The notes below the pieces were generated by a model, which saw only the letters and a list, made by a program, of their open reading frames with translations, did not search any database and was not told the DNA's origin. This document shows positions 1 through 64,000 of a stretch of DNA of 64,000 bases, piece by piece. A program made the translations under genes and the position numbers. Each line of letters opens with the position of its first letter. Position 1 is the stretch's first letter. Origin of the DNA: Phenylobacterium sp. (GTDB lineage: Bacteria > Pseudomonadota > Alphaproteobacteria > Caulobacterales > Caulobacteraceae); the NCBI RefSeq assembly GCF_030645195.1, contig NZ_JAUSLW010000183.1:1-64000 (forward strand), given 5' to 3'.

Positions 1-141
1 CTGGTCGAGCGCTGCTTCTCAAAGCTCAAGCACAGCCGAAGACTGGCCACCCGATACGACAAGACCGCCGACAGCTATATCGGCTTCATACTCGTCGCAG
101 CCGCTCGGCTGTGGGTCAGACATTTCGTCAACAGAACCTAG
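1..141 (+). mobile_element. IS5-family (IS427-like) transposase C-terminal fragment, cut by window edge
   Basis: Frame 1 reads LVERCFSKLKHSRRLATRYDKTADSYIGFILVAAARLWVRHFVNRT*, typical of IS5/IS427-type transposase C-termini. Confidence 0.75.
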
Positions 142-779
142 GACGGCCCTTATGCGCCCAGGCCTGCCCCCATAAATGCTGGCACGACGTCAGTGCGCTG
201 GAGCTGGGGCCGGGTTTCTGAGCTCATCAACCACCTCTGCTGACGTCGCGAGTGATCTCGGGTCAAGCTCTCGGATGTGAGCTTCTCCGCTCCCTTCGGA
301 CGCAATCCGAATTTGGATGTCTTCGAATTTGAAAAGGCATTTCACGACCCGGATCGGTTGGACCTACCGGTCTCCCGAATTCATCGCTGAGGCCAGGCTC
401 CGCGGTCGCCTGCTTGGCGCGGCCATCACGCCTCTCCTACAATCCGAAGGCATGCCTCCTGGTTCGATGACTTCACACTCCTTGCGGCTAAGGAGGAGGA
501 GTTTACGCATCGGACTGATGTGCTGGAATGCGACGCGGCGGGAGATTTGGTCGCGCTTCGCCAGGATCCGGCGGGCGATCTCTCGCTGCAGGTGGTTTGC
601 ATGGCGAAGCCCACAGCAAAGCGTATTAGAAAACGCACAGACTACCGAACAGGCTCGCTCGCGACTCCGACGTCGAGCGCGGCGTTGGTATCTCAATGGC
701 GGGGCGGTTGGCTTTCTTTTGAAGCGCCAGCGGGGGTGCCTTGGAATATGGTCCGCGTTTCCTAAGCGCAGGAGCGAGC

Positions 780-1529
780 ATGAGCGAGCCTCGATGGGCC
801 ATCGTCAGCGGAGCAGCCGGCTCCATCGGGGCGGCGACAGCAGCGGCGTTACGTGCTGCTGGCTATCGCACGCTCGGTCTCGATCTGGCTGGGCCCCCGA
901 CGGGCGTAGCATTCGACGCCTTTGTTACTGCTGACGTTGGGAGCTTCAGCGCCGATGAAGCCGCCGGTCGCGCCATCACCTCTCAGATCTTGAACCACAT
1001 CGGTGACGCTCCCGTCGCCGCGCTAGTGAACAACGCGGCGACTCAGCGCCTCGGCTCGACCGCCGACCTCTCCTGGCAGGACTGGACCGACACCCTCGCC
1101 GTCAATATCAGCGCACCGTTCTTCCTGGCCCAAGCGCTGCTGCCGAAACTGCGCGCCGCCAAAGCCGTCATCGTCAACGTCGGCAGTGTACACGCCCGGG
1201 CCACGAAGCCCGGCTTCGTGGCCTACGCCACCAGCAAGGCGGCGCTACACGGTCTGACCCATGCGCTGGCCGTCGATCTAGGGCCCGATGTACGTGTTGT
1301 CGGCATCGCGCCGGCAGCGATCGACACGCCGATGCTGCGCGCAGGCTTCGAAGGCGACCCGGACGCTTTCGCCCAGCTCGAAGCCGTCCATCCCGCAGGC
1401 CGTATCGGCACACCGCAGGAAGCCGCCATGGCGATCGTCTGGCTGGCGTCGCCCGCGGCAGCGTTCATGACAGGCTCGATCTTGTGGCTCGACGGAGGGG
1501 TGCTGTCGCGGCTGCACGACCCAAGGTGA
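780..1529 (+). CDS. SDR family oxidoreductase
   Basis: ATG at 780; GAAGSIGAATAAAL Rossmann motif, NNAA, YATSKAAL catalytic motif. Confidence 0.9.
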   Translation: MSEPRWAIVSGAAGSIGAATAAALRAAGYRTLGLDLAGPPTGVAFDAFVTADVGSFSADEAAGRAITSQILNHIGDAPVAALVNNAATQRLGSTADLSWQDWTDTLAVNISAPFFLAQALLPKLRAAKAVIVNVGSVHARATKPGFVAYATSKAALHGLTHALAVDLGPDVRVVGIAPAAIDTPMLRAGFEGDPDAFAQLEAVHPAGRIGTPQEAAMAIVWLASPAAAFMTGSILWLDGGVLSRLHDPR

Positions 1530-2392
1530 GCGCGATCGTTGATCTTGTCTGGCGGCAGCGGGCAGTCCTCGGGGAGGGGCCACTCTGGGACCACCGCGAC
1601 AGCTCGCTGACCTGGCTGGACATCAAGGGCCGCCGACTTCATCGCCTTGAGGCGGCCGGAGGCCGCCGGTCCTGGACCACGCCAGGCCTGCTCGCCTGCA
1701 TTGGTCTCCACGCCGATGGCCTTATCGGCGCCTGTGACCGCAGCCTTTCGACGCTCCACCTCTCCGACGGGGAACCCCTAACTGCGACGCGGCTTACAGC
1801 CGCGCCGCCGGCCCCACCGCAGGTGCGCTTCAATGACGGGAAGATAGCGCCGGATGGCGCCTTTTGGGTCGGCACCATGGACAACGATGAGGCGGAAGAC
1901 CTCGGGGATTGGCTGCGCTTCACCGCCGATGGCCAGGTGGCGGTGGTCGATCGCGGCTATCGGGTGACGAACGGTCCGGCCTTCGACGCACCGCGCCAAC
2001 GGGCATTCGTGACCGATTCCGCGCGGCAGACGATCTTCAGGCTTGAAGGGTGGAGCGCAAACGCCTGCGCTTCGAAGCGGCCGCTCAGAACCTTCGGACG
2101 CGAGCATGGCTATCCGGACGGGATGACCATCGACAGCGAAGGCCGGCTGTGGGTCGCATTCTGGGACGGCGGTTGCGTGCGCGCGATCGATCCAGTGAGC
2201 GGCGACATCCTTGAGGAGGTCGCCTTGCCGGTCAGCAGGCCTACGAGCTGCGTGTTTGGCGCCGCGGACCTATCAACCCTCTTCGTCACGTCCGCGTCCG
2301 TTGGCGTGGATGGGGATGAGGTGCTCGCCGGAAGCCTTTTCGCCATCACCGGCCTCTCCGCGCACGGTTGCGAGGCGGCCGTGTTCGGATGA
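1526..2392 (+). CDS. SMP-30/gluconolactonase/LRE family protein
   Basis: GTG start overlapping the SDR stop; LGEGPLWD, RFNDGKIAPDGAFWVGTM and YPDGMTIDSEGRLWVAFWDGG motifs. Confidence 0.9.
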   Translation: MSAIVDLVWRQRAVLGEGPLWDHRDSSLTWLDIKGRRLHRLEAAGGRRSWTTPGLLACIGLHADGLIGACDRSLSTLHLSDGEPLTATRLTAAPPAPPQVRFNDGKIAPDGAFWVGTMDNDEAEDLGDWLRFTADGQVAVVDRGYRVTNGPAFDAPRQRAFVTDSARQTIFRLEGWSANACASKRPLRTFGREHGYPDGMTIDSEGRLWVAFWDGGCVRAIDPVSGDILEEVALPVSRPTSCVFGAADLSTLFVTSASVGVDGDEVLAGSLFAITGLSAHGCEAAVFG

Positions 2393-2589
2393 CCGTCAGG
2401 CGTATTTGAACGCCAGATCGGCCCACGGGCGGAACGCGGGGTTCGACTTGAGCCGCTCCGACACGAAGATCAGATCAACTTGACAAAGCTTCTGGTCGAA
2501 ATGGACGGGTCGACGATGCCCCACAGCATCATCCCCTGCCCCTTCGGTTAGTTCGCCCAGTCAAGTGGGGCGTCTAGCGGGCCTCCACG

Positions 2590-2721
2590 ATGGCCACGCC
2601 ACACGCGATCAGGCCCCCGCGCGATCTGTTCCAATATATCGAGGGCTTCTACAATCCCCGCCGCCTGCACTTGGCCCTAGGCTATATCAGTCCAGCCGAG
2701 ATGGAACGTAGAGCGGCTTAA
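2590..2721 (+). pseudogene. IS3-family transposase C-terminal remnant
   Basis: RDLFQYIEGFYNPRRLHLALGYISPAEMERRAA* matches the typical IS3 OrfB C-terminus; upstream part of the transposase absent. Confidence 0.75.
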
Positions 2722-2754
2722 CCCCGTCCACTAATTCGGGGGAAGATCAAACCC

Positions 2755-3126
2755 TTGGCCGCCTCCATGGCCGCGCGGCTGGCGGGGCCCGAGGCCAAGG
2801 CCGGCATCGCCGCGGCCCTGGACCGGATGAAGGCCGGCGAGCGCGGCGAGGACGATCCGCTGGAGTCCGACATCGCTTTCCACGTCGCCATCCTGCGGGC
2901 CAGCGGCAACCGGTTCCTGACCCAGATGCGGGACCTGATCGACGTGGCCCTGCGCACCTCGTTCCGGCTCACCAACCGCCGCGAGGGCGCCCGCCTGGCC
3001 AGCGTGTCGGATCACCAGCGCGTCGCCGAGGCGATCCTGGCCGGCGATGCCGAGGCGGCGAGCCAGGCCATGCGCAAGCTGATGCTCAAGTCGACGTCGC
3101 TGATCGAAAGTGCAGCTAGCGAATGA
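2755..3126 (+). pseudogene. FCD-domain (GntR-type) regulator fragment lacking the N-terminal wHTH
   Basis: ESDIAFHVAILRASGNRFL...SDHQRVAEAILAGDAEAASQAMRKL FCD signature; no HTH domain upstream, preceded by IS3 remnant. Confidence 0.75.
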
Positions 3127-4084
3127 GACGGTTTTGACTAGCTCCGAGAGTGGAAATGGAAGGAGCCCAAACATTCCAGTCCGCATCTCGCACATACCGC
3201 CCCACCACATTCACCGACGTCCAGCCCCCGGCGCTCATGATCTGCAGCAGGCTCTTGCCGGCCGTCATCAGGTCCTGGGCGGCGCCGACGCGCATGGAGT
3301 GGCCGGAGAGGGCGGCGGTGGTTGGGGCGGGGACGCCGGCGCGCGGGGCGGCGGCCTTGAGGCGGCAGCTGACGGCGACGGAGAGCAGGCCCTTGGGCTG
3401 GAGGTGCCCCCCGATGACGGCGCGGAGGATCGGGCCCTGGTCGATGCCCGCGGCCTCCATCCATTGATCTAGGTGCGCCAGGGCGACGGCGGACAGATAG
3501 CCCCAGCGGCCGTCGCCGAATTGGTCGTTCTTGGCGCGACGCACCAGGATCTTGGCGCCGCCGTCCGGTAGGCGGGTCAGGTCCTCCAACCTCAGACAAA
3601 CGAGTTCGGAACGGCGGCACAGGGTGTCGTAGCCGATGGCGATCATGGCGCGGTCGCGTCGGCCGATCAGGGTGTCGGGGCAGGCGCCGATCAGCTGGTC
3701 GCGCAGGGCCGCGGTCAGCCCAAGGGCCTGCCGGGGTCGCCGGCGCTTTGAACGCATGGCGCGGCGCAGAGCGATCGCGACCTCCTCGTCATCGACCGGG
3801 CAAGGCAGGCGAAGCAGCCGGTGGACCTTGCGGATGGCGGCCATGCGGCGCTTCAGGGTGGAAGACGCCGACTTGACGGCGTCGGCGGCGATGAAATCCG
3901 CGACCAGCTGCGGTGTGGCGGGCAGCGGGGGGCGGCCCTGGCTGAGACACCAGGCCTCGAAGATTGAAAAGTCGGAGCGATAACTGCGCAGGGTGTGTTC
4001 CGAGTAGGCCCCCTCGAGACGCTGGATGGCGGCCCGCCAATCAAGGGTCGACACGAGTGCGGCCGAATGTGACTGTGTTAACAC
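3116..4084 (-). CDS. Tyrosine recombinase/phage-type integrase
   Basis: SAM-like N-terminus (AYSEHTLRSYRSDFSIFEAWC) plus GYDTLCRRSELVCLRLEDL and SGHSMRVGAAQDLMTAGKSLLQIMSAGGW...YVR catalytic motifs; GTG start. Confidence 0.9.
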   Translation of the reverse strand: MLTQSHSAALVSTLDWRAAIQRLEGAYSEHTLRSYRSDFSIFEAWCLSQGRPPLPATPQLVADFIAADAVKSASSTLKRRMAAIRKVHRLLRLPCPVDDEEVAIALRRAMRSKRRRPRQALGLTAALRDQLIGACPDTLIGRRDRAMIAIGYDTLCRRSELVCLRLEDLTRLPDGGAKILVRRAKNDQFGDGRWGYLSAVALAHLDQWMEAAGIDQGPILRAVIGGHLQPKGLLSVAVSCRLKAAAPRAGVPAPTTAALSGHSMRVGAAQDLMTAGKSLLQIMSAGGWTSVNVVGRYVRDADWNVWAPSISTLGASQNRLIR

Positions 4085-4088
4085 TTAT

Positions 4089-4123
4089 ATTCCCCAATTG
4101 GGAATGTTGTGTCACTAATTGGG
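4089..4123. promoter_or_regulatory. Candidate operator between integrase and HTH regulator
   Basis: 10-bp perfect palindrome CCCAATTGGG (4093-4102) and a second AATTGGG half-site (4117-4123) 21 bp downstream. Confidence 0.5.
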
Positions 4124-4142
4124 CCAAAAATCCAGTCCGAAT

Positions 4143-4382
4143 ATGCTAACCGGCGTCCAAATTCGTAGTGCTCGAGGCGCTCTCCGCTGGTCATCTGAAG
4201 ACCTGTCTTTGCGGTGTGGCGTCGCATCCCGGACAATCAAGCGCCTGGAGCAACACGACGGCATCCCTCCCAGCCGCTCCAGCACCCTCATGGACATCCG
4301 CGCCGCCCTCGAGGCCGCGGGCATCGAGTTCGTCGGCACGCCCGACGACGGCCCCGGCATCCGCCTGCGCAGAGTTCCCTGA
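4143..4382 (+). CDS. Small HTH (XRE-like) transcriptional regulator
   Basis: MLTGVQIRSARGALRWSSEDLSLRCGVASRTIKRLEQHDG..., XRE-type helix-turn-helix; divergent from integrase. Confidence 0.8.
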   Translation: MLTGVQIRSARGALRWSSEDLSLRCGVASRTIKRLEQHDGIPPSRSSTLMDIRAALEAAGIEFVGTPDDGPGIRLRRVP

Positions 4383-4671
4383 CGAGCGTCTATTGACTTC
4401 ACCACCCGTCGAGCCATGCTGACTGTGCGTCGTGGCCGCCGGCGAAGGGGCTCCAGTGCGACGTCAAAGAGGCCCGGCGGTCGCCCGCGCGGGCCTCACT
4501 CAATTGCATTCTATGCCGGCGCCGAGGGCTGACCGATGGGGTTCTCAAGACCCCTCAGCCATTTATGGCCACTGAAGAAACTCGCCCATCCCACGACATC
4601 CCGCCTGGTCCCGCCCCATCCCGCTTCCCCCGCTTATCTGCGGGATGTCCGATAACGCTGAACTGCATCCG

Positions 4672-5460
4672 TCAGATCGTTAGCTCGGCCACCTTCGCCA
4701 CCCCGGCCGCCTCCAGCGCCGCGATCAACTCCGTCACCGTCGCCTGCAGCTCATCTGCATCCCGCCCCCGCAGCACCAGGTTCGAGCCGTAGCCGCCGTC
4801 GCCGTAGAACGGATAGCTCCCCAGGCTCATGTCAGGGTGCGCCTTGGCGACCGCCTCCAGCGGGGCGGCGATGACGCCCTCGCCCGAGCCCTCCACCCGT
4901 ACCGTGCGGCTCAGCACGACGGCCCCGCCCTTCAGGCGATGACCCACGTCCTCCAGCATGCCGCGCATGATCTGCGGCACGCCGGCCAGGACGAAGACAT
5001 TGCCGATGGTGAAGCCCGGCGGGCCCTGGACCGGGTTCTTCACCAGGTCGCCGCCCACCGGCACCCGGGCCATCCGCCGGCGCGCGGCGTTGGGTTCGGC
5101 GCCCCAGCGGGCGGTCATCATGGCGATGATGTCGGGGTGTTCGTAGAGCTCGACGCCGAAGGCCGCGGCCACCGCGTCGGCGGTGATGTCGTCGTGGGTG
5201 GGGCCGATGCCGCCGGTGGTGATGACATAGTCGTAGCGGGTGCGCAGCGCATCCAGGGCCGCGATGATCTCCTCGTGGACATCGGAGACGGTCCGCGCCT
5301 CCATCAGGTCCACCCCGTGGACGCCCAGATAAAGGGCGATGTCGCGCAGGTTGGTGTCCTGGGTGCGGCCCGAGAGGATCTCGTCGCCGATGATCAGCAC
5401 CGCGGCGGTGACCGCCTGACCATCCTTGCCCGCCGGACTACCCATCGCTGCGCTCCTCAC
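4672..5460 (-). CDS. Competence/damage-inducible protein A (CinA N-terminal/MoaB-like molybdopterin-binding domain)
   Basis: AAVLIIGDEILSGRTQDTN, TTGGIGPTHDDITADAVA motifs. Confidence 0.92.
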   Translation of the reverse strand: MRSAAMGSPAGKDGQAVTAAVLIIGDEILSGRTQDTNLRDIALYLGVHGVDLMEARTVSDVHEEIIAALDALRTRYDYVITTGGIGPTHDDITADAVAAAFGVELYEHPDIIAMMTARWGAEPNAARRRMARVPVGGDLVKNPVQGPPGFTIGNVFVLAGVPQIMRGMLEDVGHRLKGGAVVLSRTVRVEGSGEGVIAAPLEAVAKAHPDMSLGSYPFYGDGGYGSNLVLRGRDADELQATVTELIAALEAAGVAKVAELTI

Positions 5461-5502
5461 CTAGATCAGGCTTCCGCATAGCCGATCGGACGCCCCCCGC
5501 CC

Positions 5503-6222
5503 ATGGACTTTCCCCAACCCCTCCAGCGTGGCCGGCTGGTGAGCCGCTACAAGCGCTTCTTCGCCGATGTGGTGTTGGAGGACGGGACGGAGCTGACCAC
5601 CCACTGCCCCAATCCGGGCGCCATGCTGGGCCTCAACACACCTGGCTTCCCGGTCTGGATCTCGAAGTCCGACAACCCCAAGCGCAAGCTCGCCCACACC
5701 CTGGAGATCGTCGAGGTGGACGGCGGCCTGGTGGGGATCAACACCATGCATCCCAACCGCCTGGTGGCTGAGGCGCTGGAGGCCGAGCTCATTCCAGAAC
5801 TGGCGGGCTACGCCTCGATCCGGCGCGAGGTGAACTACGGGACCGCCAGCCGCATCGACTTCCTGCTGGAGGCGCCGGATCGGCGGCCGTGCTGGCTGGA
5901 GGTGAAGAACAGTCACCTCAGGCGGTCGGGGAGCCTCGCGGAATTTCCCGACTGCGTGGCCGCCCGCTCGCTGAAGCACCTGGGCGAGCTGAAGGCCATG
6001 GCCGCGCAGGGCCACCGGGCGGTGATGCTGTTCGTCATCCAGCGCACGGACTGCGACGCCTTCGCCGCCTGCGCCGAGCTCGATCCGAAATACGCCGCCG
6101 GCCTGATCGACGCGGCGCGGGCCGGCGTTGAGGTTTTGTGCTATACTTGCCATATCGACGCGGACGCCATCCGCATCACCCACCGCATCCCCTGGCGCGA
6201 CGCCCTCGTCGCGGAGTCCTGA
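5503..6222 (+). CDS. sfsA: DNA/RNA nuclease SfsA
   Basis: [29 protein letters not shown], family-typical length 239 aa. Confidence 0.93.
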
Positions 6223-6223
6223 C

Positions 6224-7048
6224 ATGACCCTCAACGACGTCCTCGAGGCCGAGACCCGCACCGGCGAGATCCGCGTCCATGGCCCGGAAGGCTTCGAGGG
6301 CATGCGGGTGGCCGGCAAGCTGGCGGCCGAGTGCCTGGACATGCTGACCCCGCACGTGGTCCCCGGCGTGGTGACCGACGAACTGGACCGCCTGGCCCGG
6401 GAGTTCATCCTGGACCACGGGGCCCTGCCCGCCTGCCTGGGCTATCGCGGCTACACCAAGACCGTCTGCATCTCGGTCAACCATGTGGTCTGCCACGGCA
6501 TCCCCGGCGAGCGGGCCCTGCGCGAGGGCGACATCGCCAATATCGACGTCACCCTCATCGTCGATGGCTGGCACGGCGACCACAGCCGCATGTACGGCGT
6601 GGGCCCGGTGGCGCCGCGGGCCAGGCGGCTGATCGACGTGACCTATGAAGCCATGCAGCGGGGGCTGGACGCGGTGAAGCCCGGCGCCCGGACCGGCGAC
6701 ATCGGCTACGCCATCCAGCAATATGTCGAGGCCCAGCGCTGCTCGGTGGTGCGCGACTTCTGCGGCCACGGCCTGGGCCGCGTCTTCCACGACGCCCCCA
6801 ACATCCTGCATTTCGGGAACAGGGGCACGGGCGAGCTGCTGCGGCCGGGCATGTTCTTCACCATCGAGCCGATGGTGAACCTGGGCAAGCACCCGGTGAA
6901 GGTCCTGGCCGACGGCTGGACGGCGGTGACCCGCGACAAGTCGCTATCGGCCCAGTGCGAGCATTCGGTGGGGGTGACCGAAACCGGCTACGAGGTCTTC
7001 ACCCTCTCGCCCCAGGGCCTGTTCAAGCCGCCCGTCCAGGGCGACTGA
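6224..7048 (+). CDS. map: Type I methionine aminopeptidase
   Basis: CLGYRGYTKTVCISVNHVVCHGIP, DGWHGDHSRMYGVG, GHGLGRVFHDAPNILHF, FFTIEPM metal-ligand motifs. Confidence 0.95.
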   Translation: MTLNDVLEAETRTGEIRVHGPEGFEGMRVAGKLAAECLDMLTPHVVPGVVTDELDRLAREFILDHGALPACLGYRGYTKTVCISVNHVVCHGIPGERALREGDIANIDVTLIVDGWHGDHSRMYGVGPVAPRARRLIDVTYEAMQRGLDAVKPGARTGDIGYAIQQYVEAQRCSVVRDFCGHGLGRVFHDAPNILHFGNRGTGELLRPGMFFTIEPMVNLGKHPVKVLADGWTAVTRDKSLSAQCEHSVGVTETGYEVFTLSPQGLFKPPVQGD

Positions 7049-7057
7049 GACCAAGCC

Positions 7058-7351
7058 TTAGAACAAGATCGCCCGGGCGGTGACGATCAACACGATCCAG
7101 CCGATCAGGCTGCCGGCGGTGATGAAGGCCAGGGACCGGCGGGGCGACCAGCGCCGATCGTCGTCCTGCCGTTCGGCGAAGCTCGCCGCCAGATCGGCCT
7201 GAAGGGCCCTGGCGGGACTGTCGACGGGCTCGAAGGCGCCGTCGGCCAGACGCACCGGCGACGGCGCAAGGACCCAGGCCTCGGCGGGGATCGCGGGAAT
7301 CTCAAGCGCCTCGGGGGCGGGCTCGGCAGCGCGTTTCTGGGGGCGGGCCAT
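7058..7351 (-). CDS. Hypothetical protein with C-terminal TM segment
   Basis: 97-aa ORF, C-terminal hydrophobic SLAFITAGSLIGWIVLIVTARAILF. Confidence 0.6.
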   Translation of the reverse strand: MARPQKRAAEPAPEALEIPAIPAEAWVLAPSPVRLADGAFEPVDSPARALQADLAASFAERQDDDRRWSPRRSLAFITAGSLIGWIVLIVTARAILF

Positions 7352-7588
7352 CGCTGGGGTCTCTCCACGAACGACTCAACCTTGACCCCTTTGAGTCTAA
7401 CAAATCCTCTCTGTGCGTAGTTACTGAGCGGTAAGGCGCAGCAGCGCCTCCGGACGCTGGAACATGCTCGCCGCGCCAGGCGACTCACGCCGCAAAGCCA
7501 GGCCCCGCCCCAATCCTGATGATCGGCGGGCTTGCCAAACTGGAACGAATGGGGAACTCTAGCGCGACGAACGGTCGCGGAGCCCTTC

Positions 7589-8326
7589 ATGTCGAACGCC
7601 GGTGAATTGCAGGAGGCCTGGGGCGGAACCTTGTTTCCCGCCAAGCCGGAGCCCAAGCCCCACTATCTCGGCCACCGCGACCGGCTGCGCGACCGGGCGC
7701 GGACCGGCGGGCTGGGGGCCCTGCCCGACTACGAATTCCTGGAGCTCTGCCTGTTCCGGACCATCCCGCGCGGCGACGTCAAGCCGCTGGCCAAGGCCCT
7801 GATCGCTCGCTTCGGGTCCTTGGCCGGGGTGCTGGGCGCCACCCTCGACGAGTTGAGGACGGTGACCGGGGTCGGCGAGGCCGTGGCCCTGGACCTCAAG
7901 CTGCTGCAGGAGGCCGCCCTGCGGGTGGGCAAGGCCGCGGTGGTCAAGCGCACGGTGATCTCGTCCTCCAGCGCGCTTTCGGCCTATGTCCGCACGGCGC
8001 TCGCCCACGAACCCCGCGAGCAGTTCCGGGTGCTGTTCCTGGACAAGAAGAACCAGTTGATCGCCGACGAGGTGATGAACCACGGCACCGTAGACCACGC
8101 CCCGGTCTATCCCCGCGAGGTGATGCGCCGGGCCCTGGAACTGTCGGCCAGCGCCCTGATCCTGGTGCACAATCATCCCAGCGGCGACCCCACCCCTTCC
8201 GGCGCGGACGTGCAGATGACCCGCGAGATCGTCGAGGCGGGCCGGTCCCTGCGCATCGCCATCCATGACCACCTGGTGGTCGGCCGTGACGGGGTGGCGA
8301 GCTTCAAGGCCTTGGGGCTGTTCTAG
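7589..8326 (+). CDS. radC: RadC/JAB-domain protein
   Basis: [27 protein letters not shown] motif and HhH-like [22 protein letters not shown] at 7589. Confidence 0.92.
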
Positions 8327-9048
8327 CGGTCGTTGCTCACCAGCATGTCGCCCAGCCGGCCCCAGTTCAGGGCCGAGTGCATCTGGGCGTAGATGGCGCT
8401 CATCCAGCCCTGGCGGCGCAGCAGCAGGAAGACCTCGTCGGGCAGGGCGCGCATCCTGGCCTCGTCAATGGTGGCGAAGCCAGCCATCTTCAGGTCGCCG
8501 CCCGTGGGCAGCTTGACGGTCGCGGCGCGGCCTTCAAGGACCCCGCAGGCCACCAGGGCCTCGACGAAGGGCGCGGTGGCGAGGTCAGCCGCTCGCAACG
8601 ACTTGCAGAAGTCGAAGGCCGACTTCACCAGCCGCGAGGGCTCTCCGTCGGCGAACAGCGGCTGGCCGGCCCCGTGCACCAGGATCTCGGGATGGTCCTC
8701 GATGCACAGCTGAACCCCCAGCTCCTCCCCCTCCCCGTACTCGGCCAGGATGAAGGGATAGCGGCGCACATAGGCCGGCACATAGGCCCCGGCCAGCCAG
8801 CCGCCGTCGGCGTCGACGAACAGGTTCTCGTCGTCCCGCAAGCCCACCACCGCCACCGGCCGGGCCCCGCCCTCGGTGGTGAAGGCGATGGGATAGGAGA
8901 GCGCGGCCAGCGGGATCTCCGACAGGCTGATGGGAATGGCGTTGGTCTTGCGCGCGAAGCCGTAGTCAAGCGCGTCCGCCAGCCCCGCCGCGCCATGCGC
9001 GGCCGGGTGAAGCGCGACCGGATTCTGATAGAAAAGTGGTCTCATCAC
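8323..9048 (-). CDS. SapC family protein
   Basis: [47 protein letters not shown]. Confidence 0.88.
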
Positions 9049-9182
9049 GAAACGAACAGCTCCCCCAAGCTATTCCGTCTGCAAACCTCAGGCCGCGGAC
9101 GATAACCCTATTTAGAACACGGGTCCGCCAATTACGCCATCCCGCATGCCACAACTTGGGTAACCTCGCCCCCTGGCGGGCT

Positions 9183-9267
9183 TGGTAGGGACACCGGGGG
9201 TCGAACCCGGACGGATCACTCCGAGCGATTTTAAGTCGCTTGCGTCTACCAGTTCCGCCATGTCCCC
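9183..9267 (-). tRNA. tRNA-Leu (UAA anticodon), CCA encoded
   Basis: Reverse complement GGGGACATGGCGGAACTGGTAGACGCAAGCGACTTAAAATCGCT...GGTTCGACCCCCGGTGTCCCTACCA folds as class II tRNA; anticodon TAA. Confidence 0.95.
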
Positions 9268-9547
9268 GCGCCGTCAGGCCATGCCGAGCGAGATGATTGC
9301 TCGATTAGCGCCAGCGGGAGGTAGCACTGCCCGGTGACGTCGCCCGCCTGTGACACGACGGCAAGCTAGGGCATGGGTCGAAGCGAAGCCAGAGGCTACG
9401 GCTCCCCCTGAACCATGGCCCACGTCCGCGCCTACCCGCCGGGTCAGGGCCGCCACCCAAGCGCGCATATACATCGGCTTAGGAGAGCCCCCCGCGACAG
9501 GGCGTGAAACGGCGGGGGCTTGGCGCACCCGCCGCGCTCCGCTCGGA

Positions 9548-10009
9548 TCAGCGACCGCGGCCGTAGACTTCAGCGCGGCTCTTGGTGGTGACAAGACCGG
9601 CGGTCGATGTGGACAACACCGTCGAAGCCAGAATCCACGCTTTGCGGTCCTCGGAACGCAGGGCGAGACGCTTCTTGCCCCGAACCGTATAGATTCGCTC
9701 GATCACACCCAGCGAAACGCCGTCGCGATCATTCACGACCTGCCCGATCTTCAGGACCGGAATCCGCACGACCGCGGCATTGTTGCCGGCCGCTTGCGTT
9801 CCCGACGCCGACATTTCGGTGAGCGGGCTGGTCGCCCCAACGCCCGACACGGGAGAGCTTACCGGTGCGGAGGGCGCGGCGACGCCGCCGGGCGATGAGC
9901 CTGCCCCAGTGGTGGAAGCCCCACCGGTTCCTGGCGAAACCGTGATCTGCGCGGAGGCAGGCATCGCGATCAACGCTGCGGCTGCGGCAGTCAGAACTAA
10001 CCTGATCAT
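9548..10009 (-). CDS. Secreted hypothetical protein
   Basis: Signal peptide MIRLVLTAAAAALIAMPASAQ; C-terminal VLKIGQVVNDRDGVSLGVIERIYTVRGKKRLAL. Confidence 0.75.
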   Translation of the reverse strand: MIRLVLTAAAAALIAMPASAQITVSPGTGGASTTGAGSSPGGVAAPSAPVSSPVSGVGATSPLTEMSASGTQAAGNNAAVVRIPVLKIGQVVNDRDGVSLGVIERIYTVRGKKRLALRSEDRKAWILASTVLSTSTAGLVTTKSRAEVYGRGR

Positions 10010-10238
10010 TTCGAGCTCCTTGGCGCACTCGCCGTCCCCGATAATACCGGCCCCGGGGAATGGTTCCCGGCCACGGACCAAGTTCGCCCACGATGGTGAG
10101 AGGTGGGGAGATTGGGTGGGGCTTGCCGCGGTGGGGGCGCGGATTGCGCCCCAGGTCCGGAACCGCATCATGACGATCATGCGGGGCAGGTCCCTGACTT
10201 AGCCTGCTGGGAGGAGGTGGGCCAGACGGCCTTGGCTC

Positions 10239-11081
10239 TCAGGCCCGGGAGATGACCTCGCCGGGCGCGCGACGCCGCGCGATGGCCTCGGCGATGTCCT
10301 TGATGGCCAGCGGCAGCAGGGCCCAGGGCTCCAGCAGGTAGCGGGCGAACATGCGCCGCGGCTCCTGCGCCAGGCGGAAGGCCCAGACCAGACCCGCATC
10401 GCTCATCCAGGGCGGCGGGGCGACCTGGACGTCGGCCTCGTAGTCGAAGGCCGCCCCCACCGGCATGATCACGCAGTTGGGCAGGGCCTCAAGATTGGCC
10501 TCGATCCACAGCTCCTGGCGCGGCATGCCCATGCCGACGAACAGGATGTCGGGCGCAAAGGCGGCGATCTCCTCCAGGGCGGCGCTGTTCCCCGCCGAGC
10601 CGGGCGTGGCGTCGAAATAGCCGTCGCGGCCGCCGATCACCGCGCCGGGATACTTGGCCATCAGCCGTTCGGACGCGGTCTCCACCACGCCGGGCGCGCC
10701 GCCGATATAGAAGACGCGGTAGCGGTTGGCGCCGACCATGCTCCAGAACAGCGGCCGGAAGTCCACATAGCTGCAACGGTGGAAGGTCCGGGCCGGCATT
10801 CCCAGCAGCCGGGCGAAGAAGATCACCGGGGTGGAGTCCATCTCGATGAGATCGGCCTTGGCGAAGAAGCTGGCCAGCTCCGGGCGCCTCTTCAGCAGGT
10901 AGAGGCTGTGGCTGTTGTGGTTGGCGATGATCGCCTTGGTCTTGGCGGCGATGAAGCGGCCGATGTGGTGCATCACCTCCTGCGGCCGCACCAGGTCGAT
11001 GTCGCCCCCCAGGATGTGGATGCGTTCGGTGGTGCGGCGTGCGGCGCGGTAGGCGGCCTCGACCGGCAGGGATCCATCCAT
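10239..11081 (-). CDS. WecG/TagA/CpsF family glycosyltransferase
   Basis: LYLLKRRPELASFFAKADLIEMDSTPVIFFARLLG, FVGMGMPRQELWIEAN, PVGAAFDYEA motifs. Confidence 0.9.
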   Translation of the reverse strand: MDGSLPVEAAYRAARRTTERIHILGGDIDLVRPQEVMHHIGRFIAAKTKAIIANHNSHSLYLLKRRPELASFFAKADLIEMDSTPVIFFARLLGMPARTFHRCSYVDFRPLFWSMVGANRYRVFYIGGAPGVVETASERLMAKYPGAVIGGRDGYFDATPGSAGNSAALEEIAAFAPDILFVGMGMPRQELWIEANLEALPNCVIMPVGAAFDYEADVQVAPPPWMSDAGLVWAFRLAQEPRRMFARYLLEPWALLPLAIKDIAEAIARRRAPGEVISRA

Positions 11082-11168
11082 CGCGATCTGACTTCTGTCG
11101 TTGGCGTTGAATGTACAAGCCTAGCGATGGGCGCTTAACAAAGGGCTGCCCAGCCGCCACTCTGGGTC

Positions 11169-11951
11169 ATGGACGCCTCGCGGATCGAACAGGTGTTGGC
11201 CGCGGCGGGCCTGGCGGCCGAGACCCCGAGCGTCGTCATCGATCACGGCAAGTCCGGCGACCTGGTGGCCCGCTGCGGCGAGGCCTTCGTCAAGCTCGCC
11301 CGGCGCGCCGAGGCCTGGAACGTCCAGACCCTGGCCCGGGAGACCGACGTCCTGCTCTGGCTGGTGGGCAAGGCGCCGGTCCCGGCCGTCCTGTGGTCGG
11401 GGGACTGCGGCGAGGACCTGGCCCTGGTGATGGCCGCGGCCCCCGGGACGCCGGTGTCCCACGTCGCCGAGGACCAGGCCGAGGCGGCGCTGACCGCCGC
11501 CCTGAAGACCCTGGCCGCCCTGCACGCCCTGCCCCTGGGCGACTGCCCCTTCGACCAGAGGCTGGCGGTCAAGCTGGCGCAGGCCGAAGCCCGCCTGACC
11601 GCCGGCCTGGTGGACGAGGCCGACTTCGACGCCCAGCGTCTGGGCCTGACCGCGGCGGAGGTCTGGGCCCAGCTCAAGCCCATGATCCCGGCCGGCGAGG
11701 ATCTGGTCCTGACCCACGGCGACGCCAGCCTGCCCAACTTCATCTGGGACGGTGGGGCGGGGACGACCCTGATCGACCTTGGCCGCTTCGGCGTCGCCGA
11801 CCGCTATCAGGACCTGGCCCTCTTCCTTCGGTCGGCCAAACGCAACCATCCGCAGGTCGACGCCGTAGGTCTGCTGCAGGCCCACTACCCCCTCGCCGCC
11901 TTGGACGAGGCTCGGCTCGCCTGCTACCGCCTCCTCGACGAGTTCTTCTGA
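11169..11951 (+). CDS. Aminoglycoside 3'-phosphotransferase-like kinase (APH family)
   Basis: VLTHGDASLPNFIWDG (Brenner motif), DLGRFGVADRYQDLALFLRS, C-terminal YRLLDEFF closely resembling APH(3') enzymes. Confidence 0.88.
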   Translation: MDASRIEQVLAAAGLAAETPSVVIDHGKSGDLVARCGEAFVKLARRAEAWNVQTLARETDVLLWLVGKAPVPAVLWSGDCGEDLALVMAAAPGTPVSHVAEDQAEAALTAALKTLAALHALPLGDCPFDQRLAVKLAQAEARLTAGLVDEADFDAQRLGLTAAEVWAQLKPMIPAGEDLVLTHGDASLPNFIWDGGAGTTLIDLGRFGVADRYQDLALFLRSAKRNHPQVDAVGLLQAHYPLAALDEARLACYRLLDEFF

Positions 11952-12065
11952 CCCGGCGCCGAGCGCCGGTTTCTCCCACCGGTGGCTTTGAACCTCCGCC
12001 CCCGCTCCAACGACCTCTCTCCAGTTCGCACAAATCCTTGGCGACCATTTTGGAGGTGTAGACCT

Positions 12066-12623
12066 ATGAAGCGCACGATTTTCATGACCGCCTTGATCGG
12101 CTGCCTGCTGTCGGCCGGCATGGCCCTGGGCCAGGAGGCTGGCCGTCCCATGCTCTGCCCCAAGCCGTCCTATGAGACGATCGACATGAGCACGCCGACG
12201 CCCATCAACTCGGAGTTCCGGCCAGACATGCTCGCCATCGCGCGGGCCGGCGTGAACGACACCGCACCCAACAAGTTCTTCCTGCATACCTTCCAGTGGA
12301 AGTCGCCCCAGTGCTGCCAGATCCTGGGCGCCACCCTGACCATCACCCTGCGGGCCAACCAGCCCGGCACGTCGGCCACGGCCTCGGACTCGGGCAATGA
12401 CTCCATGGGCGTCATGGGCAATCAGGTCGCCTTCCCGGGCTTGAACGGCCCGGTCTATACGAGCTTCCCGGTGGCCATGAACCAGCCCACCACCCGCACC
12501 TACGTCATGACCCCGGCCGCCCTGGCCGCCATGAACGCCAATAATCGCATCAGCTTCTATGTGCAGGACGACACCCGCGTCCTCTCGGCCAAGCTGCAGA
12601 TCAGCCGCTGCTGCTTGAAGTAG
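12066..12623 (+). CDS. Secreted hypothetical protein with CC motifs
   Basis: Signal peptide MKRTIFMTALIGCLLSAGMALGQ; SPQCCQ and SRCCLK cysteine pairs. Confidence 0.75.
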   Translation: MKRTIFMTALIGCLLSAGMALGQEAGRPMLCPKPSYETIDMSTPTPINSEFRPDMLAIARAGVNDTAPNKFFLHTFQWKSPQCCQILGATLTITLRANQPGTSATASDSGNDSMGVMGNQVAFPGLNGPVYTSFPVAMNQPTTRTYVMTPAALAAMNANNRISFYVQDDTRVLSAKLQISRCCLK

Positions 12624-12747
12624 TTGAAGACGCGCGAGGCGGACGGCGCGCCGTTCGCCTCGACTCGTTATTCGGTCTCGCCGCGCCGCCTGCCGCCGGC
12701 GCAAGACCCGTGGACCTAGAGCCTCGTCCGCTCCGTCGGCTTTCCCT

Positions 12748-14025
12748 CTACGGCGCAGACCGCGCCGGCAGACGGAACAGGCCCCCGCCGAACACGTCGT
12801 CACGGCCCACCGCGCCAAGATCCTTCGCGGCATTCGAAACAGCCGCGCGCATGGCGCCTGGGTCGCGGGACTTCGCGCAGGCCTCGGTGCGCAGGAGCGC
12901 GCCCGAGACCACCGCGGTGGCGAAGGACGAGCCCGAGACCTGGCGATATCCCCCGGGCGCCGCGACGGTCACGTCGACCCCGATGGCGGCGACATCCACC
13001 TGCGGGCCGGGGGTGGCGAAGGGATAGATCCGCAGGCGCTCATCCACCGCGGTGACTCCCAGGGCGGCGGGATGGGAGGCGGGGAACGGGACGCGGCCCG
13101 CCTTGCCGCCATTGCCGGCCGCCGCGGCGACACAGACACCCCGGCCGTCGATGACGCTCAGCAGGGCGGCCAGCAGGCGGTCATCGGGGCCGCCGAAGGA
13201 GAGATTCAGGACGTTCGGCCTCAGCAGGGCCGCCGCATCCAGGGCGCGCGCCAGGGACCGCGTCTGGGATCGGGCGCCGTCTCCGGCCGGCAGGAAGGCC
13301 GCCAGACTCACCAGGCGGGCGCCGCGGCCCGGGGCCACGACGTCACCCCGCCCCACCATCAGGCCGGCCACCGCCGTCCCGTGGACGCCGGGCCCGGCCT
13401 TGGCCACGAACAGTCTTTGCGTGACGGCGACGCCCCGCAGGGCCTCGTGATCGAGGTCTAAGGGCGTGTCGATCATCGCCACGGTCCCGGCCGCCGGCGT
13501 CGCCAGAATGGCCGGGGTCAATCCCTGAGCTTCCAGCGCCTTGGACGATCGCCCGCCCAGGCCGAACCCCTGGTAGACATGGTCGGCCTGAGCCCAGGCG
13601 ACGCCCGGCGTCTGGGCCAGCCGCGCGCTCGCCGCCTCCGGCGTGTCGCCCGGGTGGAGCTTTCCCACCACCATCCGCAGCTGGAGGCTTTCCAGATGGA
13701 CTGTCTCCAAGACGCTCACCCCGGTGCGCGACGCGATCGCCTGGGGATCGGCCGCGCCGTCCTTCACGATGAAGATCACCGCGTCCGGAACCTGCGCCTC
13801 CAGGCTGGCGTCCCGGGCCTCGAACGGCTTGGGCTTCCTGGGCAGGGTGAAGGTGAGACTCAGGCTCGGACTGAACACGGGCCCCGAGCCGCCGGAGGGC
13901 CGGCTCGCGGGGCGACCGACATCGCCGCCGTGCGGTCCGACGCTGATCTGGGCCAAGGCGACCTGGGGGACCAGCAGGGCGGCCAGGGCCGCCGGAAGGG
14001 CCCAGCCTCGGGGAGAGGGCGCCAT
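12748..14025 (-). CDS. Secreted S8 (subtilisin-like) serine protease
   Basis: DTPLDLDHEAL (Asp), HGTAVAGLMVG (His), GSSFATAVVSGALL (Ser) triad motifs; signal peptide and propeptide-like region. Confidence 0.9.
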   Translation of the reverse strand: MAPSPRGWALPAALAALLVPQVALAQISVGPHGGDVGRPASRPSGGSGPVFSPSLSLTFTLPRKPKPFEARDASLEAQVPDAVIFIVKDGAADPQAIASRTGVSVLETVHLESLQLRMVVGKLHPGDTPEAASARLAQTPGVAWAQADHVYQGFGLGGRSSKALEAQGLTPAILATPAAGTVAMIDTPLDLDHEALRGVAVTQRLFVAKAGPGVHGTAVAGLMVGRGDVVAPGRGARLVSLAAFLPAGDGARSQTRSLARALDAAALLRPNVLNLSFGGPDDRLLAALLSVIDGRGVCVAAAAGNGGKAGRVPFPASHPAALGVTAVDERLRIYPFATPGPQVDVAAIGVDVTVAAPGGYRQVSGSSFATAVVSGALLRTEACAKSRDPGAMRAAVSNAAKDLGAVGRDDVFGGGLFRLPARSAP

Positions 14026-14705
14026 CAGCTCTCAACGCCCACGAAGTCCACCAGCGGCGAGGCCCGCAGGGCCTCGATCTCGGCCTCGAGCGCCACATCG
14101 GCGCCCAGGGCGACCTCGATGACCGCGCCGCGCGGCCCCCCCACGATGGTCAGATGGTGGCTCGACAGGAACGTCTGGACCTCCCCCCACCGGGCGTCCG
14201 GCGACAGGCGCAGCAGCAGGCGCGGAGTCTTGACCGGCGCCGGCGCCGGAGGCCCCGAGAGGCTCTCGTAGTCGCCGCGCGGGCTCATCTGGTAGGCGAT
14301 CACGCCGGCCTGGACGACCGCCACCACGGCGGCGGCGGCGAAGGCGCGCCGCCAGAGGGCCTGGGGCGTCTTAGCCCGGCCCGCACCGACTGCGGTTCCC
14401 GCCCGCCGCACGCGCCTCGCCGTCGCTTGCACGGGCGGCGAGGCGGCGTCCCTGGCCTCGATCCGCGACAGCAGACCCTTCAAGCGTTCGGGGGAGGCGT
14501 CCTCGGCGGGACCGGTGAAATCGGCGCCGCCTTCCCGCACCAGGGCGGCGATCTTGGAGACAGCCTCCAATTCGGCGCGCAGATCGGGGTCGCAGGCCAG
14601 GGCCGCTTCGACGCGGGCCCGATCGGCCGGCGGGAGCGTGCCGTTCACATAGAAGGGAAGGAGGTGCGCCGCGCCCGACCGGTCGTCCTGTTCATCGCCG
14701 TCCAT
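14025..14705 (-). CDS. Anti-sigma factor-like membrane protein
   Basis: Immediately downstream of ECF sigma gene; N-terminal LLPFYVNGTLPPADRARVEAALACDPDLRAE, central TM segment, propeptide-like C-terminus. Confidence 0.78.
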   Translation of the reverse strand: MDGDEQDDRSGAAHLLPFYVNGTLPPADRARVEAALACDPDLRAELEAVSKIAALVREGGADFTGPAEDASPERLKGLLSRIEARDAASPPVQATARRVRRAGTAVGAGRAKTPQALWRRAFAAAAVVAVVQAGVIAYQMSPRGDYESLSGPPAPAPVKTPRLLLRLSPDARWGEVQTFLSSHHLTIVGGPRGAVIEVALGADVALEAEIEALRASPLVDFVGVES

Positions 14706-14714
14706 GGGTGCGCC

Positions 14715-15263
14715 TCAATCCGCCTGCAGCCTCTCCAGCTCACGACGAAGCTGCTTCCGAGCATGGAAGAGCCTCGTCTTGACGGTATTCTCGGGACAGC
14801 CCGCGATCACCGCAATCTCCGCCAGCGAACGTTCCTCGAAGTAGCAGAGCCAGACAACCTCTCTGTGATCTGGACTTAGTCGCTCCAGCGCGCCGCGAAG
14901 TTCATCCGCCGCGGAGGTTTTTTCCGCCGCCCGCTCCGGAGTGTCGGACAGATCGGCAAGTTCGGCGATCTTCTCGGCCCGCCGCGCGTCGGGTCGCTCA
15001 CGGCGGCTTCTCAGCCAGTCGACGGCCTTGTTGCGGACGATGCGGCGAATCCAGCCGTCGGCGCTGCCCTCCCCGCCATAGCGACCGGCTTCGCGCCAAA
15101 TATTGAGGAAGGCTTCGTCCACCACGTCTAGGGCCGCATCCACGTCCCCGGCGAGAATCGCGCCCGCATAGCCCACGAGTTGGGGTTGCACGCGCTGATA
15201 GAGATCGGTGAAGGCGGCCCGATCACCCCTGGCGATCCGATAGAGCGCATCTGCGGTCAGCAT
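14715..15263 (-). CDS. ECF RNA polymerase sigma factor
   Basis: DVVDEAFLNIWREAGRYGGEGSADGWIRRIVRNKAVDWLRSRRE (sigma2) and LSPDHREVVWLCYFEERSLAEIAVIAGCPENTVKTRLFHARKQLR (sigma4). Confidence 0.92.
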   Translation of the reverse strand: MLTADALYRIARGDRAAFTDLYQRVQPQLVGYAGAILAGDVDAALDVVDEAFLNIWREAGRYGGEGSADGWIRRIVRNKAVDWLRSRRERPDARRAEKIAELADLSDTPERAAEKTSAADELRGALERLSPDHREVVWLCYFEERSLAEIAVIAGCPENTVKTRLFHARKQLRRELERLQAD

Positions 15264-15459
15264 TGCCCAGCCCTGAGGTCTTCAGCGACATTGCGAGCCC
15301 GGTCGCGCCGGAACAGCTTGCCCAGACCTCAGTCCCAACTCATCATGTCCCTCAAGATCTTGTAGACTTTGGAACTGGTGATCAGCACCGCCTCGACTAG
15401 TCCATTTGGACCACTTCAGTTGAGGATGCGCCAAGTCTTCGGGATTGGGGGGACTCCAC

Positions 15460-16575
15460 ATGCTCGGTCAGGGTGACCACGACGCCATCGTGTCCCGGAT
15501 CTACGCATCCGCCGTGGGGGATGGGTCCTGGAGCGACACCCTCAGCTTCCTGGCGCGATCGTTTCGAAGTGACGCCGCCGTCCTTCGACTTGCCGATCTC
15601 TCCGGCGAGTTCATCGCCGCTGAGAGCTCCAGACCAGATCCCAATGAGGCGAGCGCCTATTACCTCGGCGAGCTCTTCCGCAAGGATCCCCGATCCCCTC
15701 ATCTCCTGAACGCCCCTCTCGGGTCCATCTATTACGACCATCTCCTTTGGAACGTTGAGGAGATGAATCAGAACCGCTGGTGTCGCGAGGCCTGCGAGGT
15801 TCTGGGGGTGACGTATCAATTGGGAGCGCATATCAGGCTTCCCAATAACCTGACCCTATGCGTGGCGATCCTCAGCACCGAAGCCGAGGGGCACGCCTCG
15901 GCCGAGGCGATCGCCGCCTTTCGACGCCTGGCGCCCCTTATCGAGCAGGCCAGCACCCTGGGACAGGTCATCGAGACCCAGACCGCGACCCGCTCCGCAC
16001 TGCTCAACACGCTGGCCAGCAAGACCGACGGCGTCATCCTGCTCGACGCCGCGGGCGCGCCCACCTTCATGAACGACGCGGCCGCCGCCATCCTCGCCAG
16101 CGGCGACGGCCTGACCCTGGCGGAGGGGACCTTCCTGACGCGCCGCCCGCCCGAAACGCGCCGGCTCCAACACCTCGTCAAGGCCGCGCTGTCGGGGGTG
16201 AAGCAGAGCGAGGCGGCGCCCGGCGGCCGGGTCCTGGTGACACGCCCCTCGGGACGCCGCCCCTATGTCGTCTCGGTGATGGCCTCGCCGCCCACCGAGC
16301 GTTTCCTCGCCGGGCGAGCCATCGGCTGCGTCATTCATCTGCAGGATCTGGCCGCGGTCAGGCTCCCCTCCCGAGAGGCGTTGCAGGAGGTGTTTGGCCT
16401 GACCGAGCGGGAAGCCGACTTCGCCATCGAACTGGTCAGCTGCGCCGACCTGCAGCGCGCGGCGGCCAAGGCCCAGATGTCGGTCAACACCGCGCGCAAC
16501 CATCTGCAGAGCATCTCCCGGAAGACCGGCGTGAAGGGACAGACCGAACTGGTGCAGTTGCTGGGTCGGCTCTGA
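15460..16575 (+). CDS. LuxR-type HTH transcriptional regulator
   Basis: C-terminal FGLTEREADFAIELVSCADLQRAAAKAQMSVNTARNHLQSISRKTGVKGQTELVQLL. Confidence 0.88.
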   Translation: MLGQGDHDAIVSRIYASAVGDGSWSDTLSFLARSFRSDAAVLRLADLSGEFIAAESSRPDPNEASAYYLGELFRKDPRSPHLLNAPLGSIYYDHLLWNVEEMNQNRWCREACEVLGVTYQLGAHIRLPNNLTLCVAILSTEAEGHASAEAIAAFRRLAPLIEQASTLGQVIETQTATRSALLNTLASKTDGVILLDAAGAPTFMNDAAAAILASGDGLTLAEGTFLTRRPPETRRLQHLVKAALSGVKQSEAAPGGRVLVTRPSGRRPYVVSVMASPPTERFLAGRAIGCVIHLQDLAAVRLPSREALQEVFGLTEREADFAIELVSCADLQRAAAKAQMSVNTARNHLQSISRKTGVKGQTELVQLLGRL

Positions 16576-16714
16576 GCCCCGGGCCCGCGCCCGAGATTTT
16601 GAAACCCGCCTTGAACCGATCGGGCGCTCCCAACGACCCTTGGCTGGGGCAGGTCGGCGCAGCGCCGGCTGAGCAGGCCGTCGTTCCCCAGACGGCGCGG
16701 GAGCGAACCTTGCC

Positions 16715-17608
16715 ATGGGCTATCGAATGACCTCGCGCCTCGCGCTCGCCATTGGCCTTGGCCTGGCCACCCTTGCTGGACAGCCGAGCCAGGCCCAGCC
16801 TCCGCCGCCGGCCGCCTATGACGGCCTGAAGAAGACCGTGTCGGTGGATAGGGTCCTGGCGACCGAGGCGGTGGGCGGGACCGTCACCGCCGAAGGCATG
16901 ACGGCCATGCTCACCGACGCCCTGGTCCGGGACGGACGCTTCGTGGTGGTGGAGCCCCCCGCCACTCCTGGCGCCGAGGCGATCGGCGCCAGCGCCATCG
17001 TGCGCGCCGCGGTGACCAAATACGACCCCGCCGCCGGCGGCTCGAGCCTGGGGATCGGCGGCCTGCCCATGGGATCGATCTTCGCCGCGCGCGCTGGGGT
17101 CAAGAGTCAGAAGGCGGTCATGGAGATCTCCCTCCGCCTCGTCGATGCGGCCACCGGACAGGTGATCTCGACCTCCAAGGCCCTGGGCTCGGCCTCATCG
17201 TCGGCAGTGGACGCCACCGTGGTGGACTCCCGGACCGGCGCATCGGCCAGCGGCGGCGCCTTCCGCAATTCCCCGATCGGCAAGGCCGGCGAAGACGCCA
17301 TCGCCAAGGCCGTCCTGCAGATCGCCGCCAGCATGCGCAACGTGCCCTGGTCGGCCCTGGTGATCGACGCGACCGGCGGCAAGATCTACGTCAACGCTGG
17401 CGCCGACCGCAATGTCGCCCAAGGCGCCACCCTGCACGTCTATCGCAAGGGCAAGGTGCTCACCGATCCGTCGACCGGGGTGGTGCTCGACGTGGAGATG
17501 GCGTCCATTGGGGTAATTCAGATCGACGGAGTCCGCGACAGGCTCTCCACAGCGGTCCTGGTGAGCGGCGAGGCCCCGCTGCGGGGCGACGTGTTGAAGC
17601 TTGACTGA
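16715..17608 (+). CDS. CsgG/HfaB-like secreted protein
   Basis: Signal peptide; KKTVSVDRVLATEAVGG..., AVMEISLRLVDAATGQVISTSKA, AIAKAVLQIA as in CsgG family. Confidence 0.8.
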   Translation: MGYRMTSRLALAIGLGLATLAGQPSQAQPPPPAAYDGLKKTVSVDRVLATEAVGGTVTAEGMTAMLTDALVRDGRFVVVEPPATPGAEAIGASAIVRAAVTKYDPAAGGSSLGIGGLPMGSIFAARAGVKSQKAVMEISLRLVDAATGQVISTSKALGSASSSAVDATVVDSRTGASASGGAFRNSPIGKAGEDAIAKAVLQIAASMRNVPWSALVIDATGGKIYVNAGADRNVAQGATLHVYRKGKVLTDPSTGVVLDVEMASIGVIQIDGVRDRLSTAVLVSGEAPLRGDVLKLD

Positions 17609-17657
17609 CCGCGAACCGGCGGGCCGCGCCATCCCGGCGAAGACTTGGAGAGAACGA

Positions 17658-18083
17658 ATGAAACCCATCACATTGTTGTCGGCGATCGCCGCCGCCGGGC
17701 TCTGCTGGGCGCCTGCGGCCTCGGCCCAGGTTGTCACCTCTGCGGTCAATATCTGCGAGATCGCCCCGGGCGGCGGCAGCATCAACACCGTCAGGCTCAA
17801 CCTGTTCAGCTTCTCCGATGTCTCTCTGGAATACACCTTCCGCAAACAGCCGACGGGGCCGACCTATCAGTTCCCGAGCGTCACCCCCACCAGCACGTCG
17901 ACGATTCGGAAGTTCGCCGTGCCGGAGGGGACCTACAAGCTGAGCTACAAGTCGCCCAACAATCCCGCCATCGGCGTCTACGGCCAGAACATCGTGGTGC
18001 GGCCCTTCCAGCTGCAGGGCCAGACCTGCGTCTTCATCAACCCCCGCAACCGGGCCGACATCGCCGGCCCGCCTCGCAATTGA
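17658..18083 (+). CDS. Secreted hypothetical protein
   Basis: Signal peptide MKPITLLSAIAAAGLCWAPAASAQ; ATG preceded by GGAGAGAACGA. Confidence 0.75.
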   Translation: MKPITLLSAIAAAGLCWAPAASAQVVTSAVNICEIAPGGGSINTVRLNLFSFSDVSLEYTFRKQPTGPTYQFPSVTPTSTSTIRKFAVPEGTYKLSYKSPNNPAIGVYGQNIVVRPFQLQGQTCVFINPRNRADIAGPPRN

Positions 18084-18200
18084 CCCGGCACGGAGGTCGG
18101 AGGGGTGACGTATCGGGTGGGGCGCCGCAAGGGCGCCTTCCGGTAAGCGAGCGGGACGGGTTTTCCTGACGCCGCGCGCCGGCTCGGCTAGAGGTCGGCC

Positions 18201-19655
18201 ATGACCCGCGCCACCACGATCGTCTGGTTCCGCCGCGACCTGCGCCTGGCCGACAATCCCGCCCTGGAGGCCGCCCTTCGCGCGGGCGGGCCAGTGACCG
18301 CCCTCTATGTGCTGGACCAAACCCAAGGCCTCAGGTCGCCGGGCGCGGCCTCCCTCTGGTGGCTGGACAAGTCGCTCGCCGCCCTGGCCGCGGCGCTGGA
18401 GGCCCTCGGCTCGCGGCTCATCCTGCGCCGAGGCCCCGCCGCCGACATCGTGCGCGCCCTGGCCGCCGAGACCCGCGCCACGGCCGTCACCTGGAACGCC
18501 CTGTTCGATCCCGGCTACCCGGAGCGTGACGCCCACCTCGCCCAGGCCCTCAAGGCCGATGGGGTGGAGCCCCGCCGCTTCAACGGCGGCCACCTGGTCA
18601 ATCTGGAAGCCGTGCGCACCAAAACCGGCGGCCCCTTCAGCGTCTTCACCCCCTTCTGGCGAACCGCCCGGCAGCTGGTGACGGACTCTGGCGCTCTCGC
18701 CCCGCCCGACGCCCTGCCCGCCCCCGCCGCCTGGCCCGCCTCGGAACGCCTGGCCGACTGGGACCTGCACCCGAGGGCGCCGGACTGGTCGAAGGGCTTC
18801 GGCGACTGGCGGCCTGGCGAGGCCGGCGCCCATGAGGCCCTGGATCGGTTCGTCGAGACGGGCTTGAGGACCTATGCCACCGACCGCGACCGGCCGGCCG
18901 TGGAGGGCACCTCGCGCCTCTCCCCCCATCTGCACTTCGGCGAGATCAGTCCCAAGGCCTGCTGGCGCGCCGCCCAGGCCGCCGCCCACCATGGCCAGGC
19001 CGGCGAGAGCGAGGTGGAGAAGTTCCTGGCCGAGCTCGGCTGGCGCGACTTCAACGCCGCCATCACCCACACCCGCGCCGCGGCCGGCGCCGACCTGGCC
19101 CGCGCCAGCTTCAACCCCGCCTTCGACCCCTTCCCCTGGCGCGACGACCCGGCCGGGTTCGAGGCCTGGACGCGCGGCGCCACCGGCTATCCCATCGTCG
19201 ACGCCGGGATGCGCCAGCTCTGGACCACCGGCTGGATGCACAATCGGGTGCGGATGATCACCGCCTCCTTCCTCACCAAGCACCTGCTGGTGGACTGGCG
19301 GCTGGGCGAGCAGTGGTTCTGGGACACCCTGGCCGACGCCGACCACGCCTCCAACGCCGGCGGCTGGCAGTGGGTGGCGGGCTCGGGCGCCGACGCCTCG
19401 CCCTATTTCCGCATCTTCAATCCCATCACCCAGAGCGAGAAGTTCGATCCCCCCGGCGACTACATCCGCCGCTGGGTCCCGGAACTCGCCCGCCTGCCGG
19501 CCAAGGTGATCCACGCGCCCTGGACCGCGACCCCGCGGGATCTGGTGAAGGCCGGCGTGTGGCTGGGCCGCGACTACCCCAACCCCATCGTCGATCACGC
19601 CTTCGCCCGCCAGCGCGCGCTGGACGCCTATGCCCGGCTGCGGGCGTCGGCCTGA
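18201..19655 (+). CDS. phr: Deoxyribodipyrimidine photolyase
   Basis: [67 protein letters not shown]. Confidence 0.95.
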
Positions 19656-19667
19656 GCGCGCTGGGGA

Positions 19668-20090
19668 CTATGAGCCTGCAGGCTGCCAAGGGTTGAGCAG
19701 GGCGACCCCCATCGGCGCAAAGTCGGCCACATTGCGGGTCACCACCGTCATGCCGTGAACCAGCGCCGTCGCGGCGATGAGGGCGTCGCGTTCGGACCGG
19801 GGGTCGGGAACATGCAGTTGAGCGCAACGGCGCGCCACGGCGGCGTCGATCGCCAGAATCCGGTCTTCGAAGGTCGGGAGAATCTGATCGTCGATCCAGG
19901 CGCGCAACAGCCGGCCCTGGGCCTGATCTCTCCGCGCGATGCGAAGTACTCCCATCTCGATCTCCAAGAGGGTGATGGCTGAGAGGAAGAGGCGGGAGGT
20001 CGGGGTCCCTGAAGCCCAAGCGAGGAGATGGGGGTCGGCGCGGGCGGGCCGCCGCAGCTCGGAGATGACGTTCGTGTCGAGGACGAACAT
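19668..20090 (-). CDS. VapC-like PIN-domain toxin
   Basis: MFVLDTNVISELRRP, LEIEMGV, RDALIAATALVHGMTVVTRNVADF. Confidence 0.9.
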   Translation of the reverse strand: MFVLDTNVISELRRPARADPHLLAWASGTPTSRLFLSAITLLEIEMGVLRIARRDQAQGRLLRAWIDDQILPTFEDRILAIDAAVARRCAQLHVPDPRSERDALIAATALVHGMTVVTRNVADFAPMGVALLNPWQPAGS

Positions 20091-20341
20091 CAGTCTAGGT
20101 CGGCCGACCGCAATCCGAGGTCGCCGAGCCGGGTCGGCTCGAAATCGAAGTCCGTTGCCTGGGCCAACGCCTCGGACAGGGTCACCGAACGCCCCGCGAG
20201 CCGCTCATAGTCCTCGATGGTGAGCAGCACGTGGGCGGGCCTGCCGCGATCGGTGATGAACACAGGCCCACGCTGGGCCGCCTTCTTTGCGCCGCTGGCG
20301 TCCTGATTGAAGGATCGGCTGGAAACAGTAGTGATGACCAT
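20090..20341 (-). CDS. Phd/YefM-type antitoxin
   Basis: MVITTVSSRSFNQDASGAKKAAQRGPVFITDRGRPAHVLLTIEDYERL; stop overlaps VapC start by 1 nt. Confidence 0.88.
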   Translation of the reverse strand: MVITTVSSRSFNQDASGAKKAAQRGPVFITDRGRPAHVLLTIEDYERLAGRSVTLSEALAQATDFDFEPTRLGDLGLRSADLD

Positions 20342-20459
20342 ACGCGCACCTGAATGTAGGTATGTGCCTACAATGTAGGCCGCCCTCACAGTTCGTCAAG
20401 CTGACGGCCCGCCCTCGGGCCGGCGGCGCCTTCTAGGCGGCGTCCGGCAGGTCGGCTCG

Positions 20460-21578
20460 CTAACCGTCGGCATGTTTGTCCTGCAACGAGTAGCTCGTGC
20501 TGCGGCCGCCACCCGCATCCTTGGTGAGGATATGACGCGCAACCAGGTCGCTGATGTCGCGCAGTGCGGTGTCCGGAGAGGTGTTGGCCATGGTCGCCCA
20601 CTTGGATGAGGTCAACTTGCCCTCGAACCCGTCGAGCAGCCGGTTGATAACCTTGCGCTGGCGCTCGTTGAGGACTTGTCCCTCCAGCGCCTCCCAGAAA
20701 CGGGCCTTGCGAAGGACATTCGCCAGGATGGTTTCCGCTCCGTCGAACGCGCGGTCCAGACAGGCCAGGAACCACAGCAGCCAGTCGGTGATATCGAGGT
20801 CTCCCCCCTGGGTCGTCTCCGGGATTTGGTAGTAGGCCTTCCGCTCCGCACGGATCTGCGCCGACATGCTATAGAAGCGCTGCGGACTTTTCTCCGAACG
20901 CGCCAGCGCCATGTCTGCGATGGTCCGCGCAATACGACCGTTTCCGTCTTCGAAGGGGTGGATGGTGACGAACCACAGATGGGCGATCCCCGCCTTCAAC
21001 ACCGGGTCCAGTGGCGGCCCATCATTGAACCAGGCGAGAAACGCAGACATTTCGGGGGCAAGACGGTCGGCGGTCGGCGCTTCATAGTGAACGCGTTCGC
21101 GACCGAGGGGGCCAGAGACCACCTGCATGGGCCCGCTCGCCGCCGTGCGCCAGGCGCCGACGGTGATCTTGCGCATGCCGCTCCGCCCAGTCGGAAACAG
21201 CGAAGCATGCCAGGCGAACAAGCGCTCTTCGGTGAGCGGGTCGCCATAGTTTTGGGTGGCGTCGAGCATCATCTCGACGACGCCTTCGACATCGCGATCC
21301 GCGGCCGTCAGCCCACCGATGTCCATACCGAGCCGGCGCGCGATTGAGGAGCGAACCTGATCCTTGTCCAGGATCTCGCCTTCGATCTCGCTGGACTTGA
21401 GAACGTCTTCGGTCAGGGTTTGCAGGACAGCTTCCGCACGAAGCGAGAAGCCGAGGCTTTCCATGCGGCCGATCAGTCGGCCCTGGCGATGACGCACTGA
21501 GCCGAGCTGCTCCTCCAAGAGCGCCAAGCTGCAGCGCAGCTCTGGCCACTCCTCTAGCTGATGGATATAGGTCGCCAT
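20460..21578 (-). CDS. Fic family protein (DUF4172 + Fic)
   Basis: HPFEDGNGRIAR Fic motif; N-terminal SSEIEG inhibitory-type motif. Confidence 0.92.
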   Translation of the reverse strand: MATYIHQLEEWPELRCSLALLEEQLGSVRHRQGRLIGRMESLGFSLRAEAVLQTLTEDVLKSSEIEGEILDKDQVRSSIARRLGMDIGGLTAADRDVEGVVEMMLDATQNYGDPLTEERLFAWHASLFPTGRSGMRKITVGAWRTAASGPMQVVSGPLGRERVHYEAPTADRLAPEMSAFLAWFNDGPPLDPVLKAGIAHLWFVTIHPFEDGNGRIARTIADMALARSEKSPQRFYSMSAQIRAERKAYYQIPETTQGGDLDITDWLLWFLACLDRAFDGAETILANVLRKARFWEALEGQVLNERQRKVINRLLDGFEGKLTSSKWATMANTSPDTALRDISDLVARHILTKDAGGGRSTSYSLQDKHADG

Positions 21579-21703
21579 ATTCTCCGCATATGTTGCGGCG
21601 AATATGCTCGTTTTTCTCCGCAAGCACAAGATTGATCACCGCGTCGCCTGCGGCGACTAAGCCTACGGGTATCCGCGCCACGACCGCGCACAAGCCGCCG
21701 CGC

Positions 21704-22516
21704 TCAGCCCGCGTCCGGCAGGTCGTGGGCCACCACCTTGAAGCCGCTGAGGATGGCCGGGCCGAAGGTGTTGGCGATGGCCACGTCGGTGGCGTCGCGG
21801 CCCCGGGCGATCAGCACCCGGCCAATGCGCGGGCGGTTGTTGCGGGCGTCGAAGGCGTGCCACTTGCCGCCCAGATAGACCTCGAACCAGGCGCTGAAAT
21901 CCATCTCGCCGACGATGGGCACCCCGATGTCGCCCAGGTATCCCGTGCAGTAGCGGGCCGGGATGTTCATGCAGCGGCAGAAGGCGACCGCCAGGTGGGC
22001 GTAGTCGCGGCAGACGCCGCGGCCTTCGCAATAGGCCTCGAAGGCCGTCATGGTCGGCCGCGCGTGCTCGTAGCCGAACTTGATGTGATTGTGGACCCAG
22101 TCGACGATGGCCTGGACGCGGGGCCAACCCGGCTCGGTCGTCTGGAACATCGACCAGGCGATGTCGCTCAGCCGATCGGTCTCGCAATAGCGGCTGCCCA
22201 GCAGGAAGATCAGCACATCGTCGGGCAGGTCCTCCACCGCGGCCTGGCGCGCGAAGGGCGAGATCACGTCGGGCTCGCCGTCGTCGGCGATGATGAAGTC
22301 GGCCGACAGGGTCAGGCGGCCGGCAGGGGCCAGAATGCGGCTGCAGATGTTGCCGTAGGCGTCCAGGTACTGGCGCACGTCCAGCACCGGATCGGTGCGC
22401 AGCCAGTCGGGGGTTTCCAGGTCGTGCCGCCGGGTCGGGTGGACGCTGAGCATCAGCAGCATCGGAACCGGCGCCGGGCAATCGTAGATGATCTCGAAGC
22501 CCGACTTGATACGCAT
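21704..22516 (-). CDS. Transglutaminase-like family protein
   Basis: CEGRGVCRDYAHLAVAFCRCMNIPARYCTGYLGD...FSAWFEVYLGGKWHAFDARNN. Confidence 0.9.
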   Translation of the reverse strand: MRIKSGFEIIYDCPAPVPMLLMLSVHPTRRHDLETPDWLRTDPVLDVRQYLDAYGNICSRILAPAGRLTLSADFIIADDGEPDVISPFARQAAVEDLPDDVLIFLLGSRYCETDRLSDIAWSMFQTTEPGWPRVQAIVDWVHNHIKFGYEHARPTMTAFEAYCEGRGVCRDYAHLAVAFCRCMNIPARYCTGYLGDIGVPIVGEMDFSAWFEVYLGGKWHAFDARNNRPRIGRVLIARGRDATDVAIANTFGPAILSGFKVVAHDLPDAG

Positions 22517-22534
22517 CTGTTTTCCGAAAGGCAG

Positions 22535-23470
22535 CTATCCGGCTGAGCCAATGGCTCGGGCGGCGACAGGTTGCATGGCGACCTCGCCTTCGTCACGCAC
22601 ATCGACCTCGACCTCCATGCCGAGATAGTCCGTGGGCAGGCCCGACCAGCTTCCGTGCAGCGGCGCCGCCTGGCGGGGATCGCGGGCGATGGCCACGCGG
22701 ACCAGGTCGGCGTTGCCGACGATGCCGTTGGTGGGATCGAACTCCACCCAGCCGCAGGCCGGCAGGAAAACCCGCACCCAGGCGTGGGTGTGACCGGCGC
22801 TGGTCCGGCTGAAGCCCGCCCCGGTCATGGGGCTGTAGATGTAGCCGGAGACGAAACGGGCGGCGAGGCCGAGGCTGCGGGCCGCCTCCATCATCAGCAC
22901 CGCATAGTCGCGGCAGGCGCCGCTGCCCAGGGCCAGCGTTTCCACCGGGCTCTGCACGCCGCGGTCCGTCCGCGTCCCGTACTTGAACTCGGCATAGATG
23001 GCCTGGGTCATATCGCTGAGCAGGGTCTGCAGGCTGGTCTTGCCCACCGGCTTGACGAACCGCCGCGCCCAGGCGTCGATCAGGCCCTCCGGATCTGGAT
23101 AGTGGCGGCGCATGGACAGCTCAAGGTCCGGCAGGTCCTCGGGGCTGTAGTCGAAGGGCATGGCGCCCGTATAGACCTCCACCTCCCCGTCCACGTCGGC
23201 GAAGGCCGGCAGGGGAGTGTGCTCCAGGCGGACATGGCTGTCGAAGACCAGCTCCTCGGCGCGGCCCGAAAAGCCCGCCACCCCGACGCAGTTGCCGAAC
23301 ACGTCGTGCACCGACCGCAGGCGCGCTGGCGTGGGACTGATGGTCAGGTCGCAGGTGAGGATGCGCTGGTCATAACTCTCGCGGGGCCGGAACATCATGC
23401 GATGCTCGCCGAGCGCCACGGGATTGCGGTAGCGGTAGCGGGTGACATGACGGATCGAGAGGATCGGCAT
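22535..23470 (-). CDS. Transglutaminase-like family protein
   Basis: LGSGACRDYAVLMMEAARSLGLAARFVSGYIYSP...GHTHAWVRVFLPACGWVEFDPTNG. Confidence 0.92.
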   Translation of the reverse strand: MPILSIRHVTRYRYRNPVALGEHRMMFRPRESYDQRILTCDLTISPTPARLRSVHDVFGNCVGVAGFSGRAEELVFDSHVRLEHTPLPAFADVDGEVEVYTGAMPFDYSPEDLPDLELSMRRHYPDPEGLIDAWARRFVKPVGKTSLQTLLSDMTQAIYAEFKYGTRTDRGVQSPVETLALGSGACRDYAVLMMEAARSLGLAARFVSGYIYSPMTGAGFSRTSAGHTHAWVRVFLPACGWVEFDPTNGIVGNADLVRVAIARDPRQAAPLHGSWSGLPTDYLGMEVEVDVRDEGEVAMQPVAARAIGSAG

Positions 23471-23538
23471 TGGGCGAGCGTGGGGCCGATTTGTCTCTAA
23501 GGTCTAAACGAATTCTCGGGCGCGACGATCCGTCCCCG

Positions 23539-24255
23539 GTGTCTGTCACGATTCCAGGCGGCGCCTGCCCCCTGCTGCTCATCGGCGACCATGCGGGCCG
23601 CGCGATCCCGAGGGGCCTCGGGCGCCTGGGGCTGGCGGCCGCCGACCTGGACGGCCACATCGCCTGGGACATCGGGATCGCCGGCCTCGGCGAACGCCTC
23701 GCCCAGCGCCTGGACGCCACCTTCATCGCCCAGGCCTATTCGCGGCTGGTGATCGACTGCAACCGCAGGCCAGGCGCGCCCGCCGCCATTCCGGAGGTGA
23801 GCGACGGGGTGGCCATTCCCGGCAATGTCGGCCTGACGCCCGAGGCGGTCTCGGCCCGACGCGGCGAGATCTACCAGCCCTATCAGGACGCCATCGCCGA
23901 GGCCCTCGACCGCCGGGCGCGCCAGGGGCGGCCGACCCTCCTGGTTTCGCTGCACAGCTTCACCCCGGTGATGCAGGGCCAGTCGCGATCCTGGCGCATG
24001 GGGGTGCTGCACCGCGACGATTCCCGCCTCTCGCGCCGGATGCTGGCCCTGCTGCAGCGGGAGCTCGGGGACGAGGCCGGGGACAACCAGCCCTACCGGA
24101 TGGACGAGACCGACAACACCGTGCCCCTGCACGCCGACCCGCGCGGCCTGGACTATCTGGAGCTCGAGGTCCGCCAGGACCTGATCGCCGAGCCGGCGGG
24201 CCAGGACGTGGTGGCCGACCTGCTGGCGCGGCTGCTCACCGAGGCGCTCTCCTAG
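23539..24255 (+). CDS. N-formylglutamate amidohydrolase family protein
   Basis: GDHAGRAIPRGLGRLGL, ATFIAQAYSRLVIDCNR, LVSLHSFTPVM, LDYLELEVRQDLI. Confidence 0.88.
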   Translation: MSVTIPGGACPLLLIGDHAGRAIPRGLGRLGLAAADLDGHIAWDIGIAGLGERLAQRLDATFIAQAYSRLVIDCNRRPGAPAAIPEVSDGVAIPGNVGLTPEAVSARRGEIYQPYQDAIAEALDRRARQGRPTLLVSLHSFTPVMQGQSRSWRMGVLHRDDSRLSRRMLALLQRELGDEAGDNQPYRMDETDNTVPLHADPRGLDYLELEVRQDLIAEPAGQDVVADLLARLLTEALS

Positions 24256-24293
24256 ATCCAGCGGCAAGCGAGCGCCCGCAGATTACCAAAACT

Positions 24294-24340
24294 TCACTTG
24301 AATGCTCAGTCAAGCGAGATTTGAGTGAGCATTCAAGTGA
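24294..24340. promoter_or_regulatory. Candidate TetR operator: 15-bp perfect inverted repeat
   Basis: TCACTTGAATGCTCA (24294-24308) and TGAGCATTCAAGTGA (24326-24340), just upstream of the TetR-family ATG at 24351. Confidence 0.7.
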
Positions 24341-24350
24341 GGGGGCCTGC

Positions 24351-24974
24351 ATGGAACCGACGCGCGAACGTATCCTCTTTTCCGCCCTTCAGCTGTTCGG
24401 GGAGAAGGGATTCCTGTCGACCTCCATCGCCGACATCCTGCGGGCGGCCGAGGCCAATGCAGGCAGCCTCTACCACTTCTTTCCCACCAAGCAGGACCTG
24501 CTGATCGCGGTGCTGGAGACCTATCGCGACGGCATCTATCCGATGCTGATCGCGCCCGCCTGGGCCGGCGAGGACGACCCCATCGCGCGGATCTTCGCCC
24601 TGCTGGCCCGCTACCGCCAGCTGCTGGAGGCCAGCGACTGCGCCTATGGCTGCCCCATCGGGTCCCTGGCCCTGGAGCTGCACGAGCCCGATCCGCCGGT
24701 GCGAGAACTTCTGTCGATGAACTTCACCGGCTGGGCGGCCCATGTGCGCGCCTGCCTGGACGACGCGGGCGCGCGCCTGCCCGCCGACCTCGACCGCGGC
24801 AAGCTGGCCCTGTTCATCCTGACCACCATGGAGGGCGGCGTGATGCAGTCGCGCACCCACCGCACCCTGGAAGCCTTCGACGCCTGCGTGGACATGCTGG
24901 CCGACTACCTGACCCGGCTTGAGCAGGCCGCCTCCGCCGGGGCCCATCACGACGGCCGGGGGAACACCCAATGA
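24351..24974 (+). CDS. TetR/AcrR family regulator
   Basis: TRERILFSALQLFGEKGFLSTSIADILRAAEANAGSLYHFFPTKQDLLIAVL. Confidence 0.93.
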   Translation: MEPTRERILFSALQLFGEKGFLSTSIADILRAAEANAGSLYHFFPTKQDLLIAVLETYRDGIYPMLIAPAWAGEDDPIARIFALLARYRQLLEASDCAYGCPIGSLALELHEPDPPVRELLSMNFTGWAAHVRACLDDAGARLPADLDRGKLALFILTTMEGGVMQSRTHRTLEAFDACVDMLADYLTRLEQAASAGAHHDGRGNTQ

Positions 24975-25618
24975 AACGACGGATCGGCGCCATCGCCGCG
25001 GGACTCGTCCTTGCGGGCGCGGCCCAGGCCCAGGCGGCCAGCTGGAAGGACTTCCCCGGCGTCGAGAACAGCGGCTTCGTGGAGACCGACGGCGACCGGG
25101 TCCTGCAACTCTCCATCGTCGTGCCCGCCCCGCGGGCGCAGGTCTGGACCGCCTTCACCACCTCCGAGGGCTACCGGACCTGGGCCACGCCCCTGGCCTC
25201 TGTGGACCTGAAGATCGGCGGGATCATCGAGACCAACTACAACCCGGCCGCCCGGCTGGGCTCGCCCGACAATATCCGCAACCAGATCACCGCCTACGTG
25301 CCCGAGCGCCTGCTGGTGCTGCGCAACGTCCAGGCGCCGGCCGGCTTCCCGGGCGCGGCGGAATTCGCCCAGACCGCGGTGGTGATCGAGCTGGCCTCTC
25401 CGACGCCCCAGACCACGCGGGTCACCCTGTCGGGGGTCGGGTACGGCGCGGGGCCGGTGTTCGACAATCTCTACCGCCAGTTCGAGTGGGCCAACGCCTA
25501 CTCCCTGGCCGAGCTGAAGGCGCGTTTCGTGTCGGGTCCCATCGACTGGGCCGAGCGCGCCGCCAAGGAAAAGGCCGTCGCGGCCGATCGCAAGGTGCAA
25601 GGGGCCGCCAAGCCATGA
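24971..25618 (+). CDS. SRPBCC-domain protein with signal peptide
   Basis: ISIVVPAPRAQVWTAFTTSEGYRTWATP... fold-typical N-terminus. Confidence 0.8.
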   Translation: MKRRIGAIAAGLVLAGAAQAQAASWKDFPGVENSGFVETDGDRVLQLSIVVPAPRAQVWTAFTTSEGYRTWATPLASVDLKIGGIIETNYNPAARLGSPDNIRNQITAYVPERLLVLRNVQAPAGFPGAAEFAQTAVVIELASPTPQTTRVTLSGVGYGAGPVFDNLYRQFEWANAYSLAELKARFVSGPIDWAERAAKEKAVAADRKVQGAAKP

Positions 25619-25956
25619 ACATTCGACTGATCCTGACCACCCTGGCCATCGCCACCCTCGTCCAGCTCGCCATGGTGATCGCCGGCCACTATGTGCCGGT
25701 CATCAAGAACAACGTCTTCGCCCTCGGCGGCATGGCCATCTCCCTGGCGGCGGGCCTGGCCTATGCGAGGCTGGCCGCCCAGGGCTGGGTTCCGAGCCTC
25801 ACGGGCGGAGCCCTGGTGGGCGGCGCCTGCGCCCTGATCGGCATCGGCGTCTCCCTGGCCCTGAAGGACGTGCCGCCGATGGTGCTGGCCCTGGGCACGC
25901 TCAGCTCGGCGGTCACCGGGGCGATCGGTGGCGCGATCGGCAAGCTGTTGGCCTAG
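25615..25956 (+). CDS. Small hypothetical membrane protein
   Basis: MNIRLILTTLAIATLVQLAMVIAGHYVPVIKNN..., multiple hydrophobic segments, ATGA overlap with upstream gene. Confidence 0.7.
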   Translation: MNIRLILTTLAIATLVQLAMVIAGHYVPVIKNNVFALGGMAISLAAGLAYARLAAQGWVPSLTGGALVGGACALIGIGVSLALKDVPPMVLALGTLSSAVTGAIGGAIGKLLA

Positions 25957-26060
25957 AGCGTTTCCCGCCTGACTTGGATCAAGTCAGGCGATCAGGAAGA
26001 GCGACCAAGTCAGAACTCTAGAGCCCCGTTTCGATTCATTCGAAACGGGAACAGCTCTAG
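25953..26060. repeat. Dispersed palindromic repeat array, copy 1 (type A)
   Basis: tagagcgtttcccgcctgacttggatcaagtcaggcgatcaggaagagcgaccaagtcag...ccccgtttcgattcattcgaaacgggaacagctctag; near-identical copies at 27564 and 54414. Confidence 0.92.
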
Positions 26061-26419
26061 GTCGGGATGGGGCGGAGGAAGGCCGTGAGGGTGCAGACGC
26101 TGAGGACGGCGAAGAGCGCAAGACCAAACAGGATCTGTCCCGCCGGATGCAGCCAATAGAGCAAGATCATGAGGATGGTGGTCAGCAGGTTCGCCAGAAG
26201 CGCAAGAGCCCGGCCAAGCATCGTCGGGGCCTGCAAGGCGAGCACATTGACCAAGCCTACGGCAAAGACCCCCAACCCGGTTCCGGCAAACCAAAGCGCC
26301 TGAATCGTCAGATCTTCATAGAGGCGCGTGGTCATGAAGATATGCGCCACAGCCAGCAGCAGCGCCGCCACAGTTCCAGTCCAGTGCAAGCGTGCGAACA
26401 CTTCGTCTTCCCCCTGCAT
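26057..26419 (-). CDS. Hypothetical membrane protein
   Basis: Several hydrophobic segments: WTGTVAALLLAVAHIFMTT, ALWFAGTGLGVFAVGLVNVLAL, LLANLLTTILMILLYWL. Confidence 0.65.
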   Translation of the reverse strand: MQGEDEVFARLHWTGTVAALLLAVAHIFMTTRLYEDLTIQALWFAGTGLGVFAVGLVNVLALQAPTMLGRALALLANLLTTILMILLYWLHPAGQILFGLALFAVLSVCTLTAFLRPIPT

Positions 26420-26538
26420 TAGCCGCCCATCGTCCCAAGCCGGGGGTCCAGAAACATCGGTCTGCAAATGTTCTGGACACGACTTGCCCGCCAACACAAT
26501 GACTGCACGCCTACGCCTGATGGAAACGGGAGACGCAA

Positions 26539-27045
26539 GTGGCGCCCAAGCCGGCCAAGGATCTTCGTCTCACCTGCCAATGCGGTGGCGTAGAATACCG
26601 CGTATCCGGCCCGCCAATTCTTGGCGCCGTCTGCCACTGCGACGACTGCCGTGAAGCCGCTGTTCAGCTTGGACGCCTCAGCGGAGCCGACCCCCTGCGC
26701 GATACGGAAGGGGGGACCCCGTGCATTCTGTTTCGCAAGGATCAGGTCACCTGCCTGAAGGGGCAAGAGCGGTTGCGCGACCATCGGCTTGACCCCGGGT
26801 CCCCGACCCGCAGGGTGATCGCGTCCTGCTGCGACACGCCGATGTTCCTGGATTACGAAAAGGGCCACTGGTTCTCGGTGTACCGCGCCCGGCTGGGGCG
26901 GGACGCGCCGCCGGTTCAGATGCGCATCCAGACGGGCGGGACGTCACGGCGGCCCGCAGGTCCCCTGCCCAGTTACCCGGGCTATCCGCCGGTGTTCATG
27001 CTCAAGCTCACGCTCGCCCGTCTGGCGATGATGATCGGCCGGTGA
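26539..27045 (+). CDS. GFA/DUF6151-like zinc-binding protein
   Basis: LTCQCGGVEYRVSG..GAVCHCDDCREAA..ASCCDTPMFLDY Cys pattern. Confidence 0.72.
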   Translation: MAPKPAKDLRLTCQCGGVEYRVSGPPILGAVCHCDDCREAAVQLGRLSGADPLRDTEGGTPCILFRKDQVTCLKGQERLRDHRLDPGSPTRRVIASCCDTPMFLDYEKGHWFSVYRARLGRDAPPVQMRIQTGGTSRRPAGPLPSYPGYPPVFMLKLTLARLAMMIGR

Positions 27046-27107
27046 GCCCGCGCATGGCGTTGAGCGCGACCCCGACAAGCCTCGTCGTCGGCGCCTGAGA
27101 GACGAGA

Positions 27108-27566
27108 ATGCGACTGACCGTCTACACCGACTTCTCGCTGCGAGTGCTGATGTACCTGGCCCTGCCCCGCGACCGCCTGCCCACCATCGCCGAGATCGCC
27201 GCCAGCTACGGGATCTCCAGGAACCACCTCATGAAGGTGGTCTATCAGCTCGGCCTGGCCGGTTACATCGAGACGGTGCGGGGCAAGAACGGCGGCCTGC
27301 GGCTGGGCCGCCCGCCCGAGGACATCATCCTGGGGGAGGTGGTGCGCCGCACCGAGCCGGACATGGCCCTGGTCCCCTGCTTCGATCCGGCGAACGGCGC
27401 CTGCGTCATCACCCCGGCCTGCAAGCTCCGCCGCGCCCTGCACGAGGCGCGCGCCGCCTTCCTCGATGTCCTGGACGGCTACAGCCTGGCCGACCTGGTG
27501 GAGAACCAGGGCGCCCTGCAGGCCCTGTTGGCCCGGGGCCCGCCCGCCGAGACCTCCGACCTCTAG
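27108..27566 (+). CDS. Rrf2 family regulator (NsrR-like)
   Basis: MRLTVYTDFSLRVLMYLAL..YGISRNHLMKVVYQLGLAGYIETVRGKNGGLRLG; Cys cluster ALVPCFDPANGACVITPACKL. Confidence 0.9.
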   Translation: MRLTVYTDFSLRVLMYLALPRDRLPTIAEIAASYGISRNHLMKVVYQLGLAGYIETVRGKNGGLRLGRPPEDIILGEVVRRTEPDMALVPCFDPANGACVITPACKLRRALHEARAAFLDVLDGYSLADLVENQGALQALLARGPPAETSDL

Positions 27567-27671
27567 AGCGTTTCCCGCCTGACTTGGATCAAGTCAGGCG
27601 ATCAGGAAGAGCGACCAAGTCAGGACTCTAGAGCCCCGTTTCGATTCATTCGAAACGGGAACAGCTCTAGA
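27564..27671. repeat. Dispersed palindromic repeat array, copy 2 (type A)
   Basis: Same sequence as 25953-26060 apart from single-base differences; contains stop codons of both flanking convergent genes. Confidence 0.92.
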
Positions 27672-28341
27672 CGCGTTCGGGCGCGATCGGCCGGCCCTGG
27701 TGGCTGAAGGCCGTGCGGGCTGGCGGTCCCGGTCGCCCGTCCAGCCGCGCGGCCCAGGCCTTCAGGCGCTCGCCCACCGAGACGGTCGCCGACGGCTCGG
27801 CCTCGACCTCCTCCACCCCGGCCACCTCGGGCACGTAATACTGGACGATCCGCTGCACCCCGCCCTTCAGAGTCAGGCGCGCGGACGGGCAACCGCCGCA
27901 GGCGCCGCGCATGTGGATCCAGAGCACGCCGGCCTGGGCGTCGAAGCGATCGAACTCGATGTCCCCGCCGTCGCGCGCCACGCCGGGCCGCACATGCCGG
28001 TCCAGGACGCCGCGGATCTCGGCCTCCAGGTCGGTGTCGCCGGAGGGCGCGGGCGCGCCGGCCGGCGCGGCGCCCTGCGGCGGGGCGCGGACCTCCCGTT
28101 CCAGGACGGCGCTCAGGGCGGCGACCACCTCCGGGCCCAGCCGCGCCCAGGGCCGACCCTGGGTCCGGGTCACCGTCACGAAGCCTGGCGCGACAAAGAC
28201 CCCGCCGACCCCCGGCAGCGCCCGGAGCGCGACGGTCAGGACGCTTTCCAGGGCCAGGAGCCCCTCCCCGCCCCCGGCGTCCCCCGAGGGTGAGAACTTC
28301 ATGGCGTCCGGATTGGGCGTCGGTTCGGTGGTGATGAACAC
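27667..28341 (-). CDS. NifU family Fe-S scaffold-like protein
   Basis: MFITTEPTPNPDAMKFSP (Nfu N-domain) and MRGACGGCPSARLTLKGGVQRIVQYYVPEV (CxxC). Confidence 0.92.
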   Translation of the reverse strand: MFITTEPTPNPDAMKFSPSGDAGGGEGLLALESVLTVALRALPGVGGVFVAPGFVTVTRTQGRPWARLGPEVVAALSAVLEREVRAPPQGAAPAGAPAPSGDTDLEAEIRGVLDRHVRPGVARDGGDIEFDRFDAQAGVLWIHMRGACGGCPSARLTLKGGVQRIVQYYVPEVAGVEEVEAEPSATVSVGERLKAWAARLDGRPGPPARTAFSHQGRPIAPERV

Positions 28342-28448
28342 GGTCGCTCCTGCCCGCCGGCGCGCGCGGCCGATCCGCGCGGGGCCTAGCCAGGTTTAAA
28401 CCAATATTGTAGATACATGTTCAAATCGCAACCCGAACAGATCCCCCC

Positions 28449-28898
28449 ATGAGCTCCCCGTCCGTTTCCGCGTCCCCCCTCCGCCTCGGCCCCGGCGCGG
28501 CCGTGGGCGTCACCGAGGCGATGATCTGCGACCTGGTCCACGGCTTCTACGCCACCGTCCGCGCCGACCCGGCCCTGGGCCCGATCTTCAACCGGATCAT
28601 CGGCGACGAATGGGACGCCCACCTGGCCAAGCTCTGCGACTTCTGGTCCTCGGTGATGCTGATGACCGGCCGCTTCAGGGGCTCGCCCATGGTCGCCCAC
28701 AGCAAGATCCCGGAGATCTCGCCGGCCCACTTTGTCCGCTGGCTGCATCTGTTCCGCCAGAGCGCCGAACGGCTGTGTCCGCCGCAGGCCGCGGCGCTGT
28801 TCATCGCCAAGTCGGAGATGATCGCCCAGAGCCTGCAGTACGGAATCGCCGCCACCCGCGGCGAGCTTCCGCCCCTCACCGGCGCGACCGGGTCATGA
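28449..28898 (+). CDS. Group III truncated hemoglobin
   Basis: LVHGFYATVRADPALGPIFNRIIGDEWDAHLAKLCDFWSSVMLMTGRFRGSPMVAHSKI..HFVRWLHLFRQS. Confidence 0.92.
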   Translation: MSSPSVSASPLRLGPGAAVGVTEAMICDLVHGFYATVRADPALGPIFNRIIGDEWDAHLAKLCDFWSSVMLMTGRFRGSPMVAHSKIPEISPAHFVRWLHLFRQSAERLCPPQAAALFIAKSEMIAQSLQYGIAATRGELPPLTGATGS

Positions 28899-28930
28899 CG
28901 CCCCGCCCCCGCCCCATGGAAGGACTGACC

Positions 28931-29089
28931 ATGCTCCATTTCCTGATGCTGCCCGCCAACGCGGTCTGCGACGCGCTCGGCGTCGTCGACGAGCACGAGC
29001 GCGGCATGATCCGCATGCTCATCAACATGCTGCTCTGGACCACCCTGGGCGCCGTGGTCTTCATGGTGGCCTGGGTGCTGGTGGTCTGA
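28931..29089 (+). CDS. Small membrane protein (52 aa)
   Basis: MLHFLMLPANAVCDALGVVDEHERGMIRMLINMLLWTTLGAVVFMVAWVLVV; ATG after the globin gene. Confidence 0.6.
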   Translation: MLHFLMLPANAVCDALGVVDEHERGMIRMLINMLLWTTLGAVVFMVAWVLVV

Positions 29090-29141
29090 TCCGGCCGGCC
29101 CCGTGATCCCCCGGCCGGAGCGCCGGTTGGGCCTCTGAGCC

Positions 29142-30299
29142 TCAGGCCTCGATGATGTGGGGCACGAAGCGGGCGAGGTTCTTGGTCACCGCGCTGTCGT
29201 CCTCGCGGATGCCGATCCCGGCCGGCTCGGCGCCGACGATCCAGGCGCCCACCACCGGGCGCTTGCCGTCGAAGTCCGGCGGCGGGTGATAGGCCTGCAG
29301 GATAGCCCCCTCGGCGCCATAGCCCTGGTCCAGCACCGGCTCATCGCCGCCGACGATCTCCACATTGGCGCCCTCGCGGGAGAACAGCGGCTTGCGCACG
29401 TAGCGGGCTTCCAGGGCCGACGCCCCCGGATCGCCCTCGAAATAGGCCTCCAGCAGGTTCGGGTGGCCGGGGTGCCGTTCCCACAGCAGCGGCAGGATTC
29501 CCTTGTTGGAGAGGATCGCCTTCCAGGGCGGCTCCAGCCAGCGGACCTTGGCGGTGGCCAGGTGCGCGGCATAGGGCTCGCGCAGCATGTCCTCCCAGGG
29601 ATAGAGCTTGAACGCCGCCTGCAGCAGCAGGCCGTCGGGGTCGGCGAACTGGCCCTGCGCGTTCACCCCGATGTCCAGCATGGCCACGAACTTCGGGTCG
29701 AGCCCCGCCTGGGTGGCCAGGTCCTCGAAGAACCGCACGGTCTGCCGGTCCTCCACCGCGCGAGCGTCGCTGGCGAAATGGACGAAGCCGCCGGTGGGGA
29801 ACAGGGCCCTGAACCGGTCGCGTAGGGCCTCGAACAGGCTGTTGAACTGGTCGGTCCCCGGCGGCAGGGCGCCTGAGGCCAGCAGCTCCTCCAGCCACAG
29901 CCACTGGAAGGTGGCCGCCTCGAACACGCTGGTGGGGGTGTCGGCGTTGTACTCGTAGAGCTTGGGCTTGGCGGTCCCGTCATAGCCGAAGTCGAACCGG
30001 CCATAGAGGGAGGGCTCCTTGGCGCGCCAGGAGGCGGCCACGAAGTCCCGGTGCTCGGCCGGGATGGCCAGCTTGGTCAGCAGCTCATCGCTGCGCGAGG
30101 CCTCGTCCACCAGGTCCAGGCAGAGCTCGTGCAACTCGGCGGCGGCCGGCTCCAGGTCCTCCTCCACCTGCGCCAAGGTGAAGGCGTAGGCCGCGCTCTC
30201 GTCCCAATAGGCCTGGCCTTCCGTGTGGTGGTAGACGAACCCCACCGCGTCGGCCTTGTCCTTCCAGTCGGGGCGGGGCTCCAGGATGAGGCGTTTCAC
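29142..30299 (-). CDS. Glutathionylspermidine synthase-like ATP-grasp protein (YgiC/YjfC-like)
   Basis: YHHTEGQAYWDESAAYAF, EYNADTPTSVFEAATFQWLW, KPLFSREGANVEI, VGAWIVGAEPAGIGIREDD. Confidence 0.92.
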   Translation of the reverse strand: MKRLILEPRPDWKDKADAVGFVYHHTEGQAYWDESAAYAFTLAQVEEDLEPAAAELHELCLDLVDEASRSDELLTKLAIPAEHRDFVAASWRAKEPSLYGRFDFGYDGTAKPKLYEYNADTPTSVFEAATFQWLWLEELLASGALPPGTDQFNSLFEALRDRFRALFPTGGFVHFASDARAVEDRQTVRFFEDLATQAGLDPKFVAMLDIGVNAQGQFADPDGLLLQAAFKLYPWEDMLREPYAAHLATAKVRWLEPPWKAILSNKGILPLLWERHPGHPNLLEAYFEGDPGASALEARYVRKPLFSREGANVEIVGGDEPVLDQGYGAEGAILQAYHPPPDFDGKRPVVGAWIVGAEPAGIGIREDDSAVTKNLARFVPHIIEA

Positions 30300-30302
30300 C
30301 CC

Positions 30303-31037
30303 CTACTCGTCTCCGGACTTGGCCGCGGCCTTCTGCTCGATCTGCAGGGTGGGCGCGGGCGCGGCCAGGCGGGCCAGGACGTCGTCGGCCGAGGACTGGC
30401 CGGGCCCGATGCCCGCCAGCCGCAGCTTCTCGTCCAGGTCGGCGCCGGTGCGCATGTCCTCCAGCTCGGCGGCGGCCTGGATGCGCTCGCCACGGATGGC
30501 CTGGCGTTCCTTGATCCGCGCCAGGCTGTCGGCCGCCGAGCCCAGCGAGGAGCCGGCCCCGGCGCCGCGGGCGGCCACCGAGGCCTGGGCGCGCTGCACC
30601 GACTCGTTGACCTTCACCACCTCGACCTCGCGGCGCAGGGTCTCGATCCTGCGGTCGGTGGCGGTGATGGCGGCGTGCAGCTGCTCCTCGGCGGCGCGCA
30701 TGTCGACGATCTGCGGCGCCTTCAGGGCCACGTCGGCCTCCAGGTCGGCGATCCGCTGCGCCACCTGGCGGGCCAGGTCCATGTCGCCCTTGGCCACGGC
30801 GGCCCGCGCCGAGCCCTCGTACTTGGCGGCCTGCTCGCGGAAGCTGGCCACCTCCTTCTCCAGGATGCGCCGGCGGGCCACCAGGGTGGCCATGTCGTCC
30901 CGGGCCTTGCCCTGGGCGGTGTCGGCGTCGCGGATCTCCTGATCCAGGATCTTCAGGGCGTTGGCGTCGACGACGCCGGCGGCGGCGTCATGCGCGCCCG
31001 CGCGGCCCAGGGTGAACAGCTTGCGCCAGATGGTCAT
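30303..31037 (-). CDS. PspA/IM30 family protein (YjfJ-like)
   Basis: LKILDQEIRDADTAQGKARDDMATLVARRRILEKEVASFREQAAKYEGSARAAV, coiled-coil. Confidence 0.9.
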   Translation of the reverse strand: MTIWRKLFTLGRAGAHDAAAGVVDANALKILDQEIRDADTAQGKARDDMATLVARRRILEKEVASFREQAAKYEGSARAAVAKGDMDLARQVAQRIADLEADVALKAPQIVDMRAAEEQLHAAITATDRRIETLRREVEVVKVNESVQRAQASVAARGAGAGSSLGSAADSLARIKERQAIRGERIQAAAELEDMRTGADLDEKLRLAGIGPGQSSADDVLARLAAPAPTLQIEQKAAAKSGDE

Positions 31038-31061
31038 GGGTAAGGCTCCAGAGGCTTGGGG

Positions 31062-31496
31062 TCAGGCGGCGGGGGAGAAGGAGGAGCGCAGGTCGGAGGC
31101 CGCCTCAAGGGCGTTCTCGGCCAGCATGCGCAGCTCGATCAGGATGTCCTCGAGGGACGAGGTCGTGGCCAGCTCGCCGAACAGTTCATAGAAGTCGCGG
31201 TCGGCCACCGTGGTGATCCCGAAGTTCGACAGCGGCACCAGCTTCTGGGCCTTCAGCAGGAATTCGTTGAAGGCGTGGCGGTCTTCCTGCTCGTCCACCG
31301 GCCACAGCAGGACCGAGGCGGCGATCTGCTGGTCGCTGACGCTGACGAAGATCTCCAGGTCGCCGGCGTCGGGCATGGTCACCAGCAGTACGGGGTCGGC
31401 GCCCTCCACCACGCGGGCGGCGAGGGCTTCCCCCTCCTTGCTGGCCGCGTCCAGGGCGGTCTTCAGGGAGCGAACAGTCCAAGCGGTCTGCGTCAT
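31062..31496 (-). CDS. YjfI family protein (DUF2170)
   Basis: ISVSDQQIAASVLLWPVDEQEDRHAFNEFLLKAQKLVPLSNFGI-like region (EIFVSVSDQQIAASVLLWP); adjacent to PspA homolog. Confidence 0.85.
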   Translation of the reverse strand: MTQTAWTVRSLKTALDAASKEGEALAARVVEGADPVLLVTMPDAGDLEIFVSVSDQQIAASVLLWPVDEQEDRHAFNEFLLKAQKLVPLSNFGITTVADRDFYELFGELATTSSLEDILIELRMLAENALEAASDLRSSFSPAA

Positions 31497-31630
31497 CAGG
31501 CGATCCTTCGGTGGAAACAGGTTCATACAAGATGGGTGGCCGGGCGCCAGCCGTCGAGGGCCAGCTTCGCCCTTTTGCACGGGCGATCCCTATCCTAGAT
31601 AAGAGATCAGTCTTCCTGCGGGTCAGCGTC

Positions 31631-32269
31631 ATGTTCGGTAAGCTCTTCGGCCGCAAGGAGGCCGCCCCGGCCTCGGCCCTGCCGGCGATCCGCAATGTCA
31701 CCCTGGGCCGCACGGTCTGGCTCGACACCCTGGCCTGGCGCCGGCTGGGCTCGGAGCGCCGATTCCCCCTGGACCGCGACACCCTGGAGATCACCGCCCA
31801 GGGCCTGGTGGACCTGAAGGACGGCGGCTTCGTCCATCGATTCTACACCGACGACCACGCCATGTTTCAGGCCGTCTCCGACGACCGCGAGGGCCAGAGG
31901 GTCAACGACATCACCGTCTTCGTGCCCTGGGAAAGCGCCTATCCGGGCGGCCGCGCCGACCGCGAGGCCTGGGCCAAGCGCCTGCGGGCGCGGACCTTCA
32001 CCGCCTCGGGCCTGCCCGACTACACCCGCTTCTGGTTTGGCGACGAGGCCGAGAGCCAGGACCCGGTGACCTTCTGGGAAGACCTGCACGACGACCGCGA
32101 CGGGGTCCCCGACCGGCGGATCTTCCAGACCTGCATGCTGTTTTCCCGAGAATTGCCGGGCGAGGCGCGCGAGCTTCTGCTAGCCATCGAGCAGGAGACC
32201 GAGGACGGCGAGGTGTCGTTCGAGGTCATGCTCGGCGTCCCCCTCGAGGTCGGCGAGTTCAAGGCCTGA
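31631..32269 (+). CDS. YjfK family protein (DUF2491)
   Basis: MFGKLFGRK...DGGFVHRFYTDDHAMFQAVSDD..ITVFVPWESAYPG. Confidence 0.85.
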   Translation: MFGKLFGRKEAAPASALPAIRNVTLGRTVWLDTLAWRRLGSERRFPLDRDTLEITAQGLVDLKDGGFVHRFYTDDHAMFQAVSDDREGQRVNDITVFVPWESAYPGGRADREAWAKRLRARTFTASGLPDYTRFWFGDEAESQDPVTFWEDLHDDRDGVPDRRIFQTCMLFSRELPGEARELLLAIEQETEDGEVSFEVMLGVPLEVGEFKA

Positions 32270-32291
32270 ACCTGTTGGAGACATAGCTGAG

Positions 32292-32705
32292 ATGTTCGAC
32301 CTCTACGGCTTCGCCGCCAGCGCGGTGGCCTTCCTGATCGCCTTCGTCGCCGCCGGCCTGTTCACCCTGGCCTTCAAGGTCATCTACCAGTGGGTGACCC
32401 CCTACAACGAGGCCAAGCTGATCCGCGAGGGCAACACCGCCGCGGCCGTCGCGCTGGGCGGCGCCCTGCTGGGCTATGTCATCCCGCTGGCCTCGGCGCT
32501 CTCCCACACCATCACCCTCATCGAGTTCTGCGCCTGGGCGGCGCTGGCCGGCGTCATCCAGATCGCCGCCTTCACCCTGATCCGCATGATGGTGATGAAG
32601 GACGTCAGCGCCCGCATCGAGCGCGGCGAGATCGCCGCCGGGGTCTATCTGATGAGCATCTCACTCGCGGTCGGCTTCCTCAACGCCGCCTGCATGACCT
32701 CCTGA
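32292..32705 (+). CDS. DUF350 membrane protein (YjfL-like)
   Basis: TPYNEAKLIREGNTAAAVALGGALLGYVIPLASAL signature. Confidence 0.9.
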   Translation: MFDLYGFAASAVAFLIAFVAAGLFTLAFKVIYQWVTPYNEAKLIREGNTAAAVALGGALLGYVIPLASALSHTITLIEFCAWAALAGVIQIAAFTLIRMMVMKDVSARIERGEIAAGVYLMSISLAVGFLNAACMTS

Positions 32706-32712
32706 AGCGCCC

Positions 32713-33327
32713 ATGACCGCCCCCCGCCCGCGCAAGCGCTCCAGCGCCGTCACCCTCACCGGCCTGATGGCCGGTTCGGCCATCTCCATCTCGGCCTGCG
32801 ACAACACGCCCACCGCCGCCCAGTGGGGGGATCCCCCCGCCGCCAGCTCGGGCCGGTCGGTGGAGGCCGCCTCCTTCGAGAGCCTGGCGGCCTGCGAGGC
32901 GTCCGGTAGCTTCACCGCCGTGCAGTGCCAGACGGCCTTCCAGGAGGCGCAGAAGGCCAGCGCCGAGAACGCGCCGAAGTTCGGCGACCAGCAGAGTTGC
33001 GAGGAACGCTACGGCGTCGACCAGTGCGTGCCCAGGCAGGGTCAGGGCGGCAGCTTCTTCACCCCCCTGCTCACCGGCTTCATCATCGGCCAGGCCATGA
33101 ACAACATGGGCGGCTATCGCGGTGCGCCGATGTATCGCGATCGCTACGGCGGCTATACGGGCGGCAGCGGCTATCCGGTTTCGCGCGACTACCTTACCGG
33201 CCGCACCCGGGTCAGCGCCGACAGCTTCGACGCCCCCAAGGCCGGCGCGCCCGCCCGGGTCCAGAGCCGCAGCTCCATCATCTCCCGCGGCGGCTTCGGC
33301 GGCGGCTCCCGCTCCTACGGCGGCTGA
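32713..33327 (+). CDS. DUF1190 lipoprotein-like protein (YgiB-like)
   Basis: CDNTPTAAQ.., NAPKFGDQQSCEERYGVDQC..GSFFTPLLTGFIIGQAM, C-terminal SSIISRGGFGGGSRSYGG. Confidence 0.88.
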   Translation: MTAPRPRKRSSAVTLTGLMAGSAISISACDNTPTAAQWGDPPAASSGRSVEAASFESLAACEASGSFTAVQCQTAFQEAQKASAENAPKFGDQQSCEERYGVDQCVPRQGQGGSFFTPLLTGFIIGQAMNNMGGYRGAPMYRDRYGGYTGGSGYPVSRDYLTGRTRVSADSFDAPKAGAPARVQSRSSIISRGGFGGGSRSYGG

Positions 33328-33367
33328 GCCGCAGGCTCCGACGCCGTAGGCCGCCCAAGATTTACAC

Positions 33368-33495
33368 CGTCATCCTCGGGCTCTTGTCCCGAGGATCCAT
33401 GATCTCCGCCTGTCCGCAGGAGACCCTCGCGTCCCCGCCGAGCCTCACCGGCTCCACGGCGTCTATGGATCTTCGGGACAAGCCCGAAGATGACG
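33368..33495. repeat. Long inverted repeat (VIFGLVPKIH-type intergenic repeat)
   Basis: CGTCATCCTCGGGCTCTTGTCCCGAGGATCCAT versus ATGGATCTTCGGGACAAGCCCGAAGATGACG. Confidence 0.85.
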
Positions 33496-33540
33496 ATCCG
33501 GGGAGAGGCGCGCCCTGTCGGCGTCCCTCCAGCCCGGCCC

Positions 33541-35628
33541 CTAGTCGGCCAGCAGGGCCCGCGCGATCCGATCCCGCGTATAGGGCAGGTCCCGCAGACG
33601 CGCGCCCAGGGCATGGGCCACGGCGTTGCCGATGGCCGCCAGGCAGGGGCCGAGCGAAATCTCCCCGATCCCCAGGGGCGGGGCGCCCGGCGGGACGATC
33701 AGCTCCACCTCCACCGACGGAACCTCATCGAAGCGCAGGATCGGATAGTCCTCCCAGGTCACCGAGGCCACGCCGGCGCCCTCCAGCCTCACCTGCTCCT
33801 TCAGGGCCCAGCTCGCGGCCATGATCATGCCGCCCTCGATCTGGTTCTTCGCCCCGTCTGGATTGATGATCAGGCCCGCGTCGGCCACGCACCACAGGTG
33901 CTCCAGCCGCACCTCCTCATCGACGCTGACCCGGGCCGCCACCGCCACGAAGGCGCCGCGGTCGCGATGGCGGTCATAGGCCAGGCCCAGGCCCCGCCCC
34001 TCTCCGCCCGGTCCGCGCCGGTCCCAGCCGCAGACCGCGCCGATCCGCTCCACCACCGCCCGGGCGCGGGGCTCGCTCAGCATCTCCAGGCGGAAGGCCA
34101 GGGGATCCTTTCCGGCCGCCTGCGCGAGCTCGTCCAGGAAGCACTCCCCGGCATAGGTGTTCACCGGCCCGCCCAGACCCCGCAGGGACGAGGTCCGCAC
34201 CGGCGAATTGATCACCAGGTGCTCCTTCACCCGCACGGCGGGGATGTCATAGGAGGGCGCGGCGTTCAGCCGCCCGCCGAAGGCCGTGGCCTGGTTGGGG
34301 GGCGGCAGGTCCGGCGGCCCCTGGGGCAGGGCGGGCTCGATCAGGGTGCGGCCGCGATTGACGTGCAGATTGGTCCAGATCTCCGTGGTCCAGTCGGCCA
34401 GCCGCCCGGCGGCGTCCAGTTCGGCGGTCATCTCGACCCGCATGGCGGTGCCCACCGGCGAGTGGCCGAACTCGTCCTCGCGCCGCCACTGCACCCGGAT
34501 CGGCGCGCCCGGCCGGCGGCTGGCGATGAAGGCCGCGTCATAGGCCGCGTCCTCCGCCCCGTTGTGGCCGTAGCAGCCCGCCCCCTGGGCGTGCTCCATC
34601 TCGATGGCCTCGGGCGGAAGCCCGGTGATGCGGGCGATCTGAAGCCTCGGCGGATAGACCCCCTGGGCGTGGGTCCAGACCCTCAGCCGGCCCTCCTCGA
34701 ACCAGGCGATCCCGCAGGAGGGCGACATGGAGGCGTGGGCGATATAGGGCCGCGAATAGGCCGCCTGCAGCCGGCGGCGGTTGGACGGTCCGCCGACCGG
34801 CGCGCCCTCCTCCAGCTCGGTGGAAGCCATGTCCTTCAGGGACGCCGCCTCGGTGACCTGGGGCGGCAGGTCGCGCGGCGTGTCCCAGCGGGTGGTCGGT
34901 TCGGCGGCGGCGTGCGCGCGGGCCGCCGCCGCCTCGCTGGAGGAGATGAAGGCCACGAAGGACCCCTCGGTCAGGATGTCGAGATCGGCGTCCCCCGCCG
35001 CCTTCCAGGCCGCGGCCTCGTCGAGGAAGGCCAGCCTCGCCGTCGGCCCCGGTTGGCGCAGCACGCGGGCATGCCGCATCCCCGGCAGGACGACGTCCTG
35101 GATAAAGCCCCCGCCGAACATCTTGGCTGGCAGGTCCAGGCGCGGCGCGCTCGTCCCTACCAGCCGGTGCTGGTCCTGGGACTTCCAGCGCGCGGTCCCG
35201 CTCGGCGGTTGGGCCAGGTCGATGGCGGGGCTCAGCGTCCAGTAGGTCTCCCCGCTCGGCGCGCCGTCCAGCCGGAAGGCGCCGTCGCGGATGTCGATCT
35301 GGCCGGGTGCGCAGTCGAGCCGCCGGCAGGCCTCGGCCACGAACAGGGCCCGGACCTCGGCGCAGGCCGCCCGCACCGAGGCGCCGGAGACCTCCACGGA
35401 CATGGAGCCCACCGTCATCCCCTCGTCGGGCACGGCGCCGGTGGCCGCATTGGCCACCTCCACTTGAGGCATGGCCACGTCCAGTTCCTCGGCGGCGATC
35501 TGAGCCAGCGCCGTCAGCGCCCCCTGGCCGTACTCCACCTTGCCGAAGGCGATGCGGACGACGCCGGGCGCCGGGAACCCGACCCAGCGGTCGAGGCTGG
35601 GATTGGCCTGCAGGCCGGGGGGGATCAC
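33541..35628 (-). CDS. Xanthine dehydrogenase family molybdopterin-binding subunit (IorB-like)
   Basis: VRIAFGKVEYGQGALTALAQIAAEELDV; ASMSPSCGIAWFEEGRLRVWTHAQGVYPPRLQIARITG; GTG start overlapping 2Fe-2S gene stop. Confidence 0.9.
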   Translation of the reverse strand: MIPPGLQANPSLDRWVGFPAPGVVRIAFGKVEYGQGALTALAQIAAEELDVAMPQVEVANAATGAVPDEGMTVGSMSVEVSGASVRAACAEVRALFVAEACRRLDCAPGQIDIRDGAFRLDGAPSGETYWTLSPAIDLAQPPSGTARWKSQDQHRLVGTSAPRLDLPAKMFGGGFIQDVVLPGMRHARVLRQPGPTARLAFLDEAAAWKAAGDADLDILTEGSFVAFISSSEAAAARAHAAAEPTTRWDTPRDLPPQVTEAASLKDMASTELEEGAPVGGPSNRRRLQAAYSRPYIAHASMSPSCGIAWFEEGRLRVWTHAQGVYPPRLQIARITGLPPEAIEMEHAQGAGCYGHNGAEDAAYDAAFIASRRPGAPIRVQWRREDEFGHSPVGTAMRVEMTAELDAAGRLADWTTEIWTNLHVNRGRTLIEPALPQGPPDLPPPNQATAFGGRLNAAPSYDIPAVRVKEHLVINSPVRTSSLRGLGGPVNTYAGECFLDELAQAAGKDPLAFRLEMLSEPRARAVVERIGAVCGWDRRGPGGEGRGLGLAYDRHRDRGAFVAVAARVSVDEEVRLEHLWCVADAGLIINPDGAKNQIEGGMIMAASWALKEQVRLEGAGVASVTWEDYPILRFDEVPSVEVELIVPPGAPPLGIGEISLGPCLAAIGNAVAHALGARLRDLPYTRDRIARALLAD

Positions 35629-36095
35629 CGGACCGGCTCCGCGTTCATGCGGCTTGCCGCCAGCAACACCGCGTCCATCACCCGGTTGTGCGCCCCGCAG
35701 CGGCACAGATGCCAGGCCAGGGCCTGGGCCACTTCCTGTCGCGTCGGGTTCGGGTTGCGATCCAGCAGCCCCTTGGCGCCCACCAATATGCCCGACAGGC
35801 AGAAGCCGCACTGGCCCGCCTGCAATTCCAGGAAGGCGGTCTGCAAGAGATGGGGCGCGTCCGGGGTCCCCAGCCCCTCCACCGTGACGATGGACTTGCC
35901 CTCGAGGTTGCCCACCTCCAACTGACAGGCCGCCACGTCCTGGCCGTCCACCAGCACCGAGCAGGCCCCGCACTGCCCCGTCCCGCAGCCGAACCGCGGC
36001 CCGGTGAGGCCAAGCTCATTGCGCAGCACATCCAGCAGGTTGTCGGTGGGCTCGGCGGTGACCCGCCGCGTCTGGCCGTTGATCATCAGGTCCAT
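35625..36095 (-). CDS. (2Fe-2S)-binding protein, isoquinoline 1-oxidoreductase alpha-subunit-like
   Basis: GCGTGQCGACSVLVDGQ and QCGFCLSGI..HLCRCGAHNRVMDAV cysteine motifs. Confidence 0.93.
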   Translation of the reverse strand: MDLMINGQTRRVTAEPTDNLLDVLRNELGLTGPRFGCGTGQCGACSVLVDGQDVAACQLEVGNLEGKSIVTVEGLGTPDAPHLLQTAFLELQAGQCGFCLSGILVGAKGLLDRNPNPTRQEVAQALAWHLCRCGAHNRVMDAVLLAASRMNAEPVR

Positions 36096-36192
36096 GGTCG
36101 CGCTCTCAATCCTCGACGCCGCTCAAGGTCGAGGAAGAGAACCACGAACCACGCGAACCACACAAACCAGCGTCATCCCCGGTGGACCATTC

Positions 36193-36813
36193 TTAGGTTT
36201 CGGCCTTGGCCGCGGCCTCCCAGGCCAGGACCTCCGGCGTCGCCAGCAGGCGCTCGACGTAGGCGCCCGCCGCGCCGTCGACCTTGATCCCATAGGTGCG
36301 GAAGCGGGTCGCCACCGGCGCGTAGAAGGCGTCGGCGATGGACCAGTCCCCCAGCAGGAAGGGGCCGCCGAACTTCCCCAGTAGGTCGTCGAACAGTTCG
36401 GTGACCCGGGCGACGTTCCGGGTAGCGGCCTCGGAGAGCGCCACCGCGCGGGGCGCGATCTCCAGGGCCATGGGGCATTCCTGGCGCAGGGCCTGGAAGC
36501 CCGAATGCATCTCCGCGGCCGCCGAGCGGCCCAGCGCCCGGGCGACCGGATCGGCAGGCCACAGCTTGGCGGCCGGCAGCTTCTCGGCCAGGTACTCGCA
36601 GATCGCCAGGGAATCCCAGACCAGCAGGTCGCCGTGCTTCAGGGCCGGGACCAGGCCCGATTTCGAGAGCGGCCGGATGGCCTCGTAGGTCTGGTTGTTC
36701 TCCTGCCGCAGATCGACCAGGGTTTCAGTGAAGGGCGTCCCCGAGCGCTTCAGCACAAGCCAGGGTCGCATCGACCAGCTCGACCACCGCTTCGTCCCGA
36801 TCACCAGTTCCAT
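36193..36813 (-). CDS. Glutathione S-transferase family protein
   Basis: WSMRPWLVLKRSGTPFTETLVDL..SGLVPALKHGDLLVWDSLAICEYLAEKLP. Confidence 0.92.
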   Translation of the reverse strand: MELVIGTKRWSSWSMRPWLVLKRSGTPFTETLVDLRQENNQTYEAIRPLSKSGLVPALKHGDLLVWDSLAICEYLAEKLPAAKLWPADPVARALGRSAAAEMHSGFQALRQECPMALEIAPRAVALSEAATRNVARVTELFDDLLGKFGGPFLLGDWSIADAFYAPVATRFRTYGIKVDGAAGAYVERLLATPEVLAWEAAAKAET

Positions 36814-36909
36814 GGGTCAATCTCCTTGATCACGCAGCCGCTATTGGCTTGAGCGCGAAGGCGCCGTCTAGTGTCCGCAACGATCAAAAAAATCCGAGGA
36901 AACCCCATC

Positions 36910-38283
36910 ATGACCGAGGCATCCGCCCCGGCCCCCATCGGCGCCACGATTTCCGAGCCCACGGCTCCCGCCGTGCCCCTGGTCTCTGACGCCTATCGCC
37001 GCTACGCCCTGGTCATCCTGCTGGCGGTCTACACGCTCAACTTCCTCGACCGGCAGATCGTCACCATCCTGGCCGAGCCGATCAAGAACGACCTTGGCCT
37101 CGCCGACTGGCAGCTGGGCCTGATGACGGGTCTGGCCTTCGCCGTCTTCTACACCGTCCTCGGCCTGCCCATCGCCCGCCTGGCCGAGAGCTTCAACCGG
37201 GTCTGGATCATCGGCGGGTCGCTGGCCGTCTGGTCGGGCTTCACCGTGCTGTGCGGCCAGGCCACCAGCTTCGCCCAGCTGGTGGGCGCCCGCATCGGGG
37301 TCGGCATCGGCGAGGCGGGCTGCACGCCGACCGCCCACTCCCTGATCGCCGACTATGCGCCCAGGGAGAAACGCGCCTCGGCGCTCGCCTTCTTCTCCAT
37401 CGGCACCCCGCTGGGGGGCCTGCTGGGCCTGGCCATGGGCGGGCTGATCGCCGACGCCTACGGCTGGCGCACCGCCTTCCTGCTGGCCGGCGTGCCGGGC
37501 CTGATCTTCACCGTGGTGGTCTTCCTCACCATGAAGGAGCCGCGCAAGGCCATGAGCGCCGCGGCCGCCGCGGCCCACGCGCCGGGCAAGGGCCACTTCG
37601 CCGCCACCCTGAAATACCTGCGCGGCAAGCCGGTCTTCTGGTTCATCGCCTTCGGCGCCGCCGTGAAGGCCTTCATCGGCTACGGCCACGCCCCCTTCAC
37701 CGCCTCCTTCTTCCTGCGCAACCACGCCGAGGAGGTGGCCCAGATGGCCGACAGGTTCGGCCTGGGTTCGGTGGGCTTCCTGGGTCTGGCCCTGGGCCTG
37801 ATGGGCGGCACGGCGGGGATCATCTCGTCCTGGGCCGGCGGGGCCATCGCCGACTGGGCGGCCAAGCGCGACATCCGCGCCTATATGAGCGTCCCGGCCG
37901 TCGCCTCGCTGATCTCGCCCTTCATCTACGCCACCGCCATCCTGCTGCCCTCGGCCTTCTGGGCCCTGTGGCTGCTGATCCTGCCCGGCCTGCTGGGCTC
38001 GCTCTGGTACGGGCCGGTCTATTCCAGCGCCCAGAGCCTGGTGCCGCCCCAGATGCGCGCCACCTCGGCCTCGATCCTGATCTTCATCATCAACCTGGTG
38101 GGCCTGGGCCTGGGGCCGCTGTTCGTCGGCATCCTCTCCGACGTCCTGGCCAACGGGCCGCTGGCCCTGGGCTCGGCGGAGGGCGTCCGCTGGGCGCTTA
38201 TCCTCTCGGCCTTCCTGGGCTTCATCGCCACCGGCCTGTTCTGGCTGGCCCGGCGCACCATCCGCGAAGAGATCGTTTCCTGA
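36910..38283 (+). CDS. MFS transporter, spinster-like
   Basis: YTLNFLDRQIVTILAEPIKNDLGLADWQLGLMTGLAFAVFYTVLGLPIARLAE. Confidence 0.93.
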   Translation: MTEASAPAPIGATISEPTAPAVPLVSDAYRRYALVILLAVYTLNFLDRQIVTILAEPIKNDLGLADWQLGLMTGLAFAVFYTVLGLPIARLAESFNRVWIIGGSLAVWSGFTVLCGQATSFAQLVGARIGVGIGEAGCTPTAHSLIADYAPREKRASALAFFSIGTPLGGLLGLAMGGLIADAYGWRTAFLLAGVPGLIFTVVVFLTMKEPRKAMSAAAAAAHAPGKGHFAATLKYLRGKPVFWFIAFGAAVKAFIGYGHAPFTASFFLRNHAEEVAQMADRFGLGSVGFLGLALGLMGGTAGIISSWAGGAIADWAAKRDIRAYMSVPAVASLISPFIYATAILLPSAFWALWLLILPGLLGSLWYGPVYSSAQSLVPPQMRATSASILIFIINLVGLGLGPLFVGILSDVLANGPLALGSAEGVRWALILSAFLGFIATGLFWLARRTIREEIVS

Positions 38284-38392
38284 AGCGGATCGCCTACCTG
38301 ACCTGCGCCGACTGCCTGACGACGGCGGAGAGGCGCAACGACTGAGCGGCATGCAGGCTCAACCCGCCGGCTGCCGCTGAGCCCCGTCCAGC

Positions 38393-38761
38393 CTATGCCG
38401 CGGTTAGCCGATACTCCGGGATCAGGAGTTCGGCCGGAATCCCCCAGGCGCGATTGAGGGCGCGGATCATTTGCAGCGTTAAGGGGCGCTTGCGTTGAAC
38501 GATCTCGGTGGCTCGGGATTGACCGACCACCGCCGCAAGGTCTGCGCGGGTTCGACCGTTCATCTTCATTTCCGCGAGGATCACGGCGATAGGATCGAGT
38601 CCAACCGCTGGCTTGATCAGGCTGGCCTCATAGATATCGACAAGGACACCCCAATCGACAAGGCGTTGTTGGTCGTCCGGGTCTTCCGCGTCCCACAGCC
38701 GTTGGATTTCGTCCAAGGCGGCTCGGTGTTCGACGGCGTTATGGATAAGCCTCGGTTCCAT
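38393..38761 (-). CDS. HigA-like HTH antitoxin
   Basis: ADLAAVVGQSRATEIVQRKRPLTLQMIRALNRAWGIPAELLIPEY, paired with HigB-like ORF. Confidence 0.88.
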   Translation of the reverse strand: MEPRLIHNAVEHRAALDEIQRLWDAEDPDDQQRLVDWGVLVDIYEASLIKPAVGLDPIAVILAEMKMNGRTRADLAAVVGQSRATEIVQRKRPLTLQMIRALNRAWGIPAELLIPEYRLTAA

Positions 38762-38772
38762 GCTCGCTTTCC

Positions 38773-39075
38773 CTAAAACATATCCACTGTCAGCGCATCG
38801 ATCCGGTCGTACTGGGCATGTGTCCCGATGAACTTCACCCAGACGATCTGCGCCTTGAACTGGACCGCACAAATCATCCTGTAGTCGCCCCCAGCCACCT
38901 CGAAGCGGACCCGCTCTCCGTTCAAGACCTTGGCTTTGGACCAACGCGCCTGCACATCACCCATCGACTTCCAGTCCGCCTTCCTGGCGACGGCGAGCCA
39001 AAGACGAAGCGGCGCCTCGGCGTCGGGGTGCGCTTCCCAGAAGTCCTGGAGCGAGCTCTGAGCGACAATCCTCAC
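38773..39075 (-). CDS. HigB-like RelE-superfamily toxin
   Basis: LQDFWEAHPDAEAPLRLWLAVARKADWKSMGDV..NGERVRFEVAGGDYRMICAVQFKAQIVWVKFIGTHAQYDRID. Confidence 0.92.
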   Translation of the reverse strand: MRIVAQSSLQDFWEAHPDAEAPLRLWLAVARKADWKSMGDVQARWSKAKVLNGERVRFEVAGGDYRMICAVQFKAQIVWVKFIGTHAQYDRIDALTVDMF

Positions 39076-39090
39076 GCTACAAACATGACA

Positions 39091-39133
39091 TTTCCCGAGA
39101 CGGGAAACAAGTGAATTTTCCCGCGACGGGAAA
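39091..39133. promoter_or_regulatory. Tandem operator-like palindromes upstream of higBA
   Basis: TTTCCCG-AGA-CGGGAAA (39091-39107) and TTTCCCG-CGA-CGGGAAA (39117-39133), identical arms. Confidence 0.8.
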
Positions 39134-39263
39134 TCTAGGCATGGAGGCCACCGAGCCCCACCTCTTCCCGCAGTTCGGCGAGGGTCTTGGCGAGCGCATG
39201 GCCCAAGCCTGCGCCAGGCTGATGGGATAGACTGGCGATCGGTTCACGATTCCGGAGCGTCCC

Positions 39264-39623
39264 ATGCTGAAAGCCGCCCTCGCCGCCCTGCTGATGACGG
39301 TGCTCGTCGCCTGCGCCCCGCCCCCCGCCCCGGCCCCATCGACGCAAGCCTCCACGCCGGACGTCGCGGCCTGCGCCGCCAGGGGCGGAACCGTCCGCCC
39401 GGTCTGCCGCATGCAGAGGCCCGCCTGCGTCATCGCCTATGCCGACGCCGGCAAGACCTGCTCCGACAAGTCCGACTGCCAGGGCCGCTGCCTCTATCGT
39501 GGCGAGACCCCCGCCGATCCGGCCGCCGCCGTGACCGGCCAGTGCCAGGCCAATTCCGATCCCTGCGGCTGCTTCACCACCGTGGTGAAGGGCCATCTCG
39601 GCCCGGGCATGTGCGTGGACTGA
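39264..39623 (+). CDS. Putative Cys-rich lipoprotein
   Basis: MLKAALAALLMTVLVACAPPP lipobox; multiple Cys. Confidence 0.75.
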   Translation: MLKAALAALLMTVLVACAPPPAPAPSTQASTPDVAACAARGGTVRPVCRMQRPACVIAYADAGKTCSDKSDCQGRCLYRGETPADPAAAVTGQCQANSDPCGCFTTVVKGHLGPGMCVD

Positions 39624-39630
39624 CGGGCCC

Positions 39631-40239
39631 GTGTGCAACGAGTACGCCCGCAAGAAGTCCCTCGACGAGTTGCTGGCCGAGTTCGCGCAGGTCTATGGCG
39701 ACAGCCCGCTGTTCGCCTGGGAGAACGACCACACCCCCAACGACCTGTCGGGCAAGGCCAGCGTCAGGATCCGCGACACCGCCCCGATCTTCCGGCTCTC
39801 GGAGAACCGGCTGGTGGGCTCCATGACGCCCTGGGCCTGGCCCGGTCCCGGCGGCAAGCCGGTGTTCAACTTCGTCTCGGAGAACCGCGACTTTTCCCGC
39901 AACGACCGCGTCCTGGTCTTCGCCGACGCCTTCTATGAGTACACGGCCCCGGAGGCGCCCAGGGTGAAGCTCAAGGACCGCCATGAGTTCAGGCTGGCCG
40001 GCCACGACTGGTTCTGGATGGCCGGGATCGTCAAGGACGGCTGCTTTGCCCTGCTGACCACCCGGCCGGGCCCCGACCTCGCCCCCTATCACGACCGCGG
40101 GATCATCCCGCTCGCCCCCAAGGCGGGCCTGGACTGGCTGACCTTGGCCCGGCCCCAGGCGGAGATCCTCGCGCCCCTGCCCGCCGGCAGCCTGACCCAC
40201 ACCCTGCTGCGCAAGGACGGCGCAGACCTGACGGCTTGA
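39631..40239 (+). CDS. SRAP/HMCES (YedK)-family protein
   Basis: V/M-CNEYARK catalytic Cys2, MTPWAWPGPGGKPVFNFVSEN..RVLVFADAFYEY. Confidence 0.87.
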   Translation: MCNEYARKKSLDELLAEFAQVYGDSPLFAWENDHTPNDLSGKASVRIRDTAPIFRLSENRLVGSMTPWAWPGPGGKPVFNFVSENRDFSRNDRVLVFADAFYEYTAPEAPRVKLKDRHEFRLAGHDWFWMAGIVKDGCFALLTTRPGPDLAPYHDRGIIPLAPKAGLDWLTLARPQAEILAPLPAGSLTHTLLRKDGADLTA

Positions 40240-40302
40240 TCTGATGCGCCTTGTTCGGCACGGCGTTTTGCCGTACATTGCAGACCCTGAAGGGATGCCG
40301 CC

Positions 40303-40572
40303 ATGACCGCCGCGCGCGAGCTGAAGAAAGAACGGATCGAGCTGCGCGTCGCGGCGTCGGCCAAGGAACTCATCCAGCGCGCCATGGCGGTCAGCGGCCT
40401 GACAGCGGGCGATCTGGCCTATGAGGGCGCCCGCCGGGTGCTGGACGAGCATGAGCGGATGGTGCTGACCGGCGCCGATCGCGAGGCCTTCCTAGAGGCG
40501 GTGACGAACCCGCCCGAACCCACCGATCGGCTCGTCGCCGCGCTGCGTCGGCGCCGTGACCAGTTGGGCTGA
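40303..40572 (+). CDS. DUF1778 (TacA-like) antitoxin
   Basis: ERIELRVAASAKELIQRAMAVSGLTAGDLAYEGARRVLDEHERMVLTGADREAFLEAVTNPPEP. Confidence 0.92.
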   Translation: MTAARELKKERIELRVAASAKELIQRAMAVSGLTAGDLAYEGARRVLDEHERMVLTGADREAFLEAVTNPPEPTDRLVAALRRRRDQLG

Positions 40573-40575
40573 GCC

Positions 40576-41094
40576 TTGGGCCTCACGATCCAGCCCCTCG
40601 CCAGGACACATGATCGTCGCGCCTTCAGCTGCGGCCAGGACGATCTCGACGCCTGGTTTCGGCGTCAGGCGGGGCAGGACACGCGCCGCGATGTCGCTCG
40701 CGTCTTCGTCGCCGTGGATGACGACCTGGGGATCGTCGGCTTCTACAGCCTCGGCGCCTTCAGCCTCGCCATCACAGACTTGCCGCCGGCCCTGGCCGAC
40801 AAGCTGCCGCGCTATGACGCCATTCCCGCGGCGCTGATCGGCCGTCTGGCCCGCGACGCGCGTGTCCGCGGTCAGGGTATGGGGGACCTGCTCCTGGCCG
40901 ACGCCATCGGGCGCGTCCTGGAGGCGGGGACCCGCCTGGGCATATTCGCCATCCTGGTGGACGCCAAGGACGCCCGCGCGGCGGCCTTCTACCAGACCTT
41001 CGGCTTCCAACCCTTCCCGTCCCGCCTCGACCGAATGTTCCTGCTCACCGCCACGGCGCGGGCGGCGATGGAGCGACTCCAGACGCCGCCTTGA
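40576..41094 (+). CDS. GNAT acetyltransferase toxin (TacT-like)
   Basis: DLDAWFRRQAGQDTRRDVARVFVAVD..LIGRLARDARVRGQGMGDLLLADAIGRVL; TTG start. Confidence 0.92.
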   Translation: MGLTIQPLARTHDRRAFSCGQDDLDAWFRRQAGQDTRRDVARVFVAVDDDLGIVGFYSLGAFSLAITDLPPALADKLPRYDAIPAALIGRLARDARVRGQGMGDLLLADAIGRVLEAGTRLGIFAILVDAKDARAAAFYQTFGFQPFPSRLDRMFLLTATARAAMERLQTPP

Positions 41095-41112
41095 CCTGGC
41101 GCATGGCGCGCC
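41089..41112. repeat. 24-bp perfect direct repeat, copy 1
   Basis: ccttgacctggcgcatggcgcgcc, identical to 42540-42563. Confidence 0.9.
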
Positions 41113-41201
41113 CGGGTTGTTCAGGCGATCCTTCCGCCCTTCCCGTCTCCGATTCCGTCCCCCATATGACCGACAGCCCCGCAGACCCGAACGGCCGACC
41201 C

Positions 41202-42545
41202 ATGAGCGAAGATTCCAGGACGAGCTGTTCGCAGGGCGACGGGCCCCTGCAGGACCGCCTCAACCGCGACTGCTTCTGCATCGATGTGGACGAGGCCAGC
41301 GTCTGGCGCGCGGTGGACGAGGCGGCGGCCGGGGTGATCTCCGGCCAGGCCCTGGCCCAGGACCGCCCCAACCTCTTCTCCACCGGCCCGGCCTTCCTGT
41401 CCCAGGCGCAGGTGAGCGAGATGGAGGCGGTGGTCGCCGCCATCGAGTCCGTCGCGGAGGTTCCGGCCTTCCAGGACGCGGTCCTGGCCTGGGCGCCGCA
41501 GGCCGCCCGCATCGCCACCGGCCCGCGCGGCGCCTTCATGGGTTACGACTTCCACCTGACGCCGGCCGGCCCCAAGCTGATCGAGGTCAACACCAACGCC
41601 GGCGGCGGCTTCCTCAACGCCCTCCTGGCCCAGGCCTTGGCCGCCTGCTGTCCCGAGGTCGCCGCGGTGACCGCGCCCCGGCCCCTGGCCGATTTCGAGG
41701 ATGCGGTCTGGGCGATGTTCGAGGCCGAGTGGCGCCTGCAGGGCCGGACGGGCAAGCCCGCCCTGGTGGCCATCGTCGACGAGGCCCCGGAGGGCCAGTA
41801 CCTCTATCCCGAGTTCCTGCTGGCCCAGGCCTTCTTCGAGCGGCGCGGGATCGAGGCCCTGATCGTCGACCCCTCCGAGCTTCGGGTCTCCGAAGGCCGT
41901 CTCACCGCCGGCGGCCTGCCCATCGACCTGGTCTATAACCGCCACTGCGACTTCGGGCTGGAGACCCCGCAGACCGCCGCCCTGCGGGAGGCCTATCTCG
42001 CCGGCGCGGTGGTGGTGACCCCCAACCCGCGCAACCACGCCCTGCTGGCCGACAAGCGCAACCTCGCCCTGTTGTCGGATCCCGAGCAGCTGGCGCGCCT
42101 GGGCGTCGCGCCCGACCTGATCGCGGCCCTGGCGGGCCTGCCCCGCGCGCGCCTGGTGACCCCGGCCAACGCCGAGGCCCTCTGGAGCGAGCGAAAATCG
42201 CTGTTCTTCAAGCCGGCCGCCGGCCACGCCGGCAAGGCGGTCTATCGCGGCGACAAGATCACCCGCGGCGCCTGGGCCACGGTGACGGCGGGCGACTACA
42301 TCGCCCAGGCCTTCGCCGCCCCCAGCGAACGGCGGGTGCGCATCGAAGGCGACCCGCAGGTGCGCAAGATGGACGTGCGGCTCTACACCTATGGCGGCAA
42401 GACCCTGCTGGCGGCCGCCCGGCTCTACAGCGGCCAGACCACCAATTTCCGCACGCCTGGCGGCGGCTTCGCCCCTGTCGTGGTGGTGGCTCCGGAGGCG
42501 GAGGCCTGGGTCGCCGAGGACGGCCGGCTCTGCGCGCCCCCTTGA
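41202..42545 (+). CDS. ATP-grasp-like hypothetical protein
   Basis: GYDFHLTPAGPKLIEVNTNAGGGFLNALLA; SLFFKPAAGHAGKAVYRGDKIT; upstream ATG at 41167 also possible. Confidence 0.72.
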   Translation: MSEDSRTSCSQGDGPLQDRLNRDCFCIDVDEASVWRAVDEAAAGVISGQALAQDRPNLFSTGPAFLSQAQVSEMEAVVAAIESVAEVPAFQDAVLAWAPQAARIATGPRGAFMGYDFHLTPAGPKLIEVNTNAGGGFLNALLAQALAACCPEVAAVTAPRPLADFEDAVWAMFEAEWRLQGRTGKPALVAIVDEAPEGQYLYPEFLLAQAFFERRGIEALIVDPSELRVSEGRLTAGGLPIDLVYNRHCDFGLETPQTAALREAYLAGAVVVTPNPRNHALLADKRNLALLSDPEQLARLGVAPDLIAALAGLPRARLVTPANAEALWSERKSLFFKPAAGHAGKAVYRGDKITRGAWATVTAGDYIAQAFAAPSERRVRIEGDPQVRKMDVRLYTYGGKTLLAAARLYSGQTTNFRTPGGGFAPVVVVAPEAEAWVAEDGRLCAPP

Positions 42546-42563
42546 CCTGGCGCATGGCGCGCC
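42540..42563. repeat. 24-bp perfect direct repeat, copy 2
   Basis: ccttgacctggcgcatggcgcgcc, identical to 41089-41112. Confidence 0.9.
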
Positions 42564-42616
42564 AGCCCACGGCGCCTATCTATGGCTCCCCGCGTTAGCC
42601 GCCCGAGGAGACCGCC

Positions 42617-43048
42617 ATGTCCGTCCAGATCGTCTGCGTCCACTGCGACGCCGTGAACCGCCTGCCCCCCGAGCGCGACGCCAAGGCGGGCAAGTGTGGC
42701 AAGTGCCACCAGCCCCTGTTCGACGGCCAGCCGGCCAATCTCACCGGCGCCCGCTTCAAGAAGCACGTGGCCGGCAGCAGCATCCCGGTCATCGCCGACT
42801 TCTGGGCCGACTGGTGCGGCCCCTGCCACGCCATGGCGCCCACCTTCGCCAAGGCCTGCGCCGAGCTGGAGCCCAGGGCCCGGTTCGTGAAGATCGACGT
42901 CGACGCCAATCCCCAGCTCTCGGCGGAATACGGGGTGCGCGGCATCCCGGCCCTGTTCCTGTTCCAGGGCGGCAAGATCGCCGCCAACCATGCCGGCGTG
43001 GCCGATCTCGGCCTACTGCGCCGCTGGGTCGATCAGGTCAGGGTCTAG
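42617..43048 (+). CDS. Thioredoxin (TrxC-like, with N-terminal zinc ribbon)
   Basis: IVCVHCDAVNRLP..CGKCHQPLF and FWADWCGPCHAMAP. Confidence 0.93.
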   Translation: MSVQIVCVHCDAVNRLPPERDAKAGKCGKCHQPLFDGQPANLTGARFKKHVAGSSIPVIADFWADWCGPCHAMAPTFAKACAELEPRARFVKIDVDANPQLSAEYGVRGIPALFLFQGGKIAANHAGVADLGLLRRWVDQVRV

Positions 43049-43054
43049 ATTCAA

Positions 43055-43112
43055 AAGATTAGAGCGCGTCGGGCGGCGGAACCGGTATCCACTTCCGCCT
43101 GACGCGCTCTAG
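43055..43112. repeat. Dispersed hairpin repeat (type B)
   Basis: agagcgcgtcgggcggcggaaccggtatccacttccgcctgacgcgctctag; related copy at 54518. Confidence 0.85.
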
Positions 43113-43549
43113 TTCTTGGTGGGGGTCCCGGGATCGCCCTCGGCGCCCTGCCGGGTCTGGATGCGGGTTAGGTAGTCGGAGATGGCGTTCACGTCCTCGG
43201 GCGAGAACTTGAACTCCGGCATCTGCGGGTGCCCCACCATGATGCCCTCGGCCAGGGCCTCCCCCAGGCTGTCGATCGGATAGCGCTTGTGCAGGTCGCG
43301 GAACAGCGGCGCGGCGGGATTGGGGCTGAGATCGGTGGTCCCCGTGGCGTGGCACTGGCCGCAGTTCTTCAGGACCAGCTCATGGCCTCGGTCGGCGGAC
43401 TCGTCGGTGGCCGCGTCCTGGGCCAGGGCGTGGCCGGCCAGGCCGAGCGCGGCGGCCATCACAAGGCAGGTCAGGACGTTACGCGGCATTGAGGTCTCCA
43501 GGCCAAGGGCGCGAGTATCCCCGAACCCGACCCCGATGTCTTGATCCAC
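43109..43549 (-). CDS. Class I cytochrome c
   Basis: VLKNCGQCHATGTTD haem motif; MVGHPQMPEFKFSPEDVNAISDYL. Confidence 0.9.
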   Translation of the reverse strand: MDQDIGVGFGDTRALGLETSMPRNVLTCLVMAAALGLAGHALAQDAATDESADRGHELVLKNCGQCHATGTTDLSPNPAAPLFRDLHKRYPIDSLGEALAEGIMVGHPQMPEFKFSPEDVNAISDYLTRIQTRQGAEGDPGTPTKN

Positions 43550-43701
43550 CTCAAGCCTGTTGGGCGCGCGCCCCCGGACGGACCTCTTGCTGGTCCTGTC
43601 GCGGCGACCGGCGCCCGGCCCGAAGGCCTTCGCGCCGGGCGACTGAACCTCGGCCGCACCCCGGCGTTCCCCTCCCCGTCAGGAAACAGGGAGCTAAGAC
43701 C

Positions 43702-43950
43702 ATGAACGGCGTAGGCATTCTCGGGGCGATCATCATCGGCATTCTGGCCGGGTGGATCGCCGAACAATTTATGGGCCGCAAGCATGGCCTGCTCACCAAC
43801 ATGATCGTCGGCCTGGTGGGGGCCCTGCTGGGGAGCTTCATCGCCGGCGCCATGGGCATCAGCTTCGGCGGCGTCGTCGGCAGCCTGGTGATCGCCACCC
43901 TCGGCGCGGTGCTGCTGCTCTTCCTGCTCAGCGCCGTCCGCGGCCGCTGA
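43702..43950 (+). CDS. GlsB/YeaQ/YmgE family membrane protein
   Basis: ILGAIIIGILAGWIAEQFMGRKHGLLTNMIVGLVGALLGSFI. Confidence 0.93.
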   Translation: MNGVGILGAIIIGILAGWIAEQFMGRKHGLLTNMIVGLVGALLGSFIAGAMGISFGGVVGSLVIATLGAVLLLFLLSAVRGR

Positions 43951-43959
43951 GATCTGGGG

Positions 43960-44081
43960 GCGCCTGCCTCAGCCGATCAGGAATAGCGACCAAGTCAGGA
44001 CCCTAGAGCATTTTCCGATAAGTGTGAAACGGCTATCGGATCGAAAAATGCTCTAACTTTTTGAATTAGAGCCCTTTTTAT
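43960..44081. repeat. Dispersed palindromic repeat array, copy 3, left part (interrupted by IS)
   Basis: gatcaggaatagcgaccaagtcaggaccctagagcattttccgataagtgtgaaacggctatcggatcgaaaaatgctctaac...agagccctttttat. Confidence 0.85.
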
Positions 44082-44148
44082 GGCGATTATATACTTTGCA
44101 AACTCGCTGGGAATCGAGGTAACGCTGCTCTCTGAAAAGGGGACGTAA

Positions 44149-44430
44149 ATGATCGAACCGAGCCAAGTTAAGCTGGCGGCGAACCTGATGGTGACCCAGC
44201 AGATGATCGCCCGGCTGTTTGCGTCCCAATATTTCGAGAAGGGTCTTAAACTCTCGGACTTCGACGCTGTGATACGCCCCAGCTACCTCGGACAAGCGTC
44301 AGTCCAAAGCTTCGAAGGAATGACCCCAGAGTTCGGTGATCTGCTGGCTGCGGAGTTCGAAGACGCTTTGTCCGACCAGCTAGCATTGCAGAGAAGTCTG
44401 CTGGAACGTTTGCTGACGCAAGGCGGATAA
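44149..44430 (+). CDS. Hypothetical protein (93 aa), IS1595 passenger
   Basis: MIEPSQVKLAANLMVTQQMIARLFASQYFEKGLKLSDFDAVIRPSYLG..., ATG with upstream aaaaggggacgta. Confidence 0.65.
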   Translation: MIEPSQVKLAANLMVTQQMIARLFASQYFEKGLKLSDFDAVIRPSYLGQASVQSFEGMTPEFGDLLAAEFEDALSDQLALQRSLLERLLTQGG

Positions 44431-44493
44431 GGGGGTCGTTCATGTTCATGGTATTATAGTACCACGGTATTCAGATACCGCAACCTGTCGCAC

Positions 44494-44643
44494 CTAGAAG
44501 TGCGGGTCGCTCGGAGGCGGCGGTGAACGCTTTGACGCGTAGTCCAGCAGGTTCCGAATCTCCGTCAGGAGATCGGTTATCCGTTTGAGCATCAGATAGC
44601 CGCCGACGACCGCGACGATCAGAACGACCGTTTCGGCGCTCAC
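44494..44643 (-). CDS. Small membrane protein (49 aa), IS1595 passenger
   Basis: VSAETVVLIVAVVGGYLMLKRITDLLTEIRNLLDYASKRSPPPPSDPHF*; GTGA overlap with upstream micro-ORF. Confidence 0.5.
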   Translation of the reverse strand: MSAETVVLIVAVVGGYLMLKRITDLLTEIRNLLDYASKRSPPPPSDPHF

Positions 44644-44792
44644 TTGTCTTGCTCGGCTTCTGGCGCGGAAGGCACCTTCGTCGCGATCTTCTTCAAGGTT
44701 TCCTCGAAGTGCGTGGGGTCTTCGTCGGCCTCTAGCTGGCGAGCGAGGTCGCGGAATTTGTCGGATTGACTCTTTTCGGGCGCGTCAGTCAT
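44640..44792 (-). CDS. Small charged protein (50 aa), IS1595 passenger
   Basis: MTDAPEKSQSDKFRDLARQLEADEDPTHFEETLKKIATKVPSAPEAEQDK*; overlaps next ORF by 4 nt. Confidence 0.55.
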   Translation of the reverse strand: MTDAPEKSQSDKFRDLARQLEADEDPTHFEETLKKIATKVPSAPEAEQDK

Positions 44793-44803
44793 TTGAAACT
44801 CCC

Positions 44804-45667
44804 ATGAGCGACAAACACTACATAATCTATGCGGACGAATCCGAAAAGAAGGGTCGATTTTACTCGAATTTCTTTGGCGGGGTGCTTCTGGCGGCTGAGG
44901 AGCAACAGCGGATTAGTCGAGAGCTAGAAGCCAAAAAGGCCGAGCTTGGCCTTATTCACGAAGTGAAATGGCAATTCGTCGACCAGACGTCCGTCGACCG
45001 GTACATCGAGTTCATAAAGTACTATTTTACATATGTCTCGACGTCGCGGCTAAAGGTACGAATAATGTTCACGCAAAACTTGCGTGTTCCGACAAACTTA
45101 GAGCAACGCCATTTCGACGATCAATACTTTTTACTCTACTATCAGTTTATCAAGCACGCTTTTGGTCTAAAGTATTCCGATCACAACCCCTATCAGGCTG
45201 TAATTGTTCGGGTGCTCCCTGACAAAATACCCGACAGCATAGAGCGCGTTGAGCGCTTCAAGGACTACCTATGCCGCATTCCTAATTCCGGGTTGATGCG
45301 CAGGGACAACATCTACATCCCGCGCGACTTCATCTCTGATGTCGATTCAGAGAAGCACGTAATTATTCAGGGGCTAGACCTGATCCTCGGCTCAATGTCC
45401 TCCAGACTGAACGAGAAGCTGAAAGATATACCGAAGGGCAAGCGTCGACGAGGCAAAAGGACGGTCGCAAAGGAGCGGCTGTATAAGGAGATCAATGCGG
45501 AAATCCGGAAAATCTATCCCAACTTCAATGTTGGGGTCGGCACCGCCTGTCACTACGGTCCGTCAGATCGCTGGACGCATCCCTATCGACACTGGCTCTT
45601 TATGCCGACGAAACACGTTGTGGATCGGCGGTTAGGAAAAAAGGCGGCCCCAGGGCGTCCTACATAA
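44804..45667 (+). CDS. DUF3800-like protein, IS1595 passenger
   Basis: N-terminal HYIIYADESEKKGRFYSNFFGGVLL (Asp-Glu-Ser motif), 287 aa, visibly lower GC than host genes. Confidence 0.78.
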   Translation: MSDKHYIIYADESEKKGRFYSNFFGGVLLAAEEQQRISRELEAKKAELGLIHEVKWQFVDQTSVDRYIEFIKYYFTYVSTSRLKVRIMFTQNLRVPTNLEQRHFDDQYFLLYYQFIKHAFGLKYSDHNPYQAVIVRVLPDKIPDSIERVERFKDYLCRIPNSGLMRRDNIYIPRDFISDVDSEKHVIIQGLDLILGSMSSRLNEKLKDIPKGKRRRGKRTVAKERLYKEINAEIRKIYPNFNVGVGTACHYGPSDRWTHPYRHWLFMPTKHVVDRRLGKKAAPGRPT

Positions 45668-45833
45668 GAGTCCGACGCAAGCGTTGGGCTTCGGTCGCCC
45701 CGGGGACACTTGACAACTTAGTCAATCGGCGCCTGTTCCGCTAGCTTTCTTTTGATCCACGGATGCGGTAGGGTAGCGATTCGTTCCTCATTTGGTCCGC
45801 CAGCGCTGATTCTTCCGCCTTCGTCTAGGCTGC

Positions 45834-46778
45834 TTATTTTTGGAGCCGACTGTTAGCTCCCCCTCGATAGCTCAGGCGCTTGCCGACGACGCCTTGCAGC
45901 GCCGTCATGGCCCGTTGCGTGTCATCCACGCCCAGCGCCGCACGGTTGGAATACCGGAAGTCGAACTCGGCGAGGTAGCGATGCAGGTGTTGCTCGCCGC
46001 AGTGCTGATAGACGCCCTTCATGCCGCGCTTGAAGATGCTGAACGAGCCTTCGACGGTGTTGGTGTGGATGACGGGGGTGGAGTACCGGACGTACTCGCC
46101 CTTGCTGTGGTTGGTGGACTCGTGGGCGGCGAAGGTCTTGCCGACGCGAACGTAGTGGTCGGCCTGATCGGTCATCAGGTGCGCCTCGTGGGCGACGTTG
46201 GCGCTCACCAGGGCGGCGATGGTGGCGGGCTTCATGTCATCCAGAACCATCGAACGCTTGGCGCCGGTGTTGCGCTCTAGGAGGCTCAGAACCTTCATCT
46301 TGTGGCCGATGCCCTGCTTAGGGGTCGCGCCCTTGCGGATGCCGATGAAGGTTTCATCCACCTCGACCACGCCGCCGTCAGAACCGAACGGGGCAAGCTC
46401 ACCCGAGCGCATGGCCTCGCGGATACGATGGCTCAGGAACCACGCCGTCTTGTAGGTCACTTCAAGGGTGCGGTGCAGCTGGTGGGAGGAAACGCCCTTC
46501 TTGCTGGCGGTCATCAGGAAGATCGCTTGCAGCCACTTCGTCAGGGGCAGTTTGGACTCCTCGAAGATCGTGCCCATGCGAACCGTGAACTGGCTCTTGC
46601 ACTGGCCGCACTTCTTGAGGCCGTAGCGGACGCGCTTCTCAGGGTTCGGCTTGATGGCCGTGATGCGCTCGAAACCGCCGCACTTGGGGCACACCGGACC
46701 TTGCGGCCAGATGGTCGCTTCCACCAGGTCGAAGGCGGCTTGTTCATCGTGGAAGTAGGGGCGGGCGAGAACGGACAT
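45834..46778 (-). CDS. IS1595-family (ISXO2-like) DDE transposase
   Basis: Zn ribbon CPKCGG..KKCGQC, GVVEVDETFIGIRKG, LMTDQADHY, HTNTVEGSFSIFKRGMKGVYQH..HLHRYLAEFDFRYSNR. Confidence 0.95.
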   Translation of the reverse strand: MSVLARPYFHDEQAAFDLVEATIWPQGPVCPKCGGFERITAIKPNPEKRVRYGLKKCGQCKSQFTVRMGTIFEESKLPLTKWLQAIFLMTASKKGVSSHQLHRTLEVTYKTAWFLSHRIREAMRSGELAPFGSDGGVVEVDETFIGIRKGATPKQGIGHKMKVLSLLERNTGAKRSMVLDDMKPATIAALVSANVAHEAHLMTDQADHYVRVGKTFAAHESTNHSKGEYVRYSTPVIHTNTVEGSFSIFKRGMKGVYQHCGEQHLHRYLAEFDFRYSNRAALGVDDTQRAMTALQGVVGKRLSYRGGANSRLQK

Positions 46779-46842
46779 GAGCTTGATTCCTTGTAGGAAT
46801 CTTGTAGCTCAGATCATCGGGTTTGCAAAGTATATAATCGCC

Positions 46843-46927
46843 CTTTTTATCCGAGCTGATTGAAGCAATCAGATCGGAAAGGGCTCTGGAGCCCCGTTTC
46901 GATTCATTCGAGACGGGAACAACTCTA
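46843..46927. repeat. Dispersed palindromic repeat array, copy 3, right part
   Basis: ccgagctgattgaagcaatcagatcggaaagggctctggagccccgtttcgattcattcgagacgggaacaactcta; re-joins the stem with 44070-44081. Confidence 0.85.
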
Positions 46928-47539
46928 CGGCTGGGGCACGGGCTTCATCCCGCTGGTCTGGATATGCCACCTGCGCTGCTCGGCCGTGGAGCCGGGCACG
47001 TCGTTGACCCGCTTCAAGGTGATCGGGCCCTTCAGGTTGAACGGCTCGCCGGTCTTCAGCCGGCCGTAGGCGATGGCGGGGACCTCGACATAGGACGACC
47101 CCGCCGCCCCCTCCATCTGGCCCGGCGCGCCGACATTGCCGTGGTACTGGGAATACTTGTCGAAGCTGGCGGCGAACTCGGCGGCGGTCATGCCGCTGGC
47201 CGCGCCGCCGGCCGCCCAGAGCGACCAGGCCTGCGCGTACTTCTTCTCCCCGATCAGGGCGAAATAGGTCTGCACCACGTCGGCCGCGCCCTGGGCGCTC
47301 TGCGGGGTGAAGGGCGCCTCGGAGATCGGCGTGCGGTCGTCGGGCAGGCCTGCCGGCGAGCCCGGGGCGGGCGCCTCCACCGGCGCGTTGGGATCCTCTG
47401 CAGGAACCGAGGCGGGCGCCGCGGGCAGGGTGGCGGGGAACTGGGCCGACGGGGTCGCCGGCGTGGCGGATTGCTGGTTGCACGCGGCCAGCGCGAGAGC
47501 GCAGGCGCTGGTGGCGAGCAGGGGGCGGGAAGCGGCCAT
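46925..47539 (-). CDS. Putative lipoprotein
   Basis: MAASRPLLATSACALALAACNQQ lipobox; AADVVQTYFALIGEKKYAQAWSLW. Confidence 0.8.
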   Translation of the reverse strand: MAASRPLLATSACALALAACNQQSATPATPSAQFPATLPAAPASVPAEDPNAPVEAPAPGSPAGLPDDRTPISEAPFTPQSAQGAADVVQTYFALIGEKKYAQAWSLWAAGGAASGMTAAEFAASFDKYSQYHGNVGAPGQMEGAAGSSYVEVPAIAYGRLKTGEPFNLKGPITLKRVNDVPGSTAEQRRWHIQTSGMKPVPQP

Positions 47540-47693
47540 GGCAATCCTTGTGTGGTCGGCAGCGTCAACGCGCGAGGCGGCGAAGGGGTGCGTCACTTCG
47601 AGGCGTCTGTCGACAGCCGGTCAAGGGCGGTGGCGCGGCGCCCACAACTGAGCCAATCTGACACCAACGATAAAAAATAAGGGAGAGAAGACC

Positions 47694-49040
47694 ATGGTCG
47701 ACGCCGTCACCCCGGCCGCGCCGGAGGCCGAGGCCCGCTCTCCCTTCGACGCCCGCTACCGGGCCTTCGCCCTCGCTGTGCTGCTGGGCGCCTACATCCT
47801 GTCCTTCCTCGACCGGCAGGTGGTGTCGATCCTGGCCGAGCCCATCAAGCGCGACCTGGGCCTGGCCGACTGGCAGCTCGGCATGCTGACGGGTCTGGCC
47901 TTCGCGATCTTCTACACGACCCTGGGCATCCCCATCGCCCGCCTGGCCGAGCGGTTCTCGCGGCCCTGGATCATCGCCGGCTCCATGGCGCTGTGGAGTC
48001 TGTTCACCCTGCTCAGCGGCCGGGCCCAGACCTTCCCGCAGATGCTGGTGGCCCGCATGGGGGTCGGGTTCGGCGAGGCCGGCTGCAACCCCTGCGCCCA
48101 CTCCCTGATCGCCGACTATACGCCCAAGGAAAAGCGCGCCTCGGCGCTGGCCACCTATTCCCTGGGCATCCCCATCGGCACCCTGCTGGGCCTGGTGATG
48201 GGGGGGCTGATCGCCGACGCCTATGGCTGGCGCACCGCCTTCCTGGTGGCCGGGGCGCCGGGCCTGGTCCTGGCCCTGGTGGCCGGGGTCTTCCTGAAGG
48301 AGCCGCGCAAGTTCATGACCGGGGTGGCCGCCAGCCAGGCGCAGGCCGCCCCGCCGCTCGCCGCCGCCCTGCGGGAGCTGGCGACCAAGCCCACCTTCTG
48401 GCTGATGGCGGTGGGCGCCGGCATGATGGCCTTCGTCGGCTACGGCCAGGGCGCCTTCAACGCCGCCTTCTTCATGCGCCTGCACGGCGACCAGCTCACC
48501 GCCCTGGCCGCCCCCTACGGCCTGAAGTCCGCCGGCTATCTCGGCCTGGCGCTTGGCCTGATCGGCGGGATCGCCGGCATGATCGGCACCGTGCTGGGGG
48601 GCTGGTTCGCCGACATCGCCGCCCGCCGCGACGTCCGCGGCTACGCCGTGGTCCCGGCCCTGGCCGCGGTGCTGGCCCTGCCCTCCTACTACTTCATCTA
48701 CACCGTCGACGCCCCGATGACCGCGCTCTGGCTCACCATCATCCCCAGCGTCCTGGGCTCCCTCTGGTACGGCCCGGTCTTCGCCACCGCCCAGAGCGTG
48801 GTGCCCGCCCACACCCGGGCCACCGCCGCGGCCCTGCTGCTGCTGGTGCTCAACCTCATCGGCCTGGGGCTCGGGCCGCTGTTCGTGGGCGCGCTCAGCG
48901 ACGGCCTGGCGACCCTGGGCGGGCTCGGCGAATCCGAGGGCCTGCGCTGGTCTCTGATCCTCACCTCGCTGTTCGGCCTGCTGGGCGCGGCCATCTTCTG
49001 GATGGCCCGCAAGACCATGGTGCGCGACCTGGTGAGCTGA
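47694..49040 (+). CDS. MFS transporter, spinster-like
   Basis: AYILSFLDRQVVSILAEPIKRDLGLADWQLGMLTGLAFAIFYTTLGIPIARLAE. Confidence 0.93.
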   Translation: MVDAVTPAAPEAEARSPFDARYRAFALAVLLGAYILSFLDRQVVSILAEPIKRDLGLADWQLGMLTGLAFAIFYTTLGIPIARLAERFSRPWIIAGSMALWSLFTLLSGRAQTFPQMLVARMGVGFGEAGCNPCAHSLIADYTPKEKRASALATYSLGIPIGTLLGLVMGGLIADAYGWRTAFLVAGAPGLVLALVAGVFLKEPRKFMTGVAASQAQAAPPLAAALRELATKPTFWLMAVGAGMMAFVGYGQGAFNAAFFMRLHGDQLTALAAPYGLKSAGYLGLALGLIGGIAGMIGTVLGGWFADIAARRDVRGYAVVPALAAVLALPSYYFIYTVDAPMTALWLTIIPSVLGSLWYGPVFATAQSVVPAHTRATAAALLLLVLNLIGLGLGPLFVGALSDGLATLGGLGESEGLRWSLILTSLFGLLGAAIFWMARKTMVRDLVS

Positions 49041-49116
49041 GGCCCAAGGGCCGCATTGCGCCGCGTCGGCGCCGCCCATAGCCTTGATCTGCAAAGATTC
49101 GCCCGCCAGTTGATCA

Positions 49117-49128
49117 ACGCTTAAGCGT
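49117..49128. promoter_or_regulatory. Perfect 12-bp palindrome upstream of the octad-repeat gene
   Basis: ACGCTTAAGCGT flanked by GATC on both sides; 20 bp before ATG 49148. Confidence 0.4.
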
Positions 49129-49147
49129 GATCGGCTAGGATCGCCCC

Positions 49148-51568
49148 ATGCCGATCTCTTACCTCTCGGCCGCGCAGATCTCCGCCCTGTCGGTGACCAC
49201 GCTCGCGCCGCTGTCGACCACCAAGATGGCCCAGCTCACCTCGACCCAGGTGGGCGCCATCAGCGCGACCGGCATCGAGGCCCTGGGCGTCACCCAGGTG
49301 GCGGCCCTGTCGGCGACCCAGGTCAAGGGCCTGAAGGCCACCCAGATCGCCCACTTCGCCGCCTCGGTGGTGTTCGACACCGCCCAGCTCGTGGCCATGA
49401 GCGCCTCCCAGGTGGGCGGCTTCAGCACCACCCAGCTCGCGGCCCTGGACACCAGGATCGCCGCCCTGGCCGGAACCCAGCTGGCCGGGCTGTCGGCCAC
49501 CGGCCTGTCGACCCTGTCGGCCACCCAGATCAGCGCGCTCAACGCCACCCAGATCAAGGGACTCACCACCACCCAGATCAAGGGGCTCAGCACCGCCGAC
49601 ATCGACGAGTTCGACCAGACCCAGCTCGGCGCCTTCACCGCCACCCAGCTCGGCGTCTTTTCCACCACCCACCTGGCCCAGCTGGACGCCACCGAGGTGG
49701 CCTCCCTCTCCACCACCCAGGTCAAGGGGCTCAACCCGCTGCAGCTGCGGGACATCGACGCCACCACCATCGGCCGGTTCACGGCGACCCAGATCGGCGC
49801 CCTGTCGGCCACCCAGATCGGCGCGGTCACCGCCACCAACCTCGCGGCCCTCAGCGGCGGGGCCATCTCGGCCCTGTCGGCCACCCAGGTCGCCGGCCTC
49901 TCGGTCACGGCGCTCGGCGCCCTGGACACCACCCAGGTCTCCTCGCTCACCACCACCCAGGTGGCGGGCCTGACCACCACCCAGGTCAAGAGCCTGGCGG
50001 CCGACGACTTCGACAAGTTCACCTCGGGCCAGATCGCCGCCTTCAGCGCCGCCCAGTTGGCCTCGCTCTCGGCGACCAATCTCGCCTCCCTGGACCAGAC
50101 CGAGATCCAGAGCCTGACCACCACCCAGTCGGCCGGCTTCACCGCCACCCAGATGGGCGGGCTGTCGGCCACCGACTTCGCCGAGTTCAGCGGCGTCCAG
50201 GTCGCCGCCCTCACCCCGGCCCAACTCGGCGGCCTGTCGGTCACCAACCTGACCTCGCTGTCGGCCACCCAGTTCGCGGCGCTCACCCCCACCCTGGTGA
50301 AGGGGCTCAGCGCCACCCAGCTCGGCGGCCTGTCCACCACCGACTTCGCCCGGTTCAGCACCACCCAGATCGTCAGCCTGACGGCGCCCCAGATCGGGTC
50401 GCTTTCGGCCACCAATGTCGCCGGCCTCAACGCCACGGTGATCCAGCAACTCAGCACCACCCAGCTCCAGGGCCTCACCGCCTTCCAGGTGCGCAGCCTC
50501 GGCGCGGGCGACGTGCAGGAGTTCACCGCCACCCAGATCGCGGCCCTGACCCCGGCCCAGTTCGGCTCCTTCTCCGCCACCGCCCTGCCGGCCCTGTTCG
50601 ACACCCAGTTCGCGGCGCTCAGCAGCGCCCAGATCGGCGCGATGTCGGCCACCGGCCTGGCGGCCCTCAACGACACCCAGCTCGGCTGGCTCTCGGCGAC
50701 CCAGCTCAAGGGGGTCAGCGCCACGGCGCTCGGCGGCCTGTCGGCCACCGACTTCGGCCGCTTCAGCGAGACCCAGATCGACAGCCTGACGGGCGCCCAG
50801 CTCGGCGGCCTGTCGGCGACCAACCTCGGCTCGCTCACCCAGACCCAGGTGGCCGACCTCACCACCACCCAGGTCCAGGGCCTGACGGCGACCCAGCTCT
50901 CGGGGCTCTCGGCCACCGACATCGGCGAGTTCAACTTCGTGCAGTTGCGGGCCATGTCGGCGGGGCAGATCAACGCCTTCTCCACCGAGGCCGTGGCGTC
51001 CCTGACATCGCTGCAGGTCTCGGCCCTGTCCTCCAGCCAGATGAGCGGCCTGTCGGCCACCAACCTCTCGGCCCTGACCTCGACCCAGGTCGCGGGCCTG
51101 ACCACCACCCAGGTCCAGGGCATCAGCATCAACAATGTGCGCAGCCTCGGCGCCACGGACTTCGCCGAACTGACGGCCACCCAGCTGACCTCGCTCACCG
51201 CCGGCCAGGTGGGGGCGCTCTCCACCACCAACCTGTTCGGGCTCTCCAGCACCGCGTTCGGATCCCTGGGCGCAACCCAGATCGCCGGCCTCAGCGCCAG
51301 CCAGCTGACGGCCATCGCGCCCACCCAGTTCGACGCCTTCACCACCACCCAGATCGCGGCCCTGCCCGCCGCCCAGATCGGCGCCCTGTCCACCACGGTG
51401 ATCGCGGCGCTGGCCACCACCCAGGTGACGGCCTTCACCCCGACCCAGATCCCGCGGCTGAGCGTCACCCAGGTGCGCCAGCTCTCGGCCACCAATGTCG
51501 CGGCCATGACCCCGGCCCAGGTGAACGCCTTCACGGCGATCCAAATCCAGAATCTGCCCCCGGCCTGA
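49148..51568 (+). CDS. Octapeptide-repeat protein (806 aa, consensus [LF]-[ST]-[AT]-T-Q-[ILV]-x-x)
   Basis: About 100 tandem 8-residue units e.g. LSATQISA LNATQIKG LTTTQIKG LSTADIDE FDQTQLGA FTATQLGV; no recognisable catalytic domain. Confidence 0.85.
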   Translation: MPISYLSAAQISALSVTTLAPLSTTKMAQLTSTQVGAISATGIEALGVTQVAALSATQVKGLKATQIAHFAASVVFDTAQLVAMSASQVGGFSTTQLAALDTRIAALAGTQLAGLSATGLSTLSATQISALNATQIKGLTTTQIKGLSTADIDEFDQTQLGAFTATQLGVFSTTHLAQLDATEVASLSTTQVKGLNPLQLRDIDATTIGRFTATQIGALSATQIGAVTATNLAALSGGAISALSATQVAGLSVTALGALDTTQVSSLTTTQVAGLTTTQVKSLAADDFDKFTSGQIAAFSAAQLASLSATNLASLDQTEIQSLTTTQSAGFTATQMGGLSATDFAEFSGVQVAALTPAQLGGLSVTNLTSLSATQFAALTPTLVKGLSATQLGGLSTTDFARFSTTQIVSLTAPQIGSLSATNVAGLNATVIQQLSTTQLQGLTAFQVRSLGAGDVQEFTATQIAALTPAQFGSFSATALPALFDTQFAALSSAQIGAMSATGLAALNDTQLGWLSATQLKGVSATALGGLSATDFGRFSETQIDSLTGAQLGGLSATNLGSLTQTQVADLTTTQVQGLTATQLSGLSATDIGEFNFVQLRAMSAGQINAFSTEAVASLTSLQVSALSSSQMSGLSATNLSALTSTQVAGLTTTQVQGISINNVRSLGATDFAELTATQLTSLTAGQVGALSTTNLFGLSSTAFGSLGATQIAGLSASQLTAIAPTQFDAFTTTQIAALPAAQIGALSTTVIAALATTQVTAFTPTQIPRLSVTQVRQLSATNVAAMTPAQVNAFTAIQIQNLPPA

Positions 51569-51626
51569 ATGTGCTAGACCTTGGCCATGGCCCCGAAAGA
51601 GGGCCGGCTAAGGGAAGGACCACGCC

Positions 51627-52529
51627 ATGAGCGGCCGCATCGAGGCGATCGAATACACCGACGCCGTCTGCTCCACCGCCTGGGGCGCCGAGCCGTTGCT
51701 GCGCCGGCTGGACTGGCGCCACGGCCACCATCTCACCTGGCGCAAGGTCATGGGCGGCCTGGTGGGAAATGCGGCCGCCGGCAAGGACGCCTGGGACCGG
51801 GTCGGCGCCGCGGTTCCCATGCGGGCCTACTGGAAGCGGGTCTGGGCGCTCACCGGCATGCCCTATCCCAACCCCATGCACCTGATGCTGCAGTCCACCG
51901 ATCCCCTGGGCCAGGCGGTCAAGGCCGCCGAGCTGCAGGGCCAGGAGGTCGCCCACGCCGTGCTGCGCCGCTTCCGCGAGCAGATCTTCATCTTCGGCCT
52001 GGGCCCCCAGACCCCCGACGAGTTCGACGCCGCCACCCAGGGCGTCCGCGGCCTCGACCACCGCCGCTGGCGGGCCGACCAGGCCTCCGAAGCCGTCGCC
52101 GCCGCCTACCGCGCCGACTGGGAGGAGACCCGCGCCCCCAACGACCATGTGCGCAATCTCAAGCACGACAGCCCGATGAACGGCGAGCTCAAGCACTCCG
52201 AGGGTCACGACCGCTACGCCCTGCCCACCGTCATCTTCCGTGGCCCCAATGGCGATCACACCGTCGCCGGCTGGGTCGGCTACGAGGAATATGTCGCCGG
52301 CCTCGAGGCCGCCCTGCCCGGCGCCGCCGCCGATCCGCGCCCCGACCCCACCCCGGAACAGGCCTTCGACCGCTGGCCGGTGCTGACCGCCAAGGAGCTA
52401 GCCTTCCTGTGCGGCGAGCCTGCCCAGCCCCCCGCCGACGTCGTCCCCTACGACTGGGGCGACGGCCTGGTCTATTTCGCCCCCGCCGAGGCCCGCGCCC
52501 GGGGTCTGGCGGAGTCCGCCCCGGCCTAG
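51627..52529 (+). CDS. DsbA-family/thioredoxin-fold-like protein
   Basis: RIEAIEYTDAVCSTAWGAEPLLRRL...LRRFREQIFIFG..ALPTVIFRGPNGDHTVAGWVGYEEY. Confidence 0.72.
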   Translation: MSGRIEAIEYTDAVCSTAWGAEPLLRRLDWRHGHHLTWRKVMGGLVGNAAAGKDAWDRVGAAVPMRAYWKRVWALTGMPYPNPMHLMLQSTDPLGQAVKAAELQGQEVAHAVLRRFREQIFIFGLGPQTPDEFDAATQGVRGLDHRRWRADQASEAVAAAYRADWEETRAPNDHVRNLKHDSPMNGELKHSEGHDRYALPTVIFRGPNGDHTVAGWVGYEEYVAGLEAALPGAAADPRPDPTPEQAFDRWPVLTAKELAFLCGEPAQPPADVVPYDWGDGLVYFAPAEARARGLAESAPA

Positions 52530-52594
52530 CTTTCCCGTTGCGTGACGCCGCGACAGTCGCCGCCAGATGACCGCGCAACACCGGGAGCACCTCC

Positions 52595-53332
52595 ATGTCC
52601 GACCTCGACTTCAGCGGCCAGAACGTCCTGGTGGTGGGCGGCTCCAGCGGCATCGGCAACGGCGTCGCCCACGGCTTCCGGCAGCGCGGCGCGCAGGTCC
52701 ACGTCTGGGGCACGCGGGCGAGCGCCGGCGACTATGACGGGGTGGAGGGCTCCGACCTCACCGGCCTGACCTATGCCTGTGTCGACGTCGCCGACCGCGC
52801 CGCCATCGCCGCCGCCGCGCGCAAGCCCGAGCGCCTGGACGTCCTGGTCCTGTGCCAGGGCACGGTGGTCTACAGGCGCGGGGAGTTCGCCCCGGAAGGC
52901 TGGGACCGGGTGATGGCGGTCAATCTCGACAGCCTGATGGACTGTTCCATGGCCTTCCACGACCGGTTGGCCGCCGCCAAGGGCTCCATCATCATCGTCA
53001 GCTCGGTCTCAGGCTTCCAGTCCAACCGGGGCAACCCGGCCTACGCCGCCTCCAAGGCCGGCGCCGTCAGCCTCACCAAGACCCTGGGGGAGGCCTGGGC
53101 CCGCGACGGCATCCGGGTCAACGGCCTGGCGCCGGGCCTGGTGGCCACCAAGCTCACCGCCGTCACCACGCAGCATCCCGACCGCCTGGCCGGCGCCCTG
53201 CGCGCCATCCCCGCCGGCCGCATGGGCACGCCGGCCGACATGGCCGGCGCGGCCCTCTTCCTGGCCTCGCCGCTCGCGGCCTACGTCCACGGCCAGACCC
53301 TGATCGTCGACGGCGGCCTGTCCCTCTCATGA
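52595..53332 (+). CDS. SDR family oxidoreductase
   Basis: VLVVGGSSGIGNGVAHGF, YAASKAGAVSLTKTLGEAWARDGIRVNGLAPG. Confidence 0.93.
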   Translation: MSDLDFSGQNVLVVGGSSGIGNGVAHGFRQRGAQVHVWGTRASAGDYDGVEGSDLTGLTYACVDVADRAAIAAAARKPERLDVLVLCQGTVVYRRGEFAPEGWDRVMAVNLDSLMDCSMAFHDRLAAAKGSIIIVSSVSGFQSNRGNPAYAASKAGAVSLTKTLGEAWARDGIRVNGLAPGLVATKLTAVTTQHPDRLAGALRAIPAGRMGTPADMAGAALFLASPLAAYVHGQTLIVDGGLSLS

Positions 53333-53360
53333 CGGAGCGTATCGCACGAGCGCCGAGGCC

Positions 53361-53510
53361 ACAGATGCTCCCCCTCTGGGGGAGCTGGCGCGAAGCGCCT
53401 GAGGGGGACTTTGACTCCTTCAGCGACGGGGCGGACCGCACAAGAAGCGCATTTCAGTCCCCCTCACCCGGCCTGTCGGCCGGGAGCTCCCCCAAGGGGG
53501 GAGCATCTGT
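53361..53510. repeat. 150-bp MITE-like inverted repeat
   Basis: Left arm acagatgctccccctctgggggagct; right arm agctcccccaaggggggagcatctgt; further tgagggggact/agtccccctca inner arms. Confidence 0.85.
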
Positions 53511-53569
53511 CGATCACCGACTGATCGTCGTCTCGCCCTGATAGCCCTGCCCTCATCACGGAGATCCCC

Positions 53570-54337
53570 ATGTCCCTCAGCCGCTCGGTCCAAGGCTCCG
53601 TCGTCCTCGTCACCGGGGCGGGAAGCGGCATGGGCGCGGCCACCGCCCGGGTGTTCGCCGCGCAAGGCGCCCATGTCGCCGTCACCGACCGCGACGCCGC
53701 GGCCGCCGCCACCGTGGCGGAGTCCATCGTCGCGCAGGGCGGTTCGGCGCTCGCCTGGCCCCTGGATGTCGCCGACCCCGTCGAGATCCTGGCCGTGGTC
53801 GGCGACCTCGCCGCCCGCTTCGGCGGTCTCGACATCGTGGTCAACAACGCCGGGATCTCCGGTTTCTCGGCTATCGACGACGACGGCTACGAGGCGGTCT
53901 GGGACCGCTGCGTCACCGTCCTGCTCACCGCCCACCAGCGGGTGATCCGCGCCGCCCTGCCGCACCTTCGCAAGTCGGCGGCCCCGCGCATCGTCAACAT
54001 CGCCTCCACCGAGGCCCTGGGCGCCACCGCCCGCGACAGCGCCTACGCCGCGGCCAAGGCGGGCGTCACCGGCCTCACCCGGGCGCTAGCCGTCGAGCTC
54101 GGCCGCGAGGGGATCACGGTCAACTGCATCTGCCCGGGCCCCATCCTCACCGGCATGACCGACGCCATCCCCGACGAGGCCCGCCAGACCTACGCCCGGC
54201 GACGCACGGCGCTCGGCCGCTACGGCGCGCCGGAGGAAGTCGCCCACATGACCTTGAGCCTCTGCCTGCCCGCCGCCAGCTACATCACCGGCGCGGTGAT
54301 CCCCGTCGACGGCGGCCTGATGGCCCGCAACGCCTGA
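53570..54337 (+). CDS. SDR family oxidoreductase
   Basis: VLVTGAGSGMGAATARVFAAQG, NNAGIS, YAAAKAGVTGLTRALAVELGREGITVNCICPG. Confidence 0.93.
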   Translation: MSLSRSVQGSVVLVTGAGSGMGAATARVFAAQGAHVAVTDRDAAAAATVAESIVAQGGSALAWPLDVADPVEILAVVGDLAARFGGLDIVVNNAGISGFSAIDDDGYEAVWDRCVTVLLTAHQRVIRAALPHLRKSAAPRIVNIASTEALGATARDSAYAAAKAGVTGLTRALAVELGREGITVNCICPGPILTGMTDAIPDEARQTYARRRTALGRYGAPEEVAHMTLSLCLPAASYITGAVIPVDGGLMARNA

Positions 54338-54413
54338 GGCGGCGATTCAAAGCTGCGTGACCAGGTCCGCCTTCCGACAGACAGCGACCTCATTTTGGGC
54401 GCTTGATGGCGCT

Positions 54414-54640
54414 AGAGCGTTTCCCGCCGGACTTGGATCAAGTCAGGCGATCAGGAAGAGCGACCAAGTCAGGAATCTAGAGCCCCGTTTCGATTCATTC
54501 GAAACGGGAACAGCTCTAGAGCACGTCAGGCGGAAGTGGATACCGGTTCCGCCGCCCGACGTGCTCTAAGATATTGAATATAGACCCTTCTTGCCGTTTC
54601 AGATGGGTTCATCTGAAACGGTCAGGGTCTAGGAAGAGGA
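54414..54640. repeat. Dispersed palindromic repeat array, copy 4 (types A+B+C)
   Basis: tagagcgtttcccgccggacttggatcaagtcaggcgatcagg...cagctctagagcacgtcaggcggaagtggataccggttccgccgcccgacgtgctcta...gtttcagatgggttcatctgaaacggtcagggtctag. Confidence 0.92.
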
Positions 54641-54641
54641 C

Positions 54642-54929
54642 ATGCCCGTGCAACCGAACCCTGACACCGACCACCGCATCTCCGTCATGCCCGTCGAGGG
54701 CGGCTGGAGCGTGCTGTCGCCTCTAAACGACACGCCGTTGATGTTCCTGTCGGGCGCCAAGGCCGAGGCCAAGGCCAAGGCGCTGGCCGAACAGCTGGCC
54801 GCCGCCGGCCGCGATGCGCGGGTTCTGGTCCACGACCGCACCCAGGCCCTGGTGGGCACCTGGCGCTACTTCGCCGCCGAGACGCCGCTCGCCGAACTGC
54901 CGGTGCTGAGGCCCTCCGAGCCGGTTTGA
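54642..54929 (+). CDS. DUF2188-like small protein
   Basis: HRISVMPVEGGWSVLSPLNDTPLMFLSGAKAEAKAKALAEQLAAAGRDARVLVHDRTQALVGTWRY. Confidence 0.6.
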   Translation: MPVQPNPDTDHRISVMPVEGGWSVLSPLNDTPLMFLSGAKAEAKAKALAEQLAAAGRDARVLVHDRTQALVGTWRYFAAETPLAELPVLRPSEPV

Positions 54930-55040
54930 GCGGCCCCGGATTTCGTCCCTTTCTGTCGGATATCCGTCGGAACCAGCCCCTGGAAAGCGTGTTTCCAAGG
55001 TCTGGGTGATCCTGCCCGGCAGTTCAGGACGAGGGACATC

Positions 55041-55568
55041 ATGGCGACCGCCGCAAAAGCTCAAACCCCAAAGAAATCCGCCGGCCGTACGCGCCGCATC
55101 AACCGCCGCGACCCGCTGGCCATCAGCCTGCTGAAGAAGGACCACCGCGAGGTGGACGCCATGTTCGACGAATACGAACAGCTGGAGAAGGACGCCGAGA
55201 AGCTGGCGCTGTTCAACAAGATCGCCCTGGCCCTGAAGGTCCACACCCAGATCGAGGAGGAGATCTTCTACCCCGAGGAACGCGGCGACGTGGAAGACGA
55301 CATGATGGACGAGGCCTATGTCGAGCACGACGGGGCCAAGAAGCTGATCGCCGAGATCGAGGCGATGAAGCCCTCCGACGACTATTACGACGCCAAGGTC
55401 AAGGTGCTGGGCGAGTACATCAAGCACCACGTCAAGGAAGAGGAACAGCCGGGTGGCATCTTCGCCCAGGCCAAGAAGGGCGACGAGGATCTCGACGCCA
55501 TGGGTGAGCGCATGAAGGCCCGCAAGGACGAGCTGATGGCGCAGATGGCCCCGGCCAAGGCCAACTGA
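55041..55568 (+). CDS. Hemerythrin domain-containing protein
   Basis: LLKKDHREVDAMFDEYEQL..LKVHTQIEEEIFYPEER..EYIKHHVKEEEQPGGIF. Confidence 0.92.
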   Translation: MATAAKAQTPKKSAGRTRRINRRDPLAISLLKKDHREVDAMFDEYEQLEKDAEKLALFNKIALALKVHTQIEEEIFYPEERGDVEDDMMDEAYVEHDGAKKLIAEIEAMKPSDDYYDAKVKVLGEYIKHHVKEEEQPGGIFAQAKKGDEDLDAMGERMKARKDELMAQMAPAKAN

Positions 55569-55614
55569 CCCCTGGCGGCGCGGCTCCCGCAAGGAGTCGC
55601 GCCGCTCGCGTCCC

Positions 55615-55655
55615 TATGTCGGATATTGCTCATATTAGATACAATCTCCGACATA
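55615..55655. promoter_or_regulatory. 9-bp perfect inverted repeat in AT-rich intergenic DNA
   Basis: TATGTCGGA (55615-55623) / TCCGACATA (55647-55655). Confidence 0.45.
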
Positions 55656-55819
55656 TTATGTATTTGATTGTTCCATTTTGGCATATGTCGCCCCCTGAAA
55701 ACCCATACGAGATAAATGGGGCCAGTGCCGTTGGGCGTTTACGCAGCGCATGCCGGCAGCTTCTGTGCCAGTGTTGAGTCGACCTCCGATCATTATTTGT
55801 CGTCCTGCCCGGATTCTCA

Positions 55820-56524
55820 GTGAATTTTAGAAACTACCTCCTGTCGGCCATGGACGACGGCGACATGGCCGCCATCGGGCCCGCCTTGACCGAGGTCGCC
55901 CTGCTGGCCGGCCAGGTGCTGCATCCGGCGGGCGAGATGATCGATATGGTCTACTTCCCCTCCAGCGCGGTGGTCTCGGTGGTCACCCCGACCCTCGACG
56001 GCCGCAGCGTCGAGAGCGCCACCGTCGGCTTCGAGAGCCTCGCGGGCCTCTCGGCCGCCCTCAGCGGCGAGCCCAGCGGCAGCCGGGTCTTCACCCAGGT
56101 GGGCGGCGGCGCCATCCGCCTGCCGGCCGCCAGGCTCCGCGACCGGGCCCTGGAGAGCCCGCCGCTCATGCAGTTGCTGCTGCGCCACATGGACGCCGGC
56201 ATCTGCCAGGCCCAGCAGTCGGTGGCCTGCAACGCCCTGCACGACGCCGGGCCGCGGCTGGCGCGTTGGCTGCTCATGACCCAGGACCGGGTCGCCGGCC
56301 CCGTCATCCCGCTGACCCAGGAATATCTCGCCATCATGCTCGGCGTGCAGCGGACCACCGTGACCCTGGTGGCCAGCGCCCTCAAGCGCGCCGGCCTCAT
56401 CAAGTACCGCCGCGGCGTGATCACCATCCTCGACCGCGACGGTCTCGAGCGCGAGTCCTGCGAATGCTACGGCGTCAGCAGTCAGCGGTTCGACAAGCTG
56501 CTGGCGCCGAACCACGCGCACTAA
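55820..56524 (+). CDS. Crp/Fnr family transcriptional regulator
   Basis: cNMP-like N-domain GQVLHPAGEMIDMVYFPSSAVVSV; HTH LTQEYLAIMLGVQRTTVTLVASALKRAGLIKYRRGVITILDRDGLE; GTG start. Confidence 0.87.
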   Translation: MNFRNYLLSAMDDGDMAAIGPALTEVALLAGQVLHPAGEMIDMVYFPSSAVVSVVTPTLDGRSVESATVGFESLAGLSAALSGEPSGSRVFTQVGGGAIRLPAARLRDRALESPPLMQLLLRHMDAGICQAQQSVACNALHDAGPRLARWLLMTQDRVAGPVIPLTQEYLAIMLGVQRTTVTLVASALKRAGLIKYRRGVITILDRDGLERESCECYGVSSQRFDKLLAPNHAH

Positions 56525-56562
56525 CCGAGGCCGGCCGGCGGGGCGCCCGTCTCGCCCAGACT

Positions 56563-56680
56563 CTAGAGCGCGTTAGGGTTAAGTGGAAGCCGGTCAACCC
56601 GCCCAACGCGCTCTACTTCTTTGAATCTAGAGCCTTTTTAAACGGGTCAGGTGATTCCACCTGACCCTAAAAGGCTCTAG
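56563..56680. repeat. Dispersed palindromic repeat array, copy 5 (types B+C)
   Basis: ctagagcgcgttagggttaagtggaagccggtcaacccgcccaacgcgctct...ctagagcctttttaaacgggtcaggtgattccacctgaccctaaaaggctctag. Confidence 0.88.
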
Positions 56681-56877
56681 GCCGAGGCGTCCTGCGCCCG
56701 CACCTCGCGGCACACCAGCCGGTCATCCTGCCAGACCTGCACCTCCAGCGCGCTGCCGTGGTCGGCCAGGATGCGCAGGGCCTGGATCTGGGCGGCGGCG
56801 TCGTCGGGCAGGTCGGTGTCCTGGAACGTCAGGCCCAGGCCCCGCGCGACATATGGATAGAAGGTGTAGGCGGGCAT
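56677..56877 (-). CDS. DUF6894-like small protein
   Basis: MPAYTFYPYVARGLGLTFQDTDLPDDAAAQIQALRILADHG. Confidence 0.6.
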   Translation of the reverse strand: MPAYTFYPYVARGLGLTFQDTDLPDDAAAQIQALRILADHGSALEVQVWQDDRLVCREVRAQDASA

Positions 56878-57057
56878 GGGTCGGTCCGGGATCACGGCGA
56901 CAGGGCGCCGCTGGGTCATCTAGAGCGCAACCTCAAGGTGGCGTCTGTCCGGCGCCCGACTCAACGGCCAGGATTGGCCGACCGTTCGCCTCTTCCCCTG
57001 GCCCCTCGGGTCCGCCTACAGTCGCCGCCAAGAAGAGTGCATGGGGGGAACGTGCGT

Positions 57058-58569
57058 ATGGCTGGGACCACGGCGGTCGGCGGCAAGCCGGTCTATTCGG
57101 ACAGTTACAAGGGCGTGGTGCTGGGCCTGCTGGTCACCGCCTACACGCTCAACTTCATCGACCGGACGATCATCGCCACCATCGGCCAGGCCATCAAGGA
57201 CGACCTGAAGATCACCGACACCCAGCTCGGCCTGCTGGGCGGACTCTACTTCGCCCTGCTCTACACCCTGCTGGGCATCCCGATCGCCCGCCTGGCCGAG
57301 CGCTTCAACCGCGTCTCCATCATCTCCGCCGCCATCCTGATCTGGTCGGGCTTCACCGCGCTCTGCGGCACGGCCACCAGCTTCGCCCAGCTGGCGGCCT
57401 ACCGCTTCGGGGTCGGGTTCGGGGAGGCGGGCCTCTCCCCGCCCGCCCACTCCCTGATCAGCGACTATTTCGAGCCCAAGAAGCGGGCCACGGCGCTCTC
57501 GATCTACTCCTTCGGCATCCCGCTCGGAACCATGGTCGGCGCGGTGGCCGGCGGCTGGCTGGCCCAGAACTTCTCCTGGCGCATCGCCTTCATGCTGGTG
57601 GGCGCGCCCGGCATCCTCATCGCCATCGTCATGAAACTGATGATCAAGGAGCCGCCGCGCGGCCACTCCGAGCCCGACCAGGCCCCGGCCTCCCCGGAAG
57701 ACATCAGCGTCGACACCGCCCCGAAGTTTTCCTTCCTTGGCGAACTCAAGGAGCTGGCCAGCGTCGCCGGCACGCTGTTCGGCAAGTGGCCGGTCCTGCA
57801 CATGGTGCTGGGCGTCACCATCGCCTCCTTCGGCTCCTATGGGTCAGGCCAGTTCGTGCCCCCCTACTTCACCCGCACCTTCGGCCTGGACTACGCCCAG
57901 GTCGGCCTGATCACCGGCATCGTCGGCGGCATTTCCTCAGGGATAGGCACCCTGCTGGGAGGCTTCATCACCGATCGCCTGAGCAAGCGCTCGCCGCGCT
58001 GGTACTCGCTGACGCCGGCCATCGGCCTGACCATCGCCACGCCGATCTATATCGCCGCCTACATGCAGCCCTCCTGGCAGACCGCGGCCCTGATCCTGCT
58101 GATCCCGGGGATCTTCCACTACACCTACCTGGGCCCCACCTTCGGGGTGGTGCAGAACATGGTGCCGACGCGCCGCCGGGCGACGGCCACGGCCCTGCTG
58201 TTCTTCTTCCTCAACCTGATCGCGCTCGGCGGCGGCCCGCCCTTCACCGGCTGGATCATCGACCAGTTCGCCCAGTTCAACTTCAACCACGACGGCGGCT
58301 CCGGCACGCTGGCGGCGCTCGGCGGCCTGCTGGGCGGCGAGGGCGGAGCAGTCAGCTTCGCCGCCGCCTGCCCGGGCGGCAAGGCGCCGGACGGGGCGAG
58401 CCTGGCCCTGGTCGGCCAGTGCAAGGCCAGCCTGGTGGAGGCGACGCGCTCGGGCGTCATCGTCTCCATCTGCTTCTACCTCTGGGCCGCCTTCCACTAC
58501 CTGCTGGGCTCCATCGGCCTCACCAAGGCGCTCTCCAAGGCCCGCACCGACCGCGGCGAAGCGGCCTGA
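57058..58569 (+). CDS. MFS transporter, spinster-like
   Basis: YTLNFIDRTIIATIGQAIKDDLKITDTQLGLLGGLYFALLYTLLGIPIARLAERFNR. Confidence 0.93.
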   Translation: MAGTTAVGGKPVYSDSYKGVVLGLLVTAYTLNFIDRTIIATIGQAIKDDLKITDTQLGLLGGLYFALLYTLLGIPIARLAERFNRVSIISAAILIWSGFTALCGTATSFAQLAAYRFGVGFGEAGLSPPAHSLISDYFEPKKRATALSIYSFGIPLGTMVGAVAGGWLAQNFSWRIAFMLVGAPGILIAIVMKLMIKEPPRGHSEPDQAPASPEDISVDTAPKFSFLGELKELASVAGTLFGKWPVLHMVLGVTIASFGSYGSGQFVPPYFTRTFGLDYAQVGLITGIVGGISSGIGTLLGGFITDRLSKRSPRWYSLTPAIGLTIATPIYIAAYMQPSWQTAALILLIPGIFHYTYLGPTFGVVQNMVPTRRRATATALLFFFLNLIALGGGPPFTGWIIDQFAQFNFNHDGGSGTLAALGGLLGGEGGAVSFAAACPGGKAPDGASLALVGQCKASLVEATRSGVIVSICFYLWAAFHYLLGSIGLTKALSKARTDRGEAA

Positions 58570-58627
58570 ACTTTCCAATCGGCGTCAGCCTCGTTACTCA
58601 AGGCATGACTTGAGTAACGAGGCGCGC

Positions 58628-59272
58628 ATGTCCCTGACGCTCTATTTCCACCCCTTCGCCTCCTACTGCTGGAAGGCGCTGATCGCCCTCTACGAGAACG
58701 ACACCCCCTTCACCCCGCACAACCTGGATCTGGGCGATCCCAAGGTCCGCGCCGAGTTCAACACCCTCTCGCCCTTCGGCAAGATGCCCCTGCTCAGGGA
58801 CGGCGAGACCCTGGTCTCCGAGGCCACCGTGGTCATCGAGCACCTGGCCTTGAACCATCCGGGGAAGATCGCCCTCATTCCGCGCGATCCCGCCGCCGCC
58901 CTGCCCATCCGCCACCGCGACCGGGTCTTCGACCTCTATGTCCAGGAGCCGATGCAGAAGATCGTCGGCGACCGCCTGCGTCCGGCGGACGCCAAGGACC
59001 CCTTCGGCGTCGCCCAAGCGCGGACCACCCTGCGCACCGCCTACGCCTTGATCGAGACCTGGACCACCGATGGCCCCTGGATCATGGGCGAGGCCTTCAC
59101 CCTGGCCGACTGCGCCGCCGCCCCGGCCCTGCATTATGCCGAGAAGGTGGAGCCCTTCGGCGATGCGTTCCCCAAGATGACGGCCTATCTGGCGCGCCTG
59201 AAAGCGCAGCCCTCCTTCGCGCGGGTTCTGGAAGAGGCTGCGCCCTACAACGACTTCTTCCCGAAGGAATAG
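58628..59272 (+). CDS. Glutathione S-transferase family protein
   Basis: MSLTLYFHPFASYCWKALIALYENDTPFTPHNLDL..PFGKMPLLRDGETLVSEATVVIEHLAL. Confidence 0.93.
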   Translation: MSLTLYFHPFASYCWKALIALYENDTPFTPHNLDLGDPKVRAEFNTLSPFGKMPLLRDGETLVSEATVVIEHLALNHPGKIALIPRDPAAALPIRHRDRVFDLYVQEPMQKIVGDRLRPADAKDPFGVAQARTTLRTAYALIETWTTDGPWIMGEAFTLADCAAAPALHYAEKVEPFGDAFPKMTAYLARLKAQPSFARVLEEAAPYNDFFPKE

Positions 59273-59334
59273 GTCCGGCGGGGTGGCAAAAACCGCCCGG
59301 TGGCGCTATCCACCGCCGGTAAGGAGCCACGTTC

Positions 59335-60657
59335 ATGATCCCCCGCTACGCCCGCAAGGAAGCCGCCGACATCTGGTCGCCCCAGACCCGCTTCAAGATC
59401 ATGTTCGAGATCGAGGCCCACGCCGCCGACAAGATGGCGCAGCTGGGGGTCATCCCCAAGCTGGCGGCCCAGACCATCTGGGAAAAGGGCCGCGACGCCA
59501 TCTGGGACGCCGACCGCATCGATGAGATCGAGCGCGAGGTGAAGCACGACGTCATCGCCTTCCTGACCCACGTCACCGAGATCGTCGGCCCCGAGGCGCG
59601 TTTCCTGCACCAGGGCATGACCAGCTCCGACGTCAACGACACCGCGCTCGCCGTCCAGCTCTGCCGCGCCACCGACCTGTTGCTGGAGGACGTCGACCTG
59701 GTGCTGGCCGCCCTCAAGCGCCGCGCCTTCGAGCACCGCCTGACGCCGACCGTCGGCCGCAGCCACGCCATCCACGCCGAACCCACCACCTTCGGCCTCA
59801 AGCTCGCCGGCCACTACGCCGAGTTCCAGCGCGCCAAGGAGCGCCTGGCGATGGCCAAGTTCGAGATCGCCACCTGCGCCATCTCCGGCGCCGTCGGCAC
59901 CTTCGCCAATGTCGCGCCCGAGGTGGAGGCCCACGTCGCCGAGCAGCTGGGCCTGGCCGTCGAGCCGGTTTCCACCCAGGTGATCCCGCGCGACCGCCAC
60001 GCCGCCTATTTCGCCGCGCTTGGCGTCGTCGCCTCCTCCATCGAGCGCCTGGCCACCGAGATCCGCCACCTGCAGCGCACCGAGGTGCTGGAGGCCGAGG
60101 AGCCCTTCGATCCGGGCCAGAAGGGATCGAGCGCCATGCCCCACAAGCGCAACCCGATCCTGACCGAGAACCTCACCGGTCTCGCCCGCCTGATCCGCTC
60201 GGCCGTGGTGCCCGCCATGGAGAACGTCACCCTCTGGCACGAGCGCGACATCAGCCACTCGTCGGTCGAGCGCGGCATCGCCCCGGACGCCACCGTTCAC
60301 CTGGACTTCGCCCTGCGCCGCCTGGCCGGGGTCGTGGAGCGGCTGGTGATCTATCCGGAGAACATGCTCAAGAACATGGACCGTCTGGGCGGCCTGGTTC
60401 ACTCGCAACGCGTCCTGCTGGCCCTCACCCAGAAGGGCGTCGCCCGCGAGGCCGCCTATGCGGCGGTCCAGGGCGCGGCCATGAAGGTCTGGCGCGGCGA
60501 GGGCAAGTTCATCGACCTGCTGCTGGCCGACCCCACCGTCACCCTCTCCCAGGCCGAGATCGCCGACCTCTTCGACCTCGGCTACCACTTCAAGAACGTC
60601 GACGTCATCTTCGCCCGGGTGTTCGGCCAGGAGGCCATGGCCAAGGCCGCGGAGTAG
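59335..60657 (+). CDS. purB: Adenylosuccinate lyase
   Basis: MIPRYARKEAADIWSPQTRFKIMFEIEAHAADKMAQLG..TSSDVNDTALA..GSSAMPHKRNPILTENLTGLARL. Confidence 0.96.
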   Translation: MIPRYARKEAADIWSPQTRFKIMFEIEAHAADKMAQLGVIPKLAAQTIWEKGRDAIWDADRIDEIEREVKHDVIAFLTHVTEIVGPEARFLHQGMTSSDVNDTALAVQLCRATDLLLEDVDLVLAALKRRAFEHRLTPTVGRSHAIHAEPTTFGLKLAGHYAEFQRAKERLAMAKFEIATCAISGAVGTFANVAPEVEAHVAEQLGLAVEPVSTQVIPRDRHAAYFAALGVVASSIERLATEIRHLQRTEVLEAEEPFDPGQKGSSAMPHKRNPILTENLTGLARLIRSAVVPAMENVTLWHERDISHSSVERGIAPDATVHLDFALRRLAGVVERLVIYPENMLKNMDRLGGLVHSQRVLLALTQKGVAREAAYAAVQGAAMKVWRGEGKFIDLLLADPTVTLSQAEIADLFDLGYHFKNVDVIFARVFGQEAMAKAAE

Positions 60658-60680
60658 CCGGCCCGCCCTCATCCCCCCGC

Positions 60681-60815
60681 TCGTCATCCTAGGCCTTGTG
60701 CCTAGGACCCCTCTCCCAGCAGGCATTGAGGGACGTTGCGTAGCATCCGCCGCCCCGCTTCGTTCGGCGAACCTTGAGACACCGCGGCAGGGGTCCTCGG
60801 CGCAAGGCCTAAGCG
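60681..60815. repeat. Intergenic inverted repeat
   Basis: aggccttgtgcctaggacccct (left) versus aggggtcctcggcgcaaggcct (right). Confidence 0.75.
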
Positions 60816-60850
60816 CTCCCCGAGTTCAAGGCGCATATCGGCCAATAGCT

Positions 60851-61588
60851 TTAGCCCCCGTCGACGAACCGCCGGACATCCGGGTGGCGGGTGGTGTCCA
60901 GCTCCCCCGGCGCCCCTTGCCAGACGATGGCGCCGCCGTGCAGCATGGCGATCTGGTCCCCGATGCGCCGGGCCGAGGCGAGATCGTGGGTGATCGACAC
61001 CGCCGTGCAGCCCAGGCGTTTGACCTGGTCGACGATGAGCTCGTTGATCACCGCCGCGGTGATGGGGTCCAGGCCGGTGGTGGGCTCATCGAAGAACAGG
61101 ATCTCGGGATCGGCGGCGATGGCGCGGGCCAGCCCGACCCGCTTCTGCATGCCCCCCGACAGGTCCGCGGGGAAGACGTCGGCCACCTCCGCCCCCAGGC
61201 GCACCCGGGACAGGGCGTCGAGCGCCCGGCGCCTGGCCGCCTCGCGCGGCATGCGGTCGGCATTGATCAGCCGGAAGGCCACGTTCTCCCAGACGCTCAG
61301 GCTGTCGAACAGGGCCGCGCTCTGGAAGAGCACGCCGGAGCGGGACAGCAGGCGCCGTTGGGTCCGCCCGCCGAACCCCGGCAGCGCCCGGCCGTCCAGC
61401 AGGACCTTGCCGCTGTCGGGCGCCATCAGCCCCAGGGCCAGCTTGACCATGATCGACTTGCCCTGACCCGAGCCGCCGATGATCACCGTCGAGCGGCCGG
61501 CCTCGATGCGCAGGTTCAGCCCCTCCAGGACGGTGGCGTCCCCGAACCGCTTGCCGACCTTGCGCCACTCGAGCTTGGGCCGGGTCAT
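60851..61588 (-). CDS. mlaF: Mla lipid-transport ABC ATPase
   Basis: VIIGGSGQGKSIMVKLALGLM Walker A, LSGGMQKRVGLARAIAADPEILFFDEPTTGLDPITAAVINELI. Confidence 0.92.
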   Translation of the reverse strand: MTRPKLEWRKVGKRFGDATVLEGLNLRIEAGRSTVIIGGSGQGKSIMVKLALGLMAPDSGKVLLDGRALPGFGGRTQRRLLSRSGVLFQSAALFDSLSVWENVAFRLINADRMPREAARRRALDALSRVRLGAEVADVFPADLSGGMQKRVGLARAIAADPEILFFDEPTTGLDPITAAVINELIVDQVKRLGCTAVSITHDLASARRIGDQIAMLHGGAIVWQGAPGELDTTRHPDVRRFVDGG

Positions 61589-62376
61589 CGGGCGGTGAAC
61601 AGGGTGGTGAGCACATAGTCGGTGGCGAAGATCAGGATGGCGGCCGAGACCACCGCCTGGGTGGTCGCCCGCCCAACCCCCCGCGCGCCGCCGGTTGCGT
61701 TGTAGCCATGGTGGCAACCCATCAGGGCGACGATGAAGCCGAACGCCATGGCCTTCAGCAGGCCGGTGCCGACGTCCTGCGGCTCCACGAAGTCCACGGT
61801 GCTGCGGATGTAGACGGTGGGGTTGAAGTCCAGGAACCCGACCGCCACCCCCCAGCCGCCGGCGACGCCGATGATGTCGGCCACCACGGTGAGCAGGGGC
61901 AGGGCGATCACGGCGGCCACCAGCCGCGGCGCCACCAGATAGCCGTAGGGATCGGTCGACAGGGTCTTCATGGCGTCGATCTGCTCGGTGGCCCGCATGG
62001 CCCCGATCTCCGCGGCCATGGTCGCGGCGACCCGGCCGGCCAGCATCAGGGCCGCCAGCACCGGACCGAGCTCGCGGGTGATCCCCAGGGCGACGATCTG
62101 CGGCATGATCTGCTCGGCGTTGAACCGCCCGCCGCCGGTGTAGATGTTCAACGCCAGGGCCGCGCCGGTGAACACCGCCGTCAGGCCGATCACCGGCAGG
62201 GAGAAGAAGCCGATCGCCACCAGCTGGCGCAGGACCTGGCCGAGATACCAGGGGCCGGCCACCACCGCCCACAGGCCGCGCAGGGCGAACAGCGCCACGG
62301 CGCCCACCTGCCTCAGCGACGACAGCGCCAGGCGGCCGACGGCCGAGACAGGAGTCATCGCCGCGGCGCCGGCCAT
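61585..62376 (-). CDS. mlaE: MlaE family permease
   Basis: ITRELGPVLAALMLAGRVAATMAAEIGAMRATEQIDAMKTLSTDPYGYLVAPRL. Confidence 0.95.
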   Translation of the reverse strand: MAGAAAMTPVSAVGRLALSSLRQVGAVALFALRGLWAVVAGPWYLGQVLRQLVAIGFFSLPVIGLTAVFTGAALALNIYTGGGRFNAEQIMPQIVALGITRELGPVLAALMLAGRVAATMAAEIGAMRATEQIDAMKTLSTDPYGYLVAPRLVAAVIALPLLTVVADIIGVAGGWGVAVGFLDFNPTVYIRSTVDFVEPQDVGTGLLKAMAFGFIVALMGCHHGYNATGGARGVGRATTQAVVSAAILIFATDYVLTTLFTAR

Positions 62377-62377
62377 C

Positions 62378-62845
62378 TCACTCGGGCTCCGCGGCCGGCG
62401 CCTGGGGTTGCGGCCGCACCGCCTGGCCGATCAGGCCGAACAGGTCGACCGCGCCCTGGGTGTTCTGGATCTCACCGCCGGGCTTGAGGTCCTCGGGCGC
62501 GCCCCCGGCCCCGATGGCCACATGCACGCCCCCCAGCAGGCTGTCGCTGGTGATCTTGGCGGTGGAATCGGCGGGCAGCCGGATCGCCGGATCCAGCGCC
62601 AGCTCGACCTTGGCCAGATAGGTGTCGGGCTCCAGCGTGACCTTCGCCACCGTGCCGACCTTGACGCCGGCGACACTGACCACGGCGCCCGGGGTCAGGG
62701 ATCCGACGTCGCCGAACTTGGCGCTCACCTGGTAGCCCCCCGGGGTCATCCCGCCCCCGCCCACCCGCAGGGCGTAGACCAGGAAGGCCCCGGCCAGGGC
62801 CAGCACCAGAACGCCCATGATGGTCTCGGCCCACTGTCCACGCAC
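62378..62845 (-). CDS. mlaD: MlaD family MCE protein
   Basis: YQVSAKFGDVGSLTPGAVVSVAGVKVGTVAKVTLEPDTYLAKVELAL MCE domain. Confidence 0.92.
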   Translation of the reverse strand: MRGQWAETIMGVLVLALAGAFLVYALRVGGGGMTPGGYQVSAKFGDVGSLTPGAVVSVAGVKVGTVAKVTLEPDTYLAKVELALDPAIRLPADSTAKITSDSLLGGVHVAIGAGGAPEDLKPGGEIQNTQGAVDLFGLIGQAVRPQPQAPAAEPE

Positions 62846-62848
62846 GCG

Positions 62849-63502
62849 TCAGCTCTTGGGTTTGGGGTTGCGCTGAAGCTGCGCGATGAGCACGCCGATG
62901 TCGCCGCCGGCGTTGTCGATGGTGGAGACGAAGTCCTGCTGCTGGGTGATGGCCAGCCAGACCCCGCGGATCTGGACGTCGACGACCTTCCAGCTTCCCC
63001 CCGCCCCCAGCACCCGCCAGGAGACCGGGATCGGCTCGCGGCCGCCGCCGGTGACCACCGTGCTCACCACCACGTCCCCCGGCGCCCGGGCCACCGAGCC
63101 CGTGACCTTCAGGGTCTCGCCCCGGAACTCGGAGATCCGGCTCTGATAGACGTTCTCCGCATAGGTGCGGAACACGCTGTTGAACTGCGCCCGCTGGGCC
63201 GGGGTGATGGTCCGCGCGTACTTGCCTAGCACGAAGTTGGTGATCTTCGGGACATCGGCGATCTGGTCGATCAGCCGCCGGAACGCCACCTCCTTCTGCG
63301 CCAGGCTGAGGCCGCGGTCGGCCAGCACCGACAGCACCTTCTGGGCCTGGACCTGGACGAACGCCTCGGCGTCGGGATCACGCGCGCTGCGCCGGGGGGC
63401 GGTCTGGGCGCGCGCGCCGCCGGCGGCCAGGGCGGCGCCGAGGGCGAGCAGCAGATGACGGCGGGCTTGACGCATCGAGGGACTCCGGCGGGCGGGACGC
63501 AA
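62849..63502 (-). CDS. mlaC: MlaC/Ttg2D-like periplasmic ABC protein
   Basis: KVLSVLADRGLSLAQKEVAFRRLIDQIADVPKITNFVLGKYARTITPAQRAQFNSVFRTYAENVYQSR. Confidence 0.92.
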   Translation of the reverse strand: MRPARRSPSMRQARRHLLLALGAALAAGGARAQTAPRRSARDPDAEAFVQVQAQKVLSVLADRGLSLAQKEVAFRRLIDQIADVPKITNFVLGKYARTITPAQRAQFNSVFRTYAENVYQSRISEFRGETLKVTGSVARAPGDVVVSTVVTGGGREPIPVSWRVLGAGGSWKVVDVQIRGVWLAITQQQDFVSTIDNAGGDIGVLIAQLQRNPKPKS

Positions 63503-64000
63503 CTAATAGATGGGTTCTGAGACGGCGTTCGCCGCCAGGGCTATGCCTGCGGCCGTCGGGGGGTCGGGCGCCGCCGGCGAGTCGTCGAAGTCGGGCAGGG
63601 TCTCCGCCGCCCCGGTGGCCTCGCGCACCACCGCCTCCCGGCTCTGGCCGTAGGCCGACCGGATCGTCGCATAGGGGTCGGTCGCCTGCTCGGCGATCGC
63701 CGTCAGGGTCGCCTCGGCGCCGGCGCGGGTGTCCAGGGCCGTGACCCCCAGGCGGCCGGCGCCGAAGTCGCTGTCCAGTCCGCCCGTCGCCAGGGAGACG
63801 GGATCGGTCAGGGCGTCCACCACCTGGCCCAGGCCGTCCCTCACATTGAGGGGGCCGATCACCGGCAGGTAGAGATAGGGGCCAGGGCCCACCCCGTAGC
63901 GTCCCAGGGTCTGACCGAAGTCGGCGCGGCGGCGCTCCAGTCCGGCCTTGCCGGCCACGTCGAACATCCCCAGCACGCCGACGGTGGAGTTGGTGACGAA
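63503..64000 (-). CDS. mlaA: MlaA/VacJ family lipoprotein, 5' end outside window
   Basis: FVTNSTVGVLGMFDVAGKAGLERRRADFGQTLGRYGVGPGPYLYLPVIGPLNVRDGLG; open to window edge. Confidence 0.93.
   Translation of the reverse strand, partial: FVTNSTVGVLGMFDVAGKAGLERRRADFGQTLGRYGVGPGPYLYLPVIGPLNVRDGLGQVVDALTDPVSLATGGLDSDFGAGRLGVTALDTRAGAEATLTAIAEQATDPYATIRSAYGQSREAVVREATGAAETLPDFDDSPAAPDPPTAAGIALAANAVSEPIY

Follow-up and report, generated by a model that had tools for sequence, protein, structure and literature searches.

An 806-residue octad-repeat protein of Phenylobacterium belongs to the ALTTAQ family and follows a single super-period of about 3.43 octads

A reading frame that encodes little but octapeptides raises the question of what kind of protein it specifies, how such a chain may fold and what it may do for the cell. 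One such frame lies in a 64,000-nucleotide stretch of Phenylobacterium sp. DNA (assembly GCF_030645195.1, contig NZ_JAUSLW010000183.1, positions 1 to 64,000), referred to here as the window, and a preliminary description had taken its product for an octad solenoid or fibre of unknown function. The octad solenoid stands, but the family is already in Pfam: the window protein matches PF20080, the ALTTAQ repeat, with E=1.9e-82 over 26 stretches (271 bits against a cut-off of 26.4). Judged by its sequence, the protein is a member of this known, functionally uncharacterised repeat family, and a literature search found no paper naming the ALTTAQ repeat, PF20080 or the octad motif. Its distribution is patchy. 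With the whole window protein as query, arrays were recovered in 10 of 60 related genomes, while the family profile at strict E-values matched 6/385 genomes of the class and 16/399 of the phylum. Plasmids contribute 58 matching records, including those of Rhizobium, Shinella, Cereibacter and Pseudomonas, and among the public names of these relatives are “ICE nucleation protein,” “hypothetical protein” and “heme utilization protein.” A phage origin was rejected, as there was no ALTTAQ match in 50,697 phage records. A leucine-rich repeat reading, prompted by LRR_EndoS in Pfam and LRR receptors in the PDB, was likewise rejected, the matches being weak and taken as an effect of leucine spacing. 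RTX families were absent from the Pfam matches at E<=1, and the glycine-aspartate nonapeptide calcium-binding repeat by which they are recognised is lacking in the window protein. Elsewhere, 17 octads lie within a protein with bacterial cadherin-like domains (PF17803; L064, 7559-10987, in G200), and an ORF of 3372 aa (L118, G612:C37), which combines about 26 octads with matches to SH3_3 and, weakly, to an ADP-ribosyltransferase-type domain, lies near genes resembling type III secretion genes. A long array in G011 (L069) is spread over several overlapping frames, a pattern suggestive of frameshifts, either genuine or introduced during assembly.

The window gene starts with ATG (Table 1), and we attribute the long antisense ORFs over it to the repetition of its codons. 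A register-aware parse resolves 98 octads with two breaks, in line with the roughly 100 units and two small N-terminal breaks of the preliminary description. Across the 87 octads in register the column consensus is L(62/87)-S/T-A/T-T(62/87)-Q(55/87)-L/I/V-x-x. Serine and threonine make up 26.6% of the protein and cysteine is absent. As described before, no signal peptide is evident. The C-terminal block matches the C-termini of five other array proteins (L058, L074, L126, L127, L128) better than any octads inside those proteins, and is a candidate cap or C-terminal export signal.

Table 1. Features of the window gene and its two neighbours (window coordinates).
Feature	Position	Strand	Basis or remark
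Upstream MFS transporter, named by eye	47694..49040	+	Synteny in L011-L013, lost in remoter species
ALTTAQ-repeat protein (806 aa) of the short stand-alone class	49148..51568	+	ORF, PF20080, orthologues L011-L013
N-terminal block MPISYLSAAQIS..., octads 1-8	49148..49354	+	Conserved at the N-terminus of long paralogues linked to GT41
Register break 1, residues 70-75	49355..49372	+	Register-aware parse
Register break 2, residues 100-106	49445..49465	+	One extra residue here in orthologues
87 octads in unbroken register, residues 107-802	49466..51553	+	Consensus L-S-A-T-Q-[ILV]-x-x, period 3.42 octads
D-marked octad region	49586..51169	+	Octads share a single phase of the 3.43-octad period
C-terminal block ...LSATNVAAMTPAQVNAFTAIQIQNLPPA	51428..51565	+	Resembles C-termini of several GT41-linked paralogues more than their internal octads
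Downstream DsbA/isomerase-like gene, named by eye	51627..52529	+	Syntenic only in L013

Within the array, octads marked by aspartate begin at residues 147, 283, 339, 395, 451, 531, 587 and 667. They occupy octads 17, 34, 41, 48, 55, 65, 72 and 82 and, together with a weak instance at octad 24, reproduce exactly the previously described spacing of 7, 10, 7, 7, 7, 10, 7 and 10 octads. The asparagine-marked octads that usually follow three octads later were also found, at octads 27, 37, 44, 51, 68 and 85. This rhythm had been described as a 7-/10-octad super-repeat; the higher-order rhythm is real, but it reflects a single period and not two lengths. Fourier power over octad order is maximal at 3.42 octads (27.4 residues), a peak reached by 0/400 octad shuffles, with the same outcome when column 5 is left out. 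The D-octads alone give a period of 3.43 octads with a resultant of 0.97, matched by 1/2000 random sets, and distances of 7, 10, 17, 24 and 31 octads correspond to 2, 3, 5, 7 and 9 such periods. The alternation of 7 and 10 expresses a single quasi-period, 3.43 octads long. With all D- and N-octads taken out, the strongest peak shifts to 7.98 octads, indicating that they supply much of the 3.43 signal; the power at 3.43 is then 8.89, against a largest null maximum of 8.81. A peak at 3.40-3.46 octads is seen in nearly all Phenylobacterium arrays and also in most arrays with a clear period from other genera, families and classes. The identity between octads is highest at a lag of 24 in two genomes (G234, G329) and at a lag of 31 in two others (G261, G027), as well as in an array on another contig of the same genome (C182). 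Seven long arrays have no clear 3.43 peak (L060, L062, L110, L112, L114, L120, L121). Giant arrays with open frames of 3400-5300 aa and alternating octads LADTQLDG / LTSLQLTA also occur (L112, L113, L114, L121, L129); several of these are without a clear 3.43 period and may form a sub-family with a two-octad unit.

Three Phenylobacterium MAGs (L011-L013) carry equally long orthologues (806-807 aa) that share 71-73% identity with the window protein, are free of frameshifts and align with it with one-residue gaps only. Lengths among the short-class orthologues are 806, 806, 752, 614, 558 and 477 aa. Measured against the window protein and taking 3.43 octads to the turn, the net changes of 54, 192, 248 and 329 aa amount to 1.97, 7.00, 9.04 and 11.99 turns. 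The differences among the orthologues (about 7, 24, 31 and 41 octads) lie near whole turns, where about 20% of octad counts from 1 to 44 would fall equally near. Clean single indels of 7, 17 and 7 octads are found in the pairwise alignments, and the remaining pairs have several smaller gaps that sum to a near-whole number of turns. Positions 1 (0.84) and 5 (0.90) of the octad are the most conserved among orthologues, and the D residues are kept in 24/24 comparisons. The dN/dS between the window gene and its orthologues is ~0.5-0.6, which, together with the full-length orthologues at 71-73% identity, shows the gene to be real. Selective constraint is present but weak, the MFS-like neighbour having a dN/dS of ~0.26-0.28. 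Could the gene then be a drifting remnant, a short paralogue of a long array that has lost its partners, is weakly constrained and has no important function? The identity of 71-73%, against the 87% at which all three closest MAGs keep the adjacent MFS protein, a dN some 2.5 times the MFS value while dS is similar, and the length range of 477 to 806 aa are all consistent with such decay. However, the frame is open in all orthologues, the net length changes are near whole turns, and both the D-octads and the terminal blocks are conserved, so that we consider a remnant quite improbable.

The structure prediction suggested in the preliminary description does yield a solenoid. An AlphaFold2 model of the window protein, computed with three orthologues, has a pLDDT of 89.9 and a pTM of 0.54, with ~90 helices of mostly 4-6 residues, and a 32-octad fragment reaches a pLDDT of 91.6 and a pTM of 0.83. 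The models of the window protein contain no strands, and the helices assigned by DSSP mostly begin at octad position 3. The predicted fold is an all-α solenoid with one single-turn mini-helix per octad. Helix starts are commonly framed by a hydrophobic staple, an N-cap and an N3 capping-box partner, and by these rules L1 and I/L/V6 would form the staple, S/T2 the N-cap, which fits helices starting at position 3, and Q5 the N3 partner. The earlier analogy with the octad solenoids of ice-nucleation proteins is not supported by this prediction. A β-solenoid of the ice-nucleation or ice-binding type could claim the octad periodicity and the GenBank name “ICE nucleation protein” given to relatives on Cereibacter plasmids, but the model is helical at high confidence and the ice-nucleation family (PF00818 type) is absent from the Pfam matches at E<=1; the β-solenoid was rejected and appears hardly credible. 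Our reading of the window protein is a “helix of helices” that would complete a turn about every 3.4 octads, a value predicted from the sequence. Each octad would contribute one mini-helix, and the succession of mini-helices would coil into a superhelix whose turn takes up ~3.43 octads (27.4 residues). Since residues spaced 7 or 10 octads apart would then align, the D and N residues may form stripes along one face, and the array would lengthen and shorten by whole turns.

The immediate neighbourhood offers few hints as to what such a solenoid does. The MFS, DsbA-like and SDR neighbours were rejected as operon partners, as synteny is confined to the closest species, and the MFS and DsbA-like genes probably do not belong to the system. 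In remoter species the short-class gene is flanked by TerC- and PriA-like genes instead. No GT41 (O-GlcNAc-transferase-type) or type I secretion system (T1SS) gene was found within several kb of the window gene, of its orthologues L011-L013 or of L068, L070, L072 and L073, and adjacent T1SS genes of their own, by which a type I secreted protein would be recognised, are lacking for the window gene and its orthologues. Upstream, positions 44001-46000 of the window form a low-GC island (0.53 vs ~0.69), beside which an ORF on the minus strand (45834-46778) resembles, by eye, an IS1595/ISXO2-type transposase.

Long relatives of the window protein have more telling company. A uniform HMM search of 54 ALTTAQ loci, which are phylogenetically dependent, and include four (L125-L128) that entered the set after their GT41 positions were known as well as two stretches of one locus (L110/L111) whose GT41 distance was derived from ORF ends, gave a strong GT41 match within 6.4 kb in 27/54 and within 300 bp in 20/54. 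Because most genomes have few GT41 genes, such neighbourhoods would seldom arise by chance. On plasmids, nine ORFs adjoining arrays all match PF13844, under the public names “tetratricopeptide repeat protein,” “glycosyl transferase,” “hypothetical protein” and O-GlcNAc transferase; a tenth ORF, for a glycosyltransferase at a greater distance from the array in Shinella, gave no PF13844 match. The genome of the window carries ALTTAQ arrays on three further contigs (C121, C182, C112), of which C182 may be the front part of the array on C121 or C112, since it runs off a contig end and the other two begin at one. On both C121 and C112 the long array is followed by a GT41 gene with TPRs, a FkbM-type methyltransferase protein, a sugar epimerase and flagellins, so that one genome holds two similar clusters (L057, L058). 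As for secretion, the T1SS adaptor HlyD lies within 5 kb in 11 ALTTAQ loci, the accompanying ABC proteins being HlyB-like or PrtD-like, and independent annotation places a T1SS beside arrays in Cereibacter, Pseudoroseomonas and on two Pseudomonas plasmids. Plasmid pA of Cereibacter sphaeroides 2.4.1, for instance, has OGT, HlyD and ABC genes at the locus of its “ICE nucleation protein.” The genome of the window encodes a PrtD-type T1SS ABC protein on C165, where, by eye, a HlyD-like gene and a possible substrate of 707 aa adjoin it. Neither GT41 nor T1SS lies near many of the remaining arrays, chiefly those of f198, Shinella, Thioclava and Roseateles.

These linkages bear on two further explanations. 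Alpha-solenoids of the HEAT/ARM type frequently serve as intracellular scaffolds, and an ALTTAQ array might likewise be a cytoplasmic binding platform for, or regulator of, GT41 and other proteins, never to be exported. This would agree with the solitary position of the window gene, with the lack of a visible signal peptide and with the half of the loci in which T1SS or GT41 is missing nearby; yet T1SS genes adjoin arrays in unrelated genera and one array region lies inside the cadherin-type protein of L064, which makes a cytoplasmic scaffold unlikely. Alternatively, GT41 might glycosylate flagellins, with the ALTTAQ proteins, for example, exported or anchored together with flagella. Flagellin genes do lie within 7 kb of four arrays (L057, L058, L126, L148), a flagellar gene set adjoins the Rhodovastum array, and FlmG is known to glycosylate flagellins in Caulobacter (PMC7591256). 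Most of the GT41-ALTTAQ loci examined, however, have no flagellin nearby, and several (Cereibacter, Pseudomonas, Niveispirillum) have a T1SS instead, so that a function tied to the flagellum is improbable. Flagellar genes were also observed near an ALTTAQ-GT41 pair on plasmids of Rhodovastum (L147) and Pseudorhizobium (L148).

The explanation that we favour, at roughly even chances, is that ALTTAQ α-solenoids are glycosylated by GT41 and exported by type I secretion to the cell surface, and that the window gene, as a short paralogue standing alone, is served by the same route in trans. The long, Ser/Thr-rich relatives would probably receive their O-glycans in the cytoplasm from the GT41 enzyme encoded next to them and, once exported through the T1SS, could act as surface fibres or adhesins. 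For the window protein, whose function is inferred by homology, the shared N- and C-terminal blocks, and the fact that all seven genomes with a short-class gene also carry a long array, suggest that it probably enters the same pathway in trans, via the two GT41 enzymes beside the long arrays of its own genome. The earlier proposal of a cytoplasmic or non-classically exported fibre is thus retained as regards the solenoid, but a purely cytoplasmic fate is not what the context of the relatives suggests. More broadly, ALTTAQ proteins may possibly, with odds somewhat on the low side of even, be widespread bacterial surface glycoproteins, namely screw-shaped α-solenoids, built from single-turn helices with ~3.43 octads per turn, that are dedicated GT41 substrates and leave the cell by type I export. 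If so, many “orphan” bacterial O-GlcNAc-transferase-like enzymes would gain a substrate, made directly testable by the linkage of GT41 to the arrays. The solenoid would gain a mucin-like role, and the 3.43-octad period and whole-turn indels would predict from sequence the turn geometry of an unusual α-solenoid.

Among solved structures, the only clear sequence relative is “HeliScrew4” (PDB 9zem), a short chain of 120 aa with octads of the type LTPEQIAA, of which 99 residues align (E=9e-12). It is probably engineered, judging by its name; no HeliScrew paper was found in the literature search, and 9zem is absent among the Foldseek matches listed for the window fragment. TAL-effector matches of an octad consensus were set aside, as that query was HeliScrew4-like and not the window protein. 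The top Foldseek matches of the fragment model are to mesothelin (PDB 8cx3, 7ued), likewise a solenoid of many short helices, right-handed with 24 helices in nine layers (PMC10035497). The probability reaches 1.00, but the TM-score of 0.37-0.38, with an rmsd of about 10 angstrom and 11-14% identity, stays below the usual 0.5 for a global fold shared with ARM/HEAT or mesothelin-like solenoids, and mesothelin has irregular repeats and disulphides, unlike the window protein.

With respect to the proposed modification, HMW1A/HMW1C-type systems likewise pair a large exoprotein with a cytoplasmic GT41-family enzyme (PMC3012730, PMC3983070). HMW1 is N-glycosylated and uses two-partner secretion, whereas the exporter linked to ALTTAQ arrays, where there is one, is of type I and the predicted fold is α-helical. 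FlmG of Caulobacter crescentus, a related bacterium, is a TPR-GT-B enzyme that glycosylates flagellins (PMC7591256); it combines TPRs with GT-B as here, and flagellin is sometimes found near the ALTTAQ-GT41 pair as well, but the substrate of FlmG is flagellin and not a repeat solenoid. Compared with PF20080 itself, the octad of the window protein is identical in type. The repeat family is known; the quantitative account of its super-period is new, as are the whole-turn indels and the GT41/T1SS linkage, and the link of the long members to GT41 and type I secretion is testable.
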